IMG/VR virus record: IMGVR_UViG_3300004242_000170
Span: 1-30,566 of that record
Source of the DNA: a virus
Length of the DNA: 30,566 nt
Reading direction: 5' to 3' (one strand)
Below the pieces are notes generated by a model that was not told where the DNA came from, did no database searches, and worked only from the letters and a program-made list of their open reading frames with translations. The translations under genes were made by a program, and so were the position numbers. This document shows, piece after piece, positions 1-30,566 of this stretch. Each line of letters starts with the position of its first letter. Position 1 is the first letter of the stretch.

Positions 1-672
1 CTATGGCACTTCCGCCCTGTCGCCATGCGTCATGCTCAGCATATAGAAGGTAGCCCTCCCGGCTCCCACGCCACCTATCTCCTCCTGGCTATACATACCG
101 GCTTTTGCATACCACTTGTCGCTCCTATACGAAGCCACATCAAACTGATATTTCCTGACCTCGCCGTTAACCATGACAGTAAACTCCCCGTCGCTGCTCA
201 CTGCCGCCGAATAAGCCAACCTGTTGCCAAGCTTGTAGCCCTTGAATATGGGATCCTTCTTCTCCTCACCATTATATTTCGGCCGGTATTGCACATAGAT
301 GGTGTTACCGGTGATCTGCAATTTGAACGGCGGCTTTGTACTTACACCGTGGAACTGGCCGATGATTGCCTTTTTGCTGGCTGCCAAAAAATCGACCGTG
401 AGCGTTGCACTCAGACGATGGAGCCTGGCGCTGCTGAGGCTCCAGCCAGCTTGCTTATAATTACCGTTGGGCAGCGTCTCTCTAAGCTCGGAGCGGGGGT
501 AGATACTGTTCGTAGTGCTTCCGATCCCAGAGCCTGATGAAGGTGCATAGAAAGTAATGGACCCATCGGCATTGCGAGTAAACCACCTCGACTCATACGT
601 CTGAAGCTGCCTAGTCTGAATGATCGCGGCCCCAGCTGGAATGGTGAGATTCCAGTGCGAAAGATCGATCAT
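1..672 (-). CDS. Alginate lyase, polysaccharide lyase family 7 (PL7), no signal peptide
   Basis: A complete 223-aa protein that should cleave alginate (mannuronate/guluronate polymer) by beta-elimination. All three PL7 signature blocks are visible: R-S-E-L-R at residues 60-64, Q-F-H at 106-108 and Y-A-K-A-G-M-Y-S-Q at 188-196; Q106, H108, R64 and Y194 are the expected active-site residues. Length fits a single PL7 catalytic domain. It starts directly with the conserved M-I-D-L-S-x-W segment, so there is no room for a signal peptide; from memory this resembles the short signal-less PL7 lyase of P. aeruginosa (PA1167). The ATG at 672 is preceded by AAGGAA about 8 nt upstream. It is probably a host gene rather than a phage gene, because a degenerate region separates it from the phage late operon. 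Confidence 0.88.
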   Translation of the reverse strand: MIDLSHWNLTIPAGAAIIQTRQLQTYESRWFTRNADGSITFYAPSSGSGIGSTTNSIYPRSELRETLPNGNYKQAGWSLSSARLHRLSATLTVDFLAASKKAIIGQFHGVSTKPPFKLQITGNTIYVQYRPKYNGEEKKDPIFKGYKLGNRLAYSAAVSSDGEFTVMVNGEVRKYQFDVASYRSDKWYAKAGMYSQEEIGGVGAGRATFYMLSMTHGDRAEVP

Positions 673-1192
673 TTCAAGATTCCTTATATGGCGGGCTACT
701 TGAATAAGTATGAAATTATTTTCATATCACTTCTGTGCAACCGCGCTCACTGCTAGCAGTCGCGCCCTAGCCAAGACCCCATAGACGAGGCTACGACACA
801 GACACAGCCGGCCAATGGCCGCTATCCGGCCTGGAAAGCAGACAGGGATACCGCCTCCACCTTATGGCCTTTGGCTTGGCCCAGGTTGGTCTGAAGCTGG
901 GCCTCCCGCTCCTTGCTTGAATGCCCTTCTTGTTGGAGCTTGGAAAGACGCAGCCACCAAACCAAGGTCGAGCTGAAGAAGATCGAGAGCCTTGACCTGA
1001 TGTCGGTACCATGGTCTTGCAGACCTGCGAGAAGGAAGCCTCGAGAAGCTGATCGCCACCATGGCAGACTCACTGATGCCCGCCGGCAACGACGAAATAA
1101 AACCATAAATAAATGGATTTACTCCTAAAAAACCTACTCAATAGAAATAAATGATATTGTTAAAACAACATTTATCCACGCCAACGGATTAT
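673..1192. other. Non-coding stretch, possibly decayed gene
   Basis: About 520 bases upstream of the alginate lyase. The first 60 bases are AT-rich and may hold its promoter, but no convincing -35/-10 pair stands out. Bases 820-1100 are GC-rich with only short ORFs on both strands interrupted by stops; some read as helical, charged peptide, which suggests a decayed gene, but no family is recognisable. Bases 1095-1190 are again AT-rich. Confidence 0.4.
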
Positions 1193-1380
1193 CATAGCCC
1201 CAAGCCGTTGGCGGATCGGCATGCCAGCAGCGTCAGCCGACTCTACCTTCCACGGTCTGTCAGGGCGCACTGCAGGTTCGAGTAATTCGCAAGCCTAGGT
1301 TTTCTCCATATCACCTATACGGGCTGTATCTGCGCAGCCGGCGACAGAGCAGATGACAGGTCGGAAAGACGGCCAGCCAT
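1193..1380. repeat. Diverged intergenic repeat, copy A
   Basis: First of three copies of a roughly 190-210-bp non-coding sequence. Landmarks shared with copy C are AAGCCGTTGGCGGATCGGCA near 1202, TGCAGGTTCGAGTAATTCGC near 1271 and CTGTATCTGCGCAGCCGGCG near 1326, followed by GAGCAGATGACAGG. No ORF continues through it. Confidence 0.75.
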
Positions 1381-1404
1381 TCTCCCCCTGCTCCGTGCAA
1401 AAAT

Positions 1405-1610
1405 CACAACATCCGTCGGCAGATCGGCATGCCAGCGGCGTCAGCCGGCCATTACGAAAATGGCCATGCCGGGCCTCACGGCTCCTGGTAAGGCGCGCAG
1501 CTTGTTCGAGTAATTTGCAAGTCTAGGGTTTTCATCAGCCCTATCCTGCTGGTAGGCATGCCAGCGGCGACAGAGTGCCCGACTGGCCGGCGTAACCGGC
1601 CAATCCCTCC
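1405..1610. repeat. Diverged intergenic repeat, copy B
   Basis: Second and most diverged copy. It keeps CAGATCGGCATGCCAGCGGC near 1420 and GTTCGAGTAATTTGCAAG near 1503, but its tail after 1520 departs from A and C and carries a second GGCATGCCAGCGGCGACAGA block near 1554. It contains a local inverted repeat (GGCCATTACGAAAATGGCC near 1448). Confidence 0.65.
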
Positions 1611-1739
1611 TCCCGTATTCCCCGGAGCGGAGCGTGGCGCGCAAGCAAGCTGGGTGATCCTTTCCCTCGCAGATGAAAGCAAAGCCTTTTTCCACCAAAG
1701 CAATGGCAAAAAGCCATCTTTATTGCTGGGCAAGGTATC

Positions 1740-1950
1740 ATGTCCCAAGCCGTTGGCGGATCGGCATGCCAGCAGCGTCAGCTGACCACGACTCCCCAGT
1801 CATGCTGGTGGCTCGCTCCCCCAGTAAGGCGCGCTGCAGGTTCGAGTAATTCGCAAGCCAAGGTATTTTCTCCATCTACCGCTTTCAGGCTGTATCTGCG
1901 CAGCCGGCGACCGAGCAGATGACAGGCCGGAAAGACGGCCATCCCCTCCA
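1740..1950. repeat. Diverged intergenic repeat, copy C
   Basis: Third copy, closest to A. The block AAGCCGTTGGCGGATCGGCA recurs near 1747, TGCAGGTTCGAGTAATTCGC near 1835 and CTGTATCTGCGCAGCCGGCG near 1891, then GAGCAGATGACAGG. It has about 18 extra bases between the first two landmarks relative to copy A. Confidence 0.75.
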
Positions 1951-2027
1951 AGACGTATTCGCCCCGAGCTGGGCCGGCCGAGGATCACCTGTTCTTCATC
2001 GACGTCAGAGCATCATCTTGTTCAGGC

Positions 2028-2576
2028 TCAGCGGCTCACATGTAGACCGGCCGCATCTACCGCAACCGGAACACCGGCGTCAGTAGAGAAATGGAGCTTG
2101 AGATCTGTGTGGCCGTTTGCTTCCACGAGTTCTCCGGAGCATACCGAGCAGCGATTGTCTATAGGCGCTGGTAAATCGGGAAGCCATCGCTTGGGACAGT
2201 CTTGCTGGCAGTAATCATCCAGTTGAATACTGGCTGCAATGGCGGCGTTATTCAATTCATCATAGGCCGCTAACTCTTCTTCGGAAAAAGGAGCGCGAAC
2301 GCTCTCAAGGAAATGATCTAAAGCCGCATGCGCCTCTTCTGCTTGCGTGGAAAGCCTGTGTACCTCACGCCAATAGTGTTGCTCTTGCATCAACTGCATC
2401 TGTCTTTCTTCTTGTAATACGGCGTCTGTCGCCGGAATCCCATTAATACTTTGAGTCCACGCCACTGGCGAAGAATCCCCACGCCCACAGAAAACTCCGA
2501 AGCTGGCCATCGCCAACATCGGTCCTGCCGCCGTCCTCAAGGCCTGCCCCCGTGGGCCACTCTTTATCCAGGCCAT
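2028..2576 (-). CDS. Hypothetical protein, 182 aa
   Basis: No family recognised. The middle of the protein (residues about 45-140) is acidic, Gln/Glu-rich and predicted helical, and the C-terminal third has a Cys-containing patch: C-x3-C near residues 122-126, then C-x2-C near 142-145, which could bind a metal. The ATG at 2576 has AGGA 5-6 nt upstream. The last 40 residues and the N-terminal 40 have less protein-like composition than the middle, so this may be a decayed or chimeric gene. Neighbouring DNA has no clear operon structure. Treat as a hypothetical gene only. Confidence 0.4.
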   Translation of the reverse strand: MAWIKSGPRGQALRTAAGPMLAMASFGVFCGRGDSSPVAWTQSINGIPATDAVLQEERQMQLMQEQHYWREVHRLSTQAEEAHAALDHFLESVRAPFSEEELAAYDELNNAAIAASIQLDDYCQQDCPKRWLPDLPAPIDNRCSVCSGELVEANGHTDLKLHFSTDAGVPVAVDAAGLHVSR

Positions 2577-2729
2577 ATCGTCCTCGCGATAGCAAAGCGA
2601 CGAGCACCCCGTTCTGCTGTATACGCCCTGACAGCCTCGGCAGCGTTGTATAGGTAGGCACAGGGGGAGGATTAGCGCCGCGCACGGTTCGCCGAGAAAA
2701 TGCAGACCACGCAGCGCCTGCTGACCTAG

Positions 2730-2978
2730 CTACGCAATGTTTGGAATCAAGCTTCTGACGTGCCCTGAATCACAAATGACACGGGCGTAGTTATCTGCCG
2801 CATCCAATGCTTTCTTGCACAAATTAAATTCGCCTGGAATGCCATAGCGAAGATCGTGGTAGACCTTGCCAACCTTTGTTCTGAAGTTGATCCAACCCCG
2901 CCACGGCAGGCCTTCTCGTGGCTGGCTAGCCGAAACCCAGAAGTGGACACCCTCAACTTCCTTGTATTCGCGGCTCAT
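2730..2978 (-). CDS. Hypothetical protein, 82 aa
   Basis: Reading from an internal ATG at 2978 gives an 82-residue soluble protein with an ordinary amino-acid mix (W, Y, D, K and G distributed normally). The frame stays open upstream to 3287, but that extension is antisense to the integrase remnant and is Cys/His/Gly-rich, so it is probably not coding. A GGAG lies about 13 nt before the ATG, which is further than usual. No domain recognised. It sits between the degenerate left region and the integrase remnant, and may itself be a fragment. Confidence 0.4.
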   Translation of the reverse strand: MSREYKEVEGVHFWVSASQPREGLPWRGWINFRTKVGKVYHDLRYGIPGEFNLCKKALDAADNYARVICDSGHVRSLIPNIA

Positions 2979-3149
2979 CTGTTCTGTGTACTCCAATACT
3001 ATTACCTTTGCCGTATATTGCAGCACCAATTGATAGAAAAAAACTATCAAACAATCCAAAAAGCGGAAAATCCAACATATCCACTCCCTCGACTGCGACC
3101 CATGGTCGCATGCGCTGCGATAGCGCCCATCGTAACCATCTCCGGCCAA

Positions 3150-3428
3150 CCTGGCCAGTGGGCCAAGCATCTGCCACAGGAGCTGGGCATCCGCTACCGG
3201 CCGCCGTACAACTGCCAGCACACCTACGCAACCATGTGCCTGATGGCCGGCATGAACTCTGCCTTCATCGCAACCCAACTTGGGCATAGCGTGCAGATGT
3301 TACTATCCACCCACGTTCGCTGGATCAACTCAAGCACCGACTGGCATGAGCTCGACAAGCTCGATAAAGCCCCCGAAAAAAGCCAAATTGGTACAAAAGT
3401 GGTACAGCTTAAATCAACGACTCTCTGA
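3150..3428 (+). pseudogene. C-terminal remnant of a tyrosine (phage) integrase, catalytic residues lost
   Basis: From about 3150 the plus frame reads as the C-terminal catalytic part of a tyrosine recombinase: P-Y-N-C-Q-H-T-Y-A-T, then Q-L-G-H-S and L-L-S-T-H-V-R-W, ending at 3428. In intact relatives these segments read (T)-R-H-T-Y-A-T and S-T-Y-x-R-W. Here the active-site Arg is Gln (codon 3216-3218) and the nucleophilic Tyr is His (CAC, 3312-3314), while the LGH histidine is kept. The N-terminal two thirds, including the first catalytic Arg, are missing: the open frame upstream to 2856 has no integrase similarity. It is a decayed integrase, from this phage or an earlier resident, marking the probable junction with host DNA. 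Confidence 0.8.
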
Positions 3429-3578
3429 CCCCCCGCAGGACTAAGCTTTGATCTCTACCGCCAACATCACCATGCAGTTCTAAGCGAGTGCTCATGTGTG
3501 CTACAGGGTAGGAATTTCGGGGCTTTCCCCCTCTCTAGAACGCACGAAAACACCACAGTGGCCCAAAAAATGGCCCAA
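3389..3578. repeat. Paired short direct repeats near phage/host junction, candidate integrase arm sites
   Basis: TGGTACA occurs at 3389-3395 and 3400-3406 (11 bp apart), and TGGCCCAA at 3559-3566 and 3571-3578 (12 bp apart). Helically phased short direct repeats flanking the end of an integrase gene are typical of arm-type binding sites or of the att region. No core duplication can be seen because the other prophage end is outside the window. The rest of 3429-3622 shows no gene or tRNA. Confidence 0.3.
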
Positions 3579-3622
3579 GCAGAATAGGCCATCGTGCCTC
3601 CCTCCCCGCCCGTCCGGGCACC

Positions 3623-4015
3623 TCAATCCCCCACGAAATCCCCCGGCTCGAGCCCGTCCCTCTTGCCCCAGTACAGCCACCCACCGACACGCACCCCAGC
3701 GTACATCGCCCAGCGGCGCACCAGACCGACGCCGGCACGCTCCAGCGCTTCCCGGAACAGCCCGTCGGCCTCCTCCCGGGTCGTTTCCTTCCGGCAGTAG
3801 AGCCAGTCGTGCAGCACGGCTGGCTGCCGCGACTCGTCGTTGCTGTCGAAGATCTGCCGCAGCAGCGCCGGGATGCTGGCAAGGTCGGTGATAAAGCCGG
3901 CCGGCACCGTGATCGATCGGCCGGCGCGTGGCGTGTAGGTGATCGCCGTCAGCAGCAGCCACTCGTCTGGCCTGTGGGCCAGCAGGTCAAGCGGGCCGGA
4001 AAATCCAGTGTTCAT
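3623..4015 (-). CDS. DUF1353 family protein
   Basis: A 130-aa protein of the DUF1353 type, found at the end of lysis modules in many Pseudomonas and enteric phages; its function is unknown. Family features are the central block I-T-V-P-A-G-F-I-T-D-L-A-S-I-P, the L-H-D-W-L-Y segment with conserved His-Asp, and R-E-E-A-D-x-L-F. The ATG at 4015 overlaps the endolysin stop (ATGA) and has GGAGG 7 nt upstream, so the two genes are translationally coupled. It is the last clear gene of the late operon. Confidence 0.8.
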   Translation of the reverse strand: MNTGFSGPLDLLAHRPDEWLLLTAITYTPRAGRSITVPAGFITDLASIPALLRQIFDSNDESRQPAVLHDWLYCRKETTREEADGLFREALERAGVGLVRRWAMYAGVRVGGWLYWGKRDGLEPGDFVGD

Positions 4016-4554
4016 GCCAGCACCTCCTTCGCCCTGCCCCACAGCTCCAACCGGTCGGCCAGGCCGTTCAGCCCGCCGTTGATGCGGCGCGTGATTCGCT
4101 CGAAGTCTCCGGCGTCGGCCAGTGCATTCAGCCCCTTCGACTCCCAGAACCAGGCCGCAGATTCGGCCGCCCATTGCGGCTCCTCGAGCAGCTCCGGCGT
4201 TTGCAGCAGTCGCTCGTCGCAGAACAGGGCCAGGCTGCAGGACCGGTAGTTCGTGCGCCCGGTGATCTGGATCAGCCCGCGCCCGCGGTAGCGCTGGCCG
4301 TCACCGTCGGCGGCCGGGGTATTGCCGAGGCGCGTGGCGAGCGCGCCCGTGTCGTAGTCTGCGCCGCTGGCCAGCTCGCGGACGTAACGCAGCTGTCCGG
4401 ACTCATGGCCGACCTGCGCCAGGAACGCCGCGACTCGGCGTGGCGTGTTGATCGCGCGGCGGGCCATCGCCGTGTTGAGCGCAGAGACGAAAACGCCGGC
4501 TCGGCGGCCGGCGTTGGGCAGGATCTGCAGCAGTTGCTGCTCGGTGATTGGCAT
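4012..4554 (-). CDS. Endolysin, glycoside hydrolase family 19
   Basis: A 180-aa GH19 (chitinase-like) muramidase expected to cut the peptidoglycan glycan chain at lysis. The catalytic pair is visible as E51 in G-H-E-S-G and E60 in Y-V-R-E, followed by the substrate-cleft motif R-G-x-G-L-I-Q-I-T-G-R at about residues 90-100. No signal peptide or SAR helix is seen, so it needs a holin to reach the wall; the holin candidate is at the other end of the late region (30285 onward). Start chosen at ATG 4554 with GGAGA 7 nt upstream; a longer open frame to 4635 would run through a terminator hairpin and is rejected. Confidence 0.9.
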   Translation of the reverse strand: MPITEQQLLQILPNAGRRAGVFVSALNTAMARRAINTPRRVAAFLAQVGHESGQLRYVRELASGADYDTGALATRLGNTPAADGDGQRYRGRGLIQITGRTNYRSCSLALFCDERLLQTPELLEEPQWAAESAAWFWESKGLNALADAGDFERITRRINGGLNGLADRLELWGRAKEVLA

Positions 4555-4572
4555 TGGGGATCTCCAGAAACG

Positions 4573-4595
4573 AAAAAGCCCGCATGGCGCGGGCT
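4573..4595 (-). terminator. Intrinsic terminator before the endolysin gene
   Basis: On the minus strand GCCCGC-GCCAT-GCGGGC is followed by TTTTT. It ends about 18 nt before the endolysin ATG, placing the hairpin directly 5' of its ribosome-binding site. Confidence 0.75.
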
Positions 4596-4716
4596 GGGGA
4601 TTCAAATAGCTTGGGTGAAGCTGTGTCGCCATCATTGGCGGCTGTCGAGGCCTCCCCGCACGCGCAACCAGCTTGAACAGAAAGTAATTCGAGGCATGGG
4701 TTATCTCCGTGAAAAT

Positions 4717-7002
4717 TTATTTAGCCACCCATCCGGTAGTTCCGGTTCCGCTTTCTTTTACATAGAAAGTTTCCCCGGCTCCTCCATTCGTATTCATGGC
4801 AATAGATCCTGGGGTCCCCGCAATTACCCCTTCAGGTGATCCCGTACACGGAATGATCCCGACATAAGTAATTCCGTCCGAAAGGTTAAGAAGCTGAAGA
4901 AGCACGTTAACCGAGACATCCGACGGGTTTATAGGGAGCTGATAAGGGTACTGCCCGGAAATATGGTACCTCCAGGCGATCCCGTCGGCACCGATCACTG
5001 TCCCGGAAAGATGCGTAGGGACAATAGAGGTAGTTCCCCCAGCGTTAACGCAGATGTAGGTCTGGCTAGTGTTGGGGTTGTACCGGATAGTTCCGAATGC
5101 AACAGCTTGACCAAAAGCCCATGCCGTCGCCCGCCGAGAAAATCCCGCCGTAACGCGGTTTATGTCCCCCGAGCCATAAAGCTTCACAGATGACGCCGAC
5201 GCAACCATGTTCGACTGATTAATCGTGAAGTCACCAACAACGGCAGTGACGAAACGACCGACCGTATTGGGTCCCACGGTATTGCCGAGCGCCTCGCTAG
5301 TGCCGCCGAAGCAGTAGGTGATATATTTCCAAGTGACTCCCCCGTCCGAAACTGACCCGGACGTATGCGCGGGCGAAGTGGTCCCTGTCGTCCCGCCGGC
5401 AGACGTGTAGTACACGTTGTTACCGCTTCGGACGTAAGTATCCGCTGCGACCACGGTACTGCCCGCCCATACCGAATAGGACGCAGCCCCCAGCTTGACG
5501 CCGTACTCCTGAGTGGGGGCGCTTTGGTCGTCGTCGATGTTGTTCCCGGCCACGGAGTTGTACTGCGCAACGCCCCCCCATCCGCTGACTACGGCAATCC
5601 CCGCGTAGGTATTGACGTTTAATGAGTTATAAAGCGGGGATGACGGGTTGTGAACTTGGCCATTGGCGTTTATCACGTTGCCCGTTGCAGTGTTCATTTT
5701 TCCGTACAGTTCTATTCCGTTGTACTTGTTAAAGAGACAGAGGTTCCCATTGACTACGTTGCTGTAGCCTGTAATGGATATCCCATTGTCCCCACATGCC
5801 TCGGCGTGGTTCCCGATTATGCGATTGCGGTAGCAGTCGTAAGTTACGCCGATGGACTCGATACCGTTCCCTACTGTGTTGTTGTTGGCGAGTAGGCAAC
5901 GATTAGAACCTCCGGATAGTCGCCATCCAAAGCCGACATGCCCCTCCGAAGTGCAATTAATCACCCGCCCACGGTACACGCCGACAAAATCTACAGAAGT
6001 TCCAGCGCTATCCGTTAGCTCGCAGTCTCGAAACTTGACGTTTTTACAGGAACGGCTCGCTGGGTCCGCAGCGAAAATACTGATGTTCCCGCAGGCGTTA
6101 ACAAACTTGCACTCTAGGAAGTCAACACCATCACAATCCTGAACGTAAACTTGCCCGCTGTTACCCGTTACGACCGCCTTATTACCGTCAAACTTTATTT
6201 GCTTGATTGTAATACCGGATAGCCCATTCATTCGGAAAATTCGGCCGTTCGACCCGGCAATAGCCCGAATAGTCGGGCACCCCTCGCCGAGCAAATCTGC
6301 CCCGTTTAGCAAGTTGATCCCGATTGCCCCGGCGTTCACAAGATACGCATCGGGGCATTTTGGGAATAGAAGCGGCACGCCTAGAGAGGCAGCCGCCTGG
6401 ATTGCAGCTGTATCATTAGCAATGCCATCACCCTTGGCGCCCGCCCACATGACATTGAAGCGGCCTTTCGGGCGTTTCCAGCGCCTGCCACTGGCATCGA
6501 CAAAGATCGTCAGCCCGTTCGGCGAAGATGTCGTATCGGCATCGTCGCGGTATACATCCCCTGCGACATTTGCGCCAATGAAGCGCCCGGCCGAGGCTTG
6601 TCCGCTGTACGAAGAAAGTTCCGCATAACTCGCAAATGGCTTAACTTTATCAAGTATGGACTTGACCGTCCCGCCATCATGACCGACCTTTGCAGACCCC
6701 TTAGCTGGGTCATTGGCATCGCCCAGATCTGCGACCCTAACAGTCGCCTGCACGTCGCTGAACTGGACGCGCATCCGGTAGTTTTTCGCCCCATTGACCA
6801 CCCGCAAGTCATAAATCCCATCCGGCGCGGCGACCTGAACCAATCCGCGCGCGTCCGTCGTCCAGGGATTACTGAGCGTGGTGCCGGCTGAGTCCTGCAG
6901 GCCGCTAGCCAACACCAAAGTTCCCTGCACATAGAGATAGCAAGTCGACATTGGCAGGACGTTTCCGCTGATATCCTGCGAAATGAATGTTTTGAGTTCC
7001 AT
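4717..7002 (-). CDS. Tailspike with right-handed beta-helix (pectate-lyase-like), probable depolymerase
   Basis: A 761-aa receptor-binding tailspike. Residues 1-90 form a particle-binding-type domain seen at the start of several phage spikes. From about residue 182 a pectate-lyase-3-like helix begins (G-A-K-G-D-G-x-A-N-D-T-A-A-I-Q), followed by many N-x(2-3)-G/N-x-I rungs to about residue 480. Two copies of a small module, about residues 508-557 and 628-680, each carry an A-G-G-T-T repeat element and end in G-V-T-W-K-Y or G-I-A-W-R-Y. The C-terminus (E-S-G-T-G-T-T-G-W-V-A-K) is a common spike end. It likely binds and cleaves a surface polysaccharide, but no catalytic residues can be assigned. 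ATG 7002 is preferred over an upstream in-frame TTG (7017). Its base composition is AT-richer than the head genes, consistent with horizontal acquisition. Confidence 0.85.
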   Translation of the reverse strand: MELKTFISQDISGNVLPMSTCYLYVQGTLVLASGLQDSAGTTLSNPWTTDARGLVQVAAPDGIYDLRVVNGAKNYRMRVQFSDVQATVRVADLGDANDPAKGSAKVGHDGGTVKSILDKVKPFASYAELSSYSGQASAGRFIGANVAGDVYRDDADTTSSPNGLTIFVDASGRRWKRPKGRFNVMWAGAKGDGIANDTAAIQAAASLGVPLLFPKCPDAYLVNAGAIGINLLNGADLLGEGCPTIRAIAGSNGRIFRMNGLSGITIKQIKFDGNKAVVTGNSGQVYVQDCDGVDFLECKFVNACGNISIFAADPASRSCKNVKFRDCELTDSAGTSVDFVGVYRGRVINCTSEGHVGFGWRLSGGSNRCLLANNNTVGNGIESIGVTYDCYRNRIIGNHAEACGDNGISITGYSNVVNGNLCLFNKYNGIELYGKMNTATGNVINANGQVHNPSSPLYNSLNVNTYAGIAVVSGWGGVAQYNSVAGNNIDDDQSAPTQEYGVKLGAASYSVWAGSTVVAADTYVRSGNNVYYTSAGGTTGTTSPAHTSGSVSDGGVTWKYITYCFGGTSEALGNTVGPNTVGRFVTAVVGDFTINQSNMVASASSVKLYGSGDINRVTAGFSRRATAWAFGQAVAFGTIRYNPNTSQTYICVNAGGTTSIVPTHLSGTVIGADGIAWRYHISGQYPYQLPINPSDVSVNVLLQLLNLSDGITYVGIIPCTGSPEGVIAGTPGSIAMNTNGGAGETFYVKESGTGTTGWVAK

Positions 7003-7025
7003 TGGCAGTCGTTCCAAACACGAAT

Positions 7026-7050
7026 AAAAAAGCCCGCAGGGCGCGGGCTT
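7026..7050 (-). terminator. Intrinsic terminator upstream of the tailspike gene
   Basis: GCCCGC-GCCCT-GCGGGC followed by TTTTTT on the minus strand; A/T runs on both sides make it partly bidirectional. It lies about 23 nt before the tailspike ATG. Confidence 0.75.
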
Positions 7051-7072
7051 TTGAGTGCGTTATTGGTGGGCC

Positions 7073-7729
7073 TTAGCTTTTCTTGGCCAGTAACATCGGG
7101 AAGTACCCGACCCCTGAATTAGTCACATGCCCAGTGAAGGTCACCATGACCTGCCCATCGGCATCGAGGGTTACCCCGATATGCTGAATACCCCCATAGC
7201 AGGAAACCATCGAGGTATGGCAATGACTGGCCATCATGTATTCGTCGCTGGCAATGATGACTCCACTGCCAAACGTAGCAACGAAACCATCGTTATAAAG
7301 TTCGGTCCACGCGGTGATAACGCGACTGAATTTGATCAGCTGGCTTGAGGCGTGAAAGCAAATATCGCCATTGGCGTCCCGGATACGCATCCCGTAGTTT
7401 CCGGAAGCGGTTAGAGGACGCCAAACTGCCGCAAACCAGTAGAGATAGTTGACCTGCGTGGTATTGCCGTTGATCAGCACAAAGCCCGTCCAGTTACCCG
7501 GTGATCCTGTAACCCCGCATTTGAAGGACGTCTGCTCGGACTGGCTACCGCGCTCGGCCCGGATGAATATGATCGGTGGCTGCGTGGTAGTGCACGGCTG
7601 CGCGAAGGTAATCGTTGTGCGATAGGTGGAGCCAATCGCCTGGTAGCCCTCCGCATGCAGGCTCATATAGGGCTTCTCGGACGAAACCTGAACAACCCCA
7701 CTATTATTGGTCACCCGAAGTCCGAACAT
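7073..7729 (-). CDS. Phage tail protein of the MFGL type, 218 aa
   Basis: Begins M-F-G-L-R-V-T-N-N-S-G-V and continues as a beta-rich protein with several Cys and aromatic residues, ending K-K-S. Proteins with this start directly follow the tail-tip J gene in many Pseudomonas siphophages and are thought to be minor tail or fibre components. Its first 16 residues align with those of the next upstream gene, so the two look like paralogues sharing an attachment segment. ATG 7729 overlaps the preceding stop as TGATG. No enzymatic motif seen. Confidence 0.7.
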   Translation of the reverse strand: MFGLRVTNNSGVVQVSSEKPYMSLHAEGYQAIGSTYRTTITFAQPCTTTQPPIIFIRAERGSQSEQTSFKCGVTGSPGNWTGFVLINGNTTQVNYLYWFAAVWRPLTASGNYGMRIRDANGDICFHASSQLIKFSRVITAWTELYNDGFVATFGSGVIIASDEYMMASHCHTSMVSCYGGIQHIGVTLDADGQVMVTFTGHVTNSGVGYFPMLLAKKS

Positions 7730-8076
7730 CAGAGCATCCTGAAGGCGATCAAGCGATAGACGCCATTGGCGTAGCTTTTGGTGGACGTATTGCCCGGCGT
7801 GGAGCGACGCAACGTAATCACATTGGACGTGACCGGATAAATATACGGGAGGGGCGGAACTCCGTATCCGTCTTCCGGATCATATGCGCCCGGCGTCTCC
7901 AAGAAGATGCAGAACACGCAGGTGGATGGATCGAACCCGCTAACTGTGTAGGAGACTTCCGCATCAAAGTTGATACCGGTCCAGTCCAGAGTTGTATTGA
8001 ATATGACTTCGTAGGTGAAGTCAGCCGAGTTAAGGATCACTGTCCCGCTTTCATCGTAAACCTTGAGCCCGAACAT
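7729..8076 (-). CDS. Phage tail protein of the MFGL type, 115 aa
   Basis: A 115-aa beta-rich protein beginning M-F-G-L-K-V-Y-D-E-S-G-T-V-I, followed by N-S-A-D-F-T-Y-E. It overlaps the stop of J (TAATG) and the start of the 218-aa paralogue (TGATG), so all three are coupled. Position and N-terminal similarity suggest a small tail-tip or fibre-attachment component. No further function can be assigned. Confidence 0.7.
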   Translation of the reverse strand: MFGLKVYDESGTVILNSADFTYEVIFNTTLDWTGINFDAEVSYTVSGFDPSTCVFCIFLETPGAYDPEDGYGVPPLPYIYPVTSNVITLRRSTPGNTSTKSYANGVYRLIAFRML

Positions 8077-11000
8077 TATGACAAGGCCCCCAGCTCGACC
8101 CGCAGGGTATTATTGGAGTCGTAGACATAGAATCCGCTGTTATTTATGAGCGTGTGCCCCTGCCCCCCTACGCTGCCGTTGATTTCAAACATGCCATCCT
8201 TGCCCAGTCTCCATCCAGTCTGGCCCGCGACGTAGTTTGTCGACTGCAGGGCCGTGGCGATCTTGGCCATGTCGATGGTGCCGTCACCGATGATTGCCGA
8301 GTTGATGAACACCTGGCCGCCCTGGATCACGAAGGGCGTGGTGATCTGGCCGTTCTCGACGTTGATGACGGCAAAGCGATCAGCCTGAAACAGAGCCTGG
8401 CTCTGCATCCCTTCCGGGGTGTTTTCGATGCCGATGCCCATGCCGGCGGCGTAGTACTGGCCGTCCTGGGTGATGCCGAGCTTGACGCTCCACATCGCCG
8501 ACAGCTCGCCATCCAGAGTCGCCAAAGCCTCGCTGGTCTGCTGGATCGCCGCCGAGTTGCTCCCGGCCACTGCCTGCACCGTGTCGATCCGCGACGACAG
8601 CGCGCTGACCGCATCGGCTCGGGCCTCCGTTTCGGACTGGAAGGCTGCCGAAACCGCGCCGATGGCCGCATCGGCCTGGTCCACCCGCTTGGCCACCGCC
8701 AGGGTGTCGGAAGCCGCCGCAGACTGGATCGACCAGACCCCCGCCATCACCGTCGTGGAGCCCGCCATCTGCATCGTAGAGCCGGCCATGGGTGGGTTGA
8801 CCTGCGCGTACACGCCGTCCGTCTTTTCGCTGACGGCCTGGATATCCTCCTCCGTCTCGGTGACTCGCGTGTCCAGAGCGGTCACGGCAGAGGCCTCCGC
8901 CTTGTTCGCCATGGTGCTCTGCAGGTTGGTGATCGCACCGCTCTGGCTGCTGATCTCATCCTCTGCCGCGGTGACCCGAGTGCTCAGGACGCTCACGGCC
9001 AAGGCATCGGCTTTGCCCGCTACGGTGTTTTGCAAGCCCGTGATGGCGCTGCTTTGGCTGGTGATCTCGTCCTCCGCAGCGCTGACCCGGGTGTCCAGAG
9101 CCGTAACGGCCGAAGCGTCAGCCTTGCCATTCAGCGTCGACTGGACGCCATCCAGCGTACTGGCCTGGGCGATCAGCTCGTCCTCGGCTGCGTCCAGCCG
9201 CGTCTCGGTCTGCGTGACCCGGGTGGCCAGGCCATTCGCATCGCTGACCACCTGGCCGATATCCAGCCAGTACGTGGCGTTGGGTGGCGAGCTGTTGACC
9301 GGCACGTCCTGGACGGCCTGGTACAAGCGCTTCCCCGATCTGACCGTGTCTCCCTCGACATAGGTCGAGTCCGGGTCGTACTCGATGGCACCGGCCTGCT
9401 CGGCAACGGTATCGATCTGCTCCTGCAGCGCGCTCGTGGCCTGGTTCAGCCGCTCGTTGACCGATCCCGGTAGGCCGGCGGGGCCGTCGATCAGATCGAT
9501 GCGCTCGGCCAACTGCTGGGCCAGCTCGGTCTCGCCGATCTGGTCGGCCAGATAGCCGAGGATCTCGGTAGCGGCGGCGCTCGACTGCCCCATCACCCAG
9601 TCCGACCACGGCCCGAGGTTGCCGCTCCGGTCCACCAGGCGCGCCCGGAAATGCAGCGTGACGGCCGCCGACAGGCCGGTCAGCGTGTGGCTGTTGGTCG
9701 GGTAGGCATAGTCGCCCAGGTGCAGGGCGCCCTCCTCGGCCGGCGTCGTGTGGTACTGGATCTCGGTGCGCTGGGTGTCCTCGGCGCCTTCCGGAAAGCC
9801 CCAGTCGAGCCGGATGCCGAGCACCAGCGGCGTGGCCGTCAGGTAGGCCACCGCCGGCGGCGCGCCGGTCTTGCCGGTCAGCTCGGTTTCGGCGCTGTAG
9901 GCCAGCGCCGAGGCCACCTCCATGACATTGATCGCCCGCACGCGCACGAGGTAGCGGCCGGCGTAGATGCCGCGGACCTCGAAGCCGAGCGCCGAGGTCC
10001 GCGGCACCGATACCCAGTCGCCGCTGTCCTTGCGCCACTCCGCGGTGTAGGCGACCGCGCCGACTGCCGAAGCCCATGAAACCCGCATCGTGGTGATGGC
10101 GAGGCCCTGGTCGACGCGGGTGTAGCTGTCGATCGTGACGCCCGTCGGCGGCGCCTGCACGCCCGGCGGAATCACCGAGATTGGCCGTTCCTCGAGGCGC
10201 GCCCCGGTGTCCACCGCGGCGTACTTGCCCGGGTCGTGCTGGATGGCGGTGATCTCGTAGATCCCCGGCTTCGGACGACCGATGCCCATCACCCGGAACT
10301 GCTGGGTGACCAGCTCGACGGCATCGATCGTCCAGACAGCCTGGACCCTCGGGGTCTCGCTGTAGGCAGTGGTGACGGTCACCACGCGCCCAGCCACGCT
10401 TTCCACGGTGCGGCCTTCGGCCTTGCCGCTGGGCAGGTTGAGCACCAGCCGGTCGCCGGGTAGCACCTGGGTATCGCGGTCGAGGGTGATCTGCAGGCCC
10501 GACACGGCGGCGATGCGGCCACCCAGCGGACGACCAGCCAGCAGCTCGTCGGCCACGCCGATGATCCGGCCCGGCAGCGGGATCTGTCCGTCCAGGCCCA
10601 CGCTGAAGCTTACCGTGCGGTCGCGACGGTTGGTCAGCAGCGCCCAGCGTCCGCGGCGATTTGCTTCGCTGCGCCGGGTACAGCCGATGGCGGTCAGCTC
10701 GAGCTGGTTGACCCCGTAGCGGCGCACCAGGGCAGTGTCGGAGACCGGCTCCACCTCGCTCTGGTAGCCGTTGTCCGGATTGTCGTAGCTGACCAGCGCC
10801 TGGCTGTAGCGGGTCTTCTCGGAGGCCGAGGCGTAGACGAAGCGCCCATCGATGACGTTCGCCCGGGTATAGACATAGTCGATGTCGCGCGGCATGTCGG
10901 CCATGGCGACCATCTGCGAGTTCGCCCAGTAGCTCATGCCGCGGAAGATCGCCGACAGGTCGCGCAGCACGGTCCAGGCCTCGGTGCGGCTCTGGAAATA

Positions 11001-12005
11001 CACGTTGCAGGTGAAGCGCGGCTCCTGGCCCCCTTTCCCGTCCGGTACCCGTTGGTCGCAGTACTGGGCGATCTGGTAGAGGTTCCATTTGTCGACCTGC
11101 GCGGCGCCGATCCGACGGCCCAGGCCGAAGCGCTCGGAGAGCACGATGTCGTACCAGACCCAGGCCGGATTGTCGGTCCAGGCCCACTGGAAGGTGCCGT
11201 CCCAGATGCCGGTGTAGGCGCGGGTTTCCGGGTCGTAGTTGCTCGGCACTCGGACCACCCGCCCGCGGGTCTCCACGGCAATCTGCGGGATGTTCTGGAA
11301 CTGCGAGGCGTCGAACTCGACGAACAGCAGCGCGGTGTTGGGATAGCGCAGCTTGCTGTCGATGACTTCGGTGAGCGCCTGCACGCGCATGGTGTCGGCG
11401 ACCTTGTTGTTGTCCTGGTTGGCGGTCAGCCGGCGCACACGGATCTGCCAGCCGCTGGTGGCCGCCGGCAGGTCGATACGGTGGCTGCGCTCGTAGAGGC
11501 TGGTGGTCTTGGTATCGAGGGTATAGGTCGCCACCTGCTGGTAGGCACCGCCGTCGGTCGCCACGTCGAGGGCGTAGTCGATCCGGTAGCCGACGATGTC
11601 GCCGTTGTCCTTCTGCTGCTGCAGGGCCGGCCAGGCCAGGCGGATCCGCACCGCGGAGAGCTGGGTATTGGTGACGGCGCGTACCCAGGGCGTGTCGCTG
11701 CGCAGCTCGATGCCGACGGCGAGCTCGTTGTCGACGCTCGGCATCCCGGCGATGTGCGTCTGCTCCACCGTACCTGGGCGGAACTCCCAGCTGACGCCGC
11801 TGAAGTTCTGAGTGCCGTCGGCAGCCTCGATGGGCGTGCCGTCGAGGTAGATGTCCTTGGCGGTGAGGCCGCCGGCGAACTCGCCCTCTCCCAGAGCCAG
11901 CAGGATCTTGGCGTAGGCGGTGGACTGGATATCGTCCGGGGCCTCCTTCGGCTGACGGGGGCTCGACGCGCCGGCCTTGCGGCCACGGATCTGGACTGCG
12001 CTCAT
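8076..12005 (-). CDS. J: Tail tip / host-specificity protein J
   Basis: The 1309-aa central tail-tip protein (lambda gpJ family), which caps the tail tube and contacts the receptor. The N-terminal half is the conserved tip-J body, starting M-S-A-V-Q-I-R-G-R-K-A. Fibronectin-III-like segments follow at about 640-850, then a small carbohydrate-binding-like module near 878-917 (Y-V-E-G-D-x-V-R-S-G-K-x-L-Y-x-A). Residues about 925-1060 contain three to four 37-residue coiled-coil repeats, and the C-terminus is DUF1983-like (T-P-F-V-I-Q-G-G-Q-V-F-I-N-S-A). ATG 12005 has AGGAA about 7 nt upstream; the frame stays open to 12050, but that would start inside a terminator. The usual I-J adjacency is broken by a 2.8-kb accessory cassette. 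Confidence 0.95.
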   Translation of the reverse strand: MSAVQIRGRKAGASSPRQPKEAPDDIQSTAYAKILLALGEGEFAGGLTAKDIYLDGTPIEAADGTQNFSGVSWEFRPGTVEQTHIAGMPSVDNELAVGIELRSDTPWVRAVTNTQLSAVRIRLAWPALQQQKDNGDIVGYRIDYALDVATDGGAYQQVATYTLDTKTTSLYERSHRIDLPAATSGWQIRVRRLTANQDNNKVADTMRVQALTEVIDSKLRYPNTALLFVEFDASQFQNIPQIAVETRGRVVRVPSNYDPETRAYTGIWDGTFQWAWTDNPAWVWYDIVLSERFGLGRRIGAAQVDKWNLYQIAQYCDQRVPDGKGGQEPRFTCNVYFQSRTEAWTVLRDLSAIFRGMSYWANSQMVAMADMPRDIDYVYTRANVIDGRFVYASASEKTRYSQALVSYDNPDNGYQSEVEPVSDTALVRRYGVNQLELTAIGCTRRSEANRRGRWALLTNRRDRTVSFSVGLDGQIPLPGRIIGVADELLAGRPLGGRIAAVSGLQITLDRDTQVLPGDRLVLNLPSGKAEGRTVESVAGRVVTVTTAYSETPRVQAVWTIDAVELVTQQFRVMGIGRPKPGIYEITAIQHDPGKYAAVDTGARLEERPISVIPPGVQAPPTGVTIDSYTRVDQGLAITTMRVSWASAVGAVAYTAEWRKDSGDWVSVPRTSALGFEVRGIYAGRYLVRVRAINVMEVASALAYSAETELTGKTGAPPAVAYLTATPLVLGIRLDWGFPEGAEDTQRTEIQYHTTPAEEGALHLGDYAYPTNSHTLTGLSAAVTLHFRARLVDRSGNLGPWSDWVMGQSSAAATEILGYLADQIGETELAQQLAERIDLIDGPAGLPGSVNERLNQATSALQEQIDTVAEQAGAIEYDPDSTYVEGDTVRSGKRLYQAVQDVPVNSSPPNATYWLDIGQVVSDANGLATRVTQTETRLDAAEDELIAQASTLDGVQSTLNGKADASAVTALDTRVSAAEDEITSQSSAITGLQNTVAGKADALAVSVLSTRVTAAEDEISSQSGAITNLQSTMANKAEASAVTALDTRVTETEEDIQAVSEKTDGVYAQVNPPMAGSTMQMAGSTTVMAGVWSIQSAAASDTLAVAKRVDQADAAIGAVSAAFQSETEARADAVSALSSRIDTVQAVAGSNSAAIQQTSEALATLDGELSAMWSVKLGITQDGQYYAAGMGIGIENTPEGMQSQALFQADRFAVINVENGQITTPFVIQGGQVFINSAIIGDGTIDMAKIATALQSTNYVAGQTGWRLGKDGMFEINGSVGGQGHTLINNSGFYVYDSNNTLRVELGALS
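8850..9231 (-). repeat. 111-bp in-frame tandem repeats encoding a coiled coil in J
   Basis: Three to four units with 111-bp period (boundaries near 9120, 9009 and 8898). Each encodes 37 residues with the pattern A-x-A-x-A-V-x-x-L-x-T-R-V-x-x-A-E-D-E-I, then S-x-Q-S-x-A-I-T. The first unit is more diverged and slightly shorter. Heptad-compatible spacing suggests a trimeric coiled-coil stalk. Confidence 0.8.
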
Positions 12006-12023
12006 GGGGTTTCCTGCGGGAAC

Positions 12024-12048
12024 AAAAAAGCCCAGCGCAGGGCTGGGC
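12024..12048 (-). terminator. Intrinsic terminator immediately before J
   Basis: GCCCAGC-CCTGC-GCTGGGC followed by TTTTTT on the minus strand, ending 18 nt before the J ATG. Confidence 0.8.
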
Positions 12049-12058
12049 ATCAGTGAAC

Positions 12059-12081
12059 AAAAACCCCGCCGAAGCGGGGCT
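12059..12081 (-). terminator. Intrinsic terminator after the antirepressor gene
   Basis: CCCCGC-TTCG-GCGGGG followed by TTTTTG on the minus strand. It forms a tandem with the hairpin at 12024-12048 and isolates the arc-ant transcript from J. Confidence 0.8.
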
Positions 12082-12143
12082 CTTAGTTTTGGTTAGGCCG
12101 TCTTGGCCGGCGGTGGCCGGCAGCGGGCTTGTGGTTCAGCGGG

Positions 12144-13091
12144 CTAGATCAGGTCGGGTTTTTTGATGACGTATTGCTGTGGCGACTCAAAGTTGCGTCT
12201 GAGGCTTTCAATCACGCGGTGCATTTGAGCCAGCTTGTTGCGATAGGTGCGGACTTCCCACCAGGCGGCGGCAACTTCATAGCCGGCCCTGGTCAACCTG
12301 GTCAGGATCAGCTCGCAAGGAGATTCGGCCGGATCGACAAGATCCAACGGATAAACATCCAGGAAATCGGTGTGCTCGTTGCGGTGGTGCTGCATCCCTG
12401 GCCGGCGGCCGGACAAATAGTCGACCGGGAAGTGGATGTCGAGGCGAGTTGCTTCCACCGGCTTTTCGCGCTCGATCCACTCGCCCTCGATGGCGTAGGC
12501 CGCGACGAAATTGCAGGCGGCATCGAAGTCCTTCGCCAAGATCAGCTCAGTGCGCGGCACATTGAACCGGGTGTGCAGGCGACTGTGCATCGTGTGGATG
12601 AAGCTGCGCCGACGGTCCTTCCGAACGATGGCCGCTTTCTGGCGGATCACACCGTTGAGGGCGGTCAACTCGGTAACGCCGATGGCTGCGTCGAGCAAAG
12701 TGCCCATCTTGCCGCCGACGTCTTCGTACCGGCCGTGCTTGCGGATCGCTGGAAGAACTTCGGCGGTGACCCACTTTTTGAAGCGCTTTGCTTCTGCCTT
12801 TCGACTGCGAAGGATCGCCGAGTAGAGGCCGGACTCGTTGATGACCAGCATTTGCTGATCGACGGTTCCAAACTCGCCATGCTGATTGCTGGAGGGGGTC
12901 TGCACAATTGACAGACCCCGTTCGTCATCGTCGAGATGACGAGTCATAGCGGATGCTTCGCTGTATTCGAGGACCGCGGCTACGTCGTTAGCGACGAACC
13001 ACGGCTGATCATCGATCAGCATGGCGCGCACCGGCTTCTTGCCGAAGTCGAAGGGGATGATCTTGGCTGCTGCTGTGCTATTCTTGCTCAT
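12144..13091 (-). CDS. BRO-N domain antirepressor (Ant-like)
   Basis: A 315-aa protein with an N-terminal BRO-N domain (about residues 10-105): I-I-P-F-D-F, then W-F-V-A-N-D-V-A-A-V-L-E-Y, V-I-N-E-S-G-L-Y-S-A-I-L-R-S and F-K-K-W-V-T-A-E-V-L-P-A-I-R-K-H-G. The C-terminal half has a basic helical segment (V-R-K-D-R-R-R-S-F) of the sort seen in phage antirepressors. Such proteins inactivate a lysogenic repressor by binding it. It lies just downstream of an Arc-like gene, as ant does in P22 immI. ATG 13091 is chosen (AGGA 10 nt upstream). In-frame ATGs at 13100 and 13166 are alternatives; the last begins next to the Arc-like stop. The start region is covered by a predicted antisense RNA. Confidence 0.85.
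   Translation of the reverse strand: MSKNSTAAAKIIPFDFGKKPVRAMLIDDQPWFVANDVAAVLEYSEASAMTRHLDDDERGLSIVQTPSSNQHGEFGTVDQQMLVINESGLYSAILRSRKAEAKRFKKWVTAEVLPAIRKHGRYEDVGGKMGTLLDAAIGVTELTALNGVIRQKAAIVRKDRRRSFIHTMHSRLHTRFNVPRTELILAKDFDAACNFVAAYAIEGEWIEREKPVEATRLDIHFPVDYLSGRRPGMQHHRNEHTDFLDVYPLDLVDPAESPCELILTRLTRAGYEVAAAWWEVRTYRNKLAQMHRVIESLRRNFESPQQYVIKKPDLI
13076..13084 (+). promoter_or_regulatory. Extended -10 promoter for predicted antisense RNA
   Basis: TG-C-TATTCT on the plus strand inside the 5' end of the antirepressor gene; TATTCT matches TATAAT at four of six positions and the TGn extension is present. No good -35 is seen at 16-18 bp. Initiation would fall near 13091. Confidence 0.4.
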
Positions 13092-13164
13092 GACGTTCAT
13101 TTCCTGCTCAGGTTTGACGTTGTCTTCCGAAGCCCTGGCGTCTCGTACACGCTGGGGCTTTTTC
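13091..13164 (+). ncRNA. Predicted sar-like antisense RNA over the arc-ant junction
   Basis: A plus-strand transcript from the extended -10 to the terminator at 13130-13164 would be about 75 nt and complementary to the antirepressor start codon, its ribosome-binding region and most of the gap after the Arc-like gene. Phage P22 makes a 68-69-nt RNA (sar) at exactly this place that represses ant translation. Position, size and terminator are seen in the sequence; transcription and function are inferred. Confidence 0.5.
13130..13164 (+). terminator. Plus-strand intrinsic terminator in the arc-ant gap
   Basis: The left arm AAGCCCTGGCGT (13130-13141) pairs over 12 positions (two G-U) with ACGCTGGGGCTT (13149-13160) around a 7-nt loop, followed by TTT after the terminal TT. 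On the minus strand the same hairpin has no U-tract, so termination is expected only in the plus direction. Confidence 0.7.
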
Positions 13165-13167
13165 ATT

Positions 13168-13332
13168 TCAGGCTGTTGCCTGCTCGCGTTGCTCATCTTC
13201 CTGCATCGCCTTTTCCAAGATTTTCCCAATCAGCCAATTCTGGCTGCGCTCTTCTTGCGAAGACTTTCGCTCCAGCCATGCCTTAAGCCCCGACGGCACC
13301 CTAATCTTCACTTGTGCTGCTTGGTTTCTCAT
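13168..13332 (-). CDS. Arc-like ribbon-helix-helix repressor, 54 aa
   Basis: A 54-aa protein, almost the exact size of P22 Arc (53 aa). The RHH fold is apparent: beta strand V-K-I-R-V-P (residues 8-13), helix 1 S-G-L-K-A-W-L-E-R-K, then R-S-x-N-W-L-I-G-K-I-L-E-K-A-M. Residues K9 and R11 should contact operator DNA in the paired strand. It is the first gene of the transcript leading into the antirepressor and starts 20 bp from an operator palindrome. By analogy with Arc it would repress its own promoter and so limit antirepressor synthesis. Start ATG 13332 has GAGGAA about 6 nt upstream. Confidence 0.85.
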   Translation of the reverse strand: MRNQAAQVKIRVPSGLKAWLERKSSQEERSQNWLIGKILEKAMQEDEQREQATA

Positions 13333-13347
13333 GATTTCCTCGCCAAT

Positions 13348-13377
13348 TTGCGGACCTAAATGGTCCGAACAAATAAT
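13348..13377 (+). promoter_or_regulatory. Predicted promoter of the Mnt-like gene
   Basis: Plus strand TTGCGG (13348-13353), an 18-bp spacer containing O1, then AATAAT (13372-13377). The -10 overlaps that of the opposing arc-ant promoter, so the two promoters should interfere directly. Confidence 0.45.
13352..13366. promoter_or_regulatory. Operator O1, palindrome for the RHH repressors
   Basis: GGACCTAAATGGTCC, with GGACC/GGTCC half-sites. It sits between the proposed -35 and -10 of the mnt-side promoter and over the start site of the arc-ant promoter. Confidence 0.75.
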
Positions 13378-13402
13378 GGACCTAACAGGTCCATTGCGTC
13401 AA
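13373..13402 (-). promoter_or_regulatory. Predicted arc-ant promoter
   Basis: Minus strand TTGACG (13402-13397), an 18-bp spacer containing O2, then CATTAT (13378-13373). Initiation is predicted near 13366, inside O1, giving a leader of about 33 nt to the Arc-like ATG. Confidence 0.55.
13378..13392. promoter_or_regulatory. Operator O2, palindrome for the RHH repressors
   Basis: GGACCTAACAGGTCC, extendable to TGGACCTAACAGGTCCA, a perfect inverted repeat around a 3-bp centre. It fills the spacer between -35 and -10 of the arc-ant promoter, as the Arc operator does in P22 Pant. Its start is 26 bp from that of O1. Confidence 0.8.
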
Positions 13403-13417
13403 GAACCAATATGGTCC
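13403..13417. promoter_or_regulatory. Operator O3, palindrome for the RHH repressors
   Basis: GAACCAATATGGTCC, an imperfect version of O1 and O2. Its start is 25 bp from that of O2; it lies just upstream of the arc-ant -35 and just before the Mnt-like gene. Confidence 0.65.
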
Positions 13418-13430
13418 TAAATTCCGCCGC

Positions 13431-13748
13431 ATGAAACAGACAGACCCGCAGTTCAAGCTGCGCCTCCCGGCTGGGCTGAAGGCGCGAATAGATCAGGCAG
13501 CAGCAGACAGCCACCGCTCCCTCAACGCGGAGATCGTGGCGCGCCTGGAAGCCAGCTTTGAGTCGGCACGCGAATCGTTCGTCGTTCTGGATGAGCAGAT
13601 ATCGCCAGACAGCAGCTACACCTCCTCTGTCCAGCTCATCGGCGCACTAACCGAGGTTCAGGCGCAAATGGCGGCCCTGCAGGATCAGCTGAGAGCCGTT
13701 CACGAGAGAGAACATCAGCAGCAGCCGGAATCACCGAGCAAGGAATAA
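13431..13748 (+). CDS. Mnt-like ribbon-helix-helix repressor, 105 aa
   Basis: The N-terminal RHH domain closely resembles P22 Mnt: D-P-Q-F-K-L-R-L-P (residues 5-13; Mnt has D-P-H-F-N-F-R-M-P) and R-S-L-N-A-E-I-V-A-R-L-E (29-40). The C-terminal half (about 65-92) is a Gln-rich helix suited to coiled-coil oligomerisation; Mnt also tetramerises through a C-terminal coiled coil. It is transcribed away from the Arc-like gene across three shared operators. The expected role is to keep the antirepressor promoter off in the lysogen. A clear Shine-Dalgarno sequence is missing before ATG 13431, which suggests low expression. Confidence 0.85.
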   Translation: MKQTDPQFKLRLPAGLKARIDQAAADSHRSLNAEIVARLEASFESARESFVVLDEQISPDSSYTSSVQLIGALTEVQAQMAALQDQLRAVHEREHQQQPESPSKE

Positions 13749-13770
13749 CCCAATCAACCAAGGAGTGGCC

Positions 13771-14058
13771 ATGCCCATCTTCGACCTTATCAACTATGTC
13801 TCCCCTTGGTCCGGCACGCTCGGGGCATTCTTTGGTCTCGCCGGGGCTCTGCTGATGGCGTCAAATGTATGGCTGACGAAGTCGCAAGCTATCGAGATCG
13901 GCTTTCCAAAGATGGGAGACATCAATCCTGAAGTGATGCTTAATGACCCAAATGTGCAGGGTCTTCTGGCCCAGTCGCTACGCACAAAGATTGGAATCGC
14001 CCTTCTTGTGCTTAGCTTTGCTCTGCAGATCTGGAGTAGCTGGCCAAAGAATAGCTGA
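13771..14058 (+). CDS. Two-helix inner-membrane protein, candidate superinfection exclusion
   Basis: A 95-aa protein with two hydrophobic segments: about residues 15-37 (L-G-A-F-F-G-L-A-G-A-L-L-M-A-S) and near the C-terminus (I-G-I-A-L-L-V-L-S-F-A-L), joined by a polar loop. The ATG at 13771 has AGGAG 5 nt upstream; an earlier GTG at 13765 overlaps that site and is less likely. It lies 22 bp downstream of the Mnt-like gene on the same strand. In P22 the membrane protein gene sieA, which blocks entry of superinfecting phage DNA, is the neighbour of mnt. Sequence similarity to SieA is not apparent, so the role rests on context and topology. Confidence 0.7.
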   Translation: MPIFDLINYVSPWSGTLGAFFGLAGALLMASNVWLTKSQAIEIGFPKMGDINPEVMLNDPNVQGLLAQSLRTKIGIALLVLSFALQIWSSWPKNS

Positions 14059-14113
14059 CTCAGCAAGCAGGTTAGACAACGGCGCAGCCTTGTCTACTAA
14101 GCTAAGGATTTCT

Positions 14114-14404
14114 ATGCAAATCAATAACATTGACAGAGCACAAATCATTAAAGATGGTATAGGCATAGCTATAAATTCAAATTATGGACTTTTTAAACTA
14201 CGACTTTCCTTATTTGACGCGCTTTCCGGGTCAGGATTAAGCGCTTCAGCTATAGCTGAACTGTTACTACCCAGGAGCGGAGAAGTAACAGAGTCATCTC
14301 TTCGCGGAATTGCTTTACTAACCGCAAAGATTGAAATGTATGATGACAATGATTTGTCAGACCTAATTGGTTACGCCATAACTATTAAAGCAATGCTACC
14401 TTGA
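14114..14404 (+). CDS. AT-rich orphan gene, 96 aa, moron-like
   Basis: A 96-aa protein of unknown function starting M-Q-I-N-N-I-D-R-A-Q-I-I-K-D and ending I-K-A-M-L-P. No membrane segment or known domain; it looks largely helical, with an acidic loop (Y-D-D-N-D) near residue 79. The ATG at 14114 has AAGGA 6 nt upstream, whereas the open frame extending back to 13943 overlaps the membrane-protein gene and is rejected. Its base composition is far AT-richer than the phage structural genes, a mark of recent acquisition. It is the third plus-strand gene after the Mnt-like repressor and may be expressed with it in the lysogen. Confidence 0.7.
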   Translation: MQINNIDRAQIIKDGIGIAINSNYGLFKLRLSLFDALSGSGLSASAIAELLLPRSGEVTESSLRGIALLTAKIEMYDDNDLSDLIGYAITIKAMLP

Positions 14405-14499
14405 TAGCGAAATTACGGTTCGAGGTTAAGCGTACGATTTTTCCGTTTTCGGCATCATCTCCATCGACTATGGCCTGGCAAAGCCGTTGCAGACCACGA

Positions 14500-14676
14500 T
14501 CACGACGCCGAGATCGAAAGAAAGGTTGAAACGGCGGCCAGGTTCTCCGGAAGCCTCCACACCAGAATCATCAGGACGACCAGTAGGCCTACTGCCCACG
14601 TCGCCGCAACCATCTGCCAAAGGCCGTGCTTCTCCACGATGTCTTTCATGAGCTGTACCCATGGGCTAAAATCCAA
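14500..14676 (-). CDS. Small single-helix membrane protein, 58 aa, TTG start
   Basis: Reading from TTG 14676 gives L-D-F-S-P-W-V-Q-L-M-K-D-I-V-E-K-H-G and then a hydrophobic helix (about residues 23-41: A-T-W-A-V-G-L-L-V-V-L-M-I-L-V-W). AGGAGA lies 6 nt before the TTG; an internal ATG at 14649 lacks such a site, so TTG is preferred. It follows the terminators after I on the minus strand and converges with the AT-rich orphan gene. Small membrane proteins in this position could contribute to exclusion or lysis control, but no function can be assigned. Confidence 0.6.
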   Translation of the reverse strand: MDFSPWVQLMKDIVEKHGLWQMVAATWAVGLLVVLMILVWRLPENLAAVSTFLSISAS

Positions 14677-14714
14677 TCACGTTCTCCTCATGCTCTCTTC
14701 ATGGGGTATGAATG

Positions 14715-14750
14715 AAAAACCCCCGAAGCCGGCCAGCTATCGGGGGTTTT
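14715..14750. terminator. Bidirectional intrinsic terminator
   Basis: CCCCCGA (14720-14726) pairs with TCGGGGG (14740-14746), with A-run and T-run on either side, so it can stop transcription both ways. It separates the accessory cassette from gene I. Confidence 0.75.
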
Positions 14751-14765
14751 GCTTTTCTGTAGGCG

Positions 14766-14790
14766 AAAAAAAAGCGCACTCGGCGCTTAC
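14766..14790 (-). terminator. Intrinsic terminator after gene I
   Basis: AAGCGC-CGAGT-GCGCTT followed by a run of T on the minus strand, about 60 nt after the stop of I. Confidence 0.7.
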
Positions 14791-14845
14791 TTAGTATTTT
14801 CCTAGGATGGCAAAGCGATGCCATTAATCCTTACTTTTTGTCCAG

Positions 14846-15448
14846 TTACATCTGGTCTTCCGCGTGGATGCCGGCGGAGATGATCGCCCCGCCGATGCGG
14901 CGCCGGCCGTACAGCACGCCGACCGGGTTGCCCTGGGCGGTGGTATTCACCGGGCCGCCGAAGGCGTAACTGGGCTTGTTGTCCGGGTCTTCGCGGGCAC
15001 CGATCCCCCGTGCTTGCGGGCTGAGCATCTGGATGACGCCGCCGATGGCCATGGAGGCACCGGTGCTCGCCAGGGCTCCGGTCAGTGCCGCCGGGGCCGC
15101 GGCCGGCATGAATGCGGACGCCGCGATCAGCGCCACGCCGAGTACGGTCTGGAAGATCCCCCCGCTCTTGCTGCCGATGATGACCGGGGCGATGCGGATC
15201 TCGTCGCGAGCACCGAATTGCAGCTCCTCCTCGCCGATGTTGCGCCGGCCGTTGAACACGGCATAGGTCAGGCCCTGCTGCTTGCTGTTGGCCAGGAAGC
15301 GCTCGAAGCCGGGGATCTGCACGCACAGCGCCCGGATGGCCTCGGCCGGGCTGGCGACGGCGAGCCGAAACTCGCGGCCGAACCGGCGCAAGGCGCCGTA
15401 CAAACGGACGGTGGTCAGAGGCTGGTGTTCTAGAGCCGAAGCGGCCAT
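14846..15448 (-). CDS. I: Tail assembly protein I (lambda gpI family)
   Basis: A 200-aa tail-tip assembly protein. The first about 95 residues form the ubiquitin-like fold typical of the family (V-R-L-Y-G-x-L-R-R-F-G-R-E-F, later N-I-G-E-E-E-L-Q). A hydrophobic Gly/Ala-rich stretch follows (about residues 98-145) and then the conserved end Y-A-F-G-G-P-V-N-T-T-A-Q-G-N-P-V and R-R-R-I-G-G. In lambda gpI acts with J, K and L in tip assembly. Start ATG 15448 has GGAGA about 7 nt upstream. It normally precedes J directly; here a 2.8-kb cassette separates them. Confidence 0.9.
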   Translation of the reverse strand: MAASALEHQPLTTVRLYGALRRFGREFRLAVASPAEAIRALCVQIPGFERFLANSKQQGLTYAVFNGRRNIGEEELQFGARDEIRIAPVIIGSKSGGIFQTVLGVALIAASAFMPAAAPAALTGALASTGASMAIGGVIQMLSPQARGIGAREDPDNKPSYAFGGPVNTTAQGNPVGVLYGRRRIGGAIISAGIHAEDQM

Positions 15449-15465
15449 AACGTTCTCCGGAAACG

Positions 15466-15484
15466 AAAAACCCGCCGAAGCGGG
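15466..15484 (-). terminator. Intrinsic terminator immediately before gene I
   Basis: CCCGC-TTCG-GCGGG followed by TTTTT on the minus strand, ending 17 nt before the I ATG. Confidence 0.75.
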
Positions 15485-15487
15485 TTG

Positions 15488-15575
15488 TTGACGACCTGCG
15501 CAAGTGCGTATGGCTCAAAGGAAACCCCCGATCCTTGGCCGCAACCCAAGGACTGGGAATCGCGCCAGATGGCGC
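15488..15575 (+). promoter_or_regulatory. Weak promoter candidate and structured leader of the plus-strand moron
   Basis: TTGACG (15488-15493) and TATGGC (15509-15514) are 15 bp apart, short of the ideal. Downstream, two hairpins can form before the start codon: CCTTGG/CCAAGG at 15533-15551 and GCGCC-AGAT-GGCGC at 15562-15575. No riboswitch class is recognised. Confidence 0.35.
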
Positions 15576-15597
15576 AACAGTGACCGAGGAGGTCTAG

Positions 15598-15855
15598 ATG
15601 AGAGAAGGTCAGACGCAATTCCCTTATGTGCTTGTCACGGCAAGTCCCGAAGTGATCGCAAAAGCATCCGAGATATCCGTTAACGGCATTGATGAGGCGC
15701 GCGGGATTATCACCTTCGTGGCCGAACTCAGATTCGATGAGGTGATGCGAGCGCTTAGTGGGGCCGGCGGAGAGGTTGGCTTAATACAGGCAGAAAACTA
15801 CCAGCACAGCAACGCCAAAGGAGACCTTGCGCGAGCATTCAGCCATCTTGGCTAG
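15598..15855 (+). CDS. Plus-strand moron-like gene inside the tail-tip operon, 85 aa
   Basis: An 85-aa soluble protein of unknown function, transcribed against all surrounding structural genes. It has a very strong ribosome-binding site (GAGGAGGT, 5 nt before ATG 15598). The sequence reads like a small alpha/beta protein: V-L-V-T-A-S-P-E-V-I-A-K-A-S, then an acidic R-F-D-E-V-M-R-A-L helix and a Gly-rich turn. Its last 17 bases overlap the end of the convergent 100-aa gene. Position, orientation, own leader and lack of structural similarity mark it as a moron, possibly expressed in the lysogen. Confidence 0.7.
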   Translation: MREGQTQFPYVLVTASPEVIAKASEISVNGIDEARGIITFVAELRFDEVMRALSGAGGEVGLIQAENYQHSNAKGDLARAFSHLG

Positions 15856-16141
15856 GTCGTGACTTTCCACCACTCCACAACACCTTACCGTCGCGCACCA
15901 CGATAGATGCTCCTTCGGCAAGGTGATACGGGCCGCTGAACACATACTCGGCGCGCCCGTCCATGACATCAACCTCTACCGGATCACGACTTGGCAGATT
16001 CGCCAATCCCCGGCGCCAGGCGATGGCGGGTTGATATGGATCTTGATTTGCTATCGGCTTGTAGCTTGAGACCGAGCCATCCTCCACTTCCGCCTGGTTG
16101 ATATATACCTTCCCTCTATGGACGATGAATGGTTCGCTCAT
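15839..16141 (-). CDS. Tail-tip accessory protein, 100 aa, J C-terminus-like start
   Basis: A 100-aa protein whose opening E-P-F-I-V-H-R-G-K-V-Y-I-N-Q-A resembles T-P-F-V-I-Q-G-G-Q-V-F-I-N-S-A near the C-terminus of J in this same window. The rest is beta-rich and ends V-L-W-S-G-G-K. ATG 16141 overlaps the stop of K (ATGA) with GGAGG about 5 nt upstream. The shared motif suggests a DUF1983-like tip or fibre-attachment fold. No further function can be assigned. Confidence 0.75.
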   Translation of the reverse strand: MSEPFIVHRGKVYINQAEVEDGSVSSYKPIANQDPYQPAIAWRRGLANLPSRDPVEVDVMDGRAEYVFSGPYHLAEGASIVVRDGKVLWSGGKSRPSQDG

Positions 16142-16923
16142 ATTTCCTCCCGCGGCCCTGCCGCTGTCTGTGAATGCTTGTGCCGCAGGATCAGCGCCGT
16201 CCGCTCCAGCCACTGCCCGCCGACCACGATGATCTCCGAGCGCCGCCCGTACAGGTGGTGGAGCAGGAACGGGCCGGGGCCGAATACCTGTGCCGCTTCG
16301 CCTCGCAGACTGGGGTTGTCGCTCAAGTAGATGCCGGCATGGTTCGGGTGCGCGGTGCGGCCGATCCGCATCACGATCATGTCGCCGCGCTGTGGTGTGT
16401 CGACTCGATAGAAGCCGGCAGCCCCGTAGCGTGCCTCGTAGAGGCTTTCGCCCTGGGTGTCTTCCCACCAGCGGTCGGCGCGCTCGTAGTCTGGAAACTC
16501 CAAGCCCCATTCCCGCCGGTACCAGTCCGCGCAGACCTGCCAGCAATCCTGCACGCCGTGCACGAACTCGCGGCCCAGCAGCGGGACCGGCGCCGGCCTG
16601 ATGGTATTCAGGTCGCCCTCCGGCCAGCTGAGGATGTGCCAAGGCACGTCGCCGGCGTTGCACAGGGCGGCATCCGCCGGCGAGGCCCGGCTGGTCGCGT
16701 CCGGGTGCGAGTGGACGATGCCGACGATCTCCCCCAGGTCCTCGGCGGCCGCGTAGTCCTCGGGGGCCAGCTCGAAGTGGTCGCCCGGCTCGCTGCTGAT
16801 ATTGCGGCAGAGGATGTACTGCGGCCGACCGGCGATCAGCACCAGGAGGCCGCAGCACTCGGCCGGATACTCCGCCGCCGCATGGGCGCAGATGGCATCG
16901 ATCAGGTGCTGCTCCATCCTCAC
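16138..16923 (-). CDS. K: Tail tip protein K: JAMM domain fused to NlpC/P60 peptidase
   Basis: A 261-aa two-domain protein of the lambda gpK type. The N-terminal JAMM/MPN metalloprotease-like domain shows E22 and the H71-S-H73-x10-D84 metal site. The C-terminal NlpC/P60 (C40) domain shows C127 in V-Q-D-C-W and H195 in N-H-A-G-I-Y-L, the cysteine-peptidase dyad. Both active sites look complete. In lambda the protein acts in tail-tip maturation; an NlpC domain could also cut peptidoglycan during DNA injection. ATG 16923 overlaps the stop of L (ATGA). Confidence 0.92.
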
Positions 16924-17666
16924 CCCCGAATCAGCGAAGAGGCCGGGAAGCCCCCGAAGCTCAGCGGCTCGTTATCGCCGAAGCGCGCCTTGCAGTCGCT
17001 CAGCAGCCCGCCGCACCGGTCCAGCGCCGGGTTGTCGGTCGGCGTCCCGTCCTCGGTCGAGACCGGGCCGCCGGTGTATCCGCAGTCGACGCCGCGGTAC
17101 TCGTTGCACAGCGCCCAGTGGCAGAGGCTGTGGATCTGCCGGGCCGGGATCATTTGGCCCTGCAGGTCCGCCGGCGAGGACAGGGCAAACTCGATGGCCT
17201 CCCCCGTCTCGCTGGTCTTCTGGTCGATGTACCAGGTCTCGACTTTCTCTTGGGAGGGGTCGGCCTGCGGATTGCCGCCCTCGAAGTTGTCCGCGTCCAG
17301 GTAGTGGGCGAAGGTCTCGCGGATGATCACTTTGGCCTGCAGCAGGTCGTCGAGCTGCAGGCACAGGGCGCTGATGCTCCCGCCGATGTTGCCGACGCTC
17401 AGCGTAGGGGTCGGCGCGCGGCCATCGCCGGTGACCTCCAGGCCCTCGACCTCTACCGGCCAGGCCGAATACTCGGCGCCCTGCCACCAAATGGACTTGG
17501 CCGGCAGCTCATCGGACTCCCCGGCGAACGCCGCCAGCTCCGTCGGCGTGTGCGGAATGTTGTGCCCGTGGAAACGCAGCAGGACACCGCCAAAGGCAGT
17601 GCAGTCCACCTCGAACAGGCGGATCTCGCTGCCGGGCTCCAGCAGCTGGACGTCGGCGGTGATCAT
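16920..17666 (-). CDS. L: Minor tail protein L, iron-sulfur tail-tip protein
   Basis: A 248-aa protein of the lambda gpL family, which bridges the tail tube end and J. The C-terminal domain carries Cys residues at 182, 187, 195, 218 and 225. The last three reproduce the spacing C-x22-C-x6-C of the [4Fe-4S] ligands reported for lambda gpL, with C187 (or C182) as the first ligand. The conserved C-G-Y-T-G-G-P-V stretch surrounds C195. Start ATG 17666 overlaps the preceding small gene (ATGA). Confidence 0.92.
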
Positions 17667-17866
17667 TCGACCACCTGCGCGCGCGCCGCAGCCCGCTGCT
17701 CCAGCACATCGGGCGGCACCGGCTCGCCCGTTTCCTGCAGGCGCAGGATGTACCAGTCGGTGCTCGTCAGGTAGGCGCGCGCGGCTGCATTGATACGGCC
17801 CTGCTCGGCCGTCGCGGCCTCGGCGGCCTTCTGCTCGGCGGTTTTCATCTGACTCCAGTCGATCAT
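17663..17866 (-). CDS. Small tail fibre assembly-like protein, 67 aa
   Basis: A 67-aa protein resembling the C-terminal end of tail fibre assembly chaperones: [14 protein letters not shown], then E-T-G-E-P-V-P and Q-R-A-A-A-R-A. The N-terminal half is a Lys/Glu/Ala helix. It overlaps both neighbours by ATGA, and its partner is probably the 105- or 141-aa gene upstream. Confidence 0.6.
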
Positions 17867-18180
17867 GCGGACTGCCCCTCTTCGGCTACGCCAGCCGGCA
17901 GGGGGATCTGCCCATCGGCCGTCACGGTGATCGGCTGAGGGAAGGCCTGCGCCTGGGAGGGATTAGGGCCATGGGGTAACAGCAAGGTGACATGCAGCTC
18001 GCCGCCGACCCGCTCGACAGGACCGCAGAACAGGGGGCTGCCAATGGCCTCGGCCGGCAAGGTTGCACCGTCGGGGAGCTGGCTGAAATCGAAGGCCGCC
18101 CCGTTGACGGTCAGGATGTCGCCACTCTTGGTGGCCGTCAGAACCGTGTCGCTACGGACTGGAGAAAAATTGATGCGCAT
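17863..18180 (-). CDS. Hypothetical tail-associated protein, 105 aa
   Basis: A 105-aa protein: [12 protein letters not shown], then [14 protein letters not shown] and [15 protein letters not shown]. Proteins with this outline recur in Pseudomonas phages beside a short fibre-assembly-like gene; they have no assigned function. ATG 18180 has GAGG 5-6 nt upstream; the stop overlaps the next gene as ATGA. Confidence 0.7.
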
Positions 18181-18187
18181 AGAAGCC

Positions 18188-18613
18188 TCAGTACCAGCGT
18201 CCTGTCGAGAACCAGAAGAGAGTGATGTCCAAGGGGTCCGTATGGTCGTTCCTGGCGTAGACCATGGCCCCGTTACTGCTCTGACCCTCCATCCAGTGGC
18301 TTACATTTTGACCCCAGGCGCTGTCCTGGCTCAGGAAGGAATACACCTGACCCACGAAAGAGGCGGCGTTCTGAATGCTGGCCGAACTCTGAACCCCTCC
18401 CCCCGAATGCTGAGGCCATGTGACCTTGGTCATGCAGAGCTGCGTGCCATCGGAAAACCGCACGTACGAGCCGTTGCTGTTGCTCCCGCGCTCGATGACT
18501 GCCAGCCCGTACAGCTCGTCGACGTTGGCCTGGGTCTTCTCGAAGGCCGTGCGCGCGGTATCTCCCCCGGCCCCGTCCGGCGTGGCGCCGAGGTTGATGG
18601 TTTGTTTCGCCAT
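18188..18613 (-). CDS. Small fibre-like structural protein, 141 aa
   Basis: Residues 1-36 carry a widespread phage structural start (I-N-L-G-x-T-P-D-G-A-G-G-D-T-A-R-T-A-F, then A-N-V-D-E-L-Y), also found at the front of tail fibres. The C-terminal part contains G-S-Y-V-R-F-S-D-G-T-Q-L-C, a fibre-tip motif. Together they make a minimal two-part fibre or decoration protein. The ATG at 18613 has GGAG 6 nt upstream, overlapping the stop of M. Confidence 0.75.
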   Translation of the reverse strand: MAKQTINLGATPDGAGGDTARTAFEKTQANVDELYGLAVIERGSNSNGSYVRFSDGTQLCMTKVTWPQHSGGGVQSSASIQNAASFVGQVYSFLSQDSAWGQNVSHWMEGQSSNGAMVYARNDHTDPLDITLFWFSTGRWY

Positions 18614-18616
18614 GGG

Positions 18617-19027
18617 TTACTCCAGAACGATTGCCGCGGAGTTGATGATTACTGCCTCGCTCGAGGAGCCTGATACCTGATCGCCGGCGGCGGGATGGAA
18701 TGCCTGCTCGAAGGTGGCCGCGATGGTGTAGAGGCCGCCGCCCAGCGGGCGCAGGCTGTGCTTCGTGACGCGCCACAAGCTCAGTTGGCCAAGCGGCGGC
18801 GTCCAGAGGAAAGCGCGGTAGCCGGCGTGGCGGTCGAAGAAGTCGAGGATGGCCTGGGCATCCGTCGTCTTTCGGGTGAACGTCAGCGGCCAGGACTGCT
18901 GCTTGTTGTTGAGGCCATCGCCGACCACCTGGGCATAGCCATCGCCGAACTGGGCCGAGCGAGTGCGGTGGGTGATGTCGCCCTGGGGCTCTTTCAGCGG
19001 CGACCAGGCGAAGGTTTCGATGGGCAT
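18617..19027 (-). CDS. M: Minor tail protein M (lambda gpM family)
   Basis: A 136-aa tail protein with the family segments F-G-D-G-Y-A-Q, W-P-L-T-F, F-F-D-R-H-A-G-Y-R-A-F-L-W-T-P-P and Y-T-I-A-A-T-F-E-Q. In lambda M acts with L at the distal end of the tail tube. ATG 19027 has AGGAGG 5 nt upstream. It follows the tape measure gene directly. Confidence 0.92.
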   Translation of the reverse strand: MPIETFAWSPLKEPQGDITHRTRSAQFGDGYAQVVGDGLNNKQQSWPLTFTRKTTDAQAILDFFDRHAGYRAFLWTPPLGQLSLWRVTKHSLRPLGGGLYTIAATFEQAFHPAAGDQVSGSSSEAVIINSAAIVLE

Positions 19028-19028
19028 G

Positions 19029-21317
19029 CTACCTCCTGCCGCTTAGGTGTCGCCCAATGGCGCCATCCACCCGCAGATCTCTGGCAAGCAGCTGCCTGTA
19101 ACGCTGCTCGACATAGCGGCCGATCTCGGCGCCGAACTGCTGACTAGCCTGGCTATTGGCCTCGGTATTCACCGATCCGTCCGACTGGATGTTGATCACC
19201 ACACTGATCCTCACGGCCTGCCCCCCGCCGCCTCCGCCGACCATCCGCACCCCGAGCGAGCCGTCGCTGGATCGGGTCAGCGGCATGATCGCCTCAGGGC
19301 CGGCCTCGCCCATGAGCCCGGTGCCCTTGGCGAACGGAAACAGGGTCGGCTTGTTCACGATGCTGTTGGTGAAGGCGCCGCCCTGGGCGAAGGGGATCAC
19401 GCTGCCGCCGGCAAAGGCATTGCCCTTGGCGTTGGCGAACAGGCCGCCGAGCCAGTCGACACCGGCCTTGATCCAGCCACCGGAGCGCTTGCCGCCGGTG
19501 TTGGCGGCGCCGAACATCAGGTTCGCCAGGTCGGCCGCCGCCGCCTCGGCAGCCATGCGTTGCACCATCGTGCCGAAGCCGACCAGCATGCCGTCCATGC
19601 CTTCGGCGAACGGATCGAACAGGAAGTCGGCAAAGGCGTCCTGGATGTTGCGGGCGGCCTGGTCCATGAACACGGTCATCTGATCCGCCGACTTCTCCGC
19701 CGCAGCGGCCTGCTCCTCGAGCCCGGCGATGATGCGCTCCGACTGCTCTTCGCTGATCACACCGGCCAGCACGCCGGCACGCAGGGTTTCCACCTGCTGC
19801 TGGTAGGCCAGCAGGGAACGCGAGGCGTCCGACCAGCTGGCTTCGTCCACCTGGGCGATCCGTTCGACCAGGGCGGTACGCTCTTCCAGCGCTTTTTTCT
19901 GCGCCTCGAAGGCTTCCGTGGACTTCAGCGCCTGGCCGGCCAGCTCGAGCTGGGCCTCGCTCGCGCCGTCCAGGCGCAGCTTGTAGAGCGTGGCCTCGGC
20001 CGCGGTCATGCCGAGAGTGGCAGCCTGCAGTTGCAGCGCAGCGACCTGCGACTTGATCGCTTCCGCCGAGCGCTTCGCCGCTTCCGCGGCCTTCTTGGCC
20101 GCCTCTTCGGCCTCTTTCGAGGCCAGGCCAAGGCCCTTGCCTGTACCCGTACCTGTACCGGTGGCCTTGTCGTCTTTGCTGGCGGGCTCGACCGGTATCA
20201 CCACCGGCGGCTTTTCGCTTTGGGATTTGCGGAACGCCTCGATCTGGGCCTCGGTCGCCGCGATTTCAGCTTTGAACTGCTCCTCCGTTTTGCCGGAGAG
20301 CAGCTCCGCCTGCAGGCCCTCGCGGGCCAGCGGACTTTCCAGCATCTGCCGGTAGTCGGCCAGCGCCTGCTTCTGCCGCTCCAGCTGATCCTCGAGCCGC
20401 ACGATGTCGTCGGCGGCGGCGCCGTTCATGAAGGCGGCAGCGGACTCGGCCGCCCACTCGATGAACCGGACCGTCTCGCGGGCGCCCTCGGTGATCGCCG
20501 AGAACGAGCCCATGACCGCCTTGGCCAGTGACGCGGCCGCCTTGGCGGTTTCCGGGTCACGCAGCGCCTGGGTGAGCTTGGAGAGCTCCGGGACCAGCTC
20601 TCCGACGATCTTCTGGCCAGCCGCGGAGGCTACCTGGCCGAGCAGGCCAAGGTCCTGGTTGAACTGGTCGGCGTTCTGGATCTGGTCCTCCGAGAGCACC
20701 AGACCCAGATTGCTGGCCTCGTCGGCGAAGCCCTTGAGCGCCTTGCCGCCGTTGCTGAGCAGCGGTAGCAGCAGGGTCGCATCGTCGGCCAGCGACTCCA
20801 GGAAGAAGGTCATCTCCTGCTGATTGGCGCCGGCCTTTTCCAGGGTATCGACGTACAGCTGCAGCGCCTGCGGTCCGCTCAGGTTGCGGAACTGCTCGGC
20901 GGTCACGCCGACCTTGGGGGCGATCTTCTCGAAGAAGTCGGCCATCTCCCCGCCACCGGTGACCAGGAAGTCGCCGACCTTGTCGTTGACATCCTTGAGG
21001 ATGCTGGCGAGCTGTTCGCCCTCAACGCCGACCGTCCGGGTCCCGGCGGCGAAGCGCTGGAACTCCGTGGTGGAGATGCCGGCCAGTTGGGCCAGCTGCC
21101 CGAGCTGCGCGGTGGCCTCAACGCTGGACTTGATCCAGGCGGCGAAGGCGCCGGTACCGATGGCCGACACCGCCGTGCCGAGCAGCTGGCTGGCCCGCTC
21201 CCAGCGACGCCGCATGTCCTCGGCATGCTGCTCGCTGATCCGAGCCGCCCTGCCGAGGTCGGAGGTCAGGCGTGCCACGTTCGCGGCGATGTCGATCGTC
21301 AGGGTTCCGAGTGCCAT
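19029..21317 (-). CDS. Tail length tape measure protein
   Basis: A 762-aa tape measure protein. The N-terminus (L-T-I-D-I-A-A-N-V-A-R-L-T-S-D-L) opens a long helical region. A hydrophobic segment appears near 50-62, Ala/Glu/Lys coiled coil at about 300-480, and the lambda-H-type C-terminal block ends in G-G-A-F-T-N-S-I-V-N-K-P-T, F-A-K-G-T-G-L-M-G-E-A-G-P-E-A-I-M-P-L. With about 0.15 nm per residue the tail would be a little over 110 nm (inference from other siphophages). GGAG lies 6 nt before the ATG, immediately after the stop of the frameshifted chaperone. Confidence 0.93.
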   Translation of the reverse strand: MALGTLTIDIAANVARLTSDLGRAARISEQHAEDMRRRWERASQLLGTAVSAIGTGAFAAWIKSSVEATAQLGQLAQLAGISTTEFQRFAAGTRTVGVEGEQLASILKDVNDKVGDFLVTGGGEMADFFEKIAPKVGVTAEQFRNLSGPQALQLYVDTLEKAGANQQEMTFFLESLADDATLLLPLLSNGGKALKGFADEASNLGLVLSEDQIQNADQFNQDLGLLGQVASAAGQKIVGELVPELSKLTQALRDPETAKAAASLAKAVMGSFSAITEGARETVRFIEWAAESAAAFMNGAAADDIVRLEDQLERQKQALADYRQMLESPLAREGLQAELLSGKTEEQFKAEIAATEAQIEAFRKSQSEKPPVVIPVEPASKDDKATGTGTGTGKGLGLASKEAEEAAKKAAEAAKRSAEAIKSQVAALQLQAATLGMTAAEATLYKLRLDGASEAQLELAGQALKSTEAFEAQKKALEERTALVERIAQVDEASWSDASRSLLAYQQQVETLRAGVLAGVISEEQSERIIAGLEEQAAAAEKSADQMTVFMDQAARNIQDAFADFLFDPFAEGMDGMLVGFGTMVQRMAAEAAAADLANLMFGAANTGGKRSGGWIKAGVDWLGGLFANAKGNAFAGGSVIPFAQGGAFTNSIVNKPTLFPFAKGTGLMGEAGPEAIMPLTRSSDGSLGVRMVGGGGGGQAVRISVVINIQSDGSVNTEANSQASQQFGAEIGRYVEQRYRQLLARDLRVDGAIGRHLSGRR

Positions 21318-21325
21318 GGCGGCTC

Positions 21326-21897
21326 CTAAAACAGCCTATCGATGGCCGCCGAGTGTTCGTCGGCGTCCTCGACTTCGAGGGGCGGCAGGGTGTCGGTCTG
21401 GATTTCGTACTCGACCTGGTAGAAGGCCTGCCACTCGACGAACTCCGCCGAGCTCAGGCGTCGCTCCAGGTCGTGCACGGTGGTACCGAGGTCACGGGCC
21501 AGCCGGAACAGGAAGAACCGCTCCGGCCGGCACCTCAGTTTTTTGCGTCGGCCTCGACGGCAGCGACGACGAACTTGTTCAGCAGGGTGGCCTCATCGGC
21601 GAGGCGCCCGATGACCGCGGGCGACTTGCCGGCCAGTGCCTCGATATCGTCCGGGGTGAACAACGGCGTGCCGGCCGGGTCGGTGATCGACACGGCAATC
21701 AGGCGCAGCTGGACATTGGCCATGCCGCGGACGGCGCCGCCCTCCTGCTGGGAGAGGGCCGACATCTCGGCGATGTACTCCGCCCGGCCCCGCACGGACA
21801 GGCCGGTGATCGTGACCTCCCCGCCCCACTCGGGGACGTCGATCACCTTCTGCGGGCGGTCGGCAGCGGCCAGAATCTGCTCGCGGGTCAGCATCAT
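21326..21897 (-). CDS. Tail assembly chaperone GT fusion, made by -1 ribosomal frameshift
   Basis: Ribosomes that slip back one base at A-AAA-AAC (21544 to 21538) miss the TGA at 21535-21537 and continue from CTG for 70 more codons to TAG at 21326, giving a protein of about 190 aa. The added part reads L-R-C-R-P-E-R-F-F-L-F-R-L-A-R-D-L-G, then S-S-A-E-F-V-E-W-Q-A-F-Y, the typical T-domain motif of siphophage tail chaperones (A-E-x-x-E-W-x-A-F/Y-Y). In lambda the G and GT forms act together on the tape measure protein. The T reading frame has no start of its own with a good ribosome site. Confidence 0.85.
21535..21897 (-). CDS. Tail assembly chaperone G
   Basis: The in-frame product, 120 aa, lying between tail tube and tape measure as gpG does. 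It begins M-M-L-T-R-E-Q-I-L-A-A and ends E-A-D-A-K-N with the slippery codons. A second ATG at 21894 shares its A with the tail tube stop (TGATG); GAGGTGA precedes both. Predicted mostly helical. It is expected to be the major form, with GT made at a fixed low ratio. Confidence 0.88.
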   Translation of the reverse strand: MMLTREQILAAADRPQKVIDVPEWGGEVTITGLSVRGRAEYIAEMSALSQQEGGAVRGMANVQLRLIAVSITDPAGTPLFTPDDIEALAGKSPAVIGRLADEATLLNKFVVAAVEADAKN

Positions 21898-22547
21898 TTC
21901 ACCTCGTAGACGGCGCCGGTAATGGTCACGGACAGGCTGCCGGCGTTGGTGCCATCCACCGCGCCGGCGTCGGACAGGCTGCGCACGTAGCCCTGCCAGA
22001 GCTTGCGATAGCCGTTCTTCTTGATCAGCCGGAACCAGCGCGGCTCGCCGTCGGCCTTGGCCACTTTGGCCTCGACCTGGAAGGCGTCGTCCTCGACATA
22101 GTGCAGGTCGACCGACATGCCGCCGAAGTCCTGCAGGCCCAGGGACTTCTCCCGTGCCTCGGAAACGAGGGTGGTGGTGTCGATCTCCGAGGCCTGGCCA
22201 TCGAAGCCCGAGTAGCTCTTGTGCTGGTCGGTTTCGATGAAGGTCGCCGGGGTGGCGGTGCCACCGCTGGTGTAGGCGGTGAAGCCGCCGGAGTCGATGT
22301 TCTCCAGGGTCACGGTGGTGGCCGTCACCGCGCCGACGACACCCGAAAGGCCGTTGATCTGGGTCATGCCGGTGACGCCGGCAATCGTCAGGACATCGCC
22401 GACCACGAACGAATGGCTGGCGAAGGTCAGCACGGCCTTGGCGGCTTTGCTGATGCCGGTGAGGGTGACCGGCGTACCGGCAGCGGCGGCTTGCTGAATG
22501 AAAAATCGCGTGCCCTGCGAGGACACGGCGCGGCTTTTGCGGGCCAT
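21894..22547 (-). CDS. Major tail tube protein
   Basis: A 217-aa tail tube subunit. Residues about 28-105 form an extra FCCH-like beta domain (F-V-V-G-D-V-L-T-I-A-G-V-T-G-M-x-Q-I-N-G), common in Pseudomonas tube proteins. The remainder is the tube fold (S-E-I-D-T-T-T-L-x-S-E-A, later W-F-R-L-I-K-K-N-G-Y). ATG 22547 has GGAGAG about 9 nt upstream and follows a terminator hairpin, so tail genes may be separately controlled from head genes. Confidence 0.9.
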   Translation of the reverse strand: MARKSRAVSSQGTRFFIQQAAAAGTPVTLTGISKAAKAVLTFASHSFVVGDVLTIAGVTGMTQINGLSGVVGAVTATTVTLENIDSGGFTAYTSGGTATPATFIETDQHKSYSGFDGQASEIDTTTLVSEAREKSLGLQDFGGMSVDLHYVEDDAFQVEAKVAKADGEPRWFRLIKKNGYRKLWQGYVRSLSDAGAVDGTNAGSLSVTITGAVYEVK

Positions 22548-22564
22548 GATGGGCTCTCCACATG

Positions 22565-22586
22565 AAAAGCCCCGCGACGGCGGGGC
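22565..22586 (-). terminator. Intrinsic terminator between head-completion and tail tube genes
   Basis: GCCCCGC-CGTC-GCGGGGC followed by TTTTC on the minus strand, ending 17 nt before the tail tube ATG. Confidence 0.75.
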
Positions 22587-22592
22587 AATGGG

Positions 22593-22961
22593 TTAAGCGG
22601 GCGACTGCCAGAGCGAGTAGTCGAGGATGACGCCGTGCAGCTTGGCTGTCGGGTCATACGTGTCCTGGTCGCCGTTGAACACGGCCTCGAACAGCGGCGA
22701 CGCCTCGAGGGCGTCCTGGGCGGCCTCGGCAATCACCTTGGCCTGGCCGTAGTTCGCGGAGAAGCAGTTGAGCTGCATGCGGGCCTGTCGGGTGGCTCCC
22801 GAGCTGCTGAGCGAGCCCAGGCGCTGCCCGGCGACCAGGGTGTAGGTGATGTAGGGGCGTACCTCGCCCTCGGGCAACACGCCGGCTGCCACCCGCTGGT
22901 CGACCAGTGCGGTGACGGCGGCGGAAGCCAGCAGCGCGGTACGCAGGTCGGCTTCGATCAT
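22593..22961 (-). CDS. Tail completion protein, DUF3168 family
   Basis: A 122-aa tail terminator-type protein: it starts with a helix (M-I-E-A-D-L-R-T-A-L-L) and contains P-Y-I-T-Y-T-L-V and Q-L-N-C-F-S, the DUF3168 pattern. Members close the tail tube end for joining to the head. ATG 22961 overlaps the preceding stop as ATGA, with GGGG upstream. Confidence 0.85.
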   Translation of the reverse strand: MIEADLRTALLASAAVTALVDQRVAAGVLPEGEVRPYITYTLVAGQRLGSLSSSGATRQARMQLNCFSANYGQAKVIAEAAQDALEASPLFEAVFNGDQDTYDPTAKLHGVILDYSLWQSPA

Positions 22962-23452
22962 CGCATCCCCTTCTCGCGGGCCAGCTTCTCGGCCTCCTTG
23001 ACCACCCGCTGCTGGGCGTATTCTTCGAAGCGGCGCAGGGCGGCCGGGTGCTGGGTCTCGAAGGCGGGCCGCAGGAACGGCGCGGCCGGCATTTTGGCGG
23101 TACCGAACTCCAGGAAGATCCAGTAGAACGGATCGTCCGGGTTGTTCTGCGACTTGCCGCCGCTGGCCTTGAAGTCCCTGAGCTGCTTGCCGCCGAGCGG
23201 CTTGACGCCGACGAACACGCCGTACTGGTCCTTTTTCGAGCGCCGCACCTGGACGGCCTTGCGGACCGTGCCCGGCTTGCGCCGCGGGTCCGGCTCCTTG
23301 AGGACCGGCACACGGGCCTGCGCCTCCTTGCGGATGACCTGGGCGGAGGCGCGCAGCGCACCGCGCACCACCTTCGCGCCCAGGCGGTCGGGGAGGTCTT
23401 TCAGGGTGGCCTTGAGTTCCTGCAGGCCATGCATCTGGATTTCGTCAGCCAT
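22958..23452 (-). CDS. HK97 gp10-like neck/tail completion protein
   Basis: A 164-aa basic protein with the HK97-gp10 outline: G-L-Q-E-L-K-A-T-L-K-D-L-P near the start, V-V-R-G-A-L-R-A-S-A, then Y-W-I-F-L-E-F-G-T-A-K-M-P-A-x-P-F-L-R-P-A-F. The start is ATG 23452, overlapping the previous gene by 8 bp; the longer open frame to 23491 is less likely. It links the head-closure complex to the tail. Confidence 0.88.
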   Translation of the reverse strand: MADEIQMHGLQELKATLKDLPDRLGAKVVRGALRASAQVIRKEAQARVPVLKEPDPRRKPGTVRKAVQVRRSKKDQYGVFVGVKPLGGKQLRDFKASGGKSQNNPDDPFYWIFLEFGTAKMPAAPFLRPAFETQHPAALRRFEEYAQQRVVKEAEKLAREKGMR

Positions 23453-23771
23453 CGGTGAGTCCCTCGTTTGCCAGGATCTCCAGCGAGGCATTGAGCTCGC
23501 GGGGGTTGATGACGCTTTGCAGGTCGAACACCCGCTCCTTGAACAGCGCCCGGCTGGCCGTGCTCAGTCCGTCGCGGTAGCGGCAGCGGATGCGGTGGGT
23601 GATCTCGCCCTGGGTCTGCTGGGCCGCCAGCAGCTCGCGCCCGCTGATCGGCTCGATCGAGGCCCAGACGGTGGCGATGTCCTCCCAGCCAGGCAGCGGC
23701 TGGCCAAAGTCGTCGGTGCCGGTCTGGCGGCGCTGGAAGGTAAGGCGGTGGCGGAGCGAGCCAACCCTCAT
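23445..23771 (-). CDS. Head closure / head-tail adaptor protein (SPP1 gp16-like)
   Basis: A 108-aa head-tail joining protein: M-R-V-G-S-L-R-H-R-L-T-F-Q-R, then W-A-S-I-E-P-I-S-G-R-E and T-H-R-I-R-C-R-Y-R, all hallmarks of the Phage_H_T_join family. It seals the connector after packaging. ATGA overlap with the connector gene upstream. Confidence 0.9.
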   Translation of the reverse strand: MRVGSLRHRLTFQRRQTGTDDFGQPLPGWEDIATVWASIEPISGRELLAAQQTQGEITHRIRCRYRDGLSTASRALFKERVFDLQSVINPRELNASLEILANEGLTDG

Positions 23772-24082
23772 ACGCCCAGTCCTACGCGGTAGAAATGCAG
23801 CAGCCGCTCGACGGCCGGGTTGTCGGCGCGGATGGTGCCGACGATCTGCCCTTCCCTGTTCTCGTAGAGGTCGCCCAGGATCAGCAGGATGGCCGCCCGC
23901 ACGGAGGCCGGCAGCGGAATTTCGGTACCGTCATCGCCCGCCCACGGGATCGGGCGGTTCAGGAACTGGCGGGCGTAATCGACGGCAGCGTCAATCAGGC
24001 CCTGCAGCTGCGCGTCCTCGGCGGTGTCGCCGGTCTCCAGGCGCAGGTGCAGTTTCGCGTCTTCCAGGGTCAGGACTGTCAT
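23768..24082 (-). CDS. Head-tail connector protein (HK97 gp6-like)
   Basis: A 104-aa helical connector: L-E-D-A-K-L-H-L-R, A-E-D-A-Q-L-Q-G-L-I-D-A-A, then R-A-A-I-L-L-I-L-G-D-L-Y-E-N-R-E. These are the gp6 family marks. It forms a ring under the portal. Start ATG 24082 with GAGG about 7 nt upstream lies well inside the preceding small gene. Confidence 0.9.
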   Translation of the reverse strand: MTVLTLEDAKLHLRLETGDTAEDAQLQGLIDAAVDYARQFLNRPIPWAGDDGTEIPLPASVRAAILLILGDLYENREGQIVGTIRADNPAVERLLHFYRVGLGV

Positions 24083-24209
24083 GGATCACCTCTTTGGCCA
24101 AGCCTCTTGCCATCAGCTCCCGCCCGTGCAGCGGATCGGCGTCGAAGCGTTCCCCGACGCGCAGTACCTTGCGGCCATGCAGGAAGGGCCGCAGTGCGGT
24201 CAGTTGCAT
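23991..24209 (-). CDS. Small phage protein between capsid and connector, 72 aa
   Basis: A 72-aa protein beginning M-Q-L-T-A-L-R-P-F-L-H-G, then R-V-G-E-R-F-D-A-D and G-R-E-L-M-A-R-G-L-A. Small proteins with this outline often follow the capsid gene in HK97-like phages; the function is unknown. GGAGG lies 5 nt before ATG 24209. It overlaps the connector gene by 92 bp in another frame, and the overlapped tail is Arg/Pro-rich, so the original stop may have been lost. Confidence 0.7.
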   Translation of the reverse strand: MQLTALRPFLHGRKVLRVGERFDADPLHGRELMARGLAKEVIHDSPDPGRRETAPAPGDRRHRRGRAAAGPD

Positions 24210-24255
24210 AGAGCCTCCATGGCCGACCTCGCAATGGAGGTCGGCCAATCAAGGG

Positions 24256-25449
24256 TTACGGGGTCACGGTCAGCTCGCCGGTCACGAAGGCTTCCGGGCG
24301 ATAGATCGCAAAGGCCAGGCGCTCCTCGGCACGGATCGATACCAGGTTCAGCTCGAAGTCCTTGTCGTTCTCGGTGGAGATGACGATTTCCGCCTCCTGG
24401 CGGTCGTAGATCTGGGCGCCGAGCTGGAAGGCGCCGACCAGGAAGTCGTTCTGGGTCATCGACTGGGTAGCCACCACCGGACGGTTCCACAGCCGTGCCG
24501 CCGTGCCGTCCTGCGGCTTGCCGATGATGTAGTTGTTGTTCGCATCCTTGATCATCTCGATGCCGGCCCAGTCGATCGGGTTGATCACGATGCCGTCGGA
24601 CGGGAATTCGGCCAGTTCGGCCTGCAGCAGAGCCAGGCGCAGGCGGTCGATGTGCTGCTCGGCGGTCACGGTGATGCCGGCCGGCGCCGCGTAGGCGGTG
24701 GCCAGGGTCACGAGCCCCTTCAGGTTGGCGCCAAGGCCGCTACCGAACAGCAGTTGGGTTTCCTCGGCCAGCATCAGGCCGTACTGGGCGCGGCTGTCGA
24801 TGTAGCTCTGCAGGGCGGCGAAGTCGTCCAGCACCTGGCGCGAGCCCTTGAACAGGTGCGCGACGGTGCGCACGTTTGCGGTTTCCAGACCAAAAGTGAT
24901 TTCGGAGTACGGCTTCTGCCCCCCCTCAGCCACTGCCGCGGCGTTGTTGGTGAAGCCGGTTTCGCGAACGTACTCGACGGCGCCGGCGCCGGTCTGGCCG
25001 GGGGCGATCAGGTCGCGGATGGTCAGGCGGCGAGTGGCGCCGGCGACAATTTCTGGCCGGCGCTCGGCCGGGGTGATGCGGTTGGTATCGGAGCCGATCG
25101 AGGTGATCGCCGCGCGCGGAACGGCGACACGTCGCGCACCGCGAAAGCTGCTATTGACCCCTTCCATGTCGGCGCTGGCCACAACCATCTGACCGGCAGT
25201 CAAGCCGGGTTTTGGCGCTTGCGGGGTGTTGGCGTGGATCAGCTTCTGCTCGGCCTCCTGCAGGCGGGCCTGCAGCTCTCCCTGCTTGGTCAGCATCTCG
25301 TCGACCTTGGCACGGGTTTCGGCATTCATTTCGCCGGTGCGCTTGATGTCCTTCTCGACCTGCTCGGCCGAGGCCTTGAGTTGGTCGCCGATCTTGGTCA
25401 GAGAAGCGTTGAGCTCTTTGACCTGGGTTTCAAAGTTTTCGCTGGGCAT
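24256..25449 (-). CDS. Major capsid protein, HK97 fold, with N-terminal delta domain
   Basis: A 397-aa capsid subunit close to HK97 gp5. Residues 1-75 are a coiled-coil delta domain (scaffold), later removed. The mature shell domain starts near S117 (S-I-G-S-D, matching S-L-G-S-D at HK97 residue 104). It contains R-R-L-T-I-R-D-L, E-Y-V-R-E, Y-D-R and E-E-R-L-A-F-A-I-Y-R-P. K179, N368 and E375 align with HK97 cross-link residues K169, N356 and E363. The start is ATG 25449 with GGAGG 6 nt upstream; a longer open frame to 25776 only overlaps the protease in another frame. It overlaps the protease gene by 20 bp. Confidence 0.95.
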   Translation of the reverse strand: MPSENFETQVKELNASLTKIGDQLKASAEQVEKDIKRTGEMNAETRAKVDEMLTKQGELQARLQEAEQKLIHANTPQAPKPGLTAGQMVVASADMEGVNSSFRGARRVAVPRAAITSIGSDTNRITPAERRPEIVAGATRRLTIRDLIAPGQTGAGAVEYVRETGFTNNAAAVAEGGQKPYSEITFGLETANVRTVAHLFKGSRQVLDDFAALQSYIDSRAQYGLMLAEETQLLFGSGLGANLKGLVTLATAYAAPAGITVTAEQHIDRLRLALLQAELAEFPSDGIVINPIDWAGIEMIKDANNNYIIGKPQDGTAARLWNRPVVATQSMTQNDFLVGAFQLGAQIYDRQEAEIVISTENDKDFELNLVSIRAEERLAFAIYRPEAFVTGELTVTP

Positions 25450-26305
25450 TTTTGCCTCCAAGTTGCGAGAGGATGCTGTTTGCTGCGTCGAGAGACGCGG
25501 ACAGGTCAGGAGCGACAGCGCGGGGCATATCGGTCGGGACAGCGCGAGGCATGTCCCCGCCAGCAGCGCGCGGCGTGCTGGACTTGAACTGGGCGAAGAG
25601 TTCGCGGCGCTCGCTGCGCGGCATGCCGGCCTTGGCCAGCGCCCTGTCCATGGCCTTGAGGGCGTTGGATTGAGTGGCGGTTTCGTCCTCGCGCTCCACC
25701 ACCTCGTCGGCGGTGAGCAGGCCGGTGGCCAGGCCGAGCTCGACCGCGCGCTTGCCGCGGATGAAGGTCTCGTCATCCATCAGGTCGGCCATATCCTCCG
25801 CCGGCTGCCCGCTGGCCTCGGCGTAGAGGTCGGCCATGGCCGAGTCGAACTCCTCCATGTCATCGGCGGCCTTGCGCAGGGCGTGGCGATTCCCGGCGAG
25901 CCAGGTCCAGCAGTTGTGGATCATCAGGAACGCGCTGCTGGCCACCTGGCGTTCCTCGCCGGCCAGGAACACGACAGAGCCGGCAGAGGCGGCCAGGCCC
26001 AGCACCTTGGTGGTGACCTTCTGGCTGTGCTCGCGCAGGCGGTTGTAGATGGCGATGCCTTCGAACATGTCGCCGCCCGGGGTATTCAGGTAGACGGTGA
26101 CCGGCTTGTCGCCGATGGCGCGCAGCGCAGCGTCGACGCGCTTGACGGTGACGCCCTCGCCGTACCAGTCCTCGCCGATGATCCCGTAGATGGTGATGGT
26201 GCTCTCGGTGTTCTCGACGGCGGCCTTGATGGCCGGGTTCCATTTTTCGAGCGCACGCGGGCTCAGCTCGCAGCGGATGCTGCCAGCCTCGATGTTCAGC
26301 TGCAT
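25430..26305 (-). CDS. Head maturation protease, ClpP-like
   Basis: A 291-aa prohead protease of the ClpP/S14 type. Catalytic residues are S107 in G-L-A-A-S-A-G, H130 in F-L-M-I-H-N and an Asp near 177-178 before E-T-F-I-R-G-K-R-A-V-E-L-G-L. The substrate-binding V-Y-L-N-T-P-G-G-D-M-F-E-G segment precedes them. It should remove the capsid delta domain. The C-terminal about 60 residues carry a low-complexity region with two P-R-A-V repeats, probably a scaffold-like tail. GGAG lies upstream at the portal stop. Confidence 0.93.
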   Translation of the reverse strand: MQLNIEAGSIRCELSPRALEKWNPAIKAAVENTESTITIYGIIGEDWYGEGVTVKRVDAALRAIGDKPVTVYLNTPGGDMFEGIAIYNRLREHSQKVTTKVLGLAASAGSVVFLAGEERQVASSAFLMIHNCWTWLAGNRHALRKAADDMEEFDSAMADLYAEASGQPAEDMADLMDDETFIRGKRAVELGLATGLLTADEVVEREDETATQSNALKAMDRALAKAGMPRSERRELFAQFKSSTPRAAGGDMPRAVPTDMPRAVAPDLSASLDAANSILSQLGGKNAQRKL

Positions 26306-26307
26306 GG

Positions 26308-27597
26308 TTACTCCTTGGAGAGCGAGGGTTCGTTCAGCCAGTTATGCAGGGCGGCTCGCGCGGCCTGGCCGTCGCTCGTTTGCCCCAGGAGGTCGATGGG
26401 CGACAGGTTGGTCTGCACGGTGAGTACGTCGGCGTTGCCACCGCGCCGCGGCAGGTTCTCGCGCACCCGACAGTCGTCGCGGGTGTAGATGCCGTTCTGG
26501 GTCATGGTCGAGTAGAACTGCGCCCGGGCAGCACTGTCGGCTCGTAGCAGCCCCTCCAGGGCGAACTCGGCGTAATAGGTGCCCCGCTCCTGCGGCGGCA
26601 GCAGCTTCTTGCCGACACCGCGTTCGATGCGGCGCAGCCAGGGGCCCAGGGTGAAGGTCAGGAAACCGATCATCTGCTGCTCGATACCGGTGCCCCAGCT
26701 CGTCGACTTCTCGGTATGACCCACCATCCACGGCGGCACACGGTAGAGGCGGCAGATCTCCTCCACCGACCATCCCCGGCTTTCCAGCAGTTGGGCATCG
26801 GCCGGATTGATACCGATCGCCTCGGGCGTCACGCCCTGCTCGAGCACCGGAGCCCGGCCGGCGTTCAGCGCGCCGGAGATAGTGGCGACGTACTGCCGAA
26901 AGTCCTCCCGCTGGGTCGGTTTGAGCACCCGGTCGACCTTGAAGGCGACCGTTGGCATCAGGCCGTTCTTGAACGTGGCACTGGCGGCGTCGTCCGCGCC
27001 CTGGGCCGCGCCGATCACGTTGGCGCCGTAGCTGATCGGGCTCAGGCCCAGCAGACCGTCCAGACTGAACGCCGGGATGTGCAGTACCTCGTCAGCCGCC
27101 AGCTCGCGCTTGCCGCCCTCTGGGAAGGCGTACTCATACTTGAGCTGGGCGCGCTCCTTGACGTAGGACGTGGCCATTTTGTCCGCCAGCAGCAGGGTGA
27201 GGCCGATCACCCTGCCGCCGGAGCGGTGGATCTGGGCGTAGGCGTTCCCCCAGAGCAACATGCTCGCGACCATCGCCTCCCAGAACCCCACCGAGGTCAT
27301 CTCGGCGTTGGGCGACAAGGCCAGGATGCCGTGCAGGGTGTGGTCGCTCGCCGCCTCCCGCCCACCGTCGGGCAGGCGGCGGTACATGCCCAGCGGGAGC
27401 GTCGCGATTGTCTCGGCGATCAGCCTGACGCAGGACCAGACCGCCGCTACCTTCAACGCGCTGTTCGTGGTGACCGTGTTGCCGCTGGTCGAACTCCCTC
27501 CCTTGAGCGCAGAGAAGAGGCCGCCGGCGCCGTTACCGGACACCTTCGAGGGCTTCACCGCGGCCAGCAGCAGCGCATTGAGTAGAGAGTTAGCCAC
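26308..27597 (-). CDS. Portal protein, HK97 family
   Basis: A 429-aa portal. Seen segments include K-V-A-A-V-W-S-C-V-R-L-I-A-E-T-I-A-T-L-P, then H-I-P-A-F-S-L-D-G-L-L-G-L-S-P-I and Y-R-V-P-P-W-M-V-G. Twelve copies form the packaging channel. It starts with GTG at 27597 and overlaps the small membrane protein gene by 8 bp. The C-terminus (L-S-P-I-D-L-L-G) is typical. Confidence 0.95.
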   Translation of the reverse strand: MANSLLNALLLAAVKPSKVSGNGAGGLFSALKGGSSTSGNTVTTNSALKVAAVWSCVRLIAETIATLPLGMYRRLPDGGREAASDHTLHGILALSPNAEMTSVGFWEAMVASMLLWGNAYAQIHRSGGRVIGLTLLLADKMATSYVKERAQLKYEYAFPEGGKRELAADEVLHIPAFSLDGLLGLSPISYGANVIGAAQGADDAASATFKNGLMPTVAFKVDRVLKPTQREDFRQYVATISGALNAGRAPVLEQGVTPEAIGINPADAQLLESRGWSVEEICRLYRVPPWMVGHTEKSTSWGTGIEQQMIGFLTFTLGPWLRRIERGVGKKLLPPQERGTYYAEFALEGLLRADSAARAQFYSTMTQNGIYTRDDCRVRENLPRRGGNADVLTVQTNLSPIDLLGQTSDGQAARAALHNWLNEPSLSKE

Positions 27598-27751
27598 TGG
27601 TCATACCCCGGCGGATGAACGCAGCGGCGCAGAACAGCGAGAAGGCCCCGGCCAGCATCGCCCACCCGGTGCCAGCCAGCACGAACACGCCGGTGCAGAG
27701 CAAGGCGAAACCGGCCAGGGCGCAGATCAGAAAAGCGATTAATGGACTCAT
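27590..27751 (-). CDS. Tiny membrane protein between TerL and portal, 53 aa
   Basis: A 53-aa, almost wholly hydrophobic protein: M-S-P-L-I-A-F-L-I-C-A-L-A-G-F-A-L-L and W-A-M-L-A-G-A-F-S-L-F form two likely membrane helices, with a basic C-terminal I-R-R-G. ATG 27751 overlaps the TerL stop (ATGA) and its end overlaps the portal start, so it is fully embedded in the translational chain. Small hydrophobic ORFs at this position occur in other HK97-like phages; the function is unknown. Confidence 0.7.
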   Translation of the reverse strand: MSPLIAFLICALAGFALLCTGVFVLAGTGWAMLAGAFSLFCAAAFIRRGMTSG

Positions 27752-29430
27752 GCGATTAAGGGGTCCCGGATGCCAGCCATGAAGTCCCGCGACCCGCCGG
27801 CAGCCTCAGGATTGAGAGCCATCAGGGACACGGCATTGAAGAGCGCCATCAGCGGATCGATCTTGGCCGAGCCGCTGGCTTGTTTCGTGATCAGGATCGA
27901 GTTGCCGCGCGGCTCCACCCGGGCGTTGCCGCAGCACCAATTCATCAGCGGCTGTGCCGCGTGAATCAGGCCGCCTTCGGCCAGCTTGCGCTCGGTCGTC
28001 TTGATCGCGCCGCCGAGTCGCCAGCCCTGGCTGACGCCAACTACCTGCTCCTGCTCGATGTCGCGCTCGAGCAGCGCATCCAGAATGGCGCCGATGCCGG
28101 CCGGGTCGACGCCCACCTTGTCCAGCAGGCCGGAGTCCGCCACCTGAGCCACGATCTCGGCCACCTGATCGACGTCGTCGCCGATCCGCTTGACCAGCAC
28201 CAGGTCGCCATCGCGCGCGAAGTCGCGCAGCCGGGGCGCTTCCGCTTTTCGGCGCTCCAGCACCGAGGGGTGGGCCCAGGCTCGGCACCAGGCGAGCCAT
28301 CGACGGCTGTCCGGATCGCGGCCGACCACGGCCAGGCCGAGCAAGTCGTCGAGACCGCCGCCGTCGATGCCGACCGTAACCACTTCGCAGCGCGCGAGGA
28401 TCTCCTCGAACGTCACCTGGGCGTCGGCCTGCACCTCCCAGTAATCGGCGCCGGCCCAGCGATCGGACAGCAGGGCCAGGCCGATCTCGATGTTCAGATG
28501 CTTGGCCAGAAAGCCGCGCAACGATTCCTCGCCGGCCTCTTGGGCCTTGCGGAATTCGCGCTCGAGAAAAGCCCGATCGACCGAGTAGTCGATGTTCGGG
28601 TTCACCAGGTGGAAGTTCTCCAGCCGGCGGGCCGCCCCGCTGTCGATCATCGACTGCGGGAACTCGTAGATCACCGCCAGGAAGTGCTTGTCTTCGATCC
28701 GGCCGTCCCGCACCCCCCGGGCGTACATCAGCTTCTGCCGGAACACTCCGGCCGGGGGCTCATTGGACTGCGTGGTCAGCCAGATCACGAAGCCCTCCGG
28801 CCGCGAGGCCAGCCCTCCGGTAGCCTCGCGGATGATGTCCTCAGCCTTGGCGTTCTTGCCGAACAGCCAGGCCTCGTCGATCAGCACACCGACCGCCTTC
28901 TTGCCGCCTACCGTGTCGCCGTCTGCAGCGACCACCTTGAGGGTGGCTCCAGTTTCCCGGTGCGTGATCGTGCGGATGTGGGCCTGGACGTGGAGCAGGT
29001 CGTTCAGCTCCTCGTCGCACTTCACCATGTCGGCGGCCGGCTTGAAGGAGTTGTCTGCGACTTCCTTGGTCGGGGCCAGGATGATGAACTCGGCCGATAG
29101 CCGCCAGTTGCGGACCAGGGCGGTCAGCATGACGGCCGCCGCAATGGAGGATTTCGAGTTCTTCTTGGGGATCATCAAGAAGTATTCGGAGATCAACCGG
29201 CGGCCCGTCTCGGCATCGTAGGAGCCGAAGATGGAGCCGGCGAAGTCGAACACCCAGGGCGCACAGACATTGCCGATCTGCGGGCTGCCCGGGGCGTCCA
29301 CAATCCGCAGCTCGCGCATGACCGCCAGCCCGGCCTCGGCTTCATCCGGAAAGATCGGCGGGAACGGGATCAGCGAGCCGCCGGACGCGATGCGCGCCTC
29401 CCAGTCGGGGCAAGCGGTGGTCCAGTCCAT
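27748..29430 (-). CDS. terL: Terminase large subunit
   Basis: A 560-aa packaging motor of the HK97 (Terminase_1) type. A deviant Walker A I-P-K-K-N-S-K-S-S lies at about residues 87-95, and Walker B G-V-L-I-D-E (D185, E186) comes next. The nuclease domain has the first acidic residue D356 in V-G-I-D-G-G-G, with later D-P-A-G-I-G and K-I-D-P-L-M-A elements. ATPase and DNA-cutting functions both look intact. ATG 29430 has AAGGTGA upstream. Confidence 0.95.
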   Translation of the reverse strand: MDWTTACPDWEARIASGGSLIPFPPIFPDEAEAGLAVMRELRIVDAPGSPQIGNVCAPWVFDFAGSIFGSYDAETGRRLISEYFLMIPKKNSKSSIAAAVMLTALVRNWRLSAEFIILAPTKEVADNSFKPAADMVKCDEELNDLLHVQAHIRTITHRETGATLKVVAADGDTVGGKKAVGVLIDEAWLFGKNAKAEDIIREATGGLASRPEGFVIWLTTQSNEPPAGVFRQKLMYARGVRDGRIEDKHFLAVIYEFPQSMIDSGAARRLENFHLVNPNIDYSVDRAFLEREFRKAQEAGEESLRGFLAKHLNIEIGLALLSDRWAGADYWEVQADAQVTFEEILARCEVVTVGIDGGGLDDLLGLAVVGRDPDSRRWLAWCRAWAHPSVLERRKAEAPRLRDFARDGDLVLVKRIGDDVDQVAEIVAQVADSGLLDKVGVDPAGIGAILDALLERDIEQEQVVGVSQGWRLGGAIKTTERKLAEGGLIHAAQPLMNWCCGNARVEPRGNSILITKQASGSAKIDPLMALFNAVSLMALNPEAAGGSRDFMAGIRDPLIA

Positions 29431-29439
29431 GCGTCACCT

Positions 29440-29880
29440 TCATTTCACTGCTCGTAGCGGAGGCGCGGCTGCCGCGAACTTGCCGCGCCCGGCCGCCTTC
29501 GCCGCGTCGGACTTGGCGTCCTTCTTGCCCTGCTCAGCGACCTTGCCGTGGACGTAAGGCATCAGAGCCTTGGCCGCATCGAGACGCAGCTTCGGATCTT
29601 CGCCAAGGTTGTTCATCACGCTGAGCAGGTAGGCCTTGGGATCGTCCGCCGCCGGCAGGATGTTAACGTCCGAGTTAACAGGCGGCGGAGCGGCCTTCTT
29701 CATGGCCTCGACAGCAACCGTGCGACTCATAGCCGCCTGCACATCGGGGTCCTTCTCATACCGCGAGGCCGCCTGGGACGCGGTTTTCAGCGGACATCCG
29801 GCCTTGATCGCCGCGTCCTTTTTCGTCATACCGGACAGCCGCGCTTCGGCATACCGGCGCTTCTGTTCGGTTAACGCCAT
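29440..29880 (-). CDS. terS: Terminase small subunit
   Basis: A 146-aa Terminase_2-like protein. The N-terminal helix-turn-helix (L-S-G-M-T-K-K-D-A-A-I-K-A-G, then A-S-Q-A-A-S-R-Y) binds packaging DNA; the central helical part (A-A-K-A-L-M-P-Y-V-H-G-K) oligomerises, and the tail is Lys/Ala-rich. ATG 29880 has GAGG 9 nt upstream; a TTG at 29889 is in frame but lies within repeat sequence. Its start overlaps phased GTTAAC boxes. Confidence 0.9.
   Translation of the reverse strand: MALTEQKRRYAEARLSGMTKKDAAIKAGCPLKTASQAASRYEKDPDVQAAMSRTVAVEAMKKAAPPPVNSDVNILPAADDPKAYLLSVMNNLGEDPKLRLDAAKALMPYVHGKVAEQGKKDAKSDAAKAAGRGKFAAAAPPLRAVK
29662..29679. repeat. Phased GTTAAC pair inside terS
   Basis: GTTAAC at 29662-29667 and 29674-29679, 12 bp apart, within otherwise GC-rich coding sequence. 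Same box and same period as the set at the terS start. Confidence 0.6.
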
Positions 29881-29899
29881 AGTTAACAACCTCGTTAAA
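29870..29899. repeat. Three phased GTTAA(C/A) boxes over the terS start, candidate TerS-binding site
   Basis: GTTAAC at 29870-29875 and 29882-29887, and GTTAAA at 29894-29899, each exactly 12 bp apart, spanning the terS start codon and leader. They adjoin the HNH-terS gap, where cos lies in HK97-like phages. Confidence 0.55.
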
Positions 29900-29976
29900 G
29901 GGAGAAAAATCTACGAATGAGAGGGGGCGCGGTTTCCAGCGCAAGAGATCCTGAAGTCTTGACCCGCCCCCCGGCT
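29881..29976. other. HNH-terS intergenic region, probable cos region
   Basis: Ninety-six bases between HNH and terS. In HK97 the cohesive-end site lies between the HNH gene and terS. This gap holds the phased boxes, then GC-rich stretches (GGGGGCGCGG near 29923 and CCGCCCCCCGG near 29963). The cut position cannot be read from sequence. Confidence 0.45.
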
Positions 29977-30285
29977 CTACCAGCCGCGCAGGTCCTCGGC
30001 GGTCTTCTTCGCATGGCAACCATCGGGACCAGAGCAGAGGATCTGGCAGTTCTCCTCGCTGTCCTCGCCGCCCTTGAACAGCGGAACCTTGTGGTCCAGC
30101 TCGAAGCCACCCGGGTATTCGACCACCCGCCGGCACACGGCGCAGCAGGGATCGCGTAGCCATACGTTGAAGCGACGGCTCTGCAGCTTGCGCCCGGTCA
30201 TGCGCCGCTCGGATACGGCCGCCGGCTTGGCTATGGTCTGGCTGATCGTCTGGATACGGGGCTTGAGCGTCTTGAGCCTGGCCAT
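29977..30285 (-). CDS. HNH endonuclease
   Basis: A 102-aa HNH nuclease beside the terminase. It has C48-x2-C51, the core F-E-L-D64-H65-K-V-P-L, N79 and C90-H91-x-K-K-T, with further zinc-binding Cys at 84. HNH proteins at this position assist terminase cleavage at cos in HK97-type phages. Start M-A-R-L-K-T-L-K-P-R at ATG 30285 overlaps the holin stop as TGATG and has GGAGGG about 6 nt upstream; the longer frame to 30315 is rejected. Confidence 0.92.
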   Translation of the reverse strand: MARLKTLKPRIQTISQTIAKPAAVSERRMTGRKLQSRRFNVWLRDPCCAVCRRVVEYPGGFELDHKVPLFKGGEDSEENCQILCSGPDGCHAKKTAEDLRGW

Positions 30286-30566
30286 CACCGTCCCTCCACC
30301 CTTCGCTCCGCCCACCGCTTGCTCAGCACACGCACCTGCTCAATGCCGAGGATGCCGATAAAGCCCGCCGTGAACAGCGTCCAAGCGATGTTCAGCCCTG
30401 CCGCCTGCACCGCCAGCCCGACGATCATCACCAGCAACGCGCCGGCCGCCGCCTCAAGGAGCGTGCGCAGGAGGCTCGGCTGATCTGCATACAACTGAAT
30501 ACGGACGTAGGACAGGATGAAGGTCAGCATCATGGCCAGGCCGTGCTCGCGCAGGGCAAGCAGGAC
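30285..30566 (-). CDS. Holin, lambda-holin-like, 5' end outside window
   Basis: A small membrane protein; the frame is open to the right edge (first codons read V-L-L-A-L-R-E-H-G-L-A before M-M-L-T-F), so the start is outside. There are up to three hydrophobic segments: M-L-T-F-I-L-S-Y-V, A-A-A-G-A-L-L-V-M-I-V-G-L and L-F-T-A-G-F-I-G-I-L-G, ending G-I-E-Q-V-R and a charged basic tail. This matches lambda-family phage holins, which permeabilise the inner membrane to release endolysin. It sits just ahead of HNH, far from the endolysin gene. Confidence 0.75.
   Translation of the reverse strand, partial: VLLALREHGLAMMLTFILSYVRIQLYADQPSLLRTLLEAAAGALLVMIVGLAVQAAGLNIAWTLFTAGFIGILGIEQVRVLSKRWAERRVEGR

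Follow-up and report, generated by a model that had tools for sequence, protein, structure and literature searches.

The immI region of phage P22 is a textbook switch and is known mainly from P22-like phages. It contains the antirepressor gene ant, the repressor genes arc and mnt, and the antisense RNA sar. It is established that residues on the N-terminal strands of P22 Arc and Mnt set the operator specificity of these repressors.

The 'ant morons' of P22-like phages (Villafane et al. 2008, PMC2629481) are variable, self-contained insertions into the late operon around ant, which carry changing extra genes and are always located before the tailspike gene. Here, we describe a related cassette in a stretch of viral DNA of 30,566 nucleotides (the window), where it interrupts the tail genes of a lambda-like, Pseudomonas-type prophage between I and J. 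We consider it highly likely that this cassette is an immI-type switch, or 'ant moron', that works by the mechanism proposed below. No description of this Pseudomonas-type version of immI with its antisense RNA was found in the literature searched.

The cassette and its relatives

The features of the cassette and its flanks are as follows (window coordinates).

8076-12050: flanking gene J, gpJ FNIII/tail-tip protein
12030..12079 (12079-12064 and 12048-12030), minus strand: two tandem terminators 3' of ant, ahead of the gpJ ribosome site
12144..13091, minus strand: ant, antirepressor, 315 aa (Pfam, PHROGs, hhalign to P22 Ant, structure model)
13057..13084, plus strand: predicted sar promoter inside ant, -35 ATGATC (13057-13062) and extended -10 TGC TATTCT (13076-13084)
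13089..13165 (about), plus strand: sar-like antisense RNA across the arc-ant junction (covariance model R1, Rfam, covariation)
13168..13332, minus strand: arc-like RHH repressor, 54 aa, recognition strand AQVKIRVP (Q-K-R)
13352..13366, no strand: predicted operator O3, GGACCTAAATGGTCC, in the place that O_mnt takes relative to the promoter in P22
13373..13402, minus strand: predicted arc/ant promoter, TTGACG - 18 bp - CATTAT (consensus scan)
13378..13392, no strand: predicted operator O2, GGACCTAACAGGTCC, within the arc/ant promoter, where O_arc lies in P22
13403..13417, no strand: predicted operator O1, GAACCAATATGGTCC, imperfect, on the mnt side
13431..13748, plus strand: mnt-like RHH repressor, 105 aa, recognition strand PQFKLRLP (Q-K-R), long C-terminal part
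13771..14058, plus strand: cargo gene 1, small membrane protein with two hydrophobic helices, start ATG 13771 or GTG 13765
14114..14404, plus strand: cargo gene 2, an AT-rich ORF of 96 aa, function unknown, 38% GC vs 62.5% for the window
14772..14788, minus strand: terminator after gene I, bounding the other side of the cassette
14846-15448: flanking gene I, Lambda_tail_I match

The preliminary description of this DNA had proposed a P22 immI/sieA-like cassette of four genes at 12144-14058, between tail genes I and J. ORF calls together with Pfam and PHROGs bear out all four genes at the claimed place and on the claimed strands, and family matches of the flanking genes confirm the position between I and J. 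An Arc-type RHH protein is encoded directly before ant (13332-13168, then 13091-12144, both on the minus strand), and the mnt-like gene is divergent from arc-ant, all inside the late genes. The likeness to P22 immI turned out stronger than had been claimed, as it extends beyond gene order, orientation, and late-gene placement to the antisense RNA at the arc-ant junction, the operator positions relative to the arc/ant promoter, a terminator after ant, and the middle region of Ant. The gene set, the RNA homology, the operator geometry, and the matching recognition residues are all seen in the sequence itself. On the other hand, the window phage has a lambda-like tail with the insertion between I and J, whereas the P22 cassette is located before the tailspike gene. 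The terminators on both sides of the block, which had been absent from the preliminary description, are as expected of a self-contained insertion (moron). At some distance, the minus strand of the window encodes a chitinase-type (GH19) endolysin (4012-4635), which adjoins a DUF1353 protein (3623-4174).

A synteny search and profile searches of the four proteins had been suggested as checks. The latter matched Bro-N and Arc/Mnt, but not SieA, and the former found RHH(-) | RHH(+)-Ant(+) to be a repeated arrangement, with 50 loci counting the window and 41 distinct junctions among them. The combination is not unique to the window phage. This type of 'ant moron', built like immI, occurs in many Pseudomonas prophages as well as in the phages PS-1 and PfDIW6, for the most part between tail genes K and I (25 loci, including some near-duplicates); the position between I and J was seen in the window only. 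This set extends the 'ant moron' concept of P22-like phages (PMC2629481), as the insertions here occupy several positions in lambda-like Pseudomonas-type tail operons.

The two isolated phages resemble the window to different degrees. PfDIW6 gp18-gp21 comprise ant, an arc-like gene, a divergent mnt-like gene, and a cargo gene, together with a sar-like RNA, but the Ant protein carries a P22_AR_N head and the cassette is located between the tail spike and integrase genes. In PS-1, gp66-gp69 likewise bring together mnt-like, arc-like, sar-like RNA, and ant within the tail gene cluster. Here, however, the cassette precedes the large tape-measure gene, a second antirepressor gene follows, and the arc-like protein closely resembles a relative belonging to the R-Q-R class. 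By DNA, the closest annotated Ant proteins in isolated phages are the BRO-N antirepressors of PAJU2-like P. aeruginosa phages; in contrast to the window, no divergent RHH pair was recognised beside them and the sar model had no match at the ant junction.

The name 'sieA-like' is not supported. While sieA lies beside the P22 region, the window has no SieA: the membrane protein at 13771-14058 matched neither SieA in Pfam, PHROGs (phrog_7745), or BLAST against P22 SieA, nor any other Pfam or PHROGs family, and no relative was found in any fetched locus. Cargo gene 2, which had not been listed before, is perhaps a recent acquisition, and no close relatives were found outside the window. No conserved gene downstream of mnt-like could be identified across the relatives, in which the slot mostly holds unrelated genes. 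These encode NucS-type, VRR-NUC, and PD-(D/E)XK-like nucleases, a HIRAN protein, a GNAT acetyltransferase, and several membrane proteins (nuclease, HIRAN, and acetyltransferase cargo in loci L076, L022, L073, L098, and L016). The slot invites the idea of exclusion or defence genes that would be expressed in the lysogen. Relatives of an 85-aa ORF in the K-I gap of the window (15598-15855, plus strand) occur in L016/L095 and, within the slot behind mnt-like, in L082, which makes this gap look like another cargo site.

Operators and recognition residues

The palindrome GGACC-N5-GGTCC occurs only twice in the 30.5 kb. The divergent intergenic region of 98 bp contains both copies as well as a third, imperfect one. 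The summed palindrome score of these three predicted operators exceeded that of all 200 base shuffles. Two of them lie inside and just downstream of the predicted arc/ant promoter, as in P22 immI. The promoter was obtained by a consensus scan whose calls overall were at chance frequency; a TTGAC/TTGTC word is present in the intergenic regions of nearly all relatives. Relative to the -35 element, the operator centres are located at -8/+17/+43 in the window and, by the same calculation, at -9/+16.5/+43 in P22, where the last two are the annotated O_arc and O_mnt. The third operator-like palindrome distinguishes the window from P22. The geometry stands out clearly in the window and most other cassettes of the Q-K-R and Q-N/V-R classes; in the remaining classes it is less distinct.

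The 54-aa Arc-like protein matched RHH_5 alone below its cut-off (E 6e-4), and the best solved structures for its family profile were Arc and Mnt. The Mnt-like protein is recognised by PF03869 Arc (E 1.3e-11), and its profile matches the Arc and Mnt structures as well. A search with the Mnt-like protein alone returned one distant relative. The C-terminal stretch of the window protein looks coiled-coil; the C-terminal tetramerisation segment PF11423, which is present in P22 Mnt, was not found in it with Pfam. Such repressors are also hidden by their annotation: the Mnt/Arc-type proteins of P22 (L154, mnt) and PS-1 (L163, gp66 and gp67) as well as PHROG 795 and 2685 are annotated 'partition protein ATPase', a PHROG-type name that does not fit them and obscures cassettes of this kind.

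The contact triad is identical in both window repressors (Q-K-R), whereas P22 Arc has Q-N-R and P22 Mnt has H-N-R. Considering the two variable residues of the triad in 42 distinct cassettes, 61/84 positions match within cassettes, compared with 21.2 between cassettes; among 23 non-redundant cassettes, the match is 33/46 against 11.2 +/- 3.1 (0/20000 permutations). As the loci have common ancestry, these permutation figures overstate independence somewhat, but the match holds after redundancy removal. The operator words in turn track the triads (Mantel r 0.52; partial 0.36 when controlling for overall similarity, 0/5000). Since the triads match within cassettes and follow the operator words, the two repressors of a cassette probably recognise a common set of operators.

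The arrangement could also be the one known from P22, where Arc and Mnt have separate annotated operators; each window repressor would then have its own operator, and the matching residues would reflect shared ancestry. This reading, which concerns a single step of the mechanism, is possible but rather doubtful. Specificity may also depend on residues other than those of the contact triads. However, the three palindromes in the window are near copies of one sequence, and cognate Arc/Mnt-like pairs are hardly closer to each other than random pairs outside the recognition strand (0.303 vs 0.281), yet clearly more alike on the strand (0.528 vs 0.340), so that recent duplication does not explain the triad match.

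A predicted sar-like RNA at the arc-ant junction

The strongest evidence for an immI-type switch, in our rating, is a feature that the preliminary description did not contain. A predicted sar-like RNA on the plus strand covers the start codon and ribosome site of ant and ends in an intrinsic terminator hairpin (13129-13161), located between arc and ant, in which 13 pairs are followed by a T-run. The Rfam sar family RF00262 matches the window over its full length (13092-13165), but below threshold (21 vs 43 bits, E 0.83). Among ten sources the gathering threshold was passed by P22 only, and none of nine loci with the Pseudomonas-type version passed it. A new covariance model, R1, was built from 36 distinct Pseudomonas-type junctions out of the 50 collected cassettes, leaving aside P22 and PfDIW6. 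R1 matches the window at 13089-13170 with 70 bits, the window being one of the model's own sequences. It also recovers the annotated sar of P22 at its exact place with 40.3 bits and E 4.7e-7 (L154 4019-4094, annotated 4022-4091), the PfDIW6 junction with 56.6 bits, the PS-1 junction, and 15 further Ant-flanking loci outside the model, a few of which are near-duplicates. When 80 genomes of one Pseudomonas genus group were searched with the RNA model only, nine matches were obtained, seven of which immediately follow an Arc-type RHH gene and precede an antirepressor. The homology of the junction RNA to P22 sar is thus well supported by sequence comparison.

Alternatively, the hairpin might be a mere intrinsic terminator or attenuator that is not part of any regulatory antisense RNA. 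The conserved helix does have the shape of a terminator, and the two weakest of the nine RNA-only genome matches proved to be ordinary terminators. In the hairpin, 98.0% of the cells are paired, compared with 83.3% in shuffled and 33-60% in slid controls, and the covariation amounts to 0.496 vs 0.248 in shuffles (0/500). Yet G-U pairs favour the sar strand, with 437/446 paired, over the ant strand, with 384/446, and together with the U-run they assign the hairpin to the antisense orientation; there, nothing but a transcript beginning in ant could be terminated. Moreover, R1 extends from the hairpin upstream as far as the ant start codon, and its match to P22 sar is full-length. A promoter element is fixed as well: the -10 element, antisense to the first ant codons, keeps one distance in 32/38 loci, mostly with an extended TG, and P22 carries TGC TATACT at the corresponding place. 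The -35 element of this predicted promoter is poor in the window phage (3/6). Taken together, we regard a mere terminator as very improbable and retain a putative sar-like antisense RNA.

Several other RNA candidates were set aside. A second R1 match in the window (14689-14758, 22 bits) is a terminator. The sub-threshold Rfam matches to the rimP leader (14685-14793) and to RsmY, istR, and others near 12060 likewise coincide with plain terminators. In loci L158 and L159, the sar-like RNA is followed by a small ORF and then, as judged by eye, by a Rha-like antirepressor where ant would be expected, and sar-like RNAs of this type may therefore control other antirepressor types.

The antirepressor and the proposed switch

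The ant gene probably starts at ATG 13091 (315 aa), the start at 13229 merely giving the longest ORF. The protein is recognised by PF02498 Bro-N (E 5e-25; 88 bits, above the curated cut-off of 25.6) and matches phrog_245 'anti-repressor Ant' over its full length. It consists of a BRO-N head (about residues 10-120), which is confidently predicted in the structure model, and a middle region (about residues 132-218). The preliminary description had seen a BRO-N protein rather than a clear P22 Ant homologue, which was too strong, as the middle region is homologous to that of P22 and PfDIW6 Ant by BLAST and hhalign. BLAST gave 36% over 84 residues with PfDIW6 Ant, and profile comparison reached a probability of 99.5% against P22 plus PfDIW6 and 92.7% against P22 alone. 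P22 Ant is composed of P22_AR_N and P22_AR_C; in the window Ant, P22_AR_C was not found with Pfam and the P22_AR_N head is replaced by BRO-N. Otherwise similar cassettes carry P22_AR_N (PfDIW6), AntA (L067), or pRha (L071) heads. With varied heads in the relatives and a middle region held in common with P22 Ant, the exchanged unit is a domain and not the whole gene; the earlier suggestion that a part was exchanged is correct at this level, although the middle region was retained. A search of the structure model against the PDB returned nothing significant, and the named matches among viral structure models were mostly BRO-N, Ant-like, or 'repressor domain' proteins, which has no bearing on the relationship to P22. 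Some loci (L045, L039) contain a pair of Ant-like (Bro-N) matches that face each other on opposite strands over a distance of about 1 kb or less.

A survey of toxin-antitoxin pairs listed BRO-type antirepressors and noted toxicity for some proteins with an Ant domain (PMC2701414), but a toxic Ant with RHH antitoxins is scarcely credible here, as two RHH genes, an antisense RNA, and the P22 operator geometry fit a characterised lysogeny switch and no recognised toxin domain was found in Ant with Pfam.

As a lysogeny switch, the cassette most likely works by analogy with the logic of P22 (PMC11016777; also PMC2629481), from which we infer binding, repression, expression, and the target of Ant. 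In the lysogen, the Mnt-like repressor would be expressed from the plus-strand promoter, cover the operators, and shut the arc/ant promoter; the plus-strand cargo genes would probably be co-expressed with it. The antisense RNA, transcribed from within ant, would base-pair with any leaked message at its arc-ant junction and thereby block ant translation. When the arc/ant promoter is briefly free (upon infection, induction, or late read-through transcription), the Arc-like protein and Ant would be made. As the product of the first gene of the message, the Arc-like protein would then shut the same promoter and limit the pulse of Ant, and both repressors, with their Q-K-R triads, would probably compete for the same three operators. 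Ant, in turn, would bind and disable a CI/C2-type phage repressor, either its own or that of a co-resident phage, so that lytic growth is favoured. A main phage repressor gene was not found in the part of the ORFs of the 30.5-kb fragment that the scan covered. The circuit could be bistable and might control induction or superinfection, as the preliminary description had proposed.

Beyond the single locus, we favour, with some reserve, a broader model for this clade in which the two repressors compete for shared operators in a CI/Cro-like logic complemented by the antisense RNA. Triads and operators would change together, giving rise to several mutually distinct classes of secondary immunity on one platform that exchanges Ant heads and cargo.

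The full immI version with antisense RNA can now be placed in many Pseudomonas prophages and two isolated phages. Among the 42 distinct cassettes, two paralogous RHH repressors vary jointly with their operators; such a natural series offers a direct way to read a specificity code for the RHH fold. Genes by which prophages effect defence or exclusion could be sought in the cargo slots of L076, L022, L073, L098, and L016. Finally, as one control platform drives antirepressors with different heads, the cassettes may help to predict which prophages induce each other, and the switch emerges as common, modular, and testable outside P22-like phages.
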